This document shows, in pieces, positions 1 to 64,000 of a stretch of DNA of 64,000 nt. The notes beneath the pieces are model-generated. The model worked only from the letters and a program-made list of their open reading frames with translations. It did not search any database and was not told where the DNA came from. A program made the position numbers and the translations under genes. The stretch covers positions 4,768,001-4,832,000 of the forward strand of contig NZ_CP136520.1 of the NCBI RefSeq assembly GCF_032813545.1. Direction: 5' to 3'. Every line of letters starts with the position of its first letter. Position 1 is the stretch's first letter. Origin of the DNA: Nodosilinea sp. E11. GTDB taxonomy: Bacteria; Cyanobacteriota; Cyanobacteriia; Phormidesmidales; Phormidesmidaceae.

Positions 1-420
1 GGTTTGCAGCAGTTGTTGCAGGGTTTTGTACACCGACCCCGCCAGCGGAATCGACTGCACTACTTTTTCGCCCACATCGAGCAGCCAGCGTCCGGCAATG
101 TTGCGGGCCATCAGGCCGATGATCAAAATGGCCAGTAGCGGTACTGACAGGCCAATCATCAGGTTGATGATGTTGACCAATACCGGATTGAGGCCGTCAA
201 AGGGGGCCAACTGCCGTGGGAACCGAGTCAGCAAACGCACTACCCAGGCCGAAATGGTGATGGTCAACCAGATGGTAGTGGCCAGCGGAATGATCACCAG
301 CAGCCCGGCGATTAGATCGTTCTTAAGGTCTTGCTTGATCTTTTGCAGCACAGGTAGCTTGGGGTGATCTGGGCCTGGCATAGAGGAAGTGTCGAGGGTA
401 GGCGAACCGTTTAAGTCCAT
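1..420 (-). CDS. DUF502 family membrane protein (partial, 3' end outside window)
   Basis: The first 140 codons of a minus-strand gene are present; the rest lies beyond base 1. After a polar start (MDLNGSPTLD) and a basic stretch (QKIKQDLKNDLIAG) there is a first hydrophobic segment at about residues 37-60 and a second at about 82-106, followed by a GxSIPLAGSVYKTLQQ-type stretch. This order (basic lead, two membrane helices, then a soluble SIPL.G.VYK region) is what I recognise as DUF502, a widespread family of inner-membrane proteins of unknown function. The ATG at 420 is the first start after an AT-rich stretch. It is separated by 237 bp from the 3' end of mgtE, which is on the same strand, so a promoter of its own is likely. 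Function is unknown. Confidence 0.8.
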   Translation of the reverse strand, partial: MDLNGSPTLDTSSMPGPDHPKLPVLQKIKQDLKNDLIAGLLVIIPLATTIWLTITISAWVVRLLTRFPRQLAPFDGLNPVLVNIINLMIGLSVPLLAILIIGLMARNIAGRWLLDVGEKVVQSIPLAGSVYKTLQQLLQT

Positions 421-657
421 AATCCCAAAATGCTGTCTAGAGATAAATCAGGCGACGAAAGCAAGGGGCTAGGGGGTGATTAAAGTATTGGCAGTGGGAC
501 AACCTAAACTACAACGACCTTACAAGAACATTGTAAACATTTGTATCGACAAGCGGGCTAAATGTACAGCCTTGATCGGTAAAATTTGGCTTTTGTACTC
601 CCATCCTAAAACAAATGGGTAGTGTAGCTAACATTTTAGACCCAAGCCACGCTGCTC

Positions 658-2055
658 CTAGGCCAGCCCCAGCATGTGGCGGGCCAGGGTGAGGTAGAGC
701 AGCACCCCCAATACGTCGACAACGGTGGTGATGAAGGGGGCTGACATCAGGGCTGGGTCGAACCCAAGGCTGTCAAATAAAATGGGTAAGGCACCCCCGG
801 CGGTAGAGGCCAAAATCGAGATTGCCACCAGGCTAATGCCCACAGTCATGGCCACGGGTAGATCGCCCTGGAGTAAGTAGGCCCATACGGTGACGACAAC
901 CCCAAGCATCAGGCCGAGCACGGTACCGGCGATCGCCTCGCGCCGAATGACCGAGAGAGCCTGTTTCGAGCTAATCTCTTGGGTATTGAGACCCCGAATG
1001 ACCACCGTAGACGACTGCGCTCCGACATTGCCGCCGCTGCCAATCAGCAGGGGAATAAAGGCGGCCAGGGCCACCACCTGCTGCAAAATATCTTCTTGGC
1101 TGCGAATCACAGCGGTGGTGACGGTGTTGGTAATCAGCAGAATCGAGAGCCAGACTACCCGCTTGCGGGCCACATCAAACAGGTTGGATTGAAAGTAGCT
1201 GTCGCCGCCGCTCTGCACACCGCCCAGGGCATAGATGTCTTCGGTGGTTTCGGCCTCGATCACGTCGATCAGGTCATCGACGGTGATGATGCCCACCAGT
1301 CGGTCTTCAGTGTCGACCACGGGTACGGCCAAAAAGTCGTAGCGCTGCACCAGTCGAGCCACTTCTTCTTGGTCAGTATCGGTGCGTACCGAGATCACCT
1401 CGCGGGTCATTAGGTCGCCGATGGTCTGCTCAGGCTGGCCGGTGACCAGGTGGCGCAGAGAGATAATGCCGGTCATACGACGGGCCGCATCGGTAACAAA
1501 CAGGTAATAAATGGTTTCGCTGACAAAGGCGCGGCTGCGAATGTAGTCGAGGGCACGCAGCACAGTCCAGCTTTCTTTGAGGGCAACGTACTCAGGCGTC
1601 ATAATTCGCCCAGCGGTGCCCGGTGCGTAGCCCAGCAGTAGGGCAGTGGCCTCGCGCTCTTGGGGGCTGAGCTGAGACAGCAGGCTGCGCACAAACTTGG
1701 CGGGCAGCTCGTCGAATAGTCTGGCCCGGTCGTCGGGCGACATTTTGTCGACGATGTTGAGAACGTCCTGGCGCTTAAAGTCTTCGATTAACGCCTGCTG
1801 CACGCTGGTGTCGAGGTTTTCGTAGACCTCGATCGCCTCGCCCTTGCTCAGTAGCCGAAAGGCGAGGGCCTGCATAGCCTCGGGCAGGCCCTCGATCGCC
1901 TCAGCAATATCCGCAGGTTGCACCGGCACCAGTAGCGCTTTGGCTCCTGGCAAATTGCCCTGCTCAAGCAGTACCTGGAGCTGCGATCGCACTAGCTCTT
2001 GCAGCTCCCTCCGGTCTACGGTCAGGGTAGTCGGTGTGTTCTGGGCCTCGATCAA
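658..2055 (-). CDS. mgtE: MgtE-type magnesium transporter
   Basis: A 465-residue protein with the full MgtE layout: a cytosolic helical N domain (about residues 35-145), two CBS domains (about 150-270, with GRIMTPEYV and GDLMTREVI at their starts) and five membrane helices from about residue 300 to the end. The conserved GSGGNVGAQSSTVVIRGL stretch lies in the membrane part. MgtE proteins are Mg2+ channels of the plasma membrane whose N and CBS domains sense cytosolic Mg2+ and close the pore. The length is normal (about 450). The start is uncertain: the frame opens with TTG at 2055, with only a weak GGA upstream, and no in-frame ATG or GTG is near. Mg2+ supply links loosely to chlH, which inserts Mg2+ into protoporphyrin, but the two genes are 4 kb apart. 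Confidence 0.95.
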   Translation of the reverse strand: MIEAQNTPTTLTVDRRELQELVRSQLQVLLEQGNLPGAKALLVPVQPADIAEAIEGLPEAMQALAFRLLSKGEAIEVYENLDTSVQQALIEDFKRQDVLNIVDKMSPDDRARLFDELPAKFVRSLLSQLSPQEREATALLLGYAPGTAGRIMTPEYVALKESWTVLRALDYIRSRAFVSETIYYLFVTDAARRMTGIISLRHLVTGQPEQTIGDLMTREVISVRTDTDQEEVARLVQRYDFLAVPVVDTEDRLVGIITVDDLIDVIEAETTEDIYALGGVQSGGDSYFQSNLFDVARKRVVWLSILLITNTVTTAVIRSQEDILQQVVALAAFIPLLIGSGGNVGAQSSTVVIRGLNTQEISSKQALSVIRREAIAGTVLGLMLGVVVTVWAYLLQGDLPVAMTVGISLVAISILASTAGGALPILFDSLGFDPALMSAPFITTVVDVLGVLLYLTLARHMLGLA

Positions 2056-2353
2056 CGGCTGCGTTCCGGCTATACAACTGCCACTAGTCTAGTGGCCTCT
2101 GGCCTTCCAGAGAAGCCAAATTGTAGGGATTATTCCCCGAGCTTTGGTAAAAGACTAAACTAACGCCGTCACTACTTCAATGGGGCTTGTTTCTGGCCAG
2201 TTTTGACCCAGCGGCATAATGGGGTCATTGGCTATTTTAGGGCAGAGTCTCATTCCTGCTATGACCTGTTATGACATTTGTGCGGGCCGCCAATGAGATT
2301 ATTGGTCGAAAAAGCCTGGCTAGTGGCCGAAATTAATGCGTTTATCGGTCAGA

Positions 2354-2536
2354 TATAGCCATAGCCAACATCATTAGGACATTCTGCTTGCAACGATCCC
2401 TGCCTGTCATTCCCGTGGCAACGGGAATCCATTTGAGAGCCATTACGGGCTAGTGGATTCCGGCCCTACGCCTTCGCGGGGGCAGGCTCTGCGCGGGAAT
2501 GACGGCTTTGTCCTAACCTGATGGGCTATAGCTATA
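2354..2536. mobile_element. MITE-like element, family A copy 1 (long core)
   Basis: A 183-bp non-coding element between mgtE and cobU. It begins TATAGCCATAGCCAACATCA and ends with a near inverted copy (GATGGGCTATAGCTATA), so it has terminal inverted repeats of about 27 bp including TAGGACA. The core holds TGTCATTCCCG...CGGGAATCC hairpins and CTTCGCGGGGGC. A closely similar copy lies at 53850-54028, and two shorter copies with the same ends but a different core lie at 14529-14631 and 27795-27908. The ends start and finish with TA, as expected for IS630/Tc1-type TA target duplication (inference). No ORF is inside. Its right end is 52 bp from the cobU start, so it may carry or displace the cobU promoter. 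Confidence 0.75.
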
Positions 2537-2588
2537 TGAGTCAGTCTGAGGGCTAAATCAAATCATCGACTTGAAGAAGGCATTTCCC

Positions 2589-3131
2589 GTGGCACCTAAT
2601 TCTCATATTTGCTTGGTGACCGGCCCGGCGCGATCGGGCAAGAGCGAGTGGGCTGAGGCTTTGGCCACACAGTCGGGTCAATCGGTGATCTACATCGCTA
2701 CCTCTGCCCTAGATCCAGCCGATTTGGAGTGGCAAACGCGAGTGGCACTGCACCGCGATCGCCGCCCCGCCCACTGGCACCTGCAAGAAGTACCCATCGC
2801 CCTGCCCAAAGCCATTCTCACCGCCACCGAACACGACTGCCTGCTGATCGACTCCCTCGGCACCTGGCTGGCCAATCTGCTAGAGCAGGATGACGACACC
2901 TGGCAGGCCACCGTTGACGCCCTGATCGAGAGCCTGGAACAGACCCCCGCCAGCGTCATTCTGGTCTCCGAAGAAACTGGCTGGGGTGTGGTGCCCGCCT
3001 ACCCGCTGGGGCGGCTATTTCGCGATCGCCTTGGCACCCTTACTCGCCAGGTAGGCACCGTCGCTGGGGCCGTGTACCTGGTGGTTGCCGGATATGCCAT
3101 AGATGTTAAAAAGCTGGGGCAAAGGGTTTAA
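2589..3131 (+). CDS. cobU: Adenosylcobinamide kinase / guanylyltransferase CobU
   Basis: A cobalamin-pathway enzyme that phosphorylates adenosylcobinamide and then adds GMP to give AdoCbi-GDP for nucleotide-loop assembly. Numbered from GTG, the P-loop TGPARSGKS is at residues 11-19, the guanylylated-histidine motif HRDRRP is at 55-60, an LLIDSLGTWLANL stretch follows, and EETGWGVVP comes near the end. The length of 180 residues is typical. I chose GTG 2589 because AGAAGG lies 8 nt upstream; an in-frame TTG at 2571 would add six residues but has no ribosome site. The gene stands alone, with a MITE just upstream and an octamer tandem repeat just downstream. Confidence 0.93.
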   Translation: MAPNSHICLVTGPARSGKSEWAEALATQSGQSVIYIATSALDPADLEWQTRVALHRDRRPAHWHLQEVPIALPKAILTATEHDCLLIDSLGTWLANLLEQDDDTWQATVDALIESLEQTPASVILVSEETGWGVVPAYPLGRLFRDRLGTLTRQVGTVAGAVYLVVAGYAIDVKKLGQRV

Positions 3132-3139
3132 GGGTTTGC

Positions 3140-3240
3140 TTCACCCCTTCACCCCTTCACCCCTTCACCCCTTCACCCCTTCACCCCTTCACCCCTTCAC
3201 CCCTTCACCCCTTCACCCCTTCACCCCTTCACCCCTTCAC
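3140..3240. repeat. 8-bp tandem repeat (TTCACCCC), about 12.6 copies
   Basis: A perfect run of the octamer TTCACCCC fills the space between cobU (ends 3131) and the convergent metallophosphatase gene. The last unit contributes TCA at 3237-3239, the complement of the TGA stop of that gene, so the array reaches into its coding frame. No unit differs from the others, which points to recent expansion by slippage. Because the unit is not a multiple of three, changes in copy number do not alter the frame of either gene unless they reach past the stop. Confidence 0.95.
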
Positions 3241-4790
3241 ACCACCAACCCCTCCATCTCATAGCCCTGCCAACTCCCGTCAAACTTTTCCGCCACCAGA
3301 GGCACGATCGTCACCTGGGGAGGGTTGCCGCCAGATATCTCCACCCGTAGGCCCGAGTAGGGGCGATTGAGCTTACCGTCATTTCGGGTGCGGCCCAGGA
3401 ACAGGTGCGACGTGGCCACAGAGCGAGTGCTGCCATCCAACCCTTCGGTCAGCTCTGGCCCTTCTGGGCGCTGTCGCCGTAGGCTGTAGCCGCTGCCGCC
3501 GCAGATTACCCAGGGAATGTGGGCATCGCCGTGGCCGGTGTCGCCCGTACGCACATAATCGAGGCAGTGGGCATGGCCGTTGAGCACGAGATCGACTAGG
3601 GGACGATCTTGAGCTATCTCGGCCACTTCGGCGGCCACGGCATCAAGCACCTGGCGCAGGTGGTAGCGCACGGCTAGGGTTTGCCCCTGACCCCATTTAG
3701 TGGCTTCAGTCACGTAGGGCGGGTGGTGAAAGAACAGAATGCGCCCCCGGACTGCCGGGTCTTGCCAGGAGTCGATCAGGCGATCGCGTAACCACTGAAG
3801 CTGCTCGGTATCCACGATTGACTGGCGAGAACTCTGGAGCTGCTTGCCGATGTCATTGAGCTGCTCGTCGATCGATTCAATCCGTTCAGTGAGGTCTTCT
3901 TGGTGGTCTTCATCCTCTGGACTAAAGAGGCTCATACCGGCCTGTCGCACTAGGTCAGCCTTCGCCATCTCAAGCTGCTGACACTGTTCCTGCAAAGCTT
4001 GACGACCGGCCTGGTCGTTGGCCATGGGCAGAGGCTGGTTAAAGGTGTTGGAGTCGAGGGCAAAAAAATCGATGCCGCCGTAGCGAAAGGTGTAGTAACG
4101 GTTAGGCAGCCGAGTAAACTGGCCTGGCCGGTAGGTAAGGGCGCGGGTTTTGCCCACCTGGCTGGTGTAATAGCTATCGAGATGCTGATCCAGCTGAGCC
4201 TCGGGCACCGCACACAGGTAGTCTAAAAACGCCCTGGCGAAAGTATCGCCCTGGTCAGAACCGTGCCAGCTCACGTCTAAGTCTAGGTAAGAGCGCAGGG
4301 CGTAGCGCAACGGTGCGGTAATGCCTGAGGCCAAACCAATCAGCATGGGAAGGTCGTAGTAGTCGTGGTTGCCCAGTACCGGCAAAATGGGGTGCTGGAG
4401 CGTCATGCGATCGTAGCGAATGCGGCGGTAGTGCTCACCTCCCACTAGCCATTCGCGGTAGGGCTTAATAAAGTTTGACGGATACTGTTCTCGCGAGCCG
4501 ACTAGGTACACCACATCGCCAGTGTGCAGCGTAAACCGAGCCGAGTCGAGGTGGGGAAGGAGCAATTCGGCTACCTGGCGCTGGGGGCTGCTGGTGCGGT
4601 GCCGCCCAGTGCCACTGTCGCCAACCACCAAGAACGAGAACGGTTCATTCTGGCTGCTGCCGTCGGCAATAACCAGGCGGGTTTGGTCGATGCCACGCTC
4701 TGCTAATTTGGGGTGTTGCCATCGCACCCGCTGCTGCATTTTGCGGATTTTGACATCAATGGAAGGCTCTGTGACCAGTTTTGAAGACAT
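3237..4790 (-). CDS. Calcineurin-like metallophosphoesterase
   Basis: A 517-residue protein with all blocks of the dimetal phosphoesterase fold: VVGDSGTG (D58), HTGDVVY (GD at 91-92), LGNHDYYD (140-147), FFHHPPY and LNGHAHC in the C-terminal half. These residues bind two metal ions and cleave phosphomonoesters or diesters. Between GNHD and the late histidines lies an unusual charged, probably coiled-coil insert (about residues 250-320, rich in E, Q and L). I see no signal peptide, so the protein is probably cytosolic. The substrate cannot be told. The ATG at 4790 is used; the divergent methyltransferase starts 70 bp away, so the two share an intergenic promoter region. Its stop codon lies in the octamer array. 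Confidence 0.85.
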   Translation of the reverse strand: MSSKLVTEPSIDVKIRKMQQRVRWQHPKLAERGIDQTRLVIADGSSQNEPFSFLVVGDSGTGRHRTSSPQRQVAELLLPHLDSARFTLHTGDVVYLVGSREQYPSNFIKPYREWLVGGEHYRRIRYDRMTLQHPILPVLGNHDYYDLPMLIGLASGITAPLRYALRSYLDLDVSWHGSDQGDTFARAFLDYLCAVPEAQLDQHLDSYYTSQVGKTRALTYRPGQFTRLPNRYYTFRYGGIDFFALDSNTFNQPLPMANDQAGRQALQEQCQQLEMAKADLVRQAGMSLFSPEDEDHQEDLTERIESIDEQLNDIGKQLQSSRQSIVDTEQLQWLRDRLIDSWQDPAVRGRILFFHHPPYVTEATKWGQGQTLAVRYHLRQVLDAVAAEVAEIAQDRPLVDLVLNGHAHCLDYVRTGDTGHGDAHIPWVICGGSGYSLRRQRPEGPELTEGLDGSTRSVATSHLFLGRTRNDGKLNRPYSGLRVEISGGNPPQVTIVPLVAEKFDGSWQGYEMEGLVV

Positions 4791-4860
4791 AGCGCTTAGG
4801 TGCGGTGTGTAAAATAACCCCGTAGCATGGTCTCAGTAGACCTGAGGAGCAACCACCATC

Positions 4861-5475
4861 ATGGGCGTTTACAACGAGAGAATTTTGCCCTATCTGATGG
4901 ATATTGCCATGGCCGATTCTATTTTGGGTGACTATCGCCAGACTGCGCTGGCCGAAGTTAGCGGCGCAGTGCTTGAAATCGGTTTTGGCACCGGGCTCAA
5001 TTTACCCCATTACCCCGACCATGTGCGTCAGCTGGTGACCGTAGACCCCAGCCCAGGGGTGCACCGCTTGGCCCAAAAGCGCATTGCTGCTTCACCAATC
5101 GCGGTGGATCATCGCATGTTAGGGGGGGAGGCGCTGCCCATGGGCGATCGCACCTTTGACAGTGTGGTGAGTACCTTTACTCTATGCAGCATTGCCCAAA
5201 TCGAGCCAGCCCTGGCTGAAATCTATCGGGTGCTGAAACCGGGTGGTCGATTCTTTTTTGTTGAACATGGCCTGAGTGATGAGCCCGCTATTCAAACCTG
5301 GCAAAATCGCCTCACCCCGATTCAAAAGCGCATTGCTGGGGGGTGTCACCTAAACCGCAATATTCGCCGTTTGGTCGAGCAACAGTTTGATCACGTGGTG
5401 ATTGGTGCGGCCTACGCTCCCAACCTGCCCAAGGTTGCGGGATATTTTTATCAAGGAGTTGCCACTAAACTCTAA
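4861..5475 (+). CDS. Class I SAM-dependent methyltransferase
   Basis: A 204-residue protein with the Rossmann methyltransferase motifs: I, VLEIGFGTG (residues 38-46, SAM glycine loop); post-I, VTVDPSP; and a DSVVSTFTLCSI stretch followed by EIYRVLKPGGRFFFVEHG, typical of motifs IV-V in the Methyltransf_11/UbiE-like group. The compact length and the late LNRNIRRLVEQQFD resemble small-molecule or phospholipid N-methyltransferases and methyltransferase-like 7 proteins; the exact substrate is unknown. GAGGAG about 11 nt upstream of ATG 4861 supports the start. It is divergent from the phosphoesterase and followed 97 bp later by an unknown gene on the same strand. Confidence 0.88.
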   Translation: MGVYNERILPYLMDIAMADSILGDYRQTALAEVSGAVLEIGFGTGLNLPHYPDHVRQLVTVDPSPGVHRLAQKRIAASPIAVDHRMLGGEALPMGDRTFDSVVSTFTLCSIAQIEPALAEIYRVLKPGGRFFFVEHGLSDEPAIQTWQNRLTPIQKRIAGGCHLNRNIRRLVEQQFDHVVIGAAYAPNLPKVAGYFYQGVATKL

Positions 5476-5572
5476 CGGTTCCCTGCGATTGACAACCCAG
5501 GTATTGCTCATACTTCCCCCGGTTCTAAACCAACCGTAACGCCCCGACAGCCCCCATAGAGACCTGCCCGCC

Positions 5573-6241
5573 ATGGCCACCCGCCTTTGGAATTTTCTTA
5601 CCACCGACATTTGCGATTTGGCTGCTCTCAATATTCCAGGCCGCGCTGCCGATGCCGCCGATGTCGTCCTGGCTCTGGCGGAGTTGCTGGCAGCAGAAAA
5701 ACCTACCCTGCAACAGTTAGCTCCCCTATTAACTCAGCTTGACTCGCTGCTTGATGCGATAAATGCGCCCCTGGGCAAGCTCTTGGGGGCACCCCTGCCC
5801 TTTTGGTCGATTGGCACTGGGCTGTTAAAGGTCTATGGAGACGCAACCCAAACAGAGCCCAGCCTAGCTCAGTCGGTGGCGCTGATTAGCCAGGCGGCCT
5901 ACTTAGACAGCTTTCGAGACTTTGTCAAAAGACATCCTAAAGTCGAGCAGTGGCTTTCGACTAAAGACAACAGCCCCCAGGCCAAAACTATTACCCTTCA
6001 GGTCAAAGCTTTAGGCAGCGTTGAACTCACCGATGAAGATGCCCAATTGGCGGCGCTGCACTTTCACCAATCGTCCCTGGCGGTTTTATTTAACGATGCT
6101 TTAAATGCTCGGTTGGTACAGCTAGGGGCATCCTCCGAACAGGCAAATCGAATTGCTGGAGCTGTGGCTAAGGCAACAAATAAACGCGTGGAAGGTGCGA
6201 TCGCAGCCTTGGCCATCCCCACCTTCCCCTGCCAGGGCTAA
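5573..6241 (+). CDS. Hypothetical protein resembling the N-terminal helical region of NACHT-type proteins
   Basis: A 222-residue, almost wholly alpha-helical soluble protein rich in Ala and Leu (for example ADAADVVLALAELLAAE). From memory, the opening LWNFLTTDICDL and the middle LPFWSIGTGLLKVY...PSLAQSVALISQAAY resemble the N-terminal module that precedes the NTPase in large cyanobacterial NACHT-like signalling or defence proteins. Here the frame ends at TFPCQG with no P-loop, repeats or downstream fragment before the chlH terminator region, so it would be an orphan module. That link is a recollection and is weak; that the ORF is a gene is more secure, from its length, codon use and GC matching its neighbours. 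The start is the ATG at 5573. Confidence 0.6.
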   Translation: MATRLWNFLTTDICDLAALNIPGRAADAADVVLALAELLAAEKPTLQQLAPLLTQLDSLLDAINAPLGKLLGAPLPFWSIGTGLLKVYGDATQTEPSLAQSVALISQAAYLDSFRDFVKRHPKVEQWLSTKDNSPQAKTITLQVKALGSVELTDEDAQLAALHFHQSSLAVLFNDALNARLVQLGASSEQANRIAGAVAKATNKRVEGAIAALAIPTFPCQG

Positions 6242-6263
6242 TCGGCTTAGCCCGCTTAACGAA

Positions 6264-6295
6264 CTGATGGGATGGACACCAGCCCACCCCATCAG
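6264..6295. terminator. Candidate bidirectional terminator hairpin
   Basis: CTGATGGGATGG and CCACCCCATCAG form a 12-bp stem with one mismatch and an 8-nt loop, in the 72-bp gap between two convergent genes (the orphan helical protein and chlH). There is no strong U tract on either side, so intrinsic termination is a moderate inference based on position and stem. Confidence 0.45.
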
Positions 6296-6313
6296 TCAAC
6301 CGATCACTGGGGT

Positions 6314-9300
6314 TTACTCCACTCCCTCAATGCGGTCTTCTACTTCCTGGTACAGCTCTTGTAGCTTCTCCAGGTTTTCGTCGCTGGTTTCCCAATAGCC
6401 GCGCCCGTTTACCTCCAGCAGGGTCGAGACCATACGGCGGAACGAGTTGGGGTTGAGATCCATCAGGCGCTTGCACATCTCCGGGTCTTGAATGAAGGTG
6501 GTGTTGACATCTTCGTAGACCCAGTTATCGACCGCGCCAGCGGTGGCCGACCAGCCCATGGTATTCACCAGGCGCTTAGAGAGTTCCCGCACCCCTTCGT
6601 AGCCGTGGGAGAGCATGCCCTCGTACCACTTGGGGTTGAGCATTTTGGTGCGGGCATCCAGTCTCACCGTTTCCGACAGGGTGCGCACCTGGGCGTTGGC
6701 GGTGGTGGTGTCGGCGATGTAGGCAGCCGGAGCCTTACCGTCTTCGCGCAGAGACGCCACCAGCTTGGTGGGGTCAGAGTCGAAGTAGTGCGACACGTCG
6801 GTGAGGGAGATCTCCGAGGAATCCAGGTTTTGGAAGGTGGCCTCGGCGGTCTTCAGGGCCGACTCAAACAGGCCCCGGTTGCTGTCCATCACGCCGGGGT
6901 TGTCGGAGTTGAAGGCAAAGGACTTGCGCTTCAGGTACATCTCCTGGAGTTCGGCCTCGTTCTCCCAGGTGCTGTTCTCTACCGCCAGGTTGATGTTGGA
7001 GGAGTAGGAACCTGAGGCATTGGAGAAGATGCGGGTGGCGGCTTCGCGTAGGCCAATGCCCATCTCTGCGGCCTGCTCCAGGGCGTGTTTGCGAACGAAA
7101 TTCATCTCCAGGGGCTCGTCGGCTTCGGCGGCCATTTTCACGGCGCGATCCAACAAGGCCATCTGGTTGATGAACAGGTCGCGGAAAACTCCAGAGCAGT
7201 TGACCACGATGTCAACGCGGGGGCGACCCAGCTCTTCAAGGGACAGCAGCTCCAGTTTGTTCACCCGGCCCAAGGAGTCGGGCACGGGCTTGACACCCAC
7301 AAACCACATAATCTGAGCCAGGGATTCGCCGTAGGTTTTGATGTTGTCGGTGCCCCAGAGCACGGTGGCGATGGTTTCGGGGTAGGCCCCGCCGTTTTCC
7401 TGGCGTTGCCGCTCCAGTAATCTATCCACCACAATCTTGGCGGACTGCACCGCCGCCGTTGTGGGGATCGACTGGGGGTCGAGGGCGTGGATGTTTTTGC
7501 CGGTGGGCAGCACATCGGGGTTGCGGATCGGGTCGCCGCCGGGACCGGGGAGAATGTACTCGCCTTCGAGGGCTTGGAGTAGGGCACCCAGTTCGTTGTC
7601 GGCGCAGACCTGCTCCAGGCAAAACTCCAGGTACTCCATTAGGGGCTTGAGGGCTTCGCTGTCCACCTTGGTGTAGCCCGCCTCATGGAGAGCTTTGACC
7701 CAGGGTTCTTTGCGGCCAATGTTGAAGAAGTTGAGCCGCGACACCTTAGACACCCGCCCTTCAGCATCGATTTGCTCCTGGACGAGGGCGGCAACGGCGG
7801 CCCGTACCCCCTGGTTGATGTCATACAGGAGTTGGACGTCGGCCAGGTGGCCGCGATCGCTGTTTCCGTAGATATCGTCAATATCGCGGCCCAGGCTCTC
7901 AGCGATGATCCGCTGGAGGCTCTTGATGCCGTCCTCTTCGCGATCGAGGCTGCCGATGTTGACTAGGGTGGCGATCGCCTCTTCAGCTGTGGGCGGCTTG
8001 CCCACCACGTGCAGACCGCAGGGCAGCAGCCGCGACTCGATCTCCATCAGCTTGATGTAGATCTTGCCCACCAGGTTGTCGCGCTCGTCATTGGAAAGCT
8101 CCCCGGAGTCGCCTTCGGGCAGTGCCACGTCTCGATCGAGGTTACAGATCCGCGCCGTTTCAATAATGGCGTTGACGATCTGCACCGCCCGACCGCTCTC
8201 CTTGTTGCCCTGGTAGGAGCCGATCAGCTCGCTTAGCTCTTTTAGCCCCTTATAGAGACCCGCATTCTCAGCAGGAGGGGTCAGGTAGCTGATGGTCTCG
8301 GCATAGCCTCGGCGCTTGGCGATGGTCGCCTCGGAGGGGTTGTTGGCCGCGTAGTAGTAGAGGTTGGGGATGCTGCCGATCAGGTTGTCGGGGTAGCAGG
8401 TGCCCGACATACCCATTTGCTTGCCGGGCATGAATTCCAAAGACCCGTGGGTGCCAAAGTGCAGCACCGCATCCGCGCCCCAGATTTTGTTCAGGAAGGT
8501 GTAGTAGGCCGCGAAGCCGTGGTGGGGGCTGGCAGAGCGGGAGAACAGCAGCCGCATCGGGTCGCCTTCGTAGCCGAAGGTGGGCTGCACGCCGATGAAC
8601 ACATTGCCAAAGGCCTTACCGTAGACCAGCATGTTTTCGCCGTCGGTATTCAGGTTGCCCGGCGGTGGCCCCCAGTTTTCTTCCAGCCGCTCGGCGTAGG
8701 GGGTCAGCGCCTGGTACTCGCGCACCGGCATGCGGTAGGCGATATTTAGCTCGGGGCTGGCGTACTGGGCCTGGGCGTCGTGGATCACTTCTTGCAGCAG
8801 GGCTTCGGGCGACTCGGGCAGATCCTGCACGTCGTAGCCGTTTTGCTTCATCGCCTCCAGCACTTTATAGATGGAGCCGAACACATCCAGGTAGGCAGCG
8901 GTGCCGACGTTGCCCTTGTCGGGGGGAAAGCTGAACACGGTGATCGCCAGCTTTTTGTCGAGCTTGGGCTTGCGGCGTAGGTTGGCCCACTTCATCGCCC
9001 GCTGGGTGATCGATTCGATCCGGTCTTGTAGAGAAATCGCCCGACCAGTTAATCCATCACGGCCCGAAAGCACGATCGGTTCGATCGCCCCATCCAGCTC
9101 AGGAATCGCCATCTGCAGCGCCACCTGAATCGGGTGCAGGCCCAGATCGCTGTCTTCCCACTCTTCGGTGGTTTGGAACACCAGGGGCAGCGCCACCATG
9201 TAGGGGCGGTTGAGCCGTTTCAGGGTCTCGATCGCCTTGGGGTGGTCTTGACGGGCGGGGCCACCCACCAGAGCAAAGCCGGTGAGGGAAACCACGGCAT

Positions 9301-10312
9301 CGACAATGGTTTTGCTGTTGTCAACCGGGTCAAAGAAGTAGGCATCCACGGGCTTGGAGAAATCGAGCCCGCCCGCAAACACGGGGATCACCTTCGCGCC
9401 CAGGTATTCAAACTCCTGCACCATGGCCACATAGTGGGCCTCGTCGCCGGTGACCAGGTGGGTGCGTTGCAGCACCAGGCCAATGGTGGGGGCCAGGGGG
9501 TCTTTGAGGTCTTCAGAGATATCGCGGCGGGAGCTGTGCCAGTTGAGGTACTCCTTAATATCCTCAAACATGTGCGGGGCCATGGGGTGCCAAATGCCCA
9601 TGTCGGGGTAGGTGACGGGCTCTTCGTACTCTAGGCTCTCGGCCTGGGGCGCGCCCTCAATTGGGCTGTCGGTGATCACGTAGCGATCGGCCAGCATCAG
9701 GAAGAAATTCTCTAGGTTCTCAGGGGAACCGCCCAGCCAGTACTGGAAGCTGAGCATGAAGTTGCGGGCATCCTGGGCCTTTTCCACCGGCAGGTACTTC
9801 AGCACCGTGGGCAGGGTGCGCAGCAGCTTCAGCATGGCGTCCTGGAAACCTGCCCCCGACTTCTCCTTCCGCTTTTTCATGAAGGAGGCGATCATGCTCT
9901 TCGACTGACCCAATTGGGCCATGGAGAAGCTGCCCATCTTGTTGAGGCGCATTACCTGGGGCATGGAGGGGAAGCACACGGCTACATCGAGCTGGTCGCG
10001 CACTGGGGCGACAGCCTCGACCACCTTGTCGGCCAGGTCTTCAATGAAGATCAGCGAGGCGATAAATACGTTGGCCTCGGCCACATCTTGTTTAAACGCC
10101 GCGTAGTTGTTGGCGTCGCGCAGTTCTTCAATCAGGTAGCCGTTGACTTCGAAGGCCACCTGAGAATTGCTAGCGTTGATCGACCGGATGGCCGACGACA
10201 GAGAGCTCTGGTATTGAGGCTCCAAAACCACATAGACCACCTTAACCAGACGGCGCCCGTTGAGATCGTCGGGGGCAATGTGGCGCACAGTGGGCTTGAC
10301 GTGGGTGAACAT
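6314..10312 (-). CDS. chlH: Magnesium chelatase subunit H
   Basis: The large porphyrin-binding subunit of Mg-chelatase (ChlH with ChlI and ChlD), which inserts Mg2+ into protoporphyrin IX at the first committed step of chlorophyll synthesis. At 1332 residues the length matches cyanobacterial ChlH. Recognisable stretches include the opening [20 protein letters not shown], the CobN/Mg-chelatase core ([39 protein letters not shown]), and [16 protein letters not shown] and [19 protein letters not shown] towards the C terminus. ATG 10312 is preceded by AAAGGAG with 9 nt spacing. A long 513-bp upstream region separates it from the next gene. chlI and chlD are not in the window. The two motifs often under light or redox control cannot be assigned from sequence alone. 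Confidence 0.97.
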
Positions 10313-10825
10313 GCAGTAAAACTCCTTTCGCGGCTAGGCTGGGGCAGTGAGGAAACTAGAACACCGACTTGAGTCATGGCGACTGACACAATCGGTAGTT
10401 ACGCGTTATTTCAGACTTTACAGGAAATATTTCGTAACGAAAGCAAAAACGAATGTATCTTTCCTGTTTGTACCAGAAATCCTTGCCTGATAAGGCTTGA
10501 GGGAGTTCATGCGACACAATTTGAAATAAACAACGCTCGAATTTGTTTACAAAACTTACCGCAGTTTGCGACCTTGTCTCTCATTTAAGTAACAAAAGAT
10601 TAAATAAACTCTGCTCAAGGCAAAACATCGGTCATTAGCGGATCCAAGGGACTGGCCTCTTGAAAACTTCAAGGGGTAGCAGTCTCAGGACGAGGGGCTA
10701 AGCACTGATGTGATACATCTTGCCCGATACCGTCGCGATATTGGCGAGACTATGGTCTACGACCTTGACTCTCTAGCAGGCTGGAATGTGTAGGCTAAAT
10801 TGAACAAGCATTTAGGAGACTGAAC
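10313..10825. promoter_or_regulatory. Divergent intergenic region upstream of chlH and the DUF305 gene
   Basis: A 513-bp gap between two divergent genes. It must hold both promoters. An inverted repeat TTTCG-TAA-CGAAA lies at 10430-10442, about 120 bp upstream of the chlH start, and could be an operator, but it is too short to be firm. A 70-codon open frame at 10376-10588 has no recognisable features and lies antisense to the chlH leader; I do not call it a gene. The remainder is AT-richer than its surroundings, without repeats I can see. Confidence 0.35.
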
Positions 10826-11485
10826 ATGCGATTGAATCGCCCCCTGGCTACGATGCTGGCCCTAGGTACTCTGATCCCCCTAGCCGCTTGCGGCAACTCG
10901 ATGCACCAGGGGCATAGCGGTATGCACGAAGGCCACAGTGACGCCATGATGCATGGTGGTCACGGTGATCAGGGCCACGCCATGAATCTCGGCCCCGCTG
11001 ATGCCACCTACGACCTACGCTTTATCGACGGCATGATTCCCCACCATGAAGGAGCCGTGGTGATGGCCGAGGCAGCGCTAGAAAATTCTCAGCGACCCGA
11101 AATTCGCCAACTAGCGGAGGAGATTATTGCCGCCCAGGCCGTGGAAATTGCTCAGATGCAGGAGTGGCGGGCCGAGTGGTACCCCAACGCCCCCGCCGAG
11201 CCAGTGATGTACCACGCTGAAATGAACCACGACATGCCCATGAGTAAAGACATGATTGCTGCCATGCGCATGGATATGGATCTGGGCGGGGCCGATGAGG
11301 AGTTTGACCTGCGCTTTATTAACGCGATGATTCCTCACCATGAGGGGGCCGTGGCGATGGCGGAGGATTTGCAGGGCAAAAGCGAACGGCCTGAACTGCT
11401 CACCCTGGCCGAAGATATTATCAGCTCGCAGCAGGCCGAGATCGATCAGATGATGCAGTGGCGGCAGGAGTGGTACGGCCAGTAG
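10826..11485 (+). CDS. DUF305 lipoprotein with two tandem DUF305 units
   Basis: A 219-residue exported protein. The signal peptide ends in the lipobox LAAC (C22), so it should be a lipid-anchored protein. A His/Met-rich linker (HQGHSGMHEGHSDAMMHGGH) follows, which could bind Cu or another soft metal. Two copies of the DUF305 signature come next: DLRFIDGMIPHHEGAVVMAE at about residues 66-85 and DLRFINAMIPHHEGAVAMAE about 90 residues later, each ending in a QMxxWRxEWY stretch. DUF305 proteins are often found beside copper-handling genes and have a ferritin-like helical fold; a role in metal binding is an inference. GGAGAC about 7 nt before ATG 10826 supports the start. It converges with the TPR gene. 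Confidence 0.88.
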   Translation: MRLNRPLATMLALGTLIPLAACGNSMHQGHSGMHEGHSDAMMHGGHGDQGHAMNLGPADATYDLRFIDGMIPHHEGAVVMAEAALENSQRPEIRQLAEEIIAAQAVEIAQMQEWRAEWYPNAPAEPVMYHAEMNHDMPMSKDMIAAMRMDMDLGGADEEFDLRFINAMIPHHEGAVAMAEDLQGKSERPELLTLAEDIISSQQAEIDQMMQWRQEWYGQ

Positions 11486-11504
11486 ACGAGGTTCTCAAGA
11501 GAAG

Positions 11505-11566
11505 CCGGGTTTCTCCTGTGATCTAGGCCAGTTAGTTGGCGATCGCAAGGAAGAAACCCGGTTTTT
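11505..11566 (+). terminator. Inverted repeat with T tract after the DUF305 gene
   Basis: CCGGGTTTCT (11505-11514) pairs perfectly with AGAAACCCGG (11552-11561), followed by TTTTT. The 37-nt loop is long for a terminator and contains a HIP1-like GCGATCGC, so this may instead be a member of a dispersed cyanobacterial palindrome family (AGAAACCCGGTTT). It lies between two convergent genes. Confidence 0.5.
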
Positions 11567-11578
11567 GGGGCAAACCCT

Positions 11579-11995
11579 CTACTCCAGCCACTGCTTGACA
11601 CGGGCCAGACTCTTCCAGTCGGGCTTGCGGGCAAGACCATCGTCGATGCTCTGCATTACTTCGGTGCGTAGGTCGTCGGCCACGGTCATCACCTGACTGG
11701 CAATTTCGATGTGATCGCGCACGCCGGGTTTACCAGCATCGAGCATAGCCACCGCTAGGTTTACCCGCCCTTGGGGATCTTGGGGATTGAGCTTGACAGA
11801 TTTTTGGGCGGCTTTGAGGCCAGCGCTGGGCTTGTCGGTGAGCAGGTAGAGCCAGGCCAGGCAGGCCCAGGCGGCGCTGCTCTTGGGGGCGCGATCGCAC
11901 ACTTCTTTAAATACCGGTATTAGCTCGGCGGGGTCTTCCCCCTTTTTGTAACGCTCGATGCCCTCGTCAAACAGGGCTTCAACGGTTTGAGTCAT
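11579..11995 (-). CDS. Small TPR-like protein
   Basis: A 138-residue soluble protein with two to three tetratricopeptide-type helical hairpins: ALFDEGIERYKKGEDPAELI, then SSAAWACLAWLYLLTDKPSAGL with KAAQKSVKLNPQDPQGRVNL (the A-x-x-x-LNP pattern of TPR). Such proteins are adaptor modules without catalysis. I recognise similar short TPR proteins in cyanobacteria, often downstream of sufA-type genes, but no partner can be named. ATG 11995 is used. A perfect hairpin (12044-12086) separates it from the upstream sufA, so co-transcription is possible but not assured. Confidence 0.78.
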   Translation of the reverse strand: MTQTVEALFDEGIERYKKGEDPAELIPVFKEVCDRAPKSSAAWACLAWLYLLTDKPSAGLKAAQKSVKLNPQDPQGRVNLAVAMLDAGKPGVRDHIEIASQVMTVADDLRTEVMQSIDDGLARKPDWKSLARVKQWLE

Positions 11996-12043
11996 GATCT
12001 ATAAGATATCTAAGCCGGTATCTAGCAAAGCACAAATTGACGC

Positions 12044-12086
12044 CCACCGTCGGATGGGCAAACCCGGCGTGCCCATCCGACGGTGG
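12044..12086. repeat. Perfect 17-bp stem hairpin between sufA and the TPR gene
   Basis: CCACCGTCGGATGGGCA and its exact complement flank a 9-nt loop (AACCCGGCG). No U tract follows on either strand. The core GATGGGCA is also seen at 21660-21667, near another intergenic palindrome, which suggests a REP-like dispersed element rather than a gene-specific terminator. It sits where a terminator or processing site for sufA mRNA would be expected. Confidence 0.7.
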
Positions 12087-12104
12087 TAAAAGGGGCGATC
12101 GCGC

Positions 12105-12461
12105 CTACGCCCCGAAGGATTTACCGCAGCCGCAGGTCTGTACCGCGTTGGGGTTAGTGAACTGAAAGCCGCCGCCGATCAGCGCGTCGCTGTAGTCGAG
12201 CATAAGGCCGTAGAGATAGAGCAAGCTCTTTTTGTCGCAGATCACCCGAAAGCCTTCGTAGTCGTAGACTTCGTCGTGTTCGTTGATGTTGGCCGGATCT
12301 TCAAAATCCATGGTGTAGGACATGCCAGAGCAGCCGCCCTGGCGAACCCCGACGCGCAAGCAGAGTTCTTTATTGCCTTGAGATGCTTGGAGTGCCTTAA
12401 CGTGCCGAAGGGCCGTTTCCGACATTAAAATGCCTCGGGTCTGTTCGGTGGCTTGAGCCAT
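12105..12461 (-). CDS. sufA: A-type iron-sulfur cluster carrier (SufA/IscA family)
   Basis: A 118-residue scaffold/carrier protein that receives Fe-S clusters and passes them to apoproteins such as those of photosystem I. The three conserved cysteines are present: one in [11 protein letters not shown] and two in the C-terminal QTCGCGKSF. The body [27 protein letters not shown] is close to what I remember of Synechocystis SufA (slr1417). I chose ATG 12461 over an in-frame start at 12485 because AAAGG lies 6 nt upstream and the protein then starts MAQATEQ as in relatives. The other suf genes are not in the window. Confidence 0.93.
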
Positions 12462-12850
12462 GGCAACCTTTCGATGTAAGTACAACTCTCCTAATCATAA
12501 ACAGAGTCTCCTCTACCTAGCCTAAGCAGAAGAAAAATGTTTTGAAATCTAACACTTTCGCGCCCTTTCCTCAGTCGTTACCCTCAGGAATTTCTATAGT
12601 TTATAGCAGTCATTTTGGGCCATTGCTAGCTGTGTCGCTGCCCTCTAGGCCGCCGTAGCTGGGGATTGGCCTAGCAGTTCGGTTTAATCGATCAAGGCAT
12701 ATCGTCGCGCTAGAGCCGACAGTTGGCGATTAAACTTGGCTATGCTGACTTCAGCCGTTCCCGAGAGGCCGCTATGCTCAGAGCCAGCCAGCGGTAGCCT
12801 AAAGTTCTGTTCCCATAATTTCGTCTTCCCCACATCGTTACCCTTAGCCC
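12462..12850. other. Intergenic region between sufA and the DUF6930-like gene
   Basis: A 389-bp gap between divergent genes. It should hold both promoters. I see no strong palindrome, repeat or RNA gene in it; short open frames overlapping it are reverse or shifted shadows of the following gene. Confidence 0.5.
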
Positions 12851-14521
12851 ATGACCCGATTGAACCGCATTACCCTAGATCGCCTAAAGCGGCTGCCCCG
12901 CGTAGCCAGCGTGTGGGAGGGCGATCGCCGCTCGGTGGGCAGCTTGATGGATGAGGATGCCGGACTGCGCCAGCGCCACACCGAAACGAGCGACTGTATT
13001 CTCTGGGTTGACAGCAGCCACGGCGCGGTTCGGGGTCTCACCATTGTGCCTGCCACCAGCGGCTACGAACCCATTGTGCGCACTTTAATTCAGGCGATCG
13101 AAACCCCTCAGGGCAACCTGCCTCCGGCTCGTCCGCAGAAGATTGTGGTCAGCGATCGCGAAATTCAGTTTTACCTGCGCGGCGCTCTTCAGGGCCTCGA
13201 CATTGGCATTGACTATGCCCCCGAGCTTCCCCTGATTGACGAACTCTTCAACGCCCTGCAACAGTCAGCCGAAATGACCGAGGCAGAGCTGCCCGCCCGC
13301 TACGCTGAGGCCATGCTCGACAAAGCCATGGAGATCTGGGAACTGGCCCCCTGGAACACCCTCAACGAGCAGCAGGTACTGGCGGTCGAACTCAACACCT
13401 GGGATCTTGAAACCCTCTACGTGTCGATGCTGGGCATGGGCGGTGTGGAATACGGGCTGCTGATGTATCGCTCCCTTGACTCGCTCAAGCAGTTTCGTCA
13501 GCGGGTGTTGCTGGGGCAGCAGTCGCCCAAGCAAATGCAGGAGGCCTTTTTAGAACAAGACTGTCTGTTTCTAAATTTTGAACTGTTCGATGACGAGCCC
13601 TTTGCGCTGGCTCCTCAGCCCGCGAGTTGGTTGGCCTCGGCTCCTGAAGCAGTACAACCCGATTTCGGTAGCATTCATCCCCTAGAGGGCATGCGCAGTC
13701 AGCTCGCCGACGAAGAAGGCGCTACCTTTTTAGTCGCCATGGAGGCCATTCATCGCTTCGTCACCCGCTATCGCGCCCAGCTCGAAAAACCACCCCTTAA
13801 GGCGCTCCAGAGCACTTATAAAATCCCTAATCCTGAAAAGAATGGGGGAGCATCGCCGCTGAAAGTTACTGTCAAGACCCTGCCCGAGGTGACCGCAGAG
13901 TTAGCCGATCAAACCGATAGCGCCTTTGAAGATGGCCCTCGGGACCTACCCAATTTTCCAGTGCTGCGCGATGACTATGTGCCCGAAGGGGCAATCATCA
14001 TTCTGACCCAATTTCAGCGGCAGCTGATCAACGAGCTACACCACAACCCCACCATTGCATTTCAATGCAATGGCCATTCTGCCCAGGATGCCGCCGATGC
14101 TCCGAGCCTGCCGGTGGTGCTGATTCAAACCTCTCGACCCAAGGCCAAGACGCTGATTCAGCAGCTACAGCAGGCCCAGGGGGTAGAGGCGGTCTGTTTT
14201 AACCCTGGCAGTGATCCCTTCAGTGGCGATGCCTTTGAACTTGGCCTGCTGCAAACTGGCGATGGCGAACTCCACCTGTTTGCAGAGTATGAAACCAACG
14301 GCAGTGCCGATCGCCATCTGCTAGAGCGCTGGCACCATTGGCAAAGCGACTGCAATGGGGCCTGCGCCGTCATCATTGCCAGCGGCATTACCGGCAGCAG
14401 TAAGGGCAAACCCAGCGTGAAGGATATTTTGGGCATTTTTGAGGCCCGCTGCAAAACCCCCAAAGATCTGCACCTGCCCCCGCTGATGCTGCAATACGCC
14501 ACTGAATGGGAGCTAGATTAG
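12851..14521 (+). CDS. DUF6930-like cyanobacterial protein
   Basis: A 556-residue soluble protein. The N-terminal half (SDCILWVDSSHGAVRGLTIV, then PQKIVVSDREIQFYLRGAL) has the alternating beta/alpha pattern that I associate with DUF6930, a domain common in cyanobacterial and some other bacterial proteins. A second, more variable half contains a DDYVPEGAIIILTQFQRQL stretch and ends KTPKDLHLPPLMLQYATEWELD. No catalytic motif, signal peptide or membrane segment is visible. Function is unknown. The ATG at 12851 starts a clear frame. The gene is followed 7 bp after its stop by a family A MITE, whose left end probably lies in its transcript. Confidence 0.7.
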   Translation: MTRLNRITLDRLKRLPRVASVWEGDRRSVGSLMDEDAGLRQRHTETSDCILWVDSSHGAVRGLTIVPATSGYEPIVRTLIQAIETPQGNLPPARPQKIVVSDREIQFYLRGALQGLDIGIDYAPELPLIDELFNALQQSAEMTEAELPARYAEAMLDKAMEIWELAPWNTLNEQQVLAVELNTWDLETLYVSMLGMGGVEYGLLMYRSLDSLKQFRQRVLLGQQSPKQMQEAFLEQDCLFLNFELFDDEPFALAPQPASWLASAPEAVQPDFGSIHPLEGMRSQLADEEGATFLVAMEAIHRFVTRYRAQLEKPPLKALQSTYKIPNPEKNGGASPLKVTVKTLPEVTAELADQTDSAFEDGPRDLPNFPVLRDDYVPEGAIIILTQFQRQLINELHHNPTIAFQCNGHSAQDAADAPSLPVVLIQTSRPKAKTLIQQLQQAQGVEAVCFNPGSDPFSGDAFELGLLQTGDGELHLFAEYETNGSADRHLLERWHHWQSDCNGACAVIIASGITGSSKGKPSVKDILGIFEARCKTPKDLHLPPLMLQYATEWELD

Positions 14522-14528
14522 GGCAAGG

Positions 14529-14631
14529 TATAGCTGTAGCCAGGCCGGTTAAGACATTTCCTCTAAGACCGTTTGAACGTTCGAACGTTTTTAGGGTTCT
14601 GGATATCCTAACCCAGGTGACTATAGCTATA
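14529..14631. mobile_element. MITE-like element, family A copy 2 (short core)
   Basis: A 103-bp element. The left end TATAGCTGTAGCCAGGCCGG and the right end (ACCCAGGTGACTATAGCTATA) are inverted repeats, including TTAAGACAT/TCCTAACCC-like steps. The core is a small palindromic tract of GTTTGAACGTTCGAACGTTTTTA, quite unlike the cores of copies 1 and 4. It lies 8 bp after the DUF6930-like gene. A close relative is at 27795-27908. Confidence 0.7.
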
Positions 14632-14708
14632 TGAGGTGATGGGGCCTAGATCGAGAGATGCCGCCATGCATCCTCTAGCCTGTCTCTAAACAGCCTGTAA
14701 AGAACCCT

Positions 14709-15101
14709 GTGACACAAACGCCTTTAGGTTGTACCAGTAGTTTTATTGCTTTGGCTAGCACGCATTTTGACGGGTTGGTTTCGTTTTACAGCGCTCTGTT
14801 TAGCCAATCGGCCCACCCCTACCAGCCCGATCGCTATGCTGAGTTTCAGCTGCCAGGGCTCAGGTTAGCCATTTTTAAACCTAGTGCTGAGCATGCGACT
14901 CAGTTTGAAGCACCCACCAGCGGGGCCATGAGCCTGTGCTTAGAGGTGGCCGATTTAGACACGGCGATCGCCCATCTGATTGACCTCGGCCAACCTCCTC
15001 CTGGTCCGGTGATGGTCGCCTCCCACGGGCGTGAGGTCTATGTCTATGATCCGGCGGGCAACCGGCTGATTCTGCACCAGAGTGCGGCGGCATTCATCTA
15101 G
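14709..15101 (+). CDS. VOC family (glyoxalase-fold) protein
   Basis: A 130-residue protein with one vicinal-oxygen-chelate module made of two beta-alpha-beta-beta-beta units: FIALASTHFDGLVSFYSALF near the start, FQLPGLRLAIFKP, then AMSLCLEVADLDTAIAHLIDLG and GREVYVYDPAGNRLILHQ, the usual closing block. VOC proteins include glyoxalases, dioxygenases and antibiotic-binding proteins; the substrate cannot be inferred. The start is GTG 14709 (MTQTPLG); the ribosome site is weak (AAAGAA). It lies between two short mobile elements, copy 2 of family A upstream and copy 1 of family B directly after its stop. Confidence 0.85.
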   Translation: MTQTPLGCTSSFIALASTHFDGLVSFYSALFSQSAHPYQPDRYAEFQLPGLRLAIFKPSAEHATQFEAPTSGAMSLCLEVADLDTAIAHLIDLGQPPPGPVMVASHGREVYVYDPAGNRLILHQSAAAFI

Positions 15102-15103
15102 TA

Positions 15104-15240
15104 GTCTGCCAAGTCAAAGGTGACAGGTGAGGGGGCAAGGTTTCAGATTCAAGGTTTCGGGTGTCAGGTCCGCCATGAACCTGAACCCTTGAACCTGATC
15201 CCCTCAACGTTGAGAGCCTGTTACCATCAGCTTGGTCAAG
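15104..15240. mobile_element. MITE-like element, family B copy 1
   Basis: A 137-bp non-coding element directly after the VOC gene. Its ends are inverted repeats (CCAAGTCAAAGGTGACAGG at the left, CCTGTTACCATCAGCTTGG at the right). The inside matches 47635-47746 along most of its length: GGTGTCAGGT, CCATGAACC and GAGCCTGT are shared. This copy has an extra stretch of about 25 bp (AAGGTTTCAGATTC and nearby). No ORF is inside. Just beyond it (15263-15340) TTGATCCAAG followed by ATTT occurs twice. Confidence 0.7.
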
Positions 15241-15417
15241 TCTTCGGGCAGCAACCAACGACCCAAAATCTTGATCCAAGGATTTTTAACCCAGAGAGTT
15301 TTGATCCAAGATTTCTGCCCCAGGATTTCTGGGAAACGTGGCACTATTGAAAGGGATCGGCTCCTTTGGGGTCGCCCCGCAGCAGATGCCGGTTACCGTG
15401 GCTAGGTGGGTTAACCC

Positions 15418-16533
15418 ATGACACCTCAAGACCCCAACTTTCCAGAAGAAATTCCCCCCGTTCCGCCGCCTCGCCGTTACGACCCTGCCGATGGCGAAGC
15501 GGGGCTGGAGCCGGTAGATCGAAGCTCAGCCTCCACTCCTGAAGAGAATAACCCCACCTATCTTGCCTCCCAGGAGCCAGGCTTCAGCCGCGATCGTGGC
15601 CAATCGCTGCGGGGCGATCACCGCGATGCCAGGGCTGCTGAGGCCAACGCTGCCGCCGCCGACCCAGCCCTGACTCAGGGGCGACCTCTCACCCCTGAGC
15701 CAGAGGTCTGGACAGACAGCGATCTTCAAGCCCCGGAAGTGCCTCAGCCGCCCCCCTCAGGTCCAGGTGAAACTGTCTACACGTCTAGATCTCAGCCTCC
15801 CTCTACGGCAGCTATGTCCGCCCAATCGCCCCGTTCAATTGCGCCCGCAGAAGATGTATGGGCTGACACCGATCTGCCCTACCAGCCGAAGGAACTAGGC
15901 GTGGTAGATCAACTGCTATTGCTGCTGGCGGAGGCGGCTACGGTCTGGAAGCAGGGGTTGCGTTGGGTGCGATCGCAGCTCCCCGCCGATCTTCAGCGCA
16001 AGCTGTCTGACGAAATACTGACGGCGATCGCCCTGGGGCTGCTGATGTTGGTATTGGCGTTGTGGAACCCCCTCGGGGCAGGCCGGGGCGAATCCACCAT
16101 GACCTCAGAACCGCAACCCTCTGCTACGGCTCCACCGTCAGATTGGTTGGCAGAACCAGGGGCGACGCTCTCGGGTGAGACAGAAGCCCCAGAGGCTTCC
16201 GAACCCGCTACCATCGCTGAACCTACGCCCGAACAAAGTCTGATTGCCGACATTCAAACCCGAGTCAGTCGCATCAGCCGTTCCTACGGGGCGGGTCTCA
16301 TCCAATCAGTAGAGGTAAACCTGCCGAAAAATACGTTAGACATTAATCTGGCTGAGACTTGGTACGGCCTGCTGTCTACTCAGCAAGACGACGTGGCTCA
16401 AGACATCTACACCCAGGCCCAGGGCCTCCAGTTCGGCACCCTGCAACTGCGCGATCCTGAGGGTATTGTTGTCGCTCGCAACCCAGTGGTAGGGGCAAAT
16501 ATGATTATTTTGCGCCGACTGCGTTGGCCCTAG
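15418..16533 (+). CDS. Proline-rich single-pass membrane protein, cyanobacterial, unknown function
   Basis: A 371-residue protein in three parts. Residues 1 to about 150 are disordered, rich in Pro, Glu and Ser (FPEEIPPVPPPRRYDP). A single membrane helix (ILTAIALGLLMLVLALWNPL) lies at about residues 200-220. A second acidic linker leads to a folded C-terminal domain of about 100 residues (IADIQTRVSRISRSYGAGLI to VVGANMIILRR). The order suggests a cytosolic tail and an extracytoplasmic domain, or the reverse; the sequence does not settle it. The C-terminal domain looks conserved in cyanobacteria but I cannot name it. It is followed 75 bp later by a DUF1400 hydrolase on the same strand, with which it may be co-transcribed. 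Confidence 0.7.
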   Translation: MTPQDPNFPEEIPPVPPPRRYDPADGEAGLEPVDRSSASTPEENNPTYLASQEPGFSRDRGQSLRGDHRDARAAEANAAAADPALTQGRPLTPEPEVWTDSDLQAPEVPQPPPSGPGETVYTSRSQPPSTAAMSAQSPRSIAPAEDVWADTDLPYQPKELGVVDQLLLLLAEAATVWKQGLRWVRSQLPADLQRKLSDEILTAIALGLLMLVLALWNPLGAGRGESTMTSEPQPSATAPPSDWLAEPGATLSGETEAPEASEPATIAEPTPEQSLIADIQTRVSRISRSYGAGLIQSVEVNLPKNTLDINLAETWYGLLSTQQDDVAQDIYTQAQGLQFGTLQLRDPEGIVVARNPVVGANMIILRRLRWP

Positions 16534-16608
16534 GCTAACTACCCCGGGGTGGAGCCTGATGGTGGCTAACCCTCTCCTCACCTGCTTATTTACCCTTGGA
16601 GTAACCCC

Positions 16609-18315
16609 ATGGTCTGGCGTAGGGTCAAAATATGGCGGCGGCCTAACTGGGTTGCCCTCGGTTTGAGCAGCGTTACCCTGGGAATGACTTTGCTCGGTAG
16701 TTTACCGGTGCGGGCTGCAGACGCCATTTTCTTTCGGTACGGTCTCCTCGAGCGCTCCGTGCGCACCAGTTCCTTAGAGACTCTCATCGAGTTAGGCCAG
16801 CTGGAAGACGATCTGGCGTTTTATCTCAACCTAGCCAAACTCAACGACGGTCAGATCGAACAACTCCGACAGAACCTCACTACGCCTCTAGCCATAGATG
16901 GGCCACTGTTGTCTCGCTTTCTCTACACCACCCTAGGCGAAGATCTGCTCGCCCAAGTCGGCTCCATTGTTCGAACTCGCACGGGCGATAACGGTAAACT
17001 AGCCCTGCGCGCCGCGCTGATTCAGGCGGCGACTTCGCCGGAGGGGCTATCGGCCATTAGCGCTATACGCGCCCTGCCCGTCGACATGCAGATCAACGTT
17101 ACCGATGCCCTGGCTGTTGCCCAGGCCATTGACCAGGTGGTTAGCGCCACCAACGACTCTATTGTGCAACTGGCGTCTCTCACCACCGCCCAAGCTGCCG
17201 TCGTCGCTCCCCTCGACTACGGCGGCTTGAGTGACCTAGCCATGCCGGGGCCAAATCGGGTCAATATCCAGCGATTCCATTTGACCGATGGTGAGCGAGA
17301 ACGTCAGCTCTATATCGATGTGGTGCATCCTCGCCAGTGGCGCGGTCAGGCTCCGGTTCTCGTGTTTTCCCATGGGCTGTCTTCTAGCCCCGAAGCTCGC
17401 CATCGCTGGGCAAGCCATCTAGCCTCCCACGGCATTGTAGTAGTGCTGCCCCAACATCCGGGCAGCGATGCTCAGCAGGTCGTTCAGTTTCGAGCGGGTT
17501 TGAGCCGCGATGTGTTTGATGTCCAGGAGTTTATCGACCGTCCCCTTGACATCACCTTTGTGCTTAACGAGCTAGAACGCCTCAACCCCAGTGAATTCGA
17601 GGGGCGTCTCAATCTTGCCCAGGTCGGCGTGGGGGGGCATTCTCTCGGTGGCTATACGGCCCTGGCCGTCGCTGGAGCAGAGCTCAACTTTCCCCACCTA
17701 GAACAAGTCTGTAACCGTCGCTTTCTTCACCTCAACATTTCCCTGCTGCTTCAGTGCCAGGCGCTACACCTGCCCCCACAGCCCTACCGCTTCCGTGACC
17801 CTCGGGTGACGTCCGTGCTGCTCATCAATCCGGTGAACAGCAGCATCTTTGGCCCCGAGGGCTTAGCTGCCGTGACTGTCCCCGTCATGGTGATGGCAGG
17901 CAGCCACGATCCGGCGACTCCGGCTGTGTTCGAGCAATTTCGCACTTTTCCGTGGTACGCCACCGAACAGCGATCGCTGGCCTTGATCGAAGGACAAGCC
18001 CACATTGATTTCTCTGCCCTTGATGCCGGTCTATCTCACCTGCTGACTACCCTGCCAGGGCTAACCTTAGCCGAGCCGGAGGTAGTCGATCGCTATATGA
18101 ATGCTGTTGGGCTGGCCTTTGTGGGCCGCTACGTTGCTCGTCGCCCTGAGTACAGCCTCTATCTGAGGCCTGGCTATGCTAGCTACCTCAGCCAAAACGA
18201 ATCTTTTCGGCTTTTTATGGTCAATGCGGGTGTTGAGATCGACCAAGAGCTGCTTGTGCCCCTGGGCGATCGCCTAGATTCTTTAGAGCTGCCCACTAGC
18301 CCGCTATCCGACTAA
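16609..18315 (+). CDS. Secreted alpha/beta hydrolase with DUF1400 domain
   Basis: A 568-residue exported hydrolase. Residues 1-36 are a signal peptide (VALGLSSVTLGMTLLGSLPVRA, cut after ARA or nearby). The DUF1400 domain follows (about residues 38-160: IFFRYGLLERSVRTSSLETL and the helical stretch after it), then an alpha/beta hydrolase domain with HGLSSSPEARHRWASHLASHG, the nucleophile elbow GGHSLGGYTA, an acid region VMVMAGSHDPATPA and a late histidine (GQAHIDFS). The pair DUF1400 plus hydrolase is a cyanobacterial arrangement; the likely substrate is a lipid or ester but is unproven. ATG 16609 follows GGAG by 10 nt. It lies downstream of the proline-rich membrane protein. Confidence 0.85.
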   Translation: MVWRRVKIWRRPNWVALGLSSVTLGMTLLGSLPVRAADAIFFRYGLLERSVRTSSLETLIELGQLEDDLAFYLNLAKLNDGQIEQLRQNLTTPLAIDGPLLSRFLYTTLGEDLLAQVGSIVRTRTGDNGKLALRAALIQAATSPEGLSAISAIRALPVDMQINVTDALAVAQAIDQVVSATNDSIVQLASLTTAQAAVVAPLDYGGLSDLAMPGPNRVNIQRFHLTDGERERQLYIDVVHPRQWRGQAPVLVFSHGLSSSPEARHRWASHLASHGIVVVLPQHPGSDAQQVVQFRAGLSRDVFDVQEFIDRPLDITFVLNELERLNPSEFEGRLNLAQVGVGGHSLGGYTALAVAGAELNFPHLEQVCNRRFLHLNISLLLQCQALHLPPQPYRFRDPRVTSVLLINPVNSSIFGPEGLAAVTVPVMVMAGSHDPATPAVFEQFRTFPWYATEQRSLALIEGQAHIDFSALDAGLSHLLTTLPGLTLAEPEVVDRYMNAVGLAFVGRYVARRPEYSLYLRPGYASYLSQNESFRLFMVNAGVEIDQELLVPLGDRLDSLELPTSPLSD

Positions 18316-18396
18316 TCCTAAATCCTGCTTAGCTAACCCCCGATTTTAAGGGCGCATGCGATGCGCTCCTACGGTTTGGCCTCATGGGGTCTAGAG

Positions 18397-20610
18397 CTAG
18401 GTGACTTGGGCCACTACATATACCAAGGGCGATCGCCACTGGACGGTCTGCCCCTGCAATTGTCGCTGGCATGTTTGCTGAATGACGGTGATGTCTTTCT
18501 CAGGGAGGTGCTGAGCCAGTTGGTCGCGGTAACTGGGAGTGCTGCTGCCGATCGCAAACCACCGTTGCAGTAAAGCCGGAGAAATATAAATCCGGCTGTG
18601 GAGCAGGTCTTCGGTGAGTTGGACGGTGAAGCCTGCTTTGCAGAAGCGGGCTTCTAAGGTTTGGGCTTGCCAGTTAAAGCGAGGATCGGTGGAGGACTGG
18701 GCGATCGCAGCTTCGGCCTGGTGCCAGCGTTTGACCAATGCCTTGCTCAAGGCGGTGTGATCGACCAGGGCTGAGATTCGTTGGCTGTGGCGGGGAATGG
18801 TTTCTGCCAGCAGTACGACGCCCGCCGGGGCCAGGAGTTGCTGCACAATTTCAATGAATCGGTCTCGATTGACGACTGAGCCAAAGGCATTGCGCCCGAT
18901 GATGCGCTCAAAGTGAATGCCGGGGGTATGGGCGGCTAGGTAGGCCGCTAGAGCCTCGAAATCAGCGTGCACCAGCACGGGCCGGTGGAGCTCAGGCAAC
19001 TGGGCGGCTTGTTCTTCAAGGGCACCGTGGTCTTGGCTGCTATGGACACGGGCATAGACCCCACCCTCGGGGACCCGGCGCAGGGCTTCCCAGGTGAGTA
19101 GGCCAGTGCGAGCGTTGAGGTCGAGAATGCGGTGATGGCGCTGGGGTGGGGCTAGGGCAAACAGGCGATCGCGCACAGTTCCCAATTGCTCGCCTGCCTG
19201 GCTAAGGGTGCGCTGTAGCCAGCGATCGCGGGCGGGGTCGTCGGGGCTATAGGTGAGGGCTTCGGGCAGCGCGCCGCCGCCATCGACCATGGCCGCCAGC
19301 TGGGCCTCCCGTCGCTGGGCTACCTGGGTTTGAATCTTGGCTTCGTAGCCCTGGTCTGAGGGTTGGTAAAATACCTGCCCCTGCAAGCCACTGGGTAAGT
19401 ACTGCTGGGCTATCCAGTGTTCGCGGTAGGAGTGGGGATATAGGTAGCCCTGACCGTGGCCAAACCCTTTGCTATCGCGGTTGCCATCCCGCAGGGGGTT
19501 GGGCACATCTTGCTCACGCTCTTGCTCAATGGCGGCGAGGGCATCAAAAAAGCCCATGGTGCTGTTGGATTTTGGCGCAGTGGCCAGATATAGCGTGGCC
19601 TGGGCCAGGGGATAGCGACCCTCGGGCATGCCGACTCGGTCGAAGGCGGCAGCGCAGCTGGTCACCACGGTCACCGCCTGGGGATCGCCTAGGCCAATGT
19701 CTTCACTGGCCAAAATCACCAGGCGGCGGAAGATAAACCGAGGGTCTTCGCCGGCATAGACCATGCGGGCGAGCCAGTACAGTGCGGCATCGGGGTCAGA
19801 GCCGCGCACGCTTTTAATAAAGGCGCTGATGGTGTCAAAATGGGCGTCGCCTTCTTTGTCGTAGAGTACGGCCCGCTGCTGGATCGAGTCTTCGGCCACC
19901 GCTAGGGTGATAGAAATTTGGCCATCAATGGGGGGGGTGGTTTCTACTGCCAACTCTAGGGCGTTGAGCAGGGCGCGGGCATCGCCGTTGGCCACGTTGA
20001 CCAGATGGTCGAGGGCGGCGGGTTCGAGCTGTATGGGGCGATCGCCATAGCCCCGGTCGCTATCCGCCAGCGCCTGCTCGACCACCCGGTACAGATCCGC
20101 TGGCTCTAGGGGCTTAAGCTGAAAAATGCGCGATCGGCTGACCAGGGCCTTGTTGACCTCAAAGTAAGGGTTCTCGGTGGTGGCCCCAATCAAAATCACG
20201 GTGCCGTTTTCTACCCAGGGCAGCAGGGCGTCTTGCTGGGCCTTGTTGAACCGGTGGACTTCGTCAATGAACAGAATCGTGCGTCTACCGTACTGACCGC
20301 GCAGGTCTTGGGCGGCGGCGATCGCCTCGCGAATATCTTTTACCCCGGCCAGAACAGCGTTGAGGGCAATGAAGTGAGCGCTGGTGGTATTGGCAATAAT
20401 TTGGGCCAGGGTGGTTTTGCCAGTACCGGGTGGGCCAAAAAAGATCAGCGACGACAGCTGATCAGCCTGAATGGCTCGTCGCAGGAGTCGGCCCGGCCCG
20501 ACCACCGCATCTTGACCAATAAACTCATCCAGGCTGCGGGGCCGCAGCCTGGCCGCCAAGGGGGCATCTTGGGCAATTTGTACCTGGCGGCTATGGTCAA
20601 ACAGATCCAT
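18397..20610 (-). CDS. rarA: RarA/MgsA-type AAA+ ATPase fused to a methyltransferase-like domain
   Basis: A 737-residue protein. The first 430 or so residues are RarA (MgsA/WRNIP1 family), a replication-fork AAA+ ATPase related to clamp loaders: Walker A GPPGTGKT (59-66), Walker B LFIDEVH (112-118), ATTENPYF sensor 1, SRSRIFQL, and the C-terminal tetramerisation part ending [16 protein letters not shown]. From about residue 500 a second domain begins with [17 protein letters not shown], a degenerate SAM-binding motif I, and continues as a methyltransferase fold ([20 protein letters not shown]). Ordinary RarA is about 450 residues, so this is a true fusion; I recall the same fusion from other cyanobacteria. 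ATG 20610. The stop lies in a region of short intergenic ORFs without gene character. Confidence 0.9.
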
Positions 20611-20898
20611 GCGGGGTCACGGGCGGCGGTGGGGAGAGTTAGGCTGCCTTCCTATGGTACCGCTGCCCTTCAGCAGCATTGGCGGGGAAGACTGGAGCAA
20701 AGGGGATGGTTCCGGTTCAAGGGCTACCTTGCCCGTTGCCGCTCACATTGCAGCCTTATAAGTTTTCAAAAATTGCCTGGTTCTGTTGGGTAGGCTAGAG
20801 CTAGGCCAGCCGTTGGGCCGATAAACAGTCTAATGCTAGCTCGATCGACGGCTACCTTTGGCCTGGCTAGCACTGCAACCCGATGGAGAGAACAGGTC

Positions 20899-21210
20899 GT
20901 GAGCATAACCGACGGACTCTTTCACCGAGCCAATGACTTGTGCCGACGGCGGGCCTATGAGCAATGGCAACGGCGACAAAGCAAGCAGCAGATTTTGCGA
21001 TCGCAGGTCGGCTTTCGCGATCGGCCCTCTAATCGTCCATCTCCGTGCCAGGGCTGTGCAAACTATCACGGCATTGCCTACGGAACTAGCCGGGCTCGGC
21101 GCAGTACTTTGGTCTGTGCGATCCACCCCCAGGGGTGGCAGGGGACGGGAGCTTGTGCTGATTGGCGGGAGGAACGGGTGGTGGATGGCAGGGAGGTTGA
21201 CCGGGACTGA
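20899..21210 (+). CDS. Small Cys-rich conserved cyanobacterial protein
   Basis: A 103-residue protein with a CQGCANYHG motif, followed by STLVCAIHPQGW and CADWREE. The spacing C-x2-C...C-x2-HP-x-GW...C-x-DW looks like a zinc-binding or structural cysteine cluster and matches my memory of a short conserved cyanobacterial protein of unknown function. I chose GTG 20899 because GGAGAG lies 8 nt upstream; an ATG at 20833 in the same frame would add 22 residues but has no ribosome site. The gene stands alone between rarA (divergent, 289 bp away) and a small membrane protein gene. Confidence 0.65.
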   Translation: MSITDGLFHRANDLCRRRAYEQWQRRQSKQQILRSQVGFRDRPSNRPSPCQGCANYHGIAYGTSRARRSTLVCAIHPQGWQGTGACADWREERVVDGREVDRD

Positions 21211-21337
21211 TCACCTCCAGTTCCCTTTCGTCAGGCATAGGGCAAGGGAGAGATTTTACTCGGGAGACCCTGGAGTTGACCACCCCTAACTATTGGAAGC
21301 GTTAGGATGTCAATAACGCAGTTACAAAATGTTATAA

Positions 21338-21610
21338 ATGCTTCCTGACCTAATTGGGGCTACCCGAGATTACTGGCGCAAGTTGGACGAGGTTGAAGCT
21401 GCCTACCGTCGCCAAGAGCTAACCATCGACGAAGTCGACCTTAAGGTTAAAGCGCTAATGGTAGAACTCGGCCAAACGCGTCGGCAGTTGCTGAGCGATG
21501 CCTGGGCTATTTTTCAGACCTTTGTGCGTCAACAAGGGGATGCCTTAGCTGGAGTGGCGGCGCTAGGGGTATTGGCCTACGTTTGGCTGGTGGCTAACGG
21601 GCAGGCTTAG
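21338..21610 (+). CDS. Small C-terminally anchored membrane protein, unknown function
   Basis: A 90-residue protein. Residues 10 to about 65 are charged and helical (ATRDYWRKLDEVEAAYRRQE, VDLKVKALMVELGQTRR), with coiled-coil character; the last 22 residues form one membrane helix (ALAGVAALGVLAYVWLVANG). This is a tail-anchored layout. I do not recognise the family. The start at ATG 21338 lacks a clear ribosome site. After the stop, a palindromic stretch (GTGGGCATTGCCCGCCC and GGGCAACGGTG...CACCGTTGCC, 21631-21703) separates it from the convergent CrtI-type gene and may act as a terminator. Confidence 0.65.
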   Translation: MLPDLIGATRDYWRKLDEVEAAYRRQELTIDEVDLKVKALMVELGQTRRQLLSDAWAIFQTFVRQQGDALAGVAALGVLAYVWLVANGQA

Positions 21611-21731
21611 CTTAGAAAATTGTGATTTGGGTGGGCATTGCCCGCCCAATGTTTTTGGAGGATGGGCAACGGTGCTCCAGCGGTAACACCGCCATGCACC
21701 GTTGCCGGACTAGAGCGATCGCGATCGATCC

Positions 21732-23381
21732 CTACACTGTCTGAGGCGCGAGTTCCGGGCTAGCCTTGCCACCGACGATCGCAGCGTCAACTCCGTAGTC
21801 TTCGGCCACCAGGCGGGCGGTCATCTTGGCCGACATCATCACGCTAGGAGTGCCCGCGCCGGGCTGAGTGCCAGCCCCAACCAGGTACAGACCCTTGATG
21901 TCTTCACTACGGTTGTGGGGGCGGAAGAAGGCCGACTGCACCAGCAGCGGTTCGAGGCCAAAGGCGTTGCCCGCGTAGGCGTCAAGGGTGCCCTCAAAGT
22001 AGTCGGGGGTGATGTAGCTGTGGCACACCAGCCGTTCTCTCAGGTTAGGCAGGTAGCCGCGCTCGTCCAGGAAGTCAATGACAATGTCGCGCAGGCGATC
22101 GCCCATCTCGTTCCAGTCAATGCCCGACTTATTGTTGGGTATGGGTACTAAGGTGTAGGCGGCGTGGTGCCCTGGCGGGGCCAGAGAGGGGTCGGTAAGC
22201 GTCGGCAGGTGCACGTACTGGGAGAAGTCTTTGGGCAAGATTTTGCGGCCAAAGATATCTTTCAGCAGCTCTTCGTAGCGAGGGCCGAGAATGATGGTGT
22301 GGTGGCACAGCTTCTCGCTTTCGTTGCCGTCGGCTTTAAAGCCAAAATACATCACGAATACTGACATCGACTGCTGGGACAGCTTCACCCGCAGGTCGCT
22401 GTTCCAGAAGCGGTACTGAGGTTCAATCAGTTTGCCGTAGGTAGTGGCCCAGTCGGCGTTTGACACCACGGCATCGGCGGTCATCGTCAGGCCATCCCCT
22501 AAGGTGACGCCCGTGGCAACCTTCTTGCCGTCCCGGCGGGTGACGTTGATTTTGGTCACTGGAGCGTTGTACCTGATTTTGCCGCCCAGTTCCTCAAACT
22601 TTTTCACAAAGCCCTGCACCAGCGCTCCGGTGCCGCCCATGGCAAAGTGAATGCCCCAGGTCTTTTCGACGAAGTGGATCATGGCGTAGATGGCGGGCAC
22701 TGATAGGGGATTGCCGCCCACCAGCAGTGGCTCAAAGGTGAAGACCTGGCGCAGCTTGTCGCTCTTAAAGTAGCGGCTGCTAAAGCGGAACAGGTTGCGC
22801 ACGGCATCGAGCTTGAGCAGGTCGGGGGCCACCTTGAGCATGGTGCCCACATCGCCAAAGTGGGTGTAGCCCAGCTCTAAGAAGCCCCGCTCAAAGATGG
22901 CGCGAGATTGCTCGTGGAAACGTTTGTAGCCCTCTAAATCCCCTGGTTCGCCTAGGGCCAAAATTTGCTCGTAGGTGTGGGCTTCGTCGCCGTCGTAGTC
23001 GAAGTAGGTGCCGTCGTCGAAGTAGATGCGGTAGAAGGGCAGAATCGGGACGATCTGCACGTAGCGGTTGGTGTTGGGGCCGCCCGAAATGCCTTCTTTG
23101 ATGCGCTTGTTCTCATCGACGATGGTGGAGGGAAAGTCGTCGGTGGTCAGATCGGCGCGATCGCGCTCTAGGGAAAATAGTTCTTCAATAAAGTGGGGAA
23201 CTGTGATCACCGTCGGCCCCATGTCGAAGGTAAAGCCCTGCTCACGGCGCACGTAGGCTCGCCCGCCGGGGGCATCTAGTGCCTCGACGATGGTGGTGTC
23301 AAACCCCAGGCTTTGTAGGCGAATGCCCATGGCTAGCCCACCGACACCTGCCCCAATCACGATCGCCTGCTTCCGGCCCAT
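21732..23381 (-). CDS. CrtI-type phytoene desaturase family oxidoreductase
   Basis: A 549-residue FAD enzyme. The dinucleotide motif GAGVGG is at residues 10-15, followed by [13 protein letters not shown] and [20 protein letters not shown]. The signature block [20 protein letters not shown] with [18 protein letters not shown] and the closing [20 protein letters not shown] mark the CrtI group (bacterial phytoene desaturase and relatives). Most cyanobacteria use the plant-type CrtP/CrtQ/CrtH route instead, with CrtI-type enzymes known in Gloeobacter. This copy could desaturate phytoene, or act on other carotenoids like CrtO or CrtN relatives; sequence alone does not decide. ATG 23381. No other carotenoid gene is nearby, and base composition is like its neighbours. 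Confidence 0.82.
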
Positions 23382-23468
23382 GGTTGACTCCTGAGAGAAC
23401 TGTTACAAACGTTAATACGTCTCCGTATTCTACTACTGCTGGTTAATCTCGCGCCGCAAATGCCCACC

Positions 23469-24074
23469 CTAGGCGGTAACAGGTACCGGCAGCGACAGCA
23501 AGAAATTCCGCAGAATCTGCATGCCCGCATCGGTGAGAATGCTCTCGGGGTGGAACTGCACCCCTTGCAGGTGGGGATAGTCGCGGTGCTGTACCCCCAT
23601 GATCGTGCCGTCTTCCACCCAAGCGGTAATTTCAAGCACCTCGGGGCAGGTGGGGCGATCGATCACCAGGCTGTGGTAGCGGGTGGCCTGGAACGGGTTT
23701 TCTAACCCGGCAAATACACCCTTACCCGTGTGAAAGACAGGAGAAGTCTTGCCGTGCATGAGCTCGGCCGCCCGCACCACATTGCCGCCAAACACCTGAC
23801 CCATGCTCTGGTGGCCCAGACACACCCCCAGAATGGGGAGCGTGGGGCCAAGCTTTTCAATAATTGCTAAAGAAACCCCGGAGTCGTTAGGGGTGCCAGG
23901 GCCAGGAGAGATCACAATGCCGTCGGGCTGAAGGGCGGTAATGTCGTCCAGCGTGATTTCGTCGTTGCGAAAGATGCGCAGGTCGTTGGCCACCGGCAAC
24001 TCAGCCCCCAGTTCGCCCAGGTACTGCACCAGGTTGTAAGTGAAGCTGTCGTAGTTGTCGATGACTAAAATCAT
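23469..24074 (-). CDS. trpG: Glutamine amidotransferase of anthranilate / aminodeoxychorismate synthase (TrpG/PabA)
   Basis: A 201-residue class I amidotransferase that releases ammonia from glutamine for TrpE (tryptophan) or PabB (folate). Motifs: [14 protein letters not shown] at the start, [11 protein letters not shown], the nucleophile in GVCLGHQ (C85), HGKTSPVFH, and the catalytic HPE at 175-177. The length is that of a stand-alone subunit. The two roles cannot be told apart by sequence here, and many cyanobacteria use one protein for both. It is the last gene of the minus-strand run prfB-oxygenase-DUF3285-ybeY-dgkA-trpG, 33 bp after dgkA, which is a common gene order in cyanobacteria. 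ATG 24074. Confidence 0.93.
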
Positions 24075-24107
24075 GGGCGCAGGCAGAATGAGGTCTAAAG
24101 AATCGGG

Positions 24108-24572
24108 CTAAAACAACTGAGGTTGTAGCAGTTGCCAGAGGGGCGGCAGCAGGAGACAAGCAGCCACCAATAGCGCAATCAGCGCCGAAATCAGCACGGC
24201 GGCGGCGGCGCAGTCTTTAGCAATCTTAGCGAGTTCGTGGTAGGTCTGCTCGACAGTGAGGTCAACCACCGACTCTAGGGCCGTGTTGATCAGCTCTAGG
24301 GTGAGAACGATACCGCAGGTAAGAATAATCACCGCTAGCTCTACCGGAGCGAGGCCCAGGGCGATTGCTAAACTCACCGCAAAACTACCAACCACCACAT
24401 GAATACGAAAGTTGCGCTGGGTGCGAAAGGCGTAGGCTACTCCCTGCCAGGCGTATTGAAAGCTGGTAAATAGATTGGTCGCCACCTGCAAAGAGAGCGA
24501 TCGGTTGATAGGGTTCAGGCTACCCTTGGGAGCGGGTACGGCTGACTCAGATTTTTCGCTATAGAGACTCAT
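24108..24572 (-). CDS. dgkA: Diacylglycerol/undecaprenol kinase (DgkA family)
   Basis: A 154-residue membrane enzyme of the prokaryotic diacylglycerol kinase family, which in this type phosphorylates undecaprenol or diacylglycerol. Three membrane helices follow the segment FTSFQYAWQGVAYAFRTQRN; the signature ELINTALESVVDLTVEQ and YHELAKIAKDCAAAAVLISA contain the catalytic glutamates and the metal-binding part. The N-terminal 40 residues are polar and variable. I use ATG 24572; the frame is open to TTG 24602 but that has no ribosome site. It sits between ybeY and trpG. Confidence 0.92.
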   Translation of the reverse strand: MSLYSEKSESAVPAPKGSLNPINRSLSLQVATNLFTSFQYAWQGVAYAFRTQRNFRIHVVVGSFAVSLAIALGLAPVELAVIILTCGIVLTLELINTALESVVDLTVEQTYHELAKIAKDCAAAAVLISALIALLVAACLLLPPLWQLLQPQLF

Positions 24573-24649
24573 AAATAAACGTTGCGATAGGCGATTGGGC
24601 AATAGTGCTTTATACCGTAGCGTGGAGAATGCGTCAGGGCTAATTCAGC

Positions 24650-25162
24650 CTACTTGTCGGGCGTGAGCCCAATCGCCTCCAGCAGCGTACTCTGTTGAGC
24701 CAGCATAGCGGCTAGCGTCTGATCGTCGGGGTGATCCCAACCGAGCAGGTGCAGAAACCCGTGGGTAGCCAGCCAGACTGTTTCCCAGCGCAGTGAGTGG
24801 TCAGCCTCCTGAGCCTGGCGGGCGGCCGTATCGAGGGAAATAATGATGTCCCCCAGGTATAGCGGTTCGGTCGCTAGCTGGTCGTCGGTGAGGGGAAAGT
24901 CGGTCTCTAGGGCCGCAAAGGACAGCACGTCGGTGGGCTGGTCAAGCTGGCGAAACTGCTGATTGAGGGATGCGATCGCATCATCGGTCGTCAGCTTTAG
25001 CGACAGCTCGTAGGCCGCAATGGGCGACCCCTCTAGGGCCATCTGCTGGCCCCACTGGGCAAACCACGTCGCCCATTCGTCAGCCGTTACCACCGCGGCG
25101 GCGGGGTGGTCAAGCTCGAGGGCTACCTCAAGGGTCGGTAGGGAAGACAAAGTTGTGACCAT
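24650..25162 (-). CDS. ybeY: Endoribonuclease YbeY (rRNA maturation factor)
   Basis: A 170-residue single-strand endoribonuclease involved in 16S rRNA 3'-end maturation and ribosome quality control. The zinc site HGFLHLLGWDH (H134, H138, H144) is intact, preceded by the usual LNQQFRQLDQPTDVLSF and LGDIIIS blocks. ATG 25162 lies 4 bp after the DUF3285 stop codon, so the two are probably translationally coupled, and dgkA follows 77 bp later. Confidence 0.96.
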   Translation of the reverse strand: MVTTLSSLPTLEVALELDHPAAAVVTADEWATWFAQWGQQMALEGSPIAAYELSLKLTTDDAIASLNQQFRQLDQPTDVLSFAALETDFPLTDDQLATEPLYLGDIIISLDTAARQAQEADHSLRWETVWLATHGFLHLLGWDHPDDQTLAAMLAQQSTLLEAIGLTPDK

Positions 25163-25166
25163 AGCG

Positions 25167-25364
25167 CTAACGGGTTAGGTAGGCCAGACCTACCAGCAGG
25201 GTCAGCAGCGCCGTCACCGTCAGCAAGAAGTGAAACAGCGACTTGCCGCCTTTTTTGACCATGTTGCGCATGGCCAGTTTGACAAAGCTGGGGGGTGCTT
25301 CTGGCTGGGGGGCGGTGGGCGGTGGGGCGGCAGGTGTATCTAGGGAAGGTTGGTTTTGACTCAT
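25167..25364 (-). CDS. DUF3285 small membrane protein
   Basis: A 65-residue protein: a proline-rich N terminus (TPAAPPPTAPQPEAPP), then FVKLAMRNMVKKGGKSLFHF and one membrane helix ending VGLAYLTR. This is the pattern of DUF3285, a cyanobacterial family of unknown function usually placed just before ybeY, as here. I chose ATG 25364 (MSQNQPS); longer in-frame starts up to 25511 would add a non-homologous stretch overlapping the intergenic region. Confidence 0.85.
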   Translation of the reverse strand: MSQNQPSLDTPAAPPPTAPQPEAPPSFVKLAMRNMVKKGGKSLFHFLLTVTALLTLLVGLAYLTR

Positions 25365-25523
25365 AGAGAACGATCCAGTGCTAATAGATTCAATGTACCG
25401 GTTTTTACCGATAGGTATGGTAAAAGGCTCGGTCGTAACCCCACCTCGGTGCCCCATCCACCGCCTAGAACCTGCCGAAGCCATGACGTTTGCGCCGTCA
25501 CGTAACCCCACCCCGTTGCCCTA

Positions 25524-26513
25524 TTAATACGTAGCTTGCAATCGACTGAGTAGATAGTCGCCAGCGGTAATAGGCGGGTACTGAGGCGGATGGCCAGGCC
25601 CCTGGCAGGTAGGCAGGCAGTCAATGACGGCCTCGGCATCGGGCTCACAGAAGAATGCGATCGAGTAGCGATGGTTTGAGACTGGTCTCGGCAGCTCAGC
25701 GCGCCCCGCCTGGCTGTCTTGGGGGAGGCCCACCCGGTGCTTAGTCGAGCGAAATACCCCATTGCTCCAGCGCTCGGTCAAGTCGCCAGTATTGATCAGC
25801 ACGGCTCCAGGGATCGCCGGAGCCGAGATCCAATCGCCCTGGGCACTGAGCACCTCAAGCCCTCCAACCTGATCCTGAAACAGCAGGGTGAGGGTGCCGT
25901 AGTCAGAATGTGCCCCCGCCCGAATTTGGCCCGGCTGGGGGGCCGTAGCCAGGGGCGGATAGTGCAGCAGTCGCAGGGTGAAGTTGTGGGTGACGTGCCG
26001 GGTAAGCATAAAGTCTGCTGGCATGCCAAGCGCCAAGGCGAAGGCGCGAAATAGACGGCCCGCCGCTACCGCACAGTGGTCAAAGAACTCGGTTAGGGTG
26101 GCACGAAAGTCGGCTTGGTCAGCGGGCCAACGGTTTTGCACTAGGGGCAGGCCCCGGGTCGTAGCCTCCTCTGGGCTCACGTCTGGGCCTAGGTTGAAGG
26201 CCTCCTTGAGATCGCCGGGCTGGGTTTCGTCTAGACGCTCGCGCTCAAGGCCAATGTAACCTCGGTTGCTGACTTCGCTCGACCAGGCCAGCGCCGTTTT
26301 TTCGGCCAGGGGCAGAGCAAAAAACTGCTGCGATCGCGCAAAAGCGCCATCAATTGCCGCTTGAGGAATACCGTGGTGGCTGATATAGAAAAACCCGACC
26401 TCGTGGCAGGCGCGGTAGATATCGGCTACCACCTGCTGCTGGCCCATGGGGTCTTCGGTCAGAAAGGGGGAAAAATCAATTAGCGGAATGTCTAGCTTTG
26501 GCGCGATCGCCAT
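25524..26513 (-). CDS. 2-oxoglutarate/Fe(II) dioxygenase, isopenicillin N synthase-like
   Basis: A 329-residue non-haem iron enzyme. The N-terminal DIOX_N part (IPLIDFSPFL, CHEVGFFYISHHGIP) precedes the double-stranded beta-helix with the metal triad H202-x-D204 and H259 and the 2-oxoglutarate anchor RYS (R282, S284). FNLGPDVSPEE is also typical. The family includes many oxygenases (gibberellin, flavonoid, ethylene-forming); cyanobacterial members have no assigned substrate. ATG 26513. A strong hairpin (26537-26568) lies between it and prfB upstream, so it may have partly separate expression. Confidence 0.88.
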   Translation of the reverse strand: MAIAPKLDIPLIDFSPFLTEDPMGQQQVVADIYRACHEVGFFYISHHGIPQAAIDGAFARSQQFFALPLAEKTALAWSSEVSNRGYIGLERERLDETQPGDLKEAFNLGPDVSPEEATTRGLPLVQNRWPADQADFRATLTEFFDHCAVAAGRLFRAFALALGMPADFMLTRHVTHNFTLRLLHYPPLATAPQPGQIRAGAHSDYGTLTLLFQDQVGGLEVLSAQGDWISAPAIPGAVLINTGDLTERWSNGVFRSTKHRVGLPQDSQAGRAELPRPVSNHRYSIAFFCEPDAEAVIDCLPTCQGPGHPPQYPPITAGDYLLSRLQATY

Positions 26514-26536
26514 GGCAATCCTCCCGACATCAAATG

Positions 26537-26568
26537 TTGTGGGTGGTAGGTTTTCCTACCACCCACAA
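26537..26568 (-). terminator. 14-bp perfect hairpin between prfB and the oxygenase gene
   Basis: TTGTGGGTGGTAGG and CCTACCACCCACAA enclose a TTTT loop. It lies 18 bp after the prfB stop and 24 bp before the next start codon. No U tract follows on the minus strand, so it may be an mRNA-stabilising or attenuating structure rather than a full terminator. Confidence 0.5.
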
Positions 26569-26585
26569 TTAAACCTCTCTGGTCC

Positions 26586-27711
26586 CTAGACCGTCTGTTC
26601 CTGGAGAACCTGGTTTTCTAGGCGCAGGTAGGCCTGAATAAAGGCTTCGAGCTCGCCTGCCATCACGTCATCAATGGCTGTGGTTTCTACCCCAGTGCGC
26701 AGGTCTTTGACCAATTGGTAGGGGTGAAACACATAGTTGCGAATCTGTGCGCCCCAGCTGGCTTCGACCATATCGCCGCGAATTTCGGCGATCGCCTGGG
26801 CCTGCTGCTCTTGGGCAATGATCAACAGCTTGGCCTTGAGAATAATCATCGCCTTTTCGCGGTTTTGCAGCTGCGATCGCTCCTGGGTGCAGCGCACAGA
26901 AATCCCTGTGGGCAGGTGGGTAATGCGTACTGCCGTTTCCACCTTGTTGACGTTTTGCCCGCCCGCCCCGCCCGATCGCGAGGTCTTGATCTCTAAATCT
27001 TTTTCGGGAATCTCCAGCTCGATATTCTGATCGAGAATGGGCATGATTTCGACTCCAGCAAAGCTGGTCTGGCGCTTGCCGTTGGCGTTAAAGGGCGAAA
27101 TTCGCACCAGTCGGTGGGTACCCTTTTCAGACTTCAAGTAGCCGTAGGCATAACGCCCAGTGATTTCTAGGGTGGCTGACTTTAGCCCTGCCTCTTCTCC
27201 ATCAGACATTTCTACGAGGTGCACCTGGTAGCCTTGGCGCTCAGCCCAGCGGGTGTACATGCGCAGCAGCATCTCGGCCCAGTCTTGGGCATCGGTGCCC
27301 CCGGCCCCAGCGTTGAGCGTGAGCACTGCGCCTTTTTTGTCGTAGGGGCCAGAGAGCAACTGCTGTAGCTCCCACTGATCGAGTTCTTGTGTCAGGCGAG
27401 TGACGGTGGCCTGGGCTTCTTGAAACAACGATTCGTCTTGGTCCTCTTGCAGCAATTCGAGGATGGCCGTCGTATCCTCGAGACTGGTCTGCCAGTCGGT
27501 GAGTTGGCTGAGGTTGGTTTTATAGTCGCTTAACTCTTGCAGCGTGTCTTGGGCTTTGCTCTGGTCATCCCAAAATTCAGGCTGTGCCGCCACCTGTTCT
27601 AGGTCTTGAATGCGGGCTTCAAGGGCAGGAATGTCAAAGATACTCCTGGGTTTTACCCAGGCGGTTAGTGAGTTCGTCTAGGTCGCGCTTGAGGTCAGTG
27701 GTGTCGATCAT
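26586..27711 (-). CDS. prfB: Peptide chain release factor 2, with +1 programmed frameshift
   Basis: RF2 reads UGA and UAA stop codons. The gene is in two frames: 25 codons from ATG 27711 ([20 protein letters not shown] and five more) reach an in-frame TGA at codon 26, and the frame continues one base on (GAC at 27635) for 349 more residues to the stop at 26586. Together they give 374 residues. In joined numbering the codon-recognition tripeptide SPF is at 205-207 and the catalytic GGQ at 250-252, the same as in E. coli RF2. The site has AGGAG three nucleotides before CTTTGAC. The gene is not broken: this is the standard autoregulation. It heads the run ending in trpG. Confidence 0.97.
27633..27647 (-). 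promoter_or_regulatory. prfB: prfB programmed +1 frameshift site
   Basis: The minus strand reads AGGAGTATCTTTGAC. AGGAG is an internal Shine-Dalgarno element, CTT is the slippery codon and TGA is codon 26. When RF2 is scarce, the ribosome pauses at TGA and slips forward one base to read GAC, making full RF2. The elements and their spacing match those known from E. coli prfB. Confidence 0.95.
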
Positions 27712-27794
27712 GATTTGCGGTAGTTAGCTCGAAAAATCACTATAGCGAATGTAGGATGCGGATTTGCGATTTAACTTGGCTAACCCCCGCCTGA

Positions 27795-27908
27795 TATCGC
27801 CATAGCCACCTGGTTTAGAACATCTAGAAACCTTAAAAACGTTCGAACGTTCAAACGCTCAAACGTTTTTAAGGGGGAAATGTCTTAACCAGGTTGGCTA
27901 CCGCTATA
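27795..27908. mobile_element. MITE-like element, family A copy 3 (short core)
   Basis: A 114-bp element upstream of prfB. Its ends (TATCGCCATAGCCACCTGGTT and the inverted AACCAGGTTGGCTACCGCTATA) are terminal inverted repeats including the shared TTAAGACAT-type step. The core is AACGTTCGAACGTTCAAACGCTCAAACGTTTTTA, closely like copy 2 (14529-14631). It lies 14 bp beyond the stop of the small 54-residue gene. Confidence 0.7.
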
Positions 27909-27922
27909 AGCTCAACTAGACC

Positions 27923-28087
27923 TTACAAAAAATGGTCGATTGCCACCGCAGAGACCGCCGCAAATGCAGTAATTGCTAGGCCAGTCAGTGGGTTTTGCCC
28001 CTGGGCTACCGCAAAAGAAGTGATAACGCCAGCCCCTAGAGCCGCGATCGCAACAGAGCCAATCCAGTCTTTCTGTAGGTTATGCAT
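27923..28087 (-). CDS. 54-residue membrane-associated protein, probably conserved in cyanobacteria
   Basis: A short gene starting at ATG 28087 (MHNLQKDWIGSVAIAALG) and ending DHFL. It is hydrophobic throughout, with one or two membrane helices (IAALGAGVITSFAVA and LAITAFAAVSAVAI). Codon use fits a gene, and the combination QNPLTGLAIT is one I remember from small cyanobacterial proteins of unknown function. Function cannot be told. It is co-directional with prfB, 211 bp upstream of it, with a MITE in between. The opposite strand has a longer but featureless frame, which I reject. Confidence 0.6.
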   Translation of the reverse strand: MHNLQKDWIGSVAIAALGAGVITSFAVAQGQNPLTGLAITAFAAVSAVAIDHFL

Positions 28088-28335
28088 GGGGTGTTTTAAA
28101 GTGGTGATGACGCAGGGAACGCGGCAGTAGATCGGACAGAATCATCCTGTAGAACTACTGACTTAACCCTAAAGGTGGGTTGCTTTTCAGACCTCACGCT
28201 ATCACCCCAGCCAGGGTCAAAAGAGACCACCCCAGGGAACTGATACCAAGCTTAAGGCTTGGTTAGATTAATTAACATTTTCCCTGGGCAAGGGACAGGG
28301 CCAGGGTAAAGCTGGCGACGACTAAGCGGTTTGGG

Positions 28336-28797
28336 TCACTCTGCCCGGCGGGTGTTGCCCGCTTTGACCCAGCCCTCCTGGCCATTGGCCACTACGCGCA
28401 CCTTGACCCAGGTTTGGTCGGCAGGCTCTTCAAGCACGACCACCGCTTCATTGACATCAACGCCCCCCACCTGGGGGAACTCCACCCCAGGGCCTTCGCG
28501 CATCACTAAGCCGATGGGTTGCACGACCACGGCTTCATAGGCACCGGGTTCGAGGGCTGGTTCTGCCGGGGGTGGTGGCTCGACTACCGGGGCCGCCGCT
28601 GCTGGGGTGGTTGGGTCGACCTCGGCCAGGGCTGCGGGCTCAGCGGGCACTTCATCTCCATAGAAGGGTTTGGGGGGCAGCACCGACAGTCGCCCCATAA
28701 AGTAGCGGGCAGTGGCCACACCGGCCATCGATAGCAAAATCAGGGCGATCGCAACGCCCAAAATCAACTTTGACAGGCCAATAAAAAATCCTTTCAT
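28336..28797 (-). CDS. Membrane-anchored bacterial SH3 domain protein
   Basis: A 153-residue protein. A membrane helix at residues 5-33 (LSKLILGVAIALILLSMAGV) is followed by a proline/alanine linker (about 38-80) and an SH3b domain (about 88-148: VVQPIGLVMREGPGVEFPQV, then TWVKVRV and EGWVKAGN). The topology suggests the SH3 domain faces the periplasm, where such domains often bind cell-wall peptides; this is inference. ATG 28797. It lies 76 bp after the ycf46-like gene on the same strand, so it may be the last gene of that cluster. Confidence 0.8.
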   Translation of the reverse strand: MKGFFIGLSKLILGVAIALILLSMAGVATARYFMGRLSVLPPKPFYGDEVPAEPAALAEVDPTTPAAAAPVVEPPPPAEPALEPGAYEAVVVQPIGLVMREGPGVEFPQVGGVDVNEAVVVLEEPADQTWVKVRVVANGQEGWVKAGNTRRAE

Positions 28798-28872
28798 GGA
28801 TGCAGCGAGCCCATAAGCCTCGATGACAGCTTGCTAATGGTACAGCACCCCCGGCCAATCGGCATGCTCTTG

Positions 28873-30393
28873 CTAATCTACCTCAGGCAGTGGGGGGCGC
28901 AACCGTGAGTCAATGCCGCTCCGGGAGGCCATCCGGGCTTTGCCTGCTGCTGCCCAGGCTTGCAGAGCTTCGATCTGCTCCTGGGCCGTGCGGGCTAGGG
29001 GCACCATCTCGCTGGCGGCGGTGAGAATGTCGTCGGTAGTAAAGTCGCGGTTCTGGCTAAAGCCCAGGTGCATGGCTTCGACAATTACTTGCTCGATCTC
29101 AGCCCCTGAAAAGTCAGGGGTTTCGTAGGCCAGTCGAGCCGTGTCAAAGGTTTTGAGGGTGTGGGGCCGCAGGCGCGAGAGGTGCACCTCAAAAATTGCC
29201 TGGCGATCGCTCTGGCTGGGCAACCCGACAAAAAATATTTCGTCAAACCGACCCCGGCGTAGCATCTCGGGGGGCAGCGACTGAATATTGTTAGCGGTGG
29301 CCACCACAAACACGGGCGAGGTTTTTTCGGCCATCCAGGTAATAAAGGTGCCAAACACACGGCTGGCGGTGCCCGCATCGCCCCGGCCATCCATGCCCCC
29401 AAAGGCTTTGTCAATTTCGTCAATCCACAGCACGCAGGGAGCCAGGGCCTCCGCTAGCTGAATCATCTGGCGGGTGCGGGCCTCCGACTCGCCCACCAGG
29501 CCACCAAATAACCGCCCTACGTCTAACCGCAGCAGAGGCAAGTGCCAGTGGTGTGCGATCGCCTTGGCGGTCAGCGATTTGCCGGTGCCCTGAATGCCGA
29601 TGAGCAACAATCCCCGGGGGTGAGGCAGCCCGTACTGGCGAGCTTTCTCTGAGAAGGCCGCCCCCCGCTTAAGCAGCCAGTCTTTTAGGTTATCTAGTCC
29701 GCCAATATCAGAGATTTGCTCTTTGGCAGGGTAGTAGTCGAGAATTTGGGTCTGGCGAATGCTCTGGCGCTTTTCGTCGAGAATTAGGTCGAGGTCAGCC
29801 GGGGCAAAGGCACCGTGATCGGCGATCGCTCGGGCCAGCACCCGCCGAATCCGCTCTAGCGACAGCCCCTGACAGGTACGCACCACCTCTTCTACCATCG
29901 CTGACGGTAGGTCGGCATTGGTCGCGGCCAGCAGTTGGCGCACGTCCTGCCGAATGGCGGCGGCATCGGGCAGGGTAAATTCGAGCACCGTCACCACCTC
30001 GCTCAGTTCGTCGGGAATGGTGAGCTGAGCCGACAAAATAATTAAGGTTTTAGGCTGGGCTTTGAGCCGGCGGGCCAGATTGCGCAACTTGCGCGAGATC
30101 GCGATGTCGTCTAAAAATCGGTGAAAATCTCGCAGCACAAACACCGCTGGAGCCGTGGCGGGCAACTTTTCTACTAGCTCTAGCGCTTGCAGGGGGTTGC
30201 GCTTGCCAAACCCAGCGTCGTTGAGATTGCCCTGGTAGCCATCGACAAAATCCCAGGTGTAGATGGCGCGATTGCCCTGGGCTGTGGCACAGGTGGCGAT
30301 CGTGGCTTCCGCCCGTTCCTCTTCGCCCGTGGCAATGTAGATAACCGGGTAGCGAGCCCGAATCAGTAGACCCAGTTCTTCTGTAAAGCCCAC
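28873..30393 (-). CDS. ycf46: Ycf46-type AAA+ ATPase (first copy)
   Basis: A 506-residue ATPase. The N-terminal part ([21 protein letters not shown]) is degenerate and the C-terminal AAA+ module has Walker A GIQGTGKS (266-273), Walker [12 protein letters not shown] and the arginine-finger region [20 protein letters not shown]. Ycf46 is encoded in some algal plastids and in cyanobacteria, where it has been linked to inorganic-carbon use; its exact role is not settled. GTG 30393 is used, with GGAGGG 7 nt upstream inside the end of the DUF177 gene, so the two are coupled. The cluster position (downstream of yidC/khpB/DUF177) is the usual cyanobacterial one. A second copy is at 52223-53755. Confidence 0.88.
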
Positions 30394-30396
30394 CGC

Positions 30397-30912
30397 TTAG
30401 CCCTCCGGTGGCTGAAACTGCTGCTGAAGCTGAGTCAAGGCAGCCCAGCGATGGTCTATAGGGTCACTGGCAACTGTTTCTGGGTGGCGCAGTTCAATGC
30501 CGGGGCAGTCTTCGTCGCAGATCTGCGGCTGGGGCAGGGCTAGGCAGATCTGCTCGTAGATCCAGGTTTCAGGCGAGAAATGGCCATTGGGGGGCAGAGT
30601 TTCAAACAGATCGTCAACGCTGACCTCACGCTCTAGGGGCAGGGTGTTGGGGTCGGGCTCATGCTCTAGCCAGATCAGCTCCTTGGGGACAATTGCCACC
30701 CGGTGATTGTAGGCTTGCAGGCAGCGATCGCAGGTTAGCGTCACAATGGTCTCGGCCCTGGCTTTGACCTCCAGATAGGTGCCCTGGTGGGTTACCGTTA
30801 GCTCACCCCGCACGGGGGTGAGGGTGTCTAGGTCAGCCAGGTGCGAATCTAAATCAACGGCGAGGGTTTTTTCGGGCCGCTGTAGTAGGTGGGGTATATA
30901 CACTTTATCCAC
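30397..30912 (-). CDS. DUF177 / YceD family 23S rRNA accumulation protein
   Basis: A 171-residue protein. The family motif LTCDRCLQAY (CxxC) is followed about 75 residues later by CDEDCPG, giving four cysteines likely to bind one metal. DUF177 (YceD) proteins are linked to 23S rRNA or 50S maturation and usually adjoin rpmF in other bacteria. I chose GTG 30912: a perfect GGAGGT lies 6 nt upstream, whereas the ATG at 30918 would abut that site directly. It is the link between khpB and ycf46 in the cluster. Confidence 0.85.
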   Translation of the reverse strand: MDKVYIPHLLQRPEKTLAVDLDSHLADLDTLTPVRGELTVTHQGTYLEVKARAETIVTLTCDRCLQAYNHRVAIVPKELIWLEHEPDPNTLPLEREVSVDDLFETLPPNGHFSPETWIYEQICLALPQPQICDEDCPGIELRHPETVASDPIDHRWAALTQLQQQFQPPEG

Positions 30913-30975
30913 GGTCATACCTCCCAGGGCTGTTCTCAAGTTTAGTGAGCCGTTTTAGGTGAGTTGCCAGTGCCC

Positions 30976-31485
30976 CTAACTCTCCGCCTCAGGGGCCTGG
31001 TCTGTCTTGCACACCACTAGGCGGCGATCGGGTTCACGCCCCCGACTAAAGGTGGCAAGACCAGCATGGGCTCCAACAAAGTGGTGCATCTGTCGCCGTT
31101 CAGCAGAAGATAGCCCTTGCATCTCGTACTCTTCCCCGCTGGCCAGTACTCGCTCAGCAGCATCGGCAGCCATCGCTTTCAGTTCTTCCAAGCGCTTGGC
31201 GCGATAGCCCGCCAGTTCAATGGTAAAGGCCTGCTGCTCATCTTGCTCTTTACCCAGGTTAAGGGTGGTGTTGGCCAGATATTGAATAGAGTCGAGGACT
31301 GCACCCCCGTCGCCAATTAAGGCCTGTATCTGCTCGGTTGATAGGGGTGCTTCGGCAATGGTCAGCCAGCAGCTTTGCCCAGACTCATCTTCAACCTGGT
31401 GAGCACTTACGGTGGAGGTTAACCCCTGCATGGTTAGCAGGGTGGTTAACCAGTTCACGCCAGCGGTGGCAGCATCGGTGGCCAT
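30976..31485 (-). CDS. khpB: KH/R3H domain RNA-binding protein KhpB (Jag)
   Basis: A 169-residue RNA-binding protein with a KH-like domain (IQALIGDGGAVLDSIQYLAN at about residues 55-75) and a C-terminal R3H domain (LEELKAMAADAAERVLASGE, LSSAERRQMHHFVG, SRGREPDRRLVV). The Jag N-terminal domain found in Firmicutes is missing, as usual for cyanobacteria. With KhpA such proteins bind many RNAs. I use ATG 31485, 4 bp after the yidC stop; the frame is open upstream to 31644 but overlaps yidC. Confidence 0.9.
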   Translation of the reverse strand: MATDAATAGVNWLTTLLTMQGLTSTVSAHQVEDESGQSCWLTIAEAPLSTEQIQALIGDGGAVLDSIQYLANTTLNLGKEQDEQQAFTIELAGYRAKRLEELKAMAADAAERVLASGEEYEMQGLSSAERRQMHHFVGAHAGLATFSRGREPDRRLVVCKTDQAPEAES

Positions 31486-31489
31486 GGGC

Positions 31490-32641
31490 TTATGCCTTTT
31501 TCTTTTTGCTACGCCCCGGTTCAAAGGGCAGGGTTTGGCGATTGTCTTCAGCCTTAGCTTCGGCATCGACGATCTTTTGCAGGTTCTCGGGCAGCGGTTC
31601 TCGCGAGAGAAAGAAGGTCTGAACGGTTTGGAAGATGTTGGCAATCAGCATGTACATCAGCACCCCGGCAGGCAGGGGGAAGAACAAGAACATGCCGGAG
31701 AAGATAATCGGCGTGAACTTGTTGACCGCCGCCTGCTGCGAGTTGTCGCTGGCGGCAGAGCCCTGACCCGAGAGCACCTGGTTGAGGTACAGGCTGGCTC
31801 CAAAGCCCAAAATCATGATCAAAATATCCCAGTGGATAGCGCCGTCGTCACCGGTGACCCCGATGCGACCCAGGGCCTTAATGAAGAGAAAGCCCTTATT
31901 GGCGGCTAGGCCAGGAGCCTGAGCCCGCACGGTGGCGTCGCCAGGGGCCAGGGCCGTAATGTTGCCCGCCTCGTCAATGGCCACAACATTGTCGCCTTTG
32001 ATCACTTCCCACTTGGGTTGAAAGCTGCTGGGGTCTTCGTTGTACTCGGCGGCCAAAGACGAAATGGACTGCCCCTCAGCGGTTTGTAGCCGAATGTCGG
32101 TCTTTTCACCCACCACCAGCTTATTGCCCCCAGGCACCACCGCCGAAATGGGAAAGTGAGACCCGTCAGACACATAGATGGCCTTGGGGGCGGTGCTAAA
32201 CACCTGGGGCTGGATCTGTTCAATCTTTTCTTGGGGAAAGACCTGAACGTTAACGTCGTAATTGATGTCAGCGAAGGGCGACCCCCGAAGGGTGGCAAAC
32301 AGCGCAAACAGAATGGGCATTTGCAGCAGTACTGGGAAACAGCCTGCCAGGGGATTGCCAAATTCTTTGTAGACCCCACTCATCTCTTCCTGGAGCTTGG
32401 TGGGGTTATCTTTGTAGCGCTCTTGGATCTCTTTGACGCGCTTTTGCATGAGGGGCTGGGCCACCTTCATGCGTCGCATGTTGCGAATGGAGCCAGCATT
32501 CAGGGGATACAGGGCAAACCGAATCACCAGGGTGAGGGCCACAATGGCCAACCCATAGCTGGGCACGATCCCGTAGAAAAAATCTAGGATCGGCAACATG
32601 ATGTTGTTGGTCAGAAATCCAATTCCAAAATCCATGGGCAC
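31490..32641 (-). CDS. yidC: Membrane protein insertase YidC/Oxa1
   Basis: A 383-residue insertase for plasma-membrane and thylakoid proteins. The core helices are present: [43 protein letters not shown], and [20 protein letters not shown]. The positively charged [20 protein letters not shown] loop and the conserved Arg of the first core helix ([10 protein letters not shown]) fit the family. A periplasmic/lumenal loop of about 130 residues between core helices (with [16 protein letters not shown]) is longer than in minimal YidC and is known from cyanobacterial members. ATG 32641. Confidence 0.95.
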
Positions 32642-32741
32642 TAGAACCCTGCTACAGGGGATACGACGTTAACTGCTCAGTTACCTAATCTACCCCATTG
32701 CTGGGGAAGCAAGCCGCCCTAGGCGGTTGGGATTGCCGTAG

Positions 32742-33137
32742 TTAGTTTTTGCCGATGGCACCGCTAACGGCCTGGGCAGCCGGTGAAATGCGCTCGTTGA
32801 TGTAGTCATACACCTCCCTAAATCGGGGCATAGAGCGCAATTCTAGACGGCTGCCGTCTTTGAGGGTGACCACCATGTCGCCCCACAGGCCCAGCCCTCG
32901 GGGGACGGTGACAATTTTACTAATTTCGTTGTAAATCAGGTCGGTGCGCTCGCGCCCCTGCCAGCCCCCTGTCACCGAAATGCGGCGGCTAGTAATGCGG
33001 TAGCGCAGCCACAGGGCACGGGTAATCGCCCCTACCGTGAGGGGAAGGCAAATAACGGTGAAACCCAGCAAGATATTGATAATCAAATCGCCGATGTGGG
33101 GGCCACCCTCGTAGTACACATCCTCACGAATGCCCAT
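32742..33137 (-). CDS. PH-domain membrane protein (YdbT/bPH-like)
   Basis: A 131-residue protein: two hydrophobic helices at about residues 17-45 (IINILLGFTVICLPLTVGAI), then a bacterial PH domain (RYRITSRRISVTGGWQGRER, DLIYNEISKIVTVPRG, DMVVTLKDGSRLELRSMPRF). It overlaps the rnpA 3' end by 14 bp, so the two are translationally coupled. Its place between rnpA and yidC is a fixed feature of many cyanobacterial genomes and suggests a link to membrane-protein insertion, although no function is proven. Confidence 0.83.
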   Translation of the reverse strand: MGIREDVYYEGGPHIGDLIINILLGFTVICLPLTVGAITRALWLRYRITSRRISVTGGWQGRERTDLIYNEISKIVTVPRGLGLWGDMVVTLKDGSRLELRSMPRFREVYDYINERISPAAQAVSGAIGKN

Positions 33138-33492
33138 GGAATACCTCTAGCTTGGTGAACAACTGCTCTAATTCTCGCAAAAATTCGGCGTATTCGCACT
33201 CAACGGCCTCGGGCTTCAGGCTGATGACAATCCAAAATCCAGGGTTTAGGCGCGGTAACAGGGTGCGAAGGGCAGCCCGTACTTGGCGCTTGAGGCGGTT
33301 TCGCACCACAGCCCGCTTGTGCACCTTGAGACTGACGACAACGCCTACCCGCAGCATCGGAACGGTCTTTTCGGGTGTCGCCCCGATCGCCCATCCGCGC
33401 ACTATTAAGTGAGCAGAAACCGCTTTTCTGCCCCGACGATAAACTTGAGAAAAATCGCGCGATCGCCGTAGCCGATTTTGTTTGGGCAGCAC
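33124..33492 (-). CDS. rnpA: Ribonuclease P protein component
   Basis: A 122-residue basic protein that binds the RNase P RNA to process the 5' ends of tRNAs. Motifs: LPKQNRLRRSRDFSQVYRRG at the start and the RNR signature KRAVVRNRLKRQVRAALR. The start is GTG 33492. rpmH lies 102 bp upstream, the nearly universal rpmH-rnpA order. The acidic C-terminal tail (LRELEQLFTKLEVFH) is slightly longer than usual. Confidence 0.95.
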   Translation of the reverse strand: MLPKQNRLRRSRDFSQVYRRGRKAVSAHLIVRGWAIGATPEKTVPMLRVGVVVSLKVHKRAVVRNRLKRQVRAALRTLLPRLNPGFWIVISLKPEAVECEYAEFLRELEQLFTKLEVFHGHS

Positions 33493-33594
33493 AACCCACG
33501 TCCTATACCCACAACAATTGCCCTGGAGCTGAACTTAGCCCCAGGGCCATTTTTGATCTACGCTCAAGCTAGGGGCTACTCAACCCCGCTGGGC

Positions 33595-33732
33595 CTAAAC
33601 CGCCAGCTTAGCGCGCCCCTTGCGGCGGCGGGCTTTAATCACTTCCTGGCCGGTGTGAGAGCGCATACGAGCGCGGAACCCGGAGGTTCGTTTTTGCTTT
33701 CGGTTGGTGCCCTCTAGGGTTCGCTTGCTCAT
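33595..33732 (-). CDS. rpmH: 50S ribosomal protein L34
   Basis: A 45-residue, very basic protein that runs from ATG 33732 ([20 protein letters not shown]) through [20 protein letters not shown] to the end (RAKLAV). This is the complete L34, a 50S subunit protein. The position directly upstream of rnpA confirms it. It is the first gene of the cluster, and its promoter should lie in the 66 bp between it and the DUF2808 gene or further upstream. Confidence 0.97.
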
Positions 33733-33798
33733 GGCTTAGCCTCTTTGCCTGTTTCTGCTAAAAAGTCACGGTCTCATATAGTACCACTAGCTGGGCCA

Positions 33799-34374
33799 CT
33801 AGCGACGCTGATTTCGATCGGCGGCAATTTCCATCGGCCAGGTGCCCGCATACTGATTGACCACATCACCCTGGAACATCATCCGCAGGTTGAAGTAGTG
33901 ATAGCCGTAGCGGCGGGGGTTGCGTACGTTAGACATTACCACCACAAGGTTGGTGTTGGCGGGAATGGGCGCTTCGGGAATGATTTCGATCCGGTTTTCA
34001 GCTTCAATCCAGTCGATGGCCTTGACCGGAATGACGTCGCGACCGCGCCAGTCGCCACTGCGCAGTTCGATGGCGTTGGGGTCAAAGCGACCGCCAATTT
34101 CAGTAAAGGTGTCGGGGTAGTCAATTTCTAGAGAAATCACGTCGCGGGGCAGCTTGGTCCGCATGATGTTGAGGTAGTAGCGGGCGTTGGTGCTGAAGGG
34201 GTAGTTGAAGTCGATTAGATACCCCAGGCGATACTCAGTCTCGACGCCGCCAAAGATGGTTAGCCCCGTTTGGGCTTGGGAAGGCAGGGGTAGAGCGGTG
34301 CTGAGGCCCACCGCAGCGGCTACAGCAGCCAGCCCCAGGGCGGCCAGCTTCAGGGATTGCTTAAGGGATGTCAT
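33799..34374 (-). CDS. DUF2808 exported protein
   Basis: A 191-residue protein with a signal peptide (LKLAALGLAAVAAAVGLSTA, cut near SQA-QT). The mature part has YYLNIMRTKLPRDVISLEID, DVIPVKAIDWIEAENRIEII and NTNLVVVMSNVRNPRRYGYH, which mark DUF2808, a family of unknown function almost confined to cyanobacteria. I chose ATG 34374 because GGAGGT lies 5 nt upstream; the frame is open to 34467 but without a ribosome site. It precedes rpmH by 66 bp on the same strand and may be co-transcribed with it. Confidence 0.87.
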   Translation of the reverse strand: MTSLKQSLKLAALGLAAVAAAVGLSTALPLPSQAQTGLTIFGGVETEYRLGYLIDFNYPFSTNARYYLNIMRTKLPRDVISLEIDYPDTFTEIGGRFDPNAIELRSGDWRGRDVIPVKAIDWIEAENRIEIIPEAPIPANTNLVVVMSNVRNPRRYGYHYFNLRMMFQGDVVNQYAGTWPMEIAADRNQRR

Positions 34375-34655
34375 GGTGTACCTCCAATGAAAACTATCTG
34401 GCCGGGTAGCTTGGGGCAACCAATCTAGGCCACCCATCACAATAGCGTTAGCGTGCCAGAGCAGCACTGTGATCTGTGCCAGTGGTCTAACCGGGCTGCT
34501 GAGGGTGGGACGATGCCCATGAGCCAGCCACTTTATCCACCGTTGCCGTTTGTGATCCTACCACTCAGGCTTTGGTGCTTAGGGCTAAAGCGGCTTGTCA
34601 TGGTTACTTGCCCCTAGGACCTGGCCCTTAGGACTAGGTCTGTATCGAGAGCATG

Positions 34656-37600
34656 TCAATCGCCATCGTCGTCAATAATGGCGTTGCGATCGAGCAGCAG
34701 CAAATTGCGCAGCTGGTCGGTGTCGAACTCGGTCAGCCAGCCTTCGCCGGCACTGACCACCTGCTCTGAGAGCGCCTTTTTGCTCTCGATCATCTCGTGA
34801 ATGCGCTCCTCTAAGGTGCCGGTAGTGACAAACTTGTGCACCTGCACGTTGCGGGTCTGGCCAATGCGGAAGGCACGGTCGGTGGCCTGATTTTCGATCG
34901 CCGGGTTCCACCAGCGATCGTAGTGGAAGACGTGATTGGCACGGGTGAGGTTGAGGCCCACGCCCCCCGCCTTCAGCGAGAGAATGAACAGGCGCGGCGC
35001 GGCGGGGTCGTTCTGAAAGCGATCGACCATGGCTTCCCGCTGGTTTTTGGTGCTGCTGCCGTAGAGGAAGAGGGCTTCTTGCCCCAGGTAAGATTGCAGG
35101 TGCCGCTGGAGCAGTTTGCCCCACTCGGCAAATTGAGTGAAGATCAAAGCGCGATCGCCCTCGGCAATCACCTCTTCCAGCATTTCGTCGAGTCGCTGGA
35201 GCTTGCCCGATCGCCCCTTTAACCCCAGGCTGGGCTCCTGCAAAAACTGGGCCGGGTGGTTGCAGATCTGCTTGAGCTTGGTCAGTAGGGCGAGAATTTG
35301 CCCCTTGCGCTGCACCCCGGTGGCGTCGTCAAGGGTTTCGAGGGCCGCATCGACGGTCTGCTGGTAGAGGTTGGCCTGTTCAGCCGAAAGCCCGCAGTAG
35401 ACGCTCATTTCCTGCTTTTCGGGCAGGTCTTGAATGATGGTGCGATCGGTTTTGAGGCGGCGTAAAATAAACGGCTGCACCAGCCCTTTCAGCGCCCGCA
35501 GCGAGGCGGTATCGCCGTAGCGCTCGATCGGGGTGGCAAAGCGCCGCTGAAAGAAATTCTTTGGCCCCAGGTAGCCGGGGTTGAGGAAGTCCATAATTGA
35601 CCACAGCTCGCCCAGGCGGTTTTCTACCGGGGTGCCGGTGAGGGCAACGCGAAACTGAGCTTCGATCTGGCGAACGGCTTTCGACTGTTTGGCGTCAGAG
35701 TTTTTGACGTTCTGGGCTTCGTCGAGCACCAGGCACTGCCAACTCACCGACTGGATAGGCTTGAGGTCGCGGTAGATCAACGCATAGCTGGTAATCACCA
35801 GGTGCTTATCCTGCACGGCTTTGGCAAAATTGGCTCCCTTGGGGCGGCGATCGCCGTGGTGCACCAGAGTTTTAAGCTGCGGCGCAAATCGCTTGACTTC
35901 TTTCTCCCAGTTGCCCAGCACCGAGGTGGGGCAGACCAGCAGCACGGGGGTTTCGAGCCAGCCATTGTCTTGCAGGTAGAGCAAGAAGGCAATCAGCTGA
36001 ATGGTTTTGCCCAGGCCCATGTCGTCGGCCAGGCAGGCCCCTAGGCCCCACTGTTCTAAAAAGGCCAGCCACGACACCCCCCGCGCCTGGTAGGGCCGCA
36101 GGGTTCCTTTAAACCCGCTGGGGGCTTCCATCTCTGCCAGGGTTTGGTTGCCGGTGGTCAGGGTTTCGATCAGGGTTTGCAGCGCTCCGGTGGCCTCAAA
36201 GCTGACTACCGGCAGCTTGTCGATTAGCTGGGTGTCGCCCGTGCTAATCCGCAGGGCGTCTTCTACTGACAGAGGGGTGGCGGTTTTTTGCCCGGCCAAA
36301 AACTGTCGCGCCGCCTTCACATCCTGGGGCTTGAGCTCGACCCAGCGGCCATTGATTTCGACCAGCGGCGACCCCTGGTTGATCAACTGCTCAAACTCAG
36401 CGGCGGAAAGGGTCTCTCCGGCGATTGACAACTCCCAGCGGAAATTTAGCAGGCTTTTGAGGCCCAGCCGCTGCCGCTGTTTTTGGGGCGGCACCTCGGC
36501 ATGGACTTTGAGCCCTAGTCGCCCGGCCCCATCGTCGGTGGTTTGGGCCAGGCCCGGAGGAAACACAATGTCAACGCCATTGTCTTGCAATTGCCAGGCT
36601 GAGGCTTTGATGAACTGGTAGGCCTGAATCGGGTCGAGGTCGCAGTGGGTGGGGTGCTGCTGGCGCAGGCTCTCGCGGATAGGGTCGTAGAGCCGCGCGG
36701 CCCGGCCCAGACTGCCCAACAGGGTCTCTTGGGGCGACTTAAGGATGGCCCCCTGGTGCTGCAACTCATCGACCGGATGCTGCCAGATCAAGTCTGCCCC
36801 TATCTGCCAATCTGGGTTGGCGGCTGACTGAAGCTGGTAATGCAGCTGCCAGGGAAGGTCTAGCTGGGAGGGTGGCTGGAGCACCAGCCGCAGGCGAAAC
36901 TGACTGGCCGGATCTTCGGCTAAGGTTTGTAGGGGTGTTTTCCAGGTGGCCAAGGCTTCTTGCAGACGAGCGGCGGCGGCAGCGGCGGCGTCTAGCGTTT
37001 TGCTGGGCTGACTGAGAGCCTGAAGCCAGGGTTGAAGGGGGAGCTCCTTGCCTAAGTTGGCCAGACCATTGACGGGTTGGGCCTGGGCTACCTGGCGCAC
37101 CTGGTGATCGACTAGGGTTGCCAAAAACAGCAGCAGTAGCGGCTGGGGGTCGAGCAAAGGCGATCCACAGGCTAGGGGGAGTGCCCCTTTGGCCGCTGCT
37201 GGTAGGTGGGTGCGACAGAGCAAGGGCATGGCTAGGGCAAAATTACGCAGCCGCTGCTGGTCGGGGGCGCTGTCGAGCAGGGGTTGCCATGGGGCTGCCA
37301 GGGTTTGGCTGGTGAGTTCTAAATCGGGCAAAAACTTGCCCCGCGCCAGCAAATTGAGGCCCCAACGGGCGATGTGGCCCCAGTAGCGCAGGTCGGCCCC
37401 AATCTCGCCAGGGCCGGTAAGGGTGTGCTGCCCCAGGGGAAGGGCCAGCAAAATCGGCAGAAAATCGGCGATGCCAAGCTGCCAGCCCTGGATCCGCCAA
37501 GGGTGCAGCACGGTGTCGGCATCGGCTTTAGCGTCGGGCTGGGCCTCTAGCTTGGCAGAATGCACGGGCGCTAAAGCCGTGGCGAGTAGACGCGCCGGTA

Positions 37601-37952
37601 ACGGAAGCGTGATTTCACCCCAGATAGGGCCAGTTGCCCCCCGATCGCCTGATTTTGAAGCGCGCGATCGCCGATTGCCGCCGGTTGCCTTCGCCGTTCC
37701 CTTGCCCGAGGCTACCGCTGCCTCGGTCAGCACCGATGGAAATAGCCCCTCGCTGCCAGCCGCAGAACGTCCCAGCAGCTGCTTTTGCATGCCGGTCAGC
37801 ACCTGGGCTAGCTCGGCCTGGCCCAGGGCATAGGGGTGGAGGTGCAGCCCCTCCCACGGGGCCAGACCCTCGGGAGGGAGGGGCTGCCAGGCTTCTGCCC
37901 AGAGAAAGAACTGCTGTGCCTGGGGAACCCAACTGACGTGTAGTATTGCCAT
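34656..37952 (-). CDS. SNF2/RapA-type DEAD-like helicase with large N-terminal extension
   Basis: A 1098-residue translocase. The helicase starts at about residue 616 ([20 protein letters not shown]) with Walker A DMGLGKT near 645, the DEAQ box ([11 protein letters not shown]) near 744, [14 protein letters not shown], and the second RecA domain ending with [20 protein letters not shown] and [14 protein letters not shown]. The first 600 residues are poorly conserved and alanine/leucine rich, containing DUF3670-like sequence before the helicase. Such proteins (often called HepA-like in cyanobacteria) move on double-stranded DNA and are linked to transcription recycling or repair; some relatives lie in defence islands, but nothing here indicates that. 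ATG 37952. The gene stands alone. Confidence 0.9.
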   Translation of the reverse strand: [1098 protein letters not shown]

Positions 37953-38183
37953 TGACCTGTATCTACGGCTCGCTCAAAGAATGGGGCTCGACAATTGGGG
38001 GAATAGGGAGCAGGCAGATCGGACCGGGTCACACCCTGATCAAGGGTAAACGCAAGCAGTACGGCGGCGGGTAAGCCTATCCCCGAAGCCCCAACCTCGG
38101 TTACTCCTGGTGTGCAGAAAACCTGCTTAACTTGCTTATCTTACTCTGTCAAGTCAGCCCTGACCGGGCATTCTGCTCAACCC

Positions 38184-38972
38184 TTAGGCATATTCCATAA
38201 TCACTGGAGTGTGATCGCTGGGTTTCTCCCATTGGCGGGGTTCGAGGTCGATGGTGCAGCTGAGGGCGCGATCGCCCAGCCCCGCCGACAGGTAGTGGTG
38301 GTCGATACGCCAGCCCATGTTGCGCTGAAAGGAGGCGGCTCGATAGTCCCACCAGCTAAAGTGACCCCCTTCGTCGTTGAATAGCCGAAACCCGTCTTTT
38401 AGACCTACGGCCATCACATCCTTCAGTGCCTCCCGCTCGGTTGGGGAAGACATGATGTGTTTCTCTTTGCCCTCGGGGTTGTAGATGTCTGTATCTTCCA
38501 AGGCGATATTGAAGTCACCGCAGACGTTGAGGTTGGGATACTCCGCCAGCAGTGCTGTCAGATACTCTTTAAGGCAGGCTAGCCAGCGCAGTTTGTACTC
38601 ATACTTCTCGCTACCAATAGAACTGCCGTTGGGCACGTAGAGGTTCACTATATAGATGTCGCCCCACAGCCCGGCGATCACCCGCTTTTGGTCATCTAGA
38701 TCACCGACGCGGTCTGCCCCTAGCACCGGGGCAAAGCCGTACTGTACGTTCTCTAGGGGTTGCCGACTCAACAGCGCCACCCCGTTGTAAGACTTTTGCC
38801 CGTGGATGTAGGCGGTGTAACCTAGTTCTGAAAAAGCTGCGGTCGGAAACGTCTCATTGACGACCTTGGTTTCTTGCAGGCACAGCACGTCCACAGGGTT
38901 AGTTTGTAGCCACTGGGTGGCATGGTCGAGGCGCGATCGCACGGAGTTAACGTTCCAAGTGGCAATTTTCAT
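38184..38972 (-). CDS. xth: Exodeoxyribonuclease III
   Basis: A 262-residue exonuclease/AP endonuclease of base-excision repair. All blocks of the exonuclease-endonuclease-phosphatase fold are there: MKIATWNVNSVRSRLDH, LCLQETKVV (catalytic Glu), IVNLYVPNGS, CGDFNIALEDTDIYNP, and the C-terminal RIDHHYLS followed by PSDHTPVIMEY. The length is typical (about 260). ATG 38972, only 90 bp from the divergent 91-residue gene. Confidence 0.95.
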   Translation of the reverse strand: MKIATWNVNSVRSRLDHATQWLQTNPVDVLCLQETKVVNETFPTAAFSELGYTAYIHGQKSYNGVALLSRQPLENVQYGFAPVLGADRVGDLDDQKRVIAGLWGDIYIVNLYVPNGSSIGSEKYEYKLRWLACLKEYLTALLAEYPNLNVCGDFNIALEDTDIYNPEGKEKHIMSSPTEREALKDVMAVGLKDGFRLFNDEGGHFSWWDYRAASFQRNMGWRIDHHYLSAGLGDRALSCTIDLEPRQWEKPSDHTPVIMEYA

Positions 38973-39062
38973 CGGCGGCGGCTAAGGCAGTCACAATGGT
39001 TTAGCTTAAAGAGTGTACCGCCCCTGTGTTTCCGCAGGATGGCCAATTGCCAATTGCTCCCC

Positions 39063-39338
39063 ATGCCTGAACAACCCCTGGAAGGCAACGCCTTAGTGAA
39101 GGAAGTCTGCCGCCGCATTCGCCTGGCCCGCAGTTACTGGGATGCCCACAACAATGCCGCCTGCCGGGGTGAACGAGAAAAAGCCCTTACTCTCTACAAC
39201 ACCTTGACCAAGGAGCAAAAAGACCAAGTTCCCCAGACTCTGCGGGTGTGGCTACGCTACCGCAGCGAGAAGTATTTTGGTGCCCACCAAACCCAACCCG
39301 GGAATAAAAAGCGATCGGCCAAGGGACGAAAGCGATAA
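39063..39338 (+). CDS. Small basic protein of unknown function
   Basis: A 91-residue soluble protein (MPEQPLEGNALVKEVCRRIR start). The middle (ARSYWDAHNNAACRGEREKA, YNTLTKEQKDQVPQTLRVWL) is helical, and the end is a Lys/Arg-rich tail (PGNKKRSAKGRKR), so nucleic-acid binding is possible. I recall short proteins like this in cyanobacteria without a known function. ATG 39063 was chosen; the frame is open upstream but overlaps the xth promoter region. It is directly upstream of the tRNA-Ala repeat array, with 36 bp between. Confidence 0.65.
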   Translation: MPEQPLEGNALVKEVCRRIRLARSYWDAHNNAACRGEREKALTLYNTLTKEQKDQVPQTLRVWLRYRSEKYFGAHQTQPGNKKRSAKGRKR

Positions 39339-39374
39339 CGGGATTCTGTTTTTGGTAAGATGCTGTCAGTTCTA

Positions 39375-39459
39375 GGGGACTTAGCTCAGTTGGTAGAGCG
39401 CTGCGTTCCCGCAGGGTGGCCGAAGGCCAATCGCATCGTAACGGTGCATCGCACAACAC
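39375..39459 (+). repeat. tRNA-Ala 5'-half unit 1 with 42-bp insert (85 bp)
   Basis: Bases 1-31 are the 5' part of tRNA-Ala (acceptor, D arm and the 5' anticodon stem GCGCTGCG), with one change at position 6 (C for A). A 42-bp insert follows, made of three tight hairpins: CCC-GCA-GGG, TGGCC-GAA-GGCCA and GCA-type CG-TAA-CG. The next seven bases (ATCGCAC) are the tRNA anticodon loop, then AACAC closes the unit. The 3' half of the tRNA is absent. The second unit follows directly. Confidence 0.85.
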
Positions 39460-39544
39460 GGGGAATTAGCTCAGTTGGTAGAGCGCTGCGTTCCCGCAGG
39501 GTGGCCGAAGGCCAATCGCACCGTAACGGTGCATCGCACAACAC
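39460..39544 (+). repeat. tRNA-Ala 5'-half unit 2 with 42-bp insert (85 bp)
   Basis: A second tandem unit with the same layout as the first: 31 tRNA bases identical to the functional gene, the 42-bp triple-hairpin insert (here with the third hairpin perfect, GCACCG-TAA-CGGTGC), the anticodon loop ATCGCAC, and AACAC. It differs from unit 1 at two sites I can see. The intact tRNA begins at the next base. In the intact gene the insertion point is inside a HIP1 octamer (GCGATCGC). Confidence 0.87.
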
Positions 39545-39617
39545 GGGGAATTAGCTCAGTTGGTAGAGCGCTGCGATCGCACCGCAGAGGTCAGGAGTTC
39601 GAATCTCCTATTCTCCA
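39545..39617 (+). tRNA. tRNA-Ala (anticodon CGC)
   Basis: A complete 73-nt tRNA. Acceptor GGGGAAT pairs with ATTCTCC (one G-U), the D stem is GCTC/GAGC, the anticodon stem CTGCG/CGCAG carries the loop ATCGCAC with anticodon CGC (reads GCG), and the T arm is AGGAG-TTCGAAT-CTCCT. The discriminator is A; CCA is not encoded. The anticodon arm contains a HIP1 site, GCGATCGC. Two interrupted 5' halves lie immediately upstream, so any transcript starting before 39375 would carry three D arms in a row. Confidence 0.95.
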
Positions 39618-39768
39618 TTCTCTTAAACCCATATAGGTCAAGGGTTATATCGCTTATCAATAAGGTGATTTAGATCAGTGTCGCTTGCCTGGCGCTAGGA
39701 GTGGTTACGCCAGTTTGGCCCTACAGTGGATTCGTCGTTAGGATAGTGAAACCGCTCAGGACAATGCG

Positions 39769-40431
39769 ATGAAAATAAAGCACGTGATCAATCTCCATAA
39801 GGGCACTACGGCTTTTTTCGTCGTGGCTTTGATGGTGGCTTACCAAAACTTTGGCGTAGGGCCGTGGGTCTACCTGGCCCTCCATGGCACCTACGGCCTA
39901 GTGTGGCTACTCAAAGATCGCCTTTATCCTGACAAGCAGTGGGAGCAAACTCTTCCTGCCGCTACCGGACTGTTGACCTTTGGCATGATTGGCCTGTACT
40001 GGGTGGCTCCCTTTTTGTTGATTAGCCGCGGGGTAGAGCCACCGTTGCCGCTGGTCGCCGGGGCGATCGCCCTCAATATTCTGGGCATATTTCTCCACTA
40101 TGCTAGCGATGCCCAAAAGTACTTTACCCTCAAGTACCAACCGGGGCTGATTACCGAAGGATTCTTTGCCCGCTGCCGCAATACCAACTATTTGGGCGAG
40201 ATTTTAATCTATTTTTCCTTTGCCCTGCTGGCGATGCACTGGCTGCCCTTTGCCATCATGGGGCTGTTTGCCGCCGTGGTGTTTGTGCCCAACATGCGAA
40301 AAAAAGACCAGTCGCTATCGCGCTATCCAGAATTTGCCGACTACAGGTTGCGATCGGGGTTGCTGTTGCCCCGGCTTTTTAAGACTTATAGGGCTGGTTC
40401 TCAGCCCACCGCTGGTGAAACGCCTAACTAA
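39769..40431 (+). CDS. Membrane methyltransferase-like protein (ICMT/DUF1295 type)
   Basis: A 220-residue multi-pass protein with five or six membrane helices. The C-terminal part has the isoprenylcysteine methyltransferase/steroid-reductase pattern: ALNILGIFLHYASDAQKYFT, GLITEGFFARCRNTNYLGEI (G-x-F-x-x-x-RNPNYxGE-like) and a late RYPEFADYRLR. Such proteins bind SAM or NADPH in the membrane. The substrate is unknown. ATG 39769, 151 bp after the tRNA. Confidence 0.82.
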   Translation: MKIKHVINLHKGTTAFFVVALMVAYQNFGVGPWVYLALHGTYGLVWLLKDRLYPDKQWEQTLPAATGLLTFGMIGLYWVAPFLLISRGVEPPLPLVAGAIALNILGIFLHYASDAQKYFTLKYQPGLITEGFFARCRNTNYLGEILIYFSFALLAMHWLPFAIMGLFAAVVFVPNMRKKDQSLSRYPEFADYRLRSGLLLPRLFKTYRAGSQPTAGETPN

Positions 40432-40494
40432 TCGACTTCGCCCCGCCAGCATACCCTAGGGTCTATGATCTAAGGGTTCACGACCCGGCTGCCC

Positions 40495-42426
40495 ATGACT
40501 CTGTTTACTCTGCGCTCTGCCACCAAAGACTTTGGTATCAAAGAAATTCTTCGCGATGCCAGCTTTAGCCTGGATGAGGGCGACAAGGTGGGCCTGATTG
40601 GCACCAACGGCTCCGGCAAATCGACCCTGCTGAAAATGATTGCGGGGCTAGAGCCCTTCGACGGCGGTGAGTTTTGGGTCAACCCTGGGGCCAAGATTGT
40701 CTACCTGCCCCAGCAGCCCGACTTTGAGGCCGATCGCACGGTGCTAGAGCAGGTGTTTGCCGACGCGGGCGAACAGATGGCGCTGATTCGTGAGTACGAA
40801 GATATCTCCCACCACATGGCCCAGGGTACCGGCGACGCCGACGCGCTGATGGCCAAGCTCTCGACGGTATCCGAAAAAATTGCCGCCGCCGATGCCTGGG
40901 ATTTGGAAACCAACGCCAAGGCCATTCTCAGCCGCCTAGGCATTGACGACTTTGATGCCAAGGTGGGCGATTTGTCGGGGGGGTATAGAAAACGGGTGGC
41001 GATCGCCGCGGCTCTGCTGGCCGACCCTGATGCCTTGCTGATGGACGAGCCCACCAACCACCTCGATGCTGAATCGGTGGAGTGGCTGCAAAGCTACCTG
41101 GGCGGCTTTCGCGGTGCGCTGTTGCTGATCACCCACGATCGCTACTTTCTCGACCAGGTCACCAACCGCATTCTTGAAATCGATCGCGGCGATCTCTACA
41201 GCTATGCGGGCAACTACGCCTACTACCTGGAGAAAAAGGCCCTGGCTGAAGCCGCCGACCAGAGCACCCAGAAGAAGCACGCCGGAGTACTGCGTCGCGA
41301 GCTGGAATGGCTCAAGCGCGGCCCCAAGGCCCGCAGCACCAAGCAAAAGGCCCGCATCGATCGCATCGGCGACATGCAAAACCGCGAGTTTAAAGAATCC
41401 CTCGGCAAGGTGGATATTTCCACTGTCGGTCGCCGCATTGGCAAGAAGGTGATCGAGCTGGAGAATGTCTCCAAGAGCTACGAAGATCGCCTTTTATTCA
41501 AGGATTTTACCTACGCTTTCGCCCCGGACGATCGCATCGGCATCATCGGCCCCAACGGCGTCGGCAAATCGACCCTGATGAACGTGATCACCGGGCGGCT
41601 GGAGCCTGACACCGGCACCGTCGATATCGGCACCACCATCCACGTGGGCTACTTTGACCAGCATTCCGAAGATCTGTTTGCCAACCCCAGCCAGCGGGTG
41701 ATCGAGTACCTGAAAGAAACCGCCGAACTGGTCACCACCAACGACGGCAGCGTGATCACCGCGTCGCAAATGCTGGAGCGCTTTTTGTTTACCTCTAACC
41801 AGCAGTACGCCCCGCTCGAAAAACTTTCCGGCGGCGAGCGGCGGCGGCTGTTTCTGCTGCGGGTGCTACTGTCGGCTCCAAATCTGCTGATTCTTGACGA
41901 GCCCACCAACGACCTCGACGTGCAAACCCTGGGCGTGCTCGAAGAATACCTGGAGGAGTTCAACGGCTGCGTGATTGTGGTTTCCCACGATCGCTATTTT
42001 CTCGATCGCACCGTCAACACCATTTTTGCCTTTGAGGGCGACGGCGTACTGCGCAACTATCCGGGCAACTACTCGGTCTATTTAGACTATAAAAAGGCGG
42101 CTGCGGATACTGAGAAAGCGAGTAGCAAACAGGCGATCGCCAGCAAATCCCAGGCTGTATCTCCTCAGGCGGTAGCTAAGGCAGAGCCAACCTCCGATGC
42201 CAAGGCCAAAAAACTTTCCTACAAAGAAAAGCGGGAATACGAGCAGCTAGAAACTCAAATTCCGGCTATGGAAGCTGAAAAAGCAGCCCTAGAAAAACAG
42301 CTCTACAACAACCCGCCCAGCGACTATAGCGAGGTGACGAAGTTATCTGAACGCCTGGGCGAACTTACCGCCACCATCGATTCCTCCACCGAACGCTGGA
42401 TGGAGCTAGCCGAGCGGATGGAGTAG
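40495..42426 (+). CDS. uup: ABC-F family ATPase, Uup-like
   Basis: A 643-residue protein with two ABC ATPase domains and no membrane segments. Domain 1: Walker A GTNGSGKS, signature LSGGYRKR, Walker B LLMDEPTNHLD. Domain 2: Walker A GPNGVGKS, signature LSGGERRR, Walker B LILDEPTNDLD. The linker between them (LEWLKRGPKARSTKQKARID) is the ABC-F P-site linker, and the C-terminal coiled coil (KLSYKEKREYEQLETQIPAM, then LYNNPPSDYSEV) is typical of Uup. ABC-F proteins act on the ribosome; Uup also affects transposon excision and DNA structures. ATG 40495 lies 64 bp after the membrane methyltransferase gene. Confidence 0.94.
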   Translation: MTLFTLRSATKDFGIKEILRDASFSLDEGDKVGLIGTNGSGKSTLLKMIAGLEPFDGGEFWVNPGAKIVYLPQQPDFEADRTVLEQVFADAGEQMALIREYEDISHHMAQGTGDADALMAKLSTVSEKIAAADAWDLETNAKAILSRLGIDDFDAKVGDLSGGYRKRVAIAAALLADPDALLMDEPTNHLDAESVEWLQSYLGGFRGALLLITHDRYFLDQVTNRILEIDRGDLYSYAGNYAYYLEKKALAEAADQSTQKKHAGVLRRELEWLKRGPKARSTKQKARIDRIGDMQNREFKESLGKVDISTVGRRIGKKVIELENVSKSYEDRLLFKDFTYAFAPDDRIGIIGPNGVGKSTLMNVITGRLEPDTGTVDIGTTIHVGYFDQHSEDLFANPSQRVIEYLKETAELVTTNDGSVITASQMLERFLFTSNQQYAPLEKLSGGERRRLFLLRVLLSAPNLLILDEPTNDLDVQTLGVLEEYLEEFNGCVIVVSHDRYFLDRTVNTIFAFEGDGVLRNYPGNYSVYLDYKKAAADTEKASSKQAIASKSQAVSPQAVAKAEPTSDAKAKKLSYKEKREYEQLETQIPAMEAEKAALEKQLYNNPPSDYSEVTKLSERLGELTATIDSSTERWMELAERME

Positions 42427-42672
42427 ACTTCCACATCAAATCAGGCCATCAATCGCGACTGGTAGGGGGCGCAAGGTTTTGCGCCCAATGCAATATCTGT
42501 AGGGTTGCAATAGGCCTAGGTCAAGCCTCAGAAATTAAGAGGATGCCCAGTACCCTTATTCAGGAGAGCAAATGCCATTTGCCCCTACAGATTGGCCTTT
42601 ATAAATTGGGGTTATCCGATTTGGATTTGCGCTGAGAATAACCGATTGATATCAATTCTTTGAAGGCTACCC
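42427..42672. repeat. Intergenic region with two palindromes
   Basis: The 246 bp between convergent genes hold GGGCGCAA-GGTT-TTGCGCCC (42467-42486), a perfect 8-bp hairpin, and GCAAATG-C-CATTTGC (42568-42582) followed by CCCTACAG. The second resembles the palindrome inside the DNA ligase gene (58680-58707), which ends TTTGCCCCTACAG as well, so both belong to a common dispersed repeat class. The first may serve as the uup terminator. Confidence 0.65.
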
Positions 42673-43371
42673 TTACAAATTAAGAGATAGATCAGGATTA
42701 GCGTTCATCTCTTGCTGTACTGCGAGACCAATGGCTAGCGCTTCCTGCAAGAATTGTCGGTACTCGCTGGCCTGATGGTTGACCTGGAGAGTTTGCAGCG
42801 TCACCAGGTTGGCCTCAAGGGTGGTAAACAAATCCTGCCGTCGCGCCAGCAGGGCCCGGTGGCGACGCAAAATCTTTTCGGTCACGAGGGCTGACGTTAG
42901 ACTGTCTCGGGTGGCCTGGAGGGCAACTAGAATCTCACTGTTCTGGAACCCTGCGCCTATTCCCTGCGCCGCATCCAACTCCTCCAGCACTTGCAGCGCC
43001 CGAATAATATCGTTGTGGCGATCGCACTCATCTAACAGGCGCGCCAGGGTCATGAAGCGTTTAGAGCGCTGCCACTGGTAGAGGTGCCAAGCTACAGCGC
43101 CGATCGCGATCGCCCCGGCAATCCCCAGCAGCAGTGCCCGAAATTGGTCAAAGCCCTGCTGCTGACTCACCAGCACCAGCCCTAACCCCAGACAAACCAC
43201 AAATATCGTCCCCAGCATCAGGCATTCTGTAATCAAAAGGGAGAGCAGCTGCCGCCGCGATCGCCAGACAGAGGGGCGAATCATCTTGTCCATGAAAACC
43301 GAGTCAATATCTAAACCTGTGAGCTGATCGAGTTCAGACCGAGTGATGCGTAGCGCCTGCAAATTAGTCAT
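42673..43371 (-). CDS. Hypothetical two-helix membrane protein
   Basis: A 232-residue protein. Residues 1-40 are polar (ALRITRSELDQLTGLDIDS), two membrane helices lie at about 43-68 and 80-98 (LLSLLITECLMLGTIFVVCL and LLLGIAGAIAIGAVAWHLYQ), and the remaining 130 residues are a helical cytosolic domain with coiled-coil character. No motif is recognisable. It is 12 bp downstream of the WH2-annotated membrane protein gene on the same strand, so they form a two-gene operon and may work together. ATG 43371. Confidence 0.65.
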   Translation of the reverse strand: MTNLQALRITRSELDQLTGLDIDSVFMDKMIRPSVWRSRRQLLSLLITECLMLGTIFVVCLGLGLVLVSQQQGFDQFRALLLGIAGAIAIGAVAWHLYQWQRSKRFMTLARLLDECDRHNDIIRALQVLEELDAAQGIGAGFQNSEILVALQATRDSLTSALVTEKILRRHRALLARRQDLFTTLEANLVTLQTLQVNHQASEYRQFLQEALAIGLAVQQEMNANPDLSLNL

Positions 43372-43383
43372 AGCAGCAGCTCA

Positions 43384-44064
43384 TCAATTGCCAAATAGCA
43401 GCGAGAAGATGCTGTGAAGCACTTGGGAGTAAAAGTTGCCTTCTACCTCACGAAACAGCTGGAAGGGTTGACCAGGGGAGCCGAAAAAAGGTCTCAGCGT
43501 CCATCCCAACTGGCTGCCCACTAGGCCGTAGAGCGTTAGCCAAAATAGCAGCAGGCGGTTGCGAATTTGAGGCGTGTCTTCAGTAAAATTCATCACTGAG
43601 CGAATGCCCGAATAAAACAGCCTTACCCCGATAAACCCGGTGAGGCCAAAGATGGCGACATTGAGCAGCAAAAAGAAGTGATAGCTGCGAATCGAGATCA
43701 AAAAGAACAGCGTCACTGGAGCAAAGCTGAACAGCAGCACGCTAATCACCGAAACGGTAGTGAGGCTAAGCACCGCATACTGTCTAAAGTCAGCCTTAGA
43801 GCCAAACAAAATATCAAAAAAATAAAGTGTCGGTAGGCAAATTAGCAGAGTCAGCAGGTAGAGGGCGGGTAGCTTAGCCATCGACACCAGCATTTGCTGC
43901 CAGCCACTCGACGAGCCAATGATGGCCCCATAAATCGCAAAAAATAGGGAGCTAACCACCAGTAGCGACAAAATTTTAGACTCAATCTTTTTGCCCTGGC
44001 GGACTTCTTCTAGAAAGATGGTGCGATCGCGCAGCAGCAAAATCAGGGTTGAAAAGTGTTCCAT
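43384..44064 (-). CDS. Multi-pass membrane protein (cyanobacterial 'actin-binding WH2' family)
   Basis: A 226-residue protein with about six membrane helices, of which the first begins at residue 31 (LSLLVVSSLFFAIYGAIIGS). The combination IFLEEVRQGKKIESKILSLL and the final YSQVLHSIFSLLFGN fit proteins that I recall carry the automatic name actin-binding WH2 domain protein in cyanobacterial genomes; that name is not meaningful for a membrane protein of this kind. It resembles Yip1-like proteins in helix layout. Function is unknown. ATG 44064, upstream partner of the 42673 gene. Confidence 0.7.
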   Translation of the reverse strand: MEHFSTLILLLRDRTIFLEEVRQGKKIESKILSLLVVSSLFFAIYGAIIGSSSGWQQMLVSMAKLPALYLLTLLICLPTLYFFDILFGSKADFRQYAVLSLTTVSVISVLLFSFAPVTLFFLISIRSYHFFLLLNVAIFGLTGFIGVRLFYSGIRSVMNFTEDTPQIRNRLLLFWLTLYGLVGSQLGWTLRPFFGSPGQPFQLFREVEGNFYSQVLHSIFSLLFGN

Positions 44065-44141
44065 AATCTAGCCCAGAGAGACAGCGGTTAAGGCTTATCT
44101 GGAGTCTAGCCATCTCTCGGGTCAGATTAAGGCGGATAAAG

Positions 44142-44168
44142 TCGGCGATCGCAGCACCCGATCGCCGA
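44142..44168 (-). terminator. Hairpin after the dienelactone hydrolase gene
   Basis: TCGGCGATCG and CGATCGCCGA form a perfect 10-bp stem around a 7-nt loop, with a short T run on the minus-strand side. It lies 54 bp after the hydrolase stop codon and contains HIP1 sequence in the stem. Terminator function is moderate inference. Confidence 0.45.
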
Positions 44169-44221
44169 CCCGTTTGACAAGGGCAAACCCTTATGGGCTC
44201 ACTGCTTGAAACGTGATGGCC

Positions 44222-45007
44222 CTAGCCTAGCACTTCGCCCAAAAAGGTCATCAGGGCACGCCACGATTTGCGATCGGCCATACCGTCATAGCGATCGGCA
44301 TCGCTCCACACCGTAAAGGCGTGGTCTACCCCGCCGTAGATCTCCATGGCAAAATCGACGTCAGCCTCGTCTAGCTCGGCGGCGAGTTGGGCCACATCGG
44401 CCATCGGGGCAGCGGGGTCATCAGAACCATGCAGCACCAGAATCCGGCCCTGAGTTTGGCTGTAGTCTTGTCCCTCAGGGGTTTCAAAGCTGCCGTGAAA
44501 CGACACAAACCCATCTAAATCCATACCAGCGCGGGCCATTTCAAGCACGGCGGCACCGCCAAAGCAGTAGCCCATGGCCACCACCTGGCTACTGTCTACC
44601 CCCGACTGAGCCTGGGCCTGGGCAAGGCCTGCCCTAAGGCGAGCGCGCATGGTGGCGCGATCGCTGCGCAGTGCCCCACTTTGCTCCCGCGACTCAGCAG
44701 GGTTGCTGGGGCGCACCCCCTGCCCGTAGAGGTCTACCGCAAAGGCGGCGTAGCCCTGCTCGGCCAGCATTTGTGTCCGGCGCTGCTCGTAGTCATCTAG
44801 ACCATTCCAGTCATGGACCACCAGCACCAGGGGTTGGCTCTCGCCAAAGTTTTGGTTAACGGCAAAGTATCCCTCAAAGGGTTGCCCGTCAATGGTGTAC
44901 ACCACTGGCTCAGCCACAATATTGGCCTTTGCGGCTGGGGCGAGACCCATAACCACCAGCGTAGTCACCACGGCGGCCAACGTAACCAGCAAGAATTTTC
45001 TTACCAC
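44222..45007 (-). CDS. Exported dienelactone hydrolase family protein
   Basis: A 261-residue alpha/beta hydrolase with a signal peptide (LLVTLAAVVTTLVVMGLAPA, cut near AKA-NI). The catalytic triad is seen: the Cys nucleophile in AMGYCFGG (C148), Asp in LHGSDDPAAP (about 197), and His in GGVDHAFT (H229). Classical enzymes open dienelactones in aromatic degradation, but exported bacterial members have broader esterase roles, so the substrate is open. Start is GTG 45007 with GGAGA about 6 nt upstream. Confidence 0.87.
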   Translation of the reverse strand: MVRKFLLVTLAAVVTTLVVMGLAPAAKANIVAEPVVYTIDGQPFEGYFAVNQNFGESQPLVLVVHDWNGLDDYEQRRTQMLAEQGYAAFAVDLYGQGVRPSNPAESREQSGALRSDRATMRARLRAGLAQAQAQSGVDSSQVVAMGYCFGGAAVLEMARAGMDLDGFVSFHGSFETPEGQDYSQTQGRILVLHGSDDPAAPMADVAQLAAELDEADVDFAMEIYGGVDHAFTVWSDADRYDGMADRKSWRALMTFLGEVLG

Positions 45008-45225
45008 TGCGATCTCCTGTTGATATATCTAGTCATGCCGGGGCGATACCCAAATTCTCTGTAGAGAGAAAAATTTGATACAGGGTCTCTAGGCCAGGGA
45101 GACCCCCGGACAACGCGATGCTGGGGTGACGCATCCTGGCTCAGACTTAAGCTCTAGACGAAAAGGGCCTGCCCCCTGATATCGTAAAGAAGTTTGAAGC
45201 CGATCGTAAAGCTGCGCCTCTATCT

Positions 45226-45381
45226 ATGGACTGGACTCCCGACGCTGAAGCCCGCCTCAAAGAAATTCCCTTCTTTGTGCGCCCTGCTGCCCGCAAGAAA
45301 ATTGAGAAGTTTGCCCAAGAACAGGGCACGAGCCAAATCACCGTTGAGGTGTACGAAGCGGCGAAAAAGCAGTTCGGCTAA
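45226..45381 (+). CDS. Stand-alone PCP_red domain protein (51 aa)
   Basis: A 51-residue protein: MDWTPDAEARLKEIPFFVRP, then RKKIEKFAQEQGTSQITVEV and a final YEAAKKQFG. This is the PCP_red domain (the small C-terminal domain of the ChlB subunit of the dark-operative protochlorophyllide reductase) as a free protein, with the hallmark FFVRPAARKKIE. Free copies of this domain are known in photosynthetic organisms with unclear function, perhaps protein or pigment binding. The chlB gene is not in the window. The start at ATG 45226 lacks a strong ribosome site. It converges with the VWD gene, 8 bp away. Confidence 0.85.
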   Translation: MDWTPDAEARLKEIPFFVRPAARKKIEKFAQEQGTSQITVEVYEAAKKQFG

Positions 45382-45389
45382 AACGGAGC

Positions 45390-47591
45390 CTAAAACGGCA
45401 GTCGCGGCAGAGGAAAGGGTAGGCGACGACGAATTTCGTCCTCGACCCGGTTTTGTACCTGGTCGATTAGGGTAGTGGCGATCGCATTTACCGCCCCCTG
45501 CACAAAGCCCGGTTGCCCGGTAGCGGCGACATCAAACACGCAGCCCTCCATCATCCACTCGTTGACTCCAGCCTCACGGCAGAGGCGGGTGGCCTGCTGA
45601 ATCTGGGCCGGGGCCACCCCCAGCAGCGATGGAAACTGGCTGGGGAAGTTGCGCTGAGTAAAGCTGTCGGTGGACTGGCCGGGGGCGTAGTCAAACAGCG
45701 ACTCGCCCGGCGACACCCGCCAGCTGTCGCCAAACTGGCGGTAGAGCTGTTGGTAAAAGGCATTTTGTACCTGGTTTAACGGCACCGGGGCCGGAATCAG
45801 CCCCTGCACCAGGCGGGCGACTGGCGCGTAGACATCTTGGGGGGGCAGCACCGCGCCGCCGCGAATTTGCAAATCGTCGTTGGGGTTGCGGTTGACGTTG
45901 CCCAACAGGCCCTGGTAGACCCCCGCCCGCCGGGGCACCTCCGGCGACAGGGTCAAAAAGGCTGCGCCGCCCATGGGGGTTTGCGATACCTGCAAGCTTT
46001 CGCCAGTGGGCCAGGTGATCTGGTAGCGGCTACCAACTCGCACGACAATCCCCCCGCCGGGCAGGGGTGTCGTGCCTTCAGCCAAAGCGGTGGGGCTGCC
46101 GTCTAACCACACTGGGGAGCGGCCATCGGGTGCCGCTTGGGCATAGATCGCCAGACGATGGCCACCAACCTGCATGGCTACCGCCGTATTCATTGATAGG
46201 GGTCGGCCAGGAATCTGCCCCTGCCGTGCCTGTACCTGGAAGTGGCCATCGGTGGCCGCTGTCAGCCAAAATTCGCCAACGGTTTGAAAGCTGTAGCGGT
46301 AGCCGTCGTAGGTGATCAGGTGGGGGTCGCCGTAGCTGGTGCCTCGGGCGCGATCGCCGTCGCCGCCCCAGGGGCTACCGGGGCCATCGACCGGCGGCTC
46401 CACTGGCGCTTCTTCGGGTTCACAGGGGTTTTCGACTGGGTCAATGCCCAGTTCGGCATCGTTGGGGTAGCCGGTGAGGGCAATGATCGCCTGGGGCGAT
46501 CGCACCGAGGTGACTCCGGCAGGCATCGAGCCATCAGGGCAGCGGCAGGTTTCGCCCAGGCAATACTGGCGGCTAAAGCTACCGCTGATGCGCGTCGTCT
46601 CGCTGTCGCCCCAGCGAATTGCGCCGTGGCCGTTGCTGATTACCTCCACTGAAACCACCTGGGCCTCAGGCAAGGTGAGCCGGTAGAGGCGCTGAAGGGT
46701 GCGGGTAATGCGTCGCCCCTGGGGAATAGCTAAGGTTTGGATTTCTCTGCGATCGCCGGTAATGCCCGGCCCGCTGGTGTTCCAATCGCTGAGGCGGGGA
46801 TTGCGCTCTAGGCCCATGGCCCAGGTTTGCAAAAACCTCTCTCGGTTGGCCATCAAGCCCAAAAACCGATCAATCCAGGCGGTCTCGGCGGCGGGGGCAG
46901 GCAGCGGGGGGGTAAAGGCGCGATCGAGCAGGGCCCACACCGACTCGCCGCTGTGGGCCATATGGGCAAACACCCCCAAGGCCTCGTAGCTGCGATCTTC
47001 AATTTGGTTGTGGGTGGTCAAATACTGTCGCCAGCGGCTTTCGCCCAACGGCGAACCGCCCGCATAGGTTTCTCCGGCCCAGGTGGCCGAGCCCTCTAGC
47101 ACCCAGGGGGGCGGGGTGTAGAGCGCCCCCAGCTTTTCGCGCTGGTAGCAGTGATAGATCTCATGGGCGATGTTGCTGCGTTTGGCCGGGTCTGGCAAGC
47201 CAGACCCGGCGTCAGATACCACAATCAGGCAGGCCTGCCACTCGCCGGTTGACTCATGGCCTGCGCGGCCTTCCAGCACCCGGATATCTACCCATTGGCC
47301 GGGATCAGCTGGATCTCGCACGGCGGCTCGACTGGTGGCCAAGTGGTGCCCGCTGGGGTCATCAGTGCGAATGTATTGACGCTGATAGGCCGGGTCTCGG
47401 GTAACCACAATGGGGTGGGTAAACCGATGGCCCGTTTGGGCTTGAATGTAGGTCTGGGCCTCCGCCCCTAGGCGATCGAGCTCGGCATCAGCCGGGGCCG
47501 ATCGCCCTAGGCTAGTCAGCACCAGCGCTAGCGCCAGAGAAAACAACACACCTAACCGCAGCCAGGTGAACCGGGGCAACCGCGAAACCAT
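45390..47591 (-). CDS. Secreted metallopeptidase-like protein with VWD domain
   Basis: A 733-residue exported protein. A signal peptide (LRLGVLFSLALALVLTSLG) is followed by a zinc-peptidase-like domain: HEIYH at 143-147 (HExxH), then a PPWVLEGSATWAGE stretch with E166 and E174 as candidate third ligand, a gluzincin layout. A middle domain of about 150 residues leads to CxxC-type CLGETCRCPDG and an acidic, proline-rich linker. A von Willebrand D domain starts with YGDPHLITYDGYRYSF (about 420) and includes GLLGNVNRNPNDDL; it ends near CREAGVNEWMMEGCVFDVA. VWD domains make disulfide-linked assemblies outside the cell. The pairing of a peptidase-like domain with VWD is unusual. I chose ATG 47591 over TTG 47603. 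Confidence 0.8.
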   Translation of the reverse strand: MVSRLPRFTWLRLGVLFSLALALVLTSLGRSAPADAELDRLGAEAQTYIQAQTGHRFTHPIVVTRDPAYQRQYIRTDDPSGHHLATSRAAVRDPADPGQWVDIRVLEGRAGHESTGEWQACLIVVSDAGSGLPDPAKRSNIAHEIYHCYQREKLGALYTPPPWVLEGSATWAGETYAGGSPLGESRWRQYLTTHNQIEDRSYEALGVFAHMAHSGESVWALLDRAFTPPLPAPAAETAWIDRFLGLMANRERFLQTWAMGLERNPRLSDWNTSGPGITGDRREIQTLAIPQGRRITRTLQRLYRLTLPEAQVVSVEVISNGHGAIRWGDSETTRISGSFSRQYCLGETCRCPDGSMPAGVTSVRSPQAIIALTGYPNDAELGIDPVENPCEPEEAPVEPPVDGPGSPWGGDGDRARGTSYGDPHLITYDGYRYSFQTVGEFWLTAATDGHFQVQARQGQIPGRPLSMNTAVAMQVGGHRLAIYAQAAPDGRSPVWLDGSPTALAEGTTPLPGGGIVVRVGSRYQITWPTGESLQVSQTPMGGAAFLTLSPEVPRRAGVYQGLLGNVNRNPNDDLQIRGGAVLPPQDVYAPVARLVQGLIPAPVPLNQVQNAFYQQLYRQFGDSWRVSPGESLFDYAPGQSTDSFTQRNFPSQFPSLLGVAPAQIQQATRLCREAGVNEWMMEGCVFDVAATGQPGFVQGAVNAIATTLIDQVQNRVEDEIRRRLPFPLPRLPF

Positions 47592-47634
47592 AGCCAAACC
47601 CAAGCCTCTCTAACATCGTTCTAGTGCACGAGTA

Positions 47635-47746
47635 GTCTGGCCAAGCCAAAGATGACCGGTTAGGGGGTTCAAGGTGTCAGGTTCTAGGTCTACCATGAAC
47701 CGAACACCCTCAACCTTTAGAGCCTGTCATAATTAGCTTGGTCAAG
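47635..47746. mobile_element. MITE-like element, family B copy 2
   Basis: A 112-bp element in the 528-bp gap upstream of the VWD gene. Its ends (GGCCAAGCCAAAGATGACCGG and the inverted CCTGTCATAATTAGCTTGGTC) are terminal inverted repeats, and most of the inside aligns with 15104-15240 (GGTGTCAGGT, CCATGAACC, GAGCCTGTCAT). It is shorter than copy 1 by about 25 bp. The rest of the gap (47747-47974) shows no further feature; the VWD promoter may overlap the element. Confidence 0.7.
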
Positions 47747-47974
47747 CACTAGATGCCTGAGTTTTCAGCTTGGGCAGGGCCGATTCCGGATGGGGTTTAC
47801 TAAACCTAACGTTCTACTGGGCTAGCAGCCTGCTAAGAGGGCCTGAGCCAAAAACTCTGATGCAGAGCCAAAAATTCCGCTGCGTCGGCTTAGGATCTTC
47901 CACGGCGCTGAGTTTAACAGAAGGATTGTTCAAACAGCATGGGTTTAACCCATATTTGAACCTCATATTTGAAC

Positions 47975-48010
47975 AAAAACAGCCCCCAGGGCCAAGGCGA
48001 TGGAGGCTGT
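47975..48010 (-). terminator. Terminator after the Mn catalase gene
   Basis: On the minus strand ACAGCCTCC pairs with GGGGGCTGT (9 bp with one G-U), with a 14-nt loop, followed directly by a T tract (TTTTTG). It lies 110 bp after the catalase stop codon. The stem plus U tract is the intrinsic terminator pattern. Confidence 0.65.
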
Positions 48011-48119
48011 GATCAGTTTGAGTGTTAGGTTGCTACCTATGCCTACCGACTTTCAGTTTGGGTAGGAGGCGTTGAGTTAGCACCAGATTTGGGCTAGCTC
48101 AACTGCCATTGCGATCGCT

Positions 48120-48812
48120 CTATTGGCGAGAGTTCACTGGGTCAGCAATGTACTTAAAGTCGGGCTCAGAGTTCCAGGGGCCACGCTCATCTTGGCCATT
48201 GCCGTTGGTGGAGAGATTGTAGTAAAGCTCTACGGTTTCGTCGGGCTGAATGTTGCCAAACATTGGGTCCGTCAGCTTGCCCATAGCATCTAGGGCATTC
48301 ATGAACATTTTGGTGTGAGAAATTTCCCGAGTTAGCAGGTGGGTCAGGGTTTTTTTGGTGCCCTCATCGGTAGCCAGCTTAATCAAGGATTCGTAGGTCT
48401 GGCGGGCACCTGCTTCTGCCGCGATGTTGGCCCTCAGATCTCGAACAACATCGCCGCCTTCGTTGAGGTAGCTAGCCGTCCAGTTATTCCCCTGGCTATC
48501 GAGGAAGTGAGGCCCCATACCACGCACCGCAAACAGCGTGCTGTTGTAGGCTTCGGTTTGGTCAGTATTTTTGGTGTGAATTTCGATCAGCTTGCCCACC
48601 ATTTCCAGGTGGCCAAACTCTTCAACGGCGATATCCTGGAGCATGTCCTTAATGCCAGCATCTTCGACGTGAAAAGACTGCACCCAATATTGAAGCGCCG
48701 CCGAGAGTTCTCCAGTAGCACCTCCAAACTGCTCTAGCAGCAGCTGAGCAAAGACCGGATTAGCCTCATTGACTTCAACGGTGTGAACTGGATCTTTTTT
48801 GTGGAAAAACAT
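48120..48812 (-). CDS. Manganese catalase
   Basis: A 230-residue member of the non-haem (dimanganese) catalase family, which dismutates hydrogen peroxide. The ferritin-like four-helix bundle carries the metal ligands: a Glu in the SAALQYWVQSF helix region, EEFGHLEMVGKLIEIH (E and H), a Glu in AEAGARQTYESLIK, and EISHTKMFMNALDAMG. The length is shorter than the T. thermophilus enzyme but typical of cyanobacterial members. ATG 48812 with AAAGGG 7 nt upstream. The gene stands alone with a 471-bp upstream gap. Confidence 0.92.
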   Translation of the reverse strand: MFFHKKDPVHTVEVNEANPVFAQLLLEQFGGATGELSAALQYWVQSFHVEDAGIKDMLQDIAVEEFGHLEMVGKLIEIHTKNTDQTEAYNSTLFAVRGMGPHFLDSQGNNWTASYLNEGGDVVRDLRANIAAEAGARQTYESLIKLATDEGTKKTLTHLLTREISHTKMFMNALDAMGKLTDPMFGNIQPDETVELYYNLSTNGNGQDERGPWNSEPDFKYIADPVNSRQ

Positions 48813-49283
48813 AATCGCCCTTTTAGTACTAGTAATGAACTAAGTCTGCATTAGCTCTACTGCGTTATAGCCTCACTCTAAAATTAAAATTCTGCATCTT
48901 CCTCTATACATCTATAGAGAATGTCGCTTTCTAAATATAGAGGTTAGTTAGGTTAGTCATTTAAATAGAAATTAGCGATTTAAGTTGTTCGGCTAGATCT
49001 AAACATCTATACGCTTGCCTTCTTTTCAGATAGGACTCTCCATTGCACAAAATACTAGAACAAAATATCCATATTTTTAGTTGCTCCTATTCAATTGGTC
49101 GGCCTGGGGTGAGTCTTCCGCTAGAGGTTGAGATATTTAAGCTTATAACCAGCGATGAATACCATGCTCTCGTCAGCGGCTTAACCTGGTGAATAAGTAG
49201 ACGACGATTGCGCCTCTATTATTTTGATTTTTGCGACCTAGGTCGTTTCCATCGATCAAATGTTGTTACCAGGATTCTAAACC
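48813..49283. promoter_or_regulatory. AT-rich divergent promoter region of Mn catalase and WGxxGxxG gene 1
   Basis: A 471-bp, AT-rich region between two divergent genes. CTCTATA-CATC-TATAGAG (48902-48919) is a perfect 7-bp inverted repeat with a 4-nt spacer about 90 bp upstream of the catalase start, suited to bind a dimeric regulator such as a peroxide or metal sensor (inference). No RNA gene or coding frame is recognisable. Confidence 0.4.
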
Positions 49284-49574
49284 ATGAAAACGAACGTCTT
49301 GTCAAAATGGGTTGGGGCCAGTGCCCTTGCCGTCAGCCTAGCTATTTTGCCTTCAGCCCTACCGGCGGCAGCTCAAACCACCCCCGGTGACGCAACTACC
49401 CCTGGCGGTACTGTGACCACTACTACCGCCGATGACGACGGGTTTGACTGGGGCTGGCTGGGTCTGCTGGGTCTAATTGGTCTGGCTGGGCTAAAAGGCA
49501 GCAAGCGCGACACCAGCGATCGCTACACTGAGCGAGTAACCACCGCACCGCCTACCTCTAATCCTCGCTACTAA
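49284..49574 (+). CDS. WGxxGxxG family secreted/anchored small protein 1
   Basis: A 96-residue protein: a signal peptide (ASALAVSLAILPSALPAAAQ), a Thr/Asp-rich linker, then DWGWLGLLGLIGLAGLKGSK, which is the WGxxGxxG C-terminal hydrophobic segment, and a short basic/polar tail (RDTSDRYTERVTTAPPTSNP). The pattern signal-linker-hydrophobic-basic suggests a sorting signal or membrane anchor. It is a paralogue of the 50690 gene. A strong terminator follows at 49619-49668. Function unknown. Confidence 0.8.
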   Translation: MKTNVLSKWVGASALAVSLAILPSALPAAAQTTPGDATTPGGTVTTTTADDDGFDWGWLGLLGLIGLAGLKGSKRDTSDRYTERVTTAPPTSNPRY

Positions 49575-49618
49575 GGCGATTGTGATTTAGTTAGCTAATT
49601 AATTAGCTAAGCCTATAC

Positions 49619-49668
49619 AAGCACGTAGAAAGGGTTGCCGTTTAGCAACCCCTTCTACGTGCTTTTTT
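49619..49668 (+). terminator. Strong intrinsic terminator of WGxxGxxG gene 1
   Basis: AAGCACGTAGAA and TTCTACGTGCTT pair over 12 bp, with an inner GGGTTGC/GCAACCC of 7 bp after one mismatch and a 6-nt loop, then TTTTTT. It is 44 bp after the stop codon. Confidence 0.92.
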
Positions 49669-49768
49669 ATGCGTTGTTTACTTTACAGATATGTTTTTTG
49701 CCCGTCACTTGACTAATCCCCATGGGAGCAGAGTAACGGGCACGGAAAAACCTTTGCAGAAACTGAGA

Positions 49769-50257
49769 CTAGTTGGCTACAGAAGGATGACCCAGGGCTT
49801 GCTTCGCCTGCCGCACATCCTCTTGGCTACCTTCAACCACGAGTCGAAACTGGCGAGGTACATCGGGATTGCCTTTGCTTTTTTGGTCGGCAGGTTGCTT
49901 GGCTTGCAGTGTCTTGCCCAACGGTGCGCCGAAGAAGGCCCCAGCGATCGTACTGCCAAGTATAGCCAACCGGCTAATAGAGCTGTCAGGATAGCCGCCA
50001 GTGACCCAGAAAGCGACAATAATGGTAGCGATTAAGCCCACTACACCCCCCAAAGCGGCTCCCATGAGCAAACCAGCCTGTCCGCCCACAGTTGTCCCTT
50101 GGGCTGCCACCTGAATAGATGGCGAGACATGGTCATCGATAGAGATTCGCTGTCCTTCTAGGCCAGATGCTTGAACGGTCTGTTTAGCTTGATCAGCTTC
50201 GCGGCGGGTGTCAAATACCGCAACTACTGCTTTATTTCGCGTCATCTGAGCTGTCAT
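49769..50257 (-). CDS. General-stress-type membrane protein with glycine-rich core
   Basis: A 162-residue protein. The N terminus (VVAVFDTRREADQAKQTVQA) has the ferredoxin-like pattern of GSP17M/YflT or DUF1269 stress proteins. A glycine-rich hydrophobic core with two membrane helices follows (GQAGLLMGAALGGVVGLIAT, ISRLAILGSTIAGAFFG), and a C-terminal repeat of the first fold (FRLVVEGSQEDVRQAKQALG). Families with this layout are induced by stress and bind or span membranes; no activity is proven. It lies antisense between the two WGxxGxxG genes. ATG 50257. Confidence 0.72.
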   Translation of the reverse strand: MTAQMTRNKAVVAVFDTRREADQAKQTVQASGLEGQRISIDDHVSPSIQVAAQGTTVGGQAGLLMGAALGGVVGLIATIIVAFWVTGGYPDSSISRLAILGSTIAGAFFGAPLGKTLQAKQPADQKSKGNPDVPRQFRLVVEGSQEDVRQAKQALGHPSVAN

Positions 50258-50689
50258 TGGATAAACTCCTTAAAAAGGTAATTGAAATTAGCCTGGGTCC
50301 AATTGATTTGACCTAGGGTTTCATCTTGTATAGTGACCATTCCGCCGCTAGGTCGGTTCTGTAGATGGATAGACTTATCGGGGCTAAAGAATCGCTAAAA
50401 AGTGTTAAACCAGCACCCTTTTCTGAAGGTTCACTGACCGATAGGTAGAGTATGGTCTCGCGATCGCCCCCTCGTATCTAGCTCAGCCATTAATTCGGAG
50501 ACATCTAACCGGTTATATGAAACCGAAAGTAAGAGGTCTATTCGTGCAAACGTCTAACTATCGATAAATAACAGAACAGCTAAATCTTTCTACCTTGAAA
50601 GCATACGGTTTGTTTTAGTGGCATAAGCCATGCCTTGGTTCGGCTGCTGTAGGAAAACCAGATACTGTTTATTCCCAGGAATTTAACCG
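50258..50689. promoter_or_regulatory. Intergenic region between the stress-type gene and WGxxGxxG gene 2
   Basis: A 432-bp AT-rich divergent gap holding two promoters. GTTACAA-like or other operator motifs were not identifiable with confidence. It resembles the upstream region of the first WGxxGxxG gene in having a long untranslated spacing and a CCAGGAATTTAACCGATGAAA-type leader (compare CCAGGATTCTAAACCATGAAA), so the two leaders are related. Confidence 0.4.
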
Positions 50690-51082
50690 ATGAAAAATAA
50701 CACTCTCTCGAAATGGATGGGGACTGGCGCTCTGGCTCTCAGCCTAGCCTTATTGCCCTCGGCGCTGTCGGCCTCTGCCCAGACCACTACTTCGCCGACT
50801 ACGCCTACCACTCCGACCTCGCCTACCTCCCCTGATCCCGTAGCGCCAGGGTCTCCGACTTCCCCCGGTGCCACTTCTCCTGATACCCTGTCTCCTACCA
50901 CAACCACCACAACCACAGCCGATACCGATGACGGCATGAGCTGGGGTTGGTTGGGTCTGCTCGGTCTGATTGGTTTAGCTGGTTTGGCTGGCCGCAATCG
51001 CGATACCACCCCCACAACGACCTATCGCACTAACGATCGTGTGACCACAACTCCCACCAGCACTACCGATCCTCGCCTTTAG
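50690..51082 (+). CDS. WGxxGxxG family secreted/anchored small protein 2
   Basis: A 130-residue paralogue of the 49284 gene product. Signal peptide (LALSLALLPSALSASAQTTT), a long Thr/Pro/Ser linker (about 50 residues with repeated TPT/SPT), then SWGWLGLLGLIGLAGLAGRN and a Thr-rich tail (RDTTPTTTYRTNDRVTTTPT). The cores GWLGLLGLIGLAGL of the two proteins are identical, while the linkers differ in length. It is followed by a strong terminator (51115-51147). Confidence 0.8.
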   Translation: MKNNTLSKWMGTGALALSLALLPSALSASAQTTTSPTTPTTPTSPTSPDPVAPGSPTSPGATSPDTLSPTTTTTTTADTDDGMSWGWLGLLGLIGLAGLAGRNRDTTPTTTYRTNDRVTTTPTSTTDPRL

Positions 51083-51114
51083 AACAGGCGAATCCAGTCG
51101 CAATCATCGCAATT

Positions 51115-51147
51115 AAAGAGGGGACACCCAAGCGTGTCCCCTCTTTT
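51115..51147 (+). terminator. Terminator of WGxxGxxG gene 2
   Basis: AAAGAGGGGACAC and GTGTCCCCTCTTT form a perfect 13-bp stem around a 6-nt loop, followed by TT. It is 33 bp after the stop codon. Confidence 0.88.
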
Positions 51148-51287
51148 GTGTTGCGCACCATTGGCCGCCTTCGGCTTTTAAGAGAATCGGCCCATGGCGG
51201 AAATAGTCTGGTTTACCCTGGGGCAAAGGGCAAATAGCCTAGTCAAGCTTTAGATTAGGTTAAGCCTAGATATAGGGTTGAGAACCA

Positions 51288-52139
51288 ATGCGATCGCTTC
51301 TACTCGATATAGCCAGTGCCTTCAACAATGTCTATAGCGGCTGGATCTGGTGGAACTTGTTTCTAGCCTTTGTGCCCCTGTTGCTGAGTTATGGCCTATT
51401 TCGCAACCAAGTCATTCCCAGGGTTTGGTTTTTTGCCGCCTGGGTGGTGGTGGTGGCAACCGGGGTAGTGGGGTTGTGGCCGCGAATACCTCGCCTGATG
51501 TGGGGCTGGTCGAATATTGTGGGTGACGGTGGTGCGGTCACTCTGTTACAGCTGCTGTGGCTGCTGGTGGTTATCGCGATCGCCGCCGCCATGAGCATCG
51601 CCATCTTTCACAAAAAACAGACATCCCAAGGCTGGCTATGGTGGGTGGGGCTGGCGATGTTTCTGGCCTTTTTGCCCAACGCCCCCTACGTGTTGACCGA
51701 CATCATTCACCTGATTCGGGGCACCAGCGCCGGGCAAACGCCAATTTGGGTGGTGGCTTTAGTCTTTATTCCTATCCATGCCGTAGCCATTTTGCTGGGG
51801 TTTCAGGCCTATGTCATCTCTATTCTCAACCTGGCCATCTATCTTAAGCAGCAAGGTGCTAAGGCTCTGATTTTGCCTATCGAGCTGACCATTCATGCCC
51901 TGTGTGCGGTGGGTATCTACCTGGGCCGCTTTTTGCGGTTTAACAGCTGGGATTTAGTGGTTGCTCCCACCGATGTCATCACCGACACCCTAGACGTGCT
52001 GACCTCGCGGCGTCCAGTAGCCGTGATGGTGGTGACCTTTTTGATTTTGGCCAGCCTTTACTGGTTGATGAAACAAATCACCCTCGGTCTAAAGCTGCGT
52101 ATTCGCTACGCCCGCCAGGGGCTAGATGCATTAGATTAA
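51288..52139 (+). CDS. DUF1361 membrane protein
   Basis: A 283-residue protein with about seven membrane helices. The signature WWVGLAMFLAFLPNAPYVLT with DIIHLIRG, and GIYLGRFLRFNSWDLV, mark DUF1361, a family of uncharacterised membrane proteins. The ATG at 51288 itself forms part of ATGCGATCGC, a HIP1 site. The gene is followed 83 bp later by the second Ycf46 ATPase on the same strand. Function is unknown. Confidence 0.82.
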   Translation: MRSLLLDIASAFNNVYSGWIWWNLFLAFVPLLLSYGLFRNQVIPRVWFFAAWVVVVATGVVGLWPRIPRLMWGWSNIVGDGGAVTLLQLLWLLVVIAIAAAMSIAIFHKKQTSQGWLWWVGLAMFLAFLPNAPYVLTDIIHLIRGTSAGQTPIWVVALVFIPIHAVAILLGFQAYVISILNLAIYLKQQGAKALILPIELTIHALCAVGIYLGRFLRFNSWDLVVAPTDVITDTLDVLTSRRPVAVMVVTFLILASLYWLMKQITLGLKLRIRYARQGLDALD

Positions 52140-52222
52140 ATTTTCTGGGCCAGTCCGGAATGTCCGGTGCGGTAAGTGTAGGAGAAAGGGGCACATTAGC
52201 CCTAACCTTACTCCCGGCAACC

Positions 52223-53755
52223 ATGTCCTTTAAAACCAGTGTGCAGCACTTTCAAACCCTGGTGACCTCGTTTCATCCGGTAGTGGTGATTGACACCGTT
52301 GAAGAAGAGCGAGTGCAGGGGTTGATTAGAACCGCCTGTACCGACATGCAAATGGCGGTGTTTGAATGGAGCATTGCCCAGGGGCTGATGCGATCGCCTG
52401 ACAGCCCCGAAAACCGCTGGCAAAACGAATACGCACCCCCCGGCGGCAAGCGTGGCCAGGCGCTGCCCAAAACCACAGAGCCGCTCGATATGCTGCGTCA
52501 TCTCCAAGATCTCAACTTCAAGGCGATCTACTGGCTAAAGGACTTTGCCCCTCACCTCAAAGACGCGGTGGTGGCACGGCAGTTTCGTGAGGTGACCGAG
52601 CAGTTTTCTCATAACCGCTCTACCTTAGTGATCAGCGGCAGCGACAACGATTTGCCCGCCGAAATTGCCCACGACGCCGTGCATTTTGACATCAAACTAC
52701 CCGGCCCCGAAGAACTCTACAACGCCCTGTCTGGGGTGGTGAGAGACCTCAAAGGCCGAGTCAAAGTTGACCTCACCCCTGAAGATATTCGCACCCTAGT
52801 CAGTGCCCTTCAGGGCATGACCCTGAGCCAGACCCGCAAGGTAGTCTCCTACGCCGCCCTTCACGATGGCCGCCTCGACGCCGACGATGTCAAACAGGTG
52901 CTAGAGCGCAAGGCCCGCGTCATCCACGAAGAGGGCCTGCTCGACTACTTCCCGCCCGAGACCAATCTGGCTGAGCTAGGTGGTTTTGAGGGACTGAAGC
53001 GCTGGCTAAGCTACGCCAAGGTGGGCTTTACCCCCCAGGCCCGCCAGTACAACCTGCCCGCCCCCAAAGGCATTTTGATTGTCGGCATTCAGGGCTGTGG
53101 CAAGTCGCTGGCGGCCAAAACCATTGCCCGCCAGTGGAATCTGCCTCTGCTCAAGCTCGATGCCGGTCGCCTCTACGACAAGTACGTGGGCGAGTCTGAC
53201 AAAAACTTTCGCCGCGCTGTCACTATGGCCGAAACCATGGCCCCCTGCATTCTCTGGATGGATGAAATTGAGAAGAGTATGGGCCAGACCAGCGGCGATG
53301 CCGACGGTGGGCTGAGCCGACGGCTGTTTGGCTACTTTCTCACCTGGCTGCAAGAAAAATCCCAGGAGATCTTTGTGGTCGCCACCGCCAATGATCTGTC
53401 GGCGATTCCGCCAGAGCTGCTGCGCAAGGGTCGTTTCGACGAAATTTTTTTTGTCGATCTGCCCGAAACCGATGAGCGCCGCGATATTCTGGCTATTCAC
53501 CTCAGTCGCCGTCGCCAGGGCCTCGACGCCTTTGACATCGACGAATTGGTGGTCGCTACCGAAGGCTTTAGCGGCGCTGAGATTGAGCAGGCGGTCATCA
53601 CGGCCCACTATCGCGCCCTTTACGAAAACAGCCCCGCCGACACCGCCCTGCTGCTAACCGAAATTAAGCGCACGGTGCCTCTATCGGTGACTCGGCGAGA
53701 AGACATTCAGCGGCTGCGGGCCATGGCCCGAGAGCGGTTTGTGGCGGCACGGTAG
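52223..53755 (+). CDS. Ycf46-type AAA+ ATPase (second copy)
   Basis: A 510-residue paralogue of the 28873 gene, with the same layout: a degenerate N-terminal part ([20 protein letters not shown]), a middle region, and a C-terminal AAA+ domain with Walker A GIQGCGKS, Walker [12 protein letters not shown] and [20 protein letters not shown]. The Walker A Cys in place of Thr and the longer N-terminal insert ([18 protein letters not shown]) separate it from copy 1. I chose ATG 52223 (MSFKTSV), as the frame upstream to 52160 has no homology or ribosome site. Copies 1 and 2 are probably distinct ancient paralogues. Confidence 0.85.
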
Positions 53756-53849
53756 GGTTGCCTTACGTGAGAGTCGCTCCGGTAGAGGCATCCTAGCCCG
53801 CCAGGAGGATGGCTACACTGCGCGGAAGTCAATCACTTTCGCTGCAATT

Positions 53850-54028
53850 TATAGCTATAGCACCGTTAGGACGTTTTGCTGATAACAATCCCCGCCTGTC
53901 ATTCTTGTAAAAACGGGAATCTATTCGCGAGCAATGATGGGCTAGTGAATTCCCGCCCCACGCCTTCGCGAGGGCAAGCTCTGCGCAGGAATGACGGCCC
54001 TGTCCTAACCTAATTGGCCATAGCTATA
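53850..54028. mobile_element. MITE-like element, family A copy 4 (long core)
   Basis: A 179-bp element in the 392-bp gap before uvrA. It aligns with 2354-2536 over its whole length: TATAGC ends, TGTCATTC...CGGGAATC hairpin, GGGCTAGTG, ACGCCTTCGCG, GGCAAGCTCTGCGC and GGAATGACGGC. Differences are mostly single bases, so the two copies are old but alignable. Both ends start and stop with TATAGC-type inverted repeats. The rest of the gap has no other feature apart from the uvrA promoter region. Confidence 0.78.
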
Positions 54029-54147
54029 CAAGGCTCTGTCCGGGCGATCGCATTTAAATCACCCTACAACTCCTGAGCTGGTGGGTTTCCTTGACAAGTA
54101 TTTAAAAATGTTAAATTGGTACATGCGTTGTCACTAAGCCCCCAGAC

Positions 54148-57100
54148 ATGCCCAAACCGGACGCTTCTGCTAAGAAAACCGCCGCCTCTAAAAAGGGCCG
54201 AGCGTCCAGCAAAGGTAGTGATCAGTCTCAAAATGGCAAGGGTGCCCGCAATGGTGCCCGCCCCAGTGATAGCACTCCAGGGTTGGCTCACCACCATGCC
54301 GCCATTGACGACAATGTGATTCGCATTCGCGGAGCCCGCCAGCACAACCTCAAAAATTTAGACCTGGAGATTCCCCGCAACCAGCTGATCGTATTTACGG
54401 GGGTGTCGGGCTCAGGTAAGTCTTCCCTGGCCTTTGACACGATTTTTGCTGAGGGCCAGCGTCGCTACGTGGAGTCGCTCAGCGCCTATGCCCGCCAGTT
54501 CCTCGGCCAGGTCGATAAACCCGATGTCGATGCGATCGAGGGGCTGAGTCCGGCGATCTCCATCGACCAAAAATCGACTTCCCACAACCCGCGTTCTACC
54601 GTGGGTACGGTGACCGAAATCTACGATTACCTACGCTTGCTCTACGGGCGGGCGGGCGATCCCCACTGTCCGATCTGCGATCGCAGCATTTCGCCCCAGA
54701 GCATCGACCAGATGATCGACCGGGTGATGGCCCTGCCCGATCGCACCCGTTTCCAAATTCTGGCCCCGGTGGTGCGGGGCAAAAAGGGCACCCACAAAAA
54801 GCTGCTCTCTAGCCTGGCCTCTGAGGGCTTTGTGCGGGTGCGGGTAAACGGCGAACTGCGGGAGCTGACCGACAACATTGAACTCGACAAAAACTACAGC
54901 CACAACGTCGAAGTGGTGGTCGATCGCCTGGTGAAGAAGGCGGGGCTGGAGGACCGGCTGGCGGACTCGCTGCGCACCTGCCTGAAGCGATCGGAGGGGA
55001 TCGCGGTGATTGAGATTTTGGCGGAGAAGCCTCAGGAATCTAGGAGTCAGGAGCCAGGAGGGCAGGAGCAGGGGAGTAATGTCATATCTATTTCTGATCG
55101 CCTACCCCAGGCCGCCGAGGGGGAAGGCAGCTACGGTCTGCCCAAGGAGCTAGTGTTTTCCGAGAACTTTGCCTGCCCGGAGCACGGCGCGGTGATGGAG
55201 GAACTATCGCCCCGGCTATTCTCATTCAACTCGCCCTACGGGGCCTGCCCCCACTGCCACGGCCTGGGCAGCCTGCGGACGTTTTCGGCAGAGTTGGTAG
55301 TGCCGGACCCCACGCTGCCGGTCTATGCCGCGATCGCCCCCTGGTCTGAAAAAGACAACACCTACTACTTCTCGTTGCTCTATAGCGTCGGCCAGGCCTT
55401 TGGGTTTGAAATTCAAAGCCGCTGGGACCAGCTCACCCCCGAGCAGCAGCACATCGTACTCCACGGCAGTGAGGAAAAAATCTACATTGAGTCTGACTCG
55501 CGCTACCGCGATCGCAAGGGCTATCAGCGGCAGTACGAAGGGGTGCTGCCCATTCTCGAACGCCAGTACAAAGACAGCACCTCCGAGCTGCACAAGCAAA
55601 AGCTTGAAAAGTACTTAATTGACCAGACCTGCGAAGTCTGCCACGGCACCCGCCTCAAGCCAGAATCTAACGCCGTACGCATTGGCCCCCACTCGATCAG
55701 CGACCTCACCAACGTCTCCATTCGCGAGTGCCTCAAGCGCATTCGCACCCTGGTGGGCGAAGAGGGCGACGCCCCCAAGCTCTCGGCCCGACAGCTGCAA
55801 ATTGGGGCGCTGGTGCTGCGCGAAATTCGGGCTCGGCTCCAGTTCATGATGGATGTAGGGCTCGACTATCTCACCCTGCACCGCACGGCGATGACCCTCT
55901 CCGGCGGCGAGGCCCAGCGCATTCGTCTGGCCACCCAGATTGGCTCGGGCCTCACGGGCGTACTCTACGTGCTAGATGAACCCAGCATTGGCCTGCACCA
56001 ACGCGACAATGATCGCCTGCTCAACACCCTCTACCGCCTGCGCGACCTGGGCAACACCCTGATCGTGGTCGAGCACGATGAAGACACCATCCGCGCCGCC
56101 GACCACCTGGTAGATATTGGCCCAGGGGCCGGTATTCATGGGGGGGCGATCGTGGCTGAGGGCGACCTCAACACTCTAATGACCGCTCAAGACTCTCTCA
56201 CCGGGGCCTACCTGTCGGGGCGGCAGTCGATTCCAACCCCTGCCGAGCGTCGACCGGGCAATGGGCGATCGCTGACGATCAAAAATGCCCACCGCAACAA
56301 CCTCAAACACCTCGACGTCGAGCTGCCCCTGGGGGCGCTGGTCTGCATTACCGGCGTCTCTGGCTCGGGCAAATCGACTTTGATCAATGAGCTGCTCTAC
56401 CCGGCTCTCCAGCACCACTTTGGCAGCAAAGTGCCCTTTCCCAAGCACATGGACAAGCTCGACGGGCTGAAGGCGCTGGACAAGGTGATTGTGATCGACC
56501 AGTCGCCGATTGGCCGCACCCCCCGCTCCAACCCGGCTACCTATACCGGCGTCTTCGACGTGATCCGCAACCTGTTTACCGAGACCATTGAGGCCAAGGC
56601 GCGGGGCTACAAGGCGGGGCAGTTCTCTTTTAACGTCAAAGGCGGGCGCTGTGAAGCCTGCGGTGGCCAGGGGGTCAACGTGATCGAGATGAACTTCTTA
56701 CCCGATGTCTACGTACAGTGCGAGGTGTGCAAGGGGGCGCGCTACAACCGCGACACCCTCCAGGTCACCTACAAGGGCAAAAACATCTCCGACGTGCTCA
56801 ACATGACCGCCGAAGAGGCCCTGACGTTTTTTGAGAATATTCCCCAGGCCGCCAGCCGCTTGCAAACCATGGTAGATGTGGGGCTGGGCTACATTCGCCT
56901 GGGGCAGACCGCCCCTACCCTCTCTGGCGGCGAGGCCCAACGCATGAAGCTAGCCACCGAACTCGCCCGCCGCTCTACGGGCAAAACCCTCTACCTGATC
57001 GACGAGCCGACTACGGGGCTGTCGTTCTACGACGTGCACAAGCTGCTCGACGTGGTGCAGCGCCTGGTGGACAAGGGCAACTCGGTGCTGATGATCGAGC

Positions 57101-57291
57101 ACAACCTCGACGTGATTCGCTGCTCTGACTGGCTCGTGGATCTAGGCCCGGAGGGGGGCGATCGCGGCGGCGAGCTGATCGCCGTGGGCACTCCCGAGCA
57201 GGTGGCCCAGGTGCCCGGTTCCTACACCGGCAAATACCTGGCTAAGGTGCTAGAGCAGCATCCCCCCAGCGAAAAATCAGCTCAGATCTGA
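54148..57291 (+). CDS. uvrA: Excinuclease ABC subunit A
   Basis: A 1047-residue damage sensor of nucleotide-excision repair, longer than the usual 940-980. Two ABC domains are complete: Walker [13 protein letters not shown] and [25 protein letters not shown] and [12 protein letters not shown] signatures, [13 protein letters not shown] and [13 protein letters not shown]. Zinc-site cysteines are present ([26 protein letters not shown]). Two oddities: a polar N-terminal extension of about 50 residues ([18 protein letters not shown] and more) and an in-frame insertion at about residues 293-320 ([17 protein letters not shown]), encoded by AGGAGTCAGGAGCCAGGAG-type repeat DNA. Both lie outside the conserved blocks. 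ATG 54148. Confidence 0.95.
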
Positions 57292-57328
57292 ACCCTTTAA
57301 CCCCGATGGTCAAAAGGCCAATCGTGGA

Positions 57329-59026
57329 TTAAGGCACGGTTTCAAAGGCCGCCAGTAGCGCTTTGGCTGACTCTAAGGTATCGGCCTCGGCGGCGGGTTT
57401 GTCGTTACGCCAGCGCAGAATGCGGGGAAAGCGCACCGAAATTCCCGACTTGTGACGGGTGGATGCGACGATGCCCTCAAACCCGATTTCGAAAACCTGG
57501 ATCGGTTCTACCGATCGCACCGGCCCAAACCGCTCGGTGGTGTGGCGACGAATCCATTTGTCTAGGGCGTCAATTTCGGCGTTGTCTAGGCCACTGTAGG
57601 CTTTGGTGAAGGGCACCAGAGTATCGCCCTGCCAGAGGGCAAAGGTGTAGTCGGTAAACAGGTTGGCCCGCTTGCCGCTGCCTGCCTGGGCGTAGATCAG
57701 CACCGCATCGAGGCTCATGGGGTCAACCTTGTACTTCCACCAGTAGCCGCGCTTGCGGCCCACCAGGTAGGGGCTATCGATCGCCTTCACCACTAGGCCC
57801 TCGGCCCCCTGCTGGCGGGCGTTGGCGCGCAGCTCCACCAGTTCGGCAAAGGAGCTAAAGGTCAGCGGAGTAGACTGGTGCAGGTTGGGGGCGGTGTGGA
57901 CGGCGAGCAGGGTGCTGAGGTGGTGGGTGCGATCGCCCCAGCGCTTCTGCCGAATATCGACCCCGCCGTACTCCAGCAGGTCGTAGGCGATGAAGTGCAC
58001 TGGGTTGGCTTCCATCACCTTTTTGCTGACTTGCTTGCGGCCCAGGCGCTTTTGCAGGTGGTTAAACGACAGCGGCCTGCCGTCTTGCCAGCAGAGAATT
58101 TCCCCATCCATGACGATGCCGTTGGGAAACGTGGCCATCATCGCTTCGATTTCAGGAAACTGGCTGGTGACCAAGTCTTCGCCCCGCGACCAGACAAACA
58201 CCTGGTCAGCCCGCTTGATCACCTGGGCGCGAATGCCATCCCACTTCCACTCGGCCTGCCAGCGATCGCAGGCTTCGGCCTGAAACTTGGCTTCGTCTAG
58301 GGAGGTGGCGAGGAAAAATGGGTAGGGCTGGCTGGGGGCATTCTGCGTAGCTGCTTCACTGGTCAGGCTGGCATAGAACTCAACGGTGGGAGTAAATTCG
58401 CCCATCAGTCGGTGGGTTAGTACGGCTTCTGAGATGCCCGTGGCGGCAGCCAGCCCTTTAATTACCAGCTTTGCCGATGCGCCAACCCGAAACGCCCCGG
58501 TGAGAATTTTGTTGAGCACAAAGATTTCGGTGTTATTCAGCGCCGCCCACCAGGAGACGATCAGATCGCGCCGTTCCTCGTCGGTTTCCATCGCCTTGTA
58601 CATCGGAATAATCTCCTCCATCCACTGGTGCAGGGGGATGGACCTGGAGGAATGGGATTGGGAATCGCCAGCAACTTCGGTAGGGGCAAACGGCCGTTTG
58701 CCCCTACAGGGAACAGCGCTATTCTTAGGGGAATTCCCCGCCAAATCCACATCGCGCAGCAGCAGGGCGATCACCTCTGCCGAGTCGCCCACCTGGGCGT
58801 AGCAGTCTTTAAATAGCCACTCAGGAATGGCAGAAATCTGCAAGAACACATCCCGCAGCACCCGCGAGGTCACCGTGCGGCGGCGGGTTTTGCCCAGCAG
58901 AAGGTAGAGCGCCCAGACCTTATCGGCGGGTTCAGCCTCGTGGAAATAGGCCTGTAGCGATCGCACCTTCTCGTTAGTATAGGTGGTGGCGTCTATGGCT
59001 AAAAAAAGCTGGGTAAATCGCTGCAT
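57329..59026 (-). CDS. ATP-dependent DNA ligase (LigB-type, carrying an in-frame repeat)
   Basis: A 565-residue ligase. The N-terminal DNA-binding domain (about 1-210), the adenylation motif with the active lysine EWKWDGIRAQ (K261), MDGEILCW, the LYDLLEYGG-like AYDLLEYGGVDIR and EGLVVKAIDSPY nucleotidyltransferase blocks, and the oligonucleotide-binding fold with WWKYKVDPMSLDAVLIYA and SVRFPRILRWRNDK are all present. This archaeal-type ligase is separate from the NAD-dependent LigA that serves replication. An insert at residues 97-128 (SPKNSAVPCRGKRPFAPTEV and on) contains the translation of a perfect 28-bp intergenic palindrome (58680-58707). I chose ATG 59026. It converges with uvrA (38 bp apart). 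Confidence 0.9.
   Translation of the reverse strand: MQRFTQLFLAIDATTYTNEKVRSLQAYFHEAEPADKVWALYLLLGKTRRRTVTSRVLRDVFLQISAIPEWLFKDCYAQVGDSAEVIALLLRDVDLAGNSPKNSAVPCRGKRPFAPTEVAGDSQSHSSRSIPLHQWMEEIIPMYKAMETDEERRDLIVSWWAALNNTEIFVLNKILTGAFRVGASAKLVIKGLAAATGISEAVLTHRLMGEFTPTVEFYASLTSEAATQNAPSQPYPFFLATSLDEAKFQAEACDRWQAEWKWDGIRAQVIKRADQVFVWSRGEDLVTSQFPEIEAMMATFPNGIVMDGEILCWQDGRPLSFNHLQKRLGRKQVSKKVMEANPVHFIAYDLLEYGGVDIRQKRWGDRTHHLSTLLAVHTAPNLHQSTPLTFSSFAELVELRANARQQGAEGLVVKAIDSPYLVGRKRGYWWKYKVDPMSLDAVLIYAQAGSGKRANLFTDYTFALWQGDTLVPFTKAYSGLDNAEIDALDKWIRRHTTERFGPVRSVEPIQVFEIGFEGIVASTRHKSGISVRFPRILRWRNDKPAAEADTLESAKALLAAFETVP
58680..58707. repeat. Perfect 28-bp palindrome inside the ligase gene
   Basis: The half-site GTAGGGGCAAACGG is followed directly by its exact complement (58694-58707). 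It encodes residues 107-116 of the ligase (CRGKRPFAPT) without breaking the frame. Its outer part, TTTGCCCCTACAG, is shared with a palindrome at 42568-42589, so it belongs to a dispersed family usually found between genes. Confidence 0.95.
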
Positions 59027-59061
59027 GGTGGGCAGAATGGGCAAGCGTCGCTCTGCTCATC

Positions 59062-60105
59062 CTACTGTTCTGGCCCAGTCTCTGCCGTCCCACTGGCGAT
59101 GTGTACTAGCGCATCCCCTTGATTAACTAGTGGATTTTGGCCGTGGCCAATTACAATGCCGGCTTTGGGGCTGCGGACCTGCACCGGTTTATCGCCAAAG
59201 GTGTCGCTAATAAAGCCCAGGGGCTGACGCTGCTTGACCTGGTCACCTAGGGCGATCGTCCGGTGCCAAATCCCGCCTCGAGAGGCGCGCACCCAGCGGG
59301 TCTCCCGCACTTCGAGGGTGACCGGCGGAACCGTGACCGGCGGGGTATACATGCCCAGGTAGGCCATCACGCGGTAGATGCCATCTACCCCGGTTTGAAT
59401 GGCAACTTCATCAAATCGCAGTGCTTCTCCGGCTTCGTAGAGCAGAGTGGGAATGTTACGCTTTGCCGCCGCCTGGCGCAGCGACCCGTCGCGATGGGAG
59501 GAATGGATCATCACCGGGGCACCAAAGGCTTTGGCAAAGTCGTAGGTAGCCGGGTCGTTTAGGTCGGCCCGCACCTGGGGCAGATTAATGCGGTGAATGG
59601 CTGCCGTGTGCAGGTCAATGCCGTGGGTGCATTGGCTGACCACCTCTTTCATAAACAGGGCCGCGAGGCGACTGGCCATCGACCCCCGCACCGAACCGGG
59701 AAAGGAGCGGTTGAGATCGCGGCGATCGGGCAGGTAGCGCGACTGTTCTAGCAGCCCAAAGATATTCACCACCGGTACGGCAATCACCGCCCCGTTGAGC
59801 CGGTGGGGCTGAATGGCCCTGGCTACCCGGCGCACAATATCGACCCCGTTGAGCTCGTCGCCATGGATAGCGGCGCTGAGCCACAGGCGCGGCCCTGGCT
59901 TTTTGCCGCTGATCACGGTCACCGGTAGCGACATTATGGTGCCGGTCGGCATGCGGGCTACGGGCAAGTCAAGCCGCACCCGCTTGCCCCGAGGGATCGT
60001 TTCGCCCCCAATCACCAGCGGGTGGGGGGGCACAACATCGGTGTGCATCAGGAGCGGACTGGCTGACCCGACCCGACGCAGAGAATCTGGTGTAGGTTTC
60101 ACCAC
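59062..60105 (-). CDS. Succinylglutamate desuccinylase/aspartoacylase family protein
   Basis: A 347-residue zinc carboxypeptidase-like hydrolase (M14-related). Zinc ligands H and E in SAAIHGDELNG (H85, E88 in long-form numbering), the DRRDLNRSFPG block, GIDLHTAAIHRIN with the third ligand His, LLYEAGEALRFDE near the catalytic glutamate, and a C-terminal beta domain (PRGGIWHRTIALGD...KAGIVIGHGQNPLVNQGDAL). Family members deacylate N-acyl amino acids; some bacterial copies of this long type are near peptide transporters, but none are here. GTG 60105 is chosen because GGAGG lies 5 nt upstream; TTG 60117 would overlap that site. Confidence 0.85.
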   Translation of the reverse strand: MVKPTPDSLRRVGSASPLLMHTDVVPPHPLVIGGETIPRGKRVRLDLPVARMPTGTIMSLPVTVISGKKPGPRLWLSAAIHGDELNGVDIVRRVARAIQPHRLNGAVIAVPVVNIFGLLEQSRYLPDRRDLNRSFPGSVRGSMASRLAALFMKEVVSQCTHGIDLHTAAIHRINLPQVRADLNDPATYDFAKAFGAPVMIHSSHRDGSLRQAAAKRNIPTLLYEAGEALRFDEVAIQTGVDGIYRVMAYLGMYTPPVTVPPVTLEVRETRWVRASRGGIWHRTIALGDQVKQRQPLGFISDTFGDKPVQVRSPKAGIVIGHGQNPLVNQGDALVHIASGTAETGPEQ

Positions 60106-60315
60106 GGTGGCCTCCAACTGGGGAGGGCTGCTTTGCCGCCACTATAGCCAATTTGCACCAGAATGGGCCGATTGACCGTGGGCCAGCAAGCCGGCCTAGG
60201 TACCCTCTCACCCATGACCAGCCGCCAACTCAGCTTGACAAACGCCTCGACGGCCTGGCCCAGAGTCTCTACGACAACACCTGCAAACTGCGCGGGGTAG
60301 ACTAAATCGGTTTAG

Positions 60316-61323
60316 CTAATGCCCCCGCCTTTTATATTTTTGCTTGGGGCTCCGGGGTCTGTCTGGATATTTCATCACCACGAAACCTGCTTGGAGGGCG
60401 GGGTTGAGGTAGTTCTTACGAAAGGTGGGTTTGTGGCTGAGCGATAGCCCTGCCATCAGCTCTCGGGTGCTCCAATAGCGGTCATCCATGAGGGTGAGCA
60501 GTTGTCTAACTTGATCGCTGACTTGATCGCCTACTTGATCGCCCAAGAAACTATCCAGGGTATCGATCGGGGCACTGGGCTGGCTGAGCGCTGTCCGAAT
60601 AATATCCAGCATGAACTCGATAAAGCCGGTACTGGCAGCGGCGCGATCGGCCTCTTCTAGAGCTTGGTAGTAGCGGTCTTGCTGGTCTTTAATCAGGCTT
60701 TCGATCGGCAACAGGTAAAAAAGGTTGTGCCACTGGCCAAGAATCAGGGTTTGCCAGAGGCGACCCATGCGGCCATTGCCATCGACAAAAGGATGAATGA
60801 ACTCAAGTTCGTAGTGAAAGACACTGCTGGTGATCAGCGGATGGTGGTCGGTGGCGGCTAACCAGTCGAGCAGGTCGCCGATCAGCTGAGGAACGAGTTT
60901 GGCCGGGGGGGCAACGTGGGAGACCTGGGTACCTTTATAGATGCCAACACCGCCTGGGCGGAGTTTGCCAGGGTTGGTGAGAATGTCGGCCATGAGCAGG
61001 CGGTGGGCCTGGAGCAGGTCTTGGCGTGAGGTGGGAGCCCAGGTGGGGAGGGCTTCGTAGGCGCGGATTGCACCTTGGACTTCGCTAATTTCGCGGGGGT
61101 GGCCGAGTACCCGCTGGCCGTTGAGAATGGCGGTGACTTGATCGAGGGTGAGGCTGTTGCCTTCGATCGCCAGGGTGCCTTGAATAGTGCGAATGCGGTT
61201 TTGTTTGCGGAGTTGAGGTGAGGTGGTCAGCGGCGAACCGTCGAGCCGCTCAACCAGCCCAGCGATCGCACTGACCTGGTTAACGATGGTTGAGGTGATC
61301 TCAAAGGGCGGCTGATAGCTCAT
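60316..61323 (-). CDS. Fic family protein with N-terminal inhibitory motif and DNA-binding tail
   Basis: A 335-residue protein. The Fic signature HPFVDGNGRMGR is at residues 177-188, so the AMP/nucleotide transfer site looks intact. A class II inhibitory helix motif TLAIEGN (S/TxxxEG/N) lies at 50-56, followed by LTLDQVTAILNGQ. The C-terminal part has a winged-helix look (QLLTLMDDRYWSTRELMAGL). Before it, DQV recurs three times (GDQVGDQVSDQV), encoded by a short tandem repeat at about 60514-60542. Such Fic proteins modify targets by AMPylation or remove the group; the target is unknown. ATG 61323. It stands alone. Confidence 0.88.
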   Translation of the reverse strand: MSYQPPFEITSTIVNQVSAIAGLVERLDGSPLTTSPQLRKQNRIRTIQGTLAIEGNSLTLDQVTAILNGQRVLGHPREISEVQGAIRAYEALPTWAPTSRQDLLQAHRLLMADILTNPGKLRPGGVGIYKGTQVSHVAPPAKLVPQLIGDLLDWLAATDHHPLITSSVFHYELEFIHPFVDGNGRMGRLWQTLILGQWHNLFYLLPIESLIKDQQDRYYQALEEADRAAASTGFIEFMLDIIRTALSQPSAPIDTLDSFLGDQVGDQVSDQVRQLLTLMDDRYWSTRELMAGLSLSHKPTFRKNYLNPALQAGFVVMKYPDRPRSPKQKYKRRGH

Positions 61324-61540
61324 GACAGCATTATTGCCGAGGCGCAGGCGCAGTACCAGCGGATAGGCGCTGAGTCGTGAGTATGGCGCATCGTTACCGG
61401 TTAGGACAGCCTCGTAAGACTCGATAGACTATGCCCACCCCCGCCGATCCCTATACTGACTATTGCAGGATCTGCACTTGCAAGAGCGGAAAGGGGCGAA
61501 CAATCGCGCTAGCCTAAACATAGCCCTTACCCGCGTTTCC

Positions 61541-62926
61541 ATGCCGACCTCAGAGTCTTCAGCAGAGTCTTTAGCTCCCGCCGCTTGGCCCACGCCTGAC
61601 AGTATTGCCAACGGTTTCGATGCCCAGCACCCCCCCGATCCCAAGCTGATCGACGCCTGTGTGCACTGCGGCTTTTGCCTCACCACCTGCCCCAGCTACC
61701 GGGTGCTCGGTACCGAAATGGACTCCCCCCGAGGCCGCATCTATTTAATGGATGCGATCAACAATGGGGAAGCGCCGCTGTCGGCCACTTCGGCGAAGCA
61801 TTTTGACTCTTGCTTGGGCTGTCTGGCCTGCACCACCGCCTGCCCCTCAGGGGTGCAGTACGACCAGCTGATTGCAGCGGTACGGCCCCAGGTAGAGCGC
61901 AACCACGAGCGGCCTTTGGTCGAACGGGCGGTGCGATCGCTAATCTTTAGCCTGTTTCCCTACCCCACGCGGCTGCGGGCCGTGGCCGGGCCGCTGTACC
62001 TGTACCAAAAGCTGGGCCTGTCTAAGCTGGTGCAAAAAACTGGTTTGCTGGCCAAACTTTCCCCCAGCCTGGCCGCCATGGAGTCGCTGCTGCCGCCGAT
62101 CACTGCTGAGAGTTTTCAAGACGATCTGCCCGAACTCGTCCCCGCCGTAGGCCAAAAGCGCTACCGGGTGGGCATGGTGCTGGGCTGCGTGCAGCGGGTG
62201 TTTTTCTCTGATGTCAATGCCGCGACGGCCCGAGTGCTCAGCGCCAACGGCTGCGAAGTGGTGATTCCCCACGCGCAGGGGTGCTGCTCGGCCCTGCCCG
62301 CCCACCAGGGGCAAGCAGCCCAGGCCCAAGACCTGGCTCGCCGCATGATCGACTGCTTCGAAGCCACCGAGGTCGATTTTGTGGTGATTAACGCGGCGGG
62401 CTGTGGCCACACCCTGAAGGAATACCACCATATTCTGCAGGATGACCCCGACTATGTTGAACGAGCCAAAGCCTTTGTCGCCAAAGTTCGCGATGTGCAA
62501 GAATTTCTCGCCCAGGTGGGCCTAACCACCCCTCTGCACCCGATCGCCGAGGGCAGTTTACCCATCGTCTATCAAGACGCCTGCCACCTGCTCCACGGTC
62601 AAAAAATCAGCCTTCAGCCCCGACAGCTGCTCAAGCAAATTCCGGGCGTCAGCCTGCGAGAACCCCTCGATGCCGCTCTCTGCTGCGGCAGTGCCGGGGT
62701 TTACAACATGCTGCACCCTGAGGTGGCCACCGAGCTGGGCCAGATGAAGGTGAAGAATTTGCTCAATACCGGTGCGGCCCTGGTGGCCTCGCCCAACCCC
62801 GGCTGTTCGCTACAGATTCAGCAGCATATGGCGCAGCAAGGCCAAGCGTTGCCGCTGTTTCACCCAATCGAGCTGCTCGATTGCTCAATTCGCGGTGTGC
62901 CGCTGCCCCTAGGGCAATCTGTTTGA
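61541..62926 (+). CDS. glcF: Glycolate oxidase iron-sulfur subunit
   Basis: A 461-residue protein that carries electrons from the glycolate dehydrogenase flavoprotein. Two [4Fe-4S] motifs: CVHCGFCLTTCP (C40, C43, C46, C50) and CLGCLACTTACP (C91, C94, C97, C101). Two CCG domains follow (GCCSALPAHQGQ, CGHTLKEYHH, QDACHLLHGQ, CCGSAGVYNM, PNPGCSLQIQ). Glycolate dehydrogenase starts the photorespiratory salvage of phosphoglycolate. The flavoprotein genes (glcD, glcE) are not adjacent. I chose ATG 61541 (MPTSESS); the frame is open to 61463. PAP/fibrillin gene follows 66 bp later. Confidence 0.93.
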   Translation: MPTSESSAESLAPAAWPTPDSIANGFDAQHPPDPKLIDACVHCGFCLTTCPSYRVLGTEMDSPRGRIYLMDAINNGEAPLSATSAKHFDSCLGCLACTTACPSGVQYDQLIAAVRPQVERNHERPLVERAVRSLIFSLFPYPTRLRAVAGPLYLYQKLGLSKLVQKTGLLAKLSPSLAAMESLLPPITAESFQDDLPELVPAVGQKRYRVGMVLGCVQRVFFSDVNAATARVLSANGCEVVIPHAQGCCSALPAHQGQAAQAQDLARRMIDCFEATEVDFVVINAAGCGHTLKEYHHILQDDPDYVERAKAFVAKVRDVQEFLAQVGLTTPLHPIAEGSLPIVYQDACHLLHGQKISLQPRQLLKQIPGVSLREPLDAALCCGSAGVYNMLHPEVATELGQMKVKNLLNTGAALVASPNPGCSLQIQQHMAQQGQALPLFHPIELLDCSIRGVPLPLGQSV

Positions 62927-62992
62927 CCCGGCGCGGGTATTCTAAGACTCTAGGCCTAACTTCAGGCCCACCCACTTCAACCGCAGCCTGCA

Positions 62993-63658
62993 ATGACTCC
63001 TGTTCACCATCGCCGCACCCAGCTTAAGACTCAGTTACTCCAGCAGATTGACGCCCTAGAACCTGAGACGGCTATTCTGCCCGTCGAGCACCCTGCCATC
63101 GATCAGATCATCTGTGAACTAGAAACCCTTAACCCCATCGACCAACCCCTCCGGCCAGAGCATTGGCCCATGCTGCTGGGGTCTTGGGCCTTAGTCTATG
63201 CGTCACGGGGCACTGTGGTCACTCGCCGCCTTAGCCGTCAGTTGCCGCTGCCGGTGGGTATTCGCCAGGTGTGGCAACGCCTGACTGGCCCCGAGGGCTC
63301 TAGCCCTGCTCTAGTCAGCGATCGCCCCCTAGGGGCCATCGTCAAAGACCTGCCCTCAGGGGCGATCGCCACCGAAAATGGCGCGGTGCTCTCTTTGCCC
63401 TTCCTGGGCGAGCTGACAGCCACCGTGCAGGGCATTTGGCAGCCCTACGAAGAAGGCGAAAGTGCCCGCGTCAGCTTTGGCGCTTTTAGTGTGCAGGCAA
63501 CCCGCCTGCTCGGCATCGCGGGCCTGCACCTGCCCCAAATCACCGTGCCCGTGCTCGAATTTCTTCGCCAAGAGGCGCTGTGGATCACCTCCTACCTGGA
63601 TGAAGACCTGCGGTTTGGGCGCGGGGCCACGGGTAATTTGTTTGTGTTTCGGCGGTAG
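62993..63658 (+). CDS. PAP/fibrillin family protein
   Basis: A 221-residue soluble protein. The lipocalin-like PAP/fibrillin pattern is seen: helical QLKTQLLQQIDALEPE-type start, LETLNPIDQPLRPEHWPMLL with GSWALVYASRG, an internal strand-rich part (VLSLPFLGELTATVQGIWQP), and the C-terminal RVSFGAFSVQATRLLG and ITSYLDEDLRFGRGATGNLF with FVFRR. Fibrillins bind lipids and associate with thylakoids or lipid globules in plastids and cyanobacteria. ATG 62993. It is the likely second gene of an operon with glcF. Confidence 0.88.
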   Translation: MTPVHHRRTQLKTQLLQQIDALEPETAILPVEHPAIDQIICELETLNPIDQPLRPEHWPMLLGSWALVYASRGTVVTRRLSRQLPLPVGIRQVWQRLTGPEGSSPALVSDRPLGAIVKDLPSGAIATENGAVLSLPFLGELTATVQGIWQPYEEGESARVSFGAFSVQATRLLGIAGLHLPQITVPVLEFLRQEALWITSYLDEDLRFGRGATGNLFVFRR

Positions 63659-64000
63659 CTAGCGATCGCGCGGCGATCGCACCCCCGAGCGCAAGTCTCC
63701 CCGGCTCCGCTTCACCGCGATCGGCCATTTATCCACCATCGTCAGCATGGCGGGCAGGTCTTTGGAGCATTTAGCCTGCCAGCCCAGATCGGCCACCACC
63801 GTATTAAAGGGGCGATTCTGCGTCATCCGATAGGCAATTTCTTCTACCTCAGTCCAGGTCAAGTCACTCTCGACAAAGGCCTGAATCATCACGTTGAGCA
63901 GATGCTGATAGCGGTTGCCCTCAGCTGTAGTCATCATCGTGTGGGGAATGTCGAGCACCTTGTTAAAGCAGGTGTACCAGCTCTGGGGCTGCTGCTTTAG
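63659..64000 (-). CDS. Conserved hypothetical protein (partial, 5' end outside window)
   Basis: The reading frame is open from base 64000 to the stop at 63659, so the gene begins beyond the window. About 113 codons are visible: QPQSWYTCFNKVLDIPHTMM, then AEGNRYQHLLNVMIQAFVES, DLTWTEVEEIAYRMTQNRPF and an end rich in basic residues. A short start (GTG 63958) is possible, but the homology-like pattern continues upstream of it, so a longer protein is likelier. I recognise it as a cyanobacterial protein of unknown function. Its stop touches the fibrillin stop (convergent). Confidence 0.7.
   Translation of the reverse strand, partial: LKQQPQSWYTCFNKVLDIPHTMMTTAEGNRYQHLLNVMIQAFVESDLTWTEVEEIAYRMTQNRPFNTVVADLGWQAKCSKDLPAMLTMVDKWPIAVKRSRGDLRSGVRSPRDR

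Follow-up and report, generated by a model that had tools for sequence, protein, structure and literature searches.

What are the two half-tRNA sequences that stand directly in front of an intact tRNA-Ala(CGC) gene in the 64-kb window (the whole stretch of DNA that was analysed), and how did a hairpin sequence come to lie inside each of them? The locus comprises the following features, all on the forward strand.

39356..39361, + strand: -10-like box TAAGAT, 13 nt 5' of unit 1, a putative promoter element
39375..39459, + strand: unit 1 (85 nt), consisting of tRNA nt 1-31 with one change, an SDR5-like insert, ATCGCATCG and a palindromic tail
39406..39429, + strand: SDR5-like 24-nt double hairpin of unit 1, between HIP1 bases 3 and 4
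39433..39447, + strand: tail hairpin of unit 1, GCATCG-TAA-CGGTGC, its first half presumably tRNA-derived
39460..39544, + strand: unit 2 (85 nt), its 5' half identical to the tRNA
39491..39514, + strand: SDR5-like 24-nt double hairpin of unit 2
39518..39532, + strand: tail hairpin of unit 2, GCACCG-TAA-CGGTGC
39545..39617, + strand: intact tRNA-Ala(CGC) (ARAGORN; Rfam RF00005, 67.8 bits)
39573..39580, + strand: unbroken HIP1 octamer GCGATCGC spanning anticodon stem and loop, starting at tRNA position 29; presumed target site
39618..39700, + strand: integrase-type flank, resembling in alignments the region 5' of a tyrosine-integrase gene in some relatives; the end of the similarity is approximate

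The two units are 98% identical, abut each other and lie directly 5' of the intact gene. The 23-nt core of their insert has two matches in the window versus 0.00 expected, and a chance origin of the repeat is excluded. ARAGORN and Rfam recognised only 39545-39617 as a tRNA, the units having no complete cloverleaf, and a genome-wide search found no further unit copy in the rest of the 6.1-Mb genome. The sequence-only reading from which we started had described two 85-bp units and an intact tRNA at these positions, each unit headed by 31 tRNA nucleotides and lacking the tRNA 3' half, with the break at the border of anticodon stem and loop inside the HIP1 octamer, and this layout was confirmed. 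Further downstream, a DUF1295 protein is encoded whose best matches are in Nodosilinea, Leptolyngbya and Phormidium; using its gene as a synteny marker was given up, as none of the 13 loci inspected with ARAGORN (out of 80 DUF1295 loci) carried a tRNA.

Other genomes had been named as the place to look for the unit, and absence from all relatives as a finding that would count against it; we ran this search and found relatives with their own versions. A query of unit plus tRNA matched 44 of 63 family genomes (E <= 1e-12), and leaving out one that holds a 3' fragment only (G025) gives 43 genomes with the locus, which were classified by inspection. One to eight complete upstream units are present at 21 of these 43 loci (G000, G001, G003, G005, G007, G010, G013, G015, G016, G020, G022, G023, G024, G026, G057, G059, G033, G073, G074, G075 and G064; the contig end falls before the tRNA in G013 and within it in G005). 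A contig end cuts the unit at one locus (G058), remnants alone are seen at three (G008, G009, G011), and no unit was recognised at the remaining 18 inspected (G002, G004, G006, G012, G014, G017, G018, G019, G021, G028, G029, G031, G032, G062, G065, G076, G084 and G085). In the last two of these the tRNA has no HIP1 word, and likewise no unit was seen. The units occur in five labelled genera (g1, g2, g8, g9, g34), and with 21 of 43 family genomes carrying their own version, an assembly artefact is very unlikely. The other 19 of the 63 genomes gave no match to the query at E <= 1e-12 (G027, G030, G060, G061, G063, G066-G072 and G077-G083), and tRNA-Ala(CGC) may be dispensable and absent, or diverged, in them.

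The comparison with relatives also changed our view of what was inserted. The sequence-only reading had seen a 42-bp insert of three hairpins, followed by ATCGCAC as the anticodon loop. We searched a class sample of 388 genomes with a strict pattern, in which the tRNA up to nt 31 is separated by 15-44 nt from the anticodon loop, stem and variable loop, and seven genomes matched (G001, G018, G058, G075, G076, G033 and G185, the last from another family). The matches are upstream units in G033 and copies 3' of the tRNA in the other six genomes. All these copies have a 24-nt insert at nt 31, after which the tRNA sequence is otherwise continuous. Because the relatives' 24-nt inserts lie within continuous tRNA, we read the window insert as 24 nt too, so that ATCGCACCG most plausibly belongs to the tRNA, from which part of the third hairpin would derive. 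The window units then have the form GCG, TTCCCGCAGGGTGGCCGAAGGCCA, ATCGC, with the 24 nt placed between bases 3 and 4 of the octamer and made up of TTCCCGCAGGG and TGGCCGAAGGCCA, two hairpins with 3-nt loops. On this 24-nt reading the terminal ATCGCAC would not be the anticodon loop but a further heptamer resembling it within the tail; this heptamer is missing from the 77-bp units of four relatives (G015, G020, G023, G005).

An insert of this kind invites comparison with the small dispersed repeats (SDRs) of cyanobacteria, families whose hairpin structure is supported by paired changes, and with HIP1, a favoured DNA word of these bacteria. SDR5 elements are reportedly about 21-27 nt long (Elhai and colleagues, 2008), and our insert measures 24 nt at nt 31/32 in all 24 scored distinct units, a set taken from 28 by omitting four with indels. 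A published account places SDR5 after the third base of HIP1 and before the fourth (PMC4390886). The same arrangement, 24 nt between GCG and ATCGC, is found in the window units and in dispersed copies, including elements outside tRNAs that interrupt HIP1 at the same point. A loose pattern, with GCG and ATCGC fixed along with a few inner letters and with tRNA copies counted in, gave 232 matches with at most one mismatch versus 1 for the reversed control in 26 genus genomes, 23 of which had at least one; it also occurred at least once in 14 of 30 chosen cyanobacterial genomes outside the family. Copies are few in the window genome itself, with five exact matches, two of them the units, and 12 matches versus 1 for the control at up to two mismatches. 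Dispersed elements mostly have other stems than the window units, and no other copy with the unit stems was found in the window genome at up to one mismatch. Paired changes were evident as well: among 27 distinct dispersed copies (loci sampled), standard pairs made up 98.1% at the four unconstrained stem positions, versus a mean of 56.4% and a maximum of 69.4% when partners were shuffled 1000 times. The insert thus shares with SDR5, as that repeat has been described, its size class, HIP1 position, hairpins with paired changes and dispersed copies. It differs in lying within tRNA gene copies and in having been amplified with a tRNA half as a tandem unit.

Two observations were made alongside this survey. 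At L118, L121, L123 and L127 an SDR5-like element with small changes occupies what appears to be the same intergenic place, after a stem formed by CCGGCGGA and TCCGCCGGG. Another hairpin repeat, TTCCCGTAGGGTGGGCACTGCCCA, is present in four copies at 37-bp spacing in G003 (contig C251, 1863-1997), and near-identical single copies of this type occur in several other genus genomes.

The units vary in number, length and state of preservation. The 33 units compared, from 20 genomes, comprise 28 distinct sequences of 75 to 104 nt; G064, outside this set, has a longer unit with extra letters in the insert. Pairing is complete in all stems of 16 of the 24 scored units, and one pair is broken in the other eight. 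The ATCGC flank is intact in 14 of the 24, the other 10 differing in its first base, and the left GCG flank is altered in units of G024, G057 and G073. Decay is seen in unit 1 of G007 (nine mismatches in its tRNA half, none in unit 2), in G024 and G022, and at the three remnant loci. G033 has eight units of 104 bp, all with no change in the tRNA half; the three units of G023 have 0, 1 and 0 changes, and in G000 and G015 the unit next to the tRNA matches it over the half and the promoter-side unit has one change each. Among 19 genomes, the tRNA-adjacent unit equals the tRNA throughout the 31 nt in 10 and departs from it in nine. Units had on average 0.97 mismatches to their own tRNA and 1.56 to others (31 units), a comparison that involves only four tRNA types; with so few types and the even split between genomes, likeness to the tRNA is inseparable from recent origin, and a homogenisation of units with the tRNA is weakly supported. 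Inserts with CCC..GGG stems and with GGC..GCC stems are mixed among the relatives, which indicates that insertion recurred or that inserts were swapped. Both types are also mixed in a tree built from the upstream ORF at 16 loci, which has weak support.

Where the units stand relative to possible promoters bears on whether they reach RNA. Of 20 unit loci (G064 left out), 19 have a TANNAT box 10-18 nt 5' of the first copy, and no such box was found 6-18 nt 5' of the tRNA itself in 19 unit loci. Since the box precedes the first copy and not the tRNA, the units are probably part of the transcribed 5' leader of the tRNA. At unit-less loci the box lies 12-14 nt 5' of the tRNA in 10 of 12. The boxless exception, G059, has a stretch resembling a unit end 5' of the first copy, and in G033 a TAAAAT ends 2 nt 5' of the tRNA, outside the scanned range. 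A scan for consensus sigma-70 promoters and terminators returned no -35/-10 pair and nothing at its thresholds.

Longer copies are found on the other side of the gene in some relatives; like the -10-like box and the integrase-type flank, they go beyond what the sequence-only reading had noted. Copies 3' of the tRNA with the insert at 31/32 are present in G001, G026, G032, G075 and G076 (two each) and in G018, G058, G073 and G185 (one each), with a partial one in G003. Most carry a second insert in the T-loop, which is absent in G058 and partly shortened in the second copy of G075. One type of T-loop insert is itself dispersed, with 45 matches in 19 of 63 genomes, three of them tRNA copies, and none for the reversed control. 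The downstream copies keep the tRNA 3' end, except for G073 and the second copy of G076, and in several the 5' end is altered. They would thereby resemble a stage before the 3' half was lost.

Could the units be functional leader RNAs? In such a scheme, every tRNA-Ala(CGC) transcript would include the units, and RNase P would release from it RNAs made of a tRNA half plus hairpins, which would tune tRNA processing or act in trans. The sequence-only reading had likewise thought of tRNA-half RNAs or an RNase P decoy; the position of the units suggests transcription, but such a product or role would be hypothetical. Their position behind a -10-like box, the fully paired stems in two thirds of the scored units and the presence of complete units in nearly half of the family genomes with the locus agree with a function; the 18 loci without a unit, the decayed units and the remnants argue against one, and stem covariation is also a property of the dispersed family. 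We had also considered a strong RNA fold as a sign of function and rejected it, as the fold energies are not unusual (z -0.98 for unit 1 and -1.72 for the leader with the tRNA). A functional leader RNA is, on balance, unlikely. The more specific idea that the array is a maintained leader cassette, yielding from each tRNA-Ala(CGC) transcript one or more half-tRNA/double-hairpin RNAs in fixed ratio to the tRNA and setting tRNA output through unit number (0 to 8), appears quite unlikely to us; if true, a mobile mini-repeat would be part of a tRNA operon.

Elements that integrate at this tRNA offer another possible source, with the units and downstream copies as side products or decoys of tyrosine integrases or of type V-K CRISPR-associated transposons (CASTs). 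There are possible traces of such elements: a tyrosine-integrase gene (PF00589) lies 3' of the tRNA in L097 and others, the window stretch 39618-39700 is likely what is left of an integrated element that has since been lost, and two loci have a guide-like spacer for tRNA nt 22-38. Moreover, the 42 bp of tRNA-Ala(CGC) nt 32-73 recur alone in L132, L133, L134 and L255, probably as far attachment sites of elements that cross over at the anticodon loop. The integrase-type flank was found at 8 of 21 unit loci versus 1 of 16 unit-less loci, for a pattern chosen afterwards and with two loci per group having almost no downstream sequence. CAST-like ends adjoin 2 of 21 unit loci versus 5 of 16 unit-less ones, numbers too few to show protection. 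Integration would copy the 3' part of the tRNA, however, and the units copy the 5' half; moreover, dispersed copies have the insert at the HIP1 position as well. We have therefore set site-specific integration aside as the source of the units and regard the by-product explanation as decidedly unlikely. A route through RNA, in which a 5' tRNA half was fused with a hairpin RNA and the chimera reverse-transcribed into DNA, is highly improbable. The join does lie at the anticodon loop, the point of cleavage that yields tRNA halves, and RNA intermediates have reportedly been suggested for SDRs (Elhai and colleagues, 2008), but dispersed elements sit at the same HIP1 point outside tRNAs. No added CCA follows the final tRNA base of the downstream copies in G001, G026 and G032, which also led us to reject back-copying of the mature tRNA. 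A self-splicing intron was rejected as well, there being no Rfam intron match at the gathering score and no 3' exon in the units.

The explanation that we favour, with a probability of about 0.7, is that the units are truncated tandem copies of tRNA-Ala(CGC) that were hit by SDR5-like elements and then multiplied or deleted by recombination. A tandem duplication of the tRNA gene would have come first. The HIP1 octamer in the anticodon region would make the gene a target for an SDR5-like element, and a 24-nt double hairpin would have entered the extra copy between HIP1 bases 3 and 4, i.e. between tRNA nt 31 and 32, where it is found today. The T-arm and the 3' strand of the acceptor stem would subsequently have been lost from the copy, leaving the palindromic tail seen in the units; the downstream copies that still bear the 3' half look like an earlier point on this path. 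Finally, the 31-bp 5' half of the tRNA would serve as a direct repeat through which recombination multiplies units or deletes them seamlessly, and relatives indeed have between 0 and 8 copies. Transcription probably takes the units along as 5' leader, which RNase P would then remove, and most likely the units are tolerated rather than used. Against this explanation stand the altered HIP1 flanks in part of the relatives' units, the broken stem pair in 8 of 24, the failure to find a further same-stem copy in the window genome at up to one mismatch and the persistence of units over five genera, which is long for junk. The sequence-only reading had suggested a fossil of insertion with subsequent tandem duplication, and this is upheld in essence, given an SDR5-like insert in HIP1 and one to eight units. 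We regard the locus as an array of tRNA pseudogenes within a probable tRNA leader, moulded by small mobile repeats; the setting is new, the kind of element known.

As in other tRNA pseudogenes and tandem tRNA duplications, partial copies stand beside a functional gene; unlike them, these copies are truncated to the 5' half, reach up to eight units between a promoter-like box and the gene and are interrupted at one and the same point, nt 31/32. Group I introns occur in the anticodon loops of cyanobacterial tRNAs and share the region of insertion, but here the insert has 24 nt, has no match to an Rfam intron and is followed by a separate intact gene. Among open-licence papers, judged by title and the start of the abstract, we found no earlier description of a half-tRNA array.

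Our findings suggest that a 24-bp mobile repeat has entered copies of one tRNA gene repeatedly because the tRNA carries the target word of the element, and that a tRNA 5' half can act as the repeat in an array that grows and collapses. Furthermore, they describe SDR5-like elements in a Nodosilinea-like group together with a structural test. The relatives provide a natural series, with 0 to 8 units, several insert types and remnants, in which the movement of SDRs can be studied, and the same series will be useful for understanding how RNase P copes with leaders filled with half-tRNAs.
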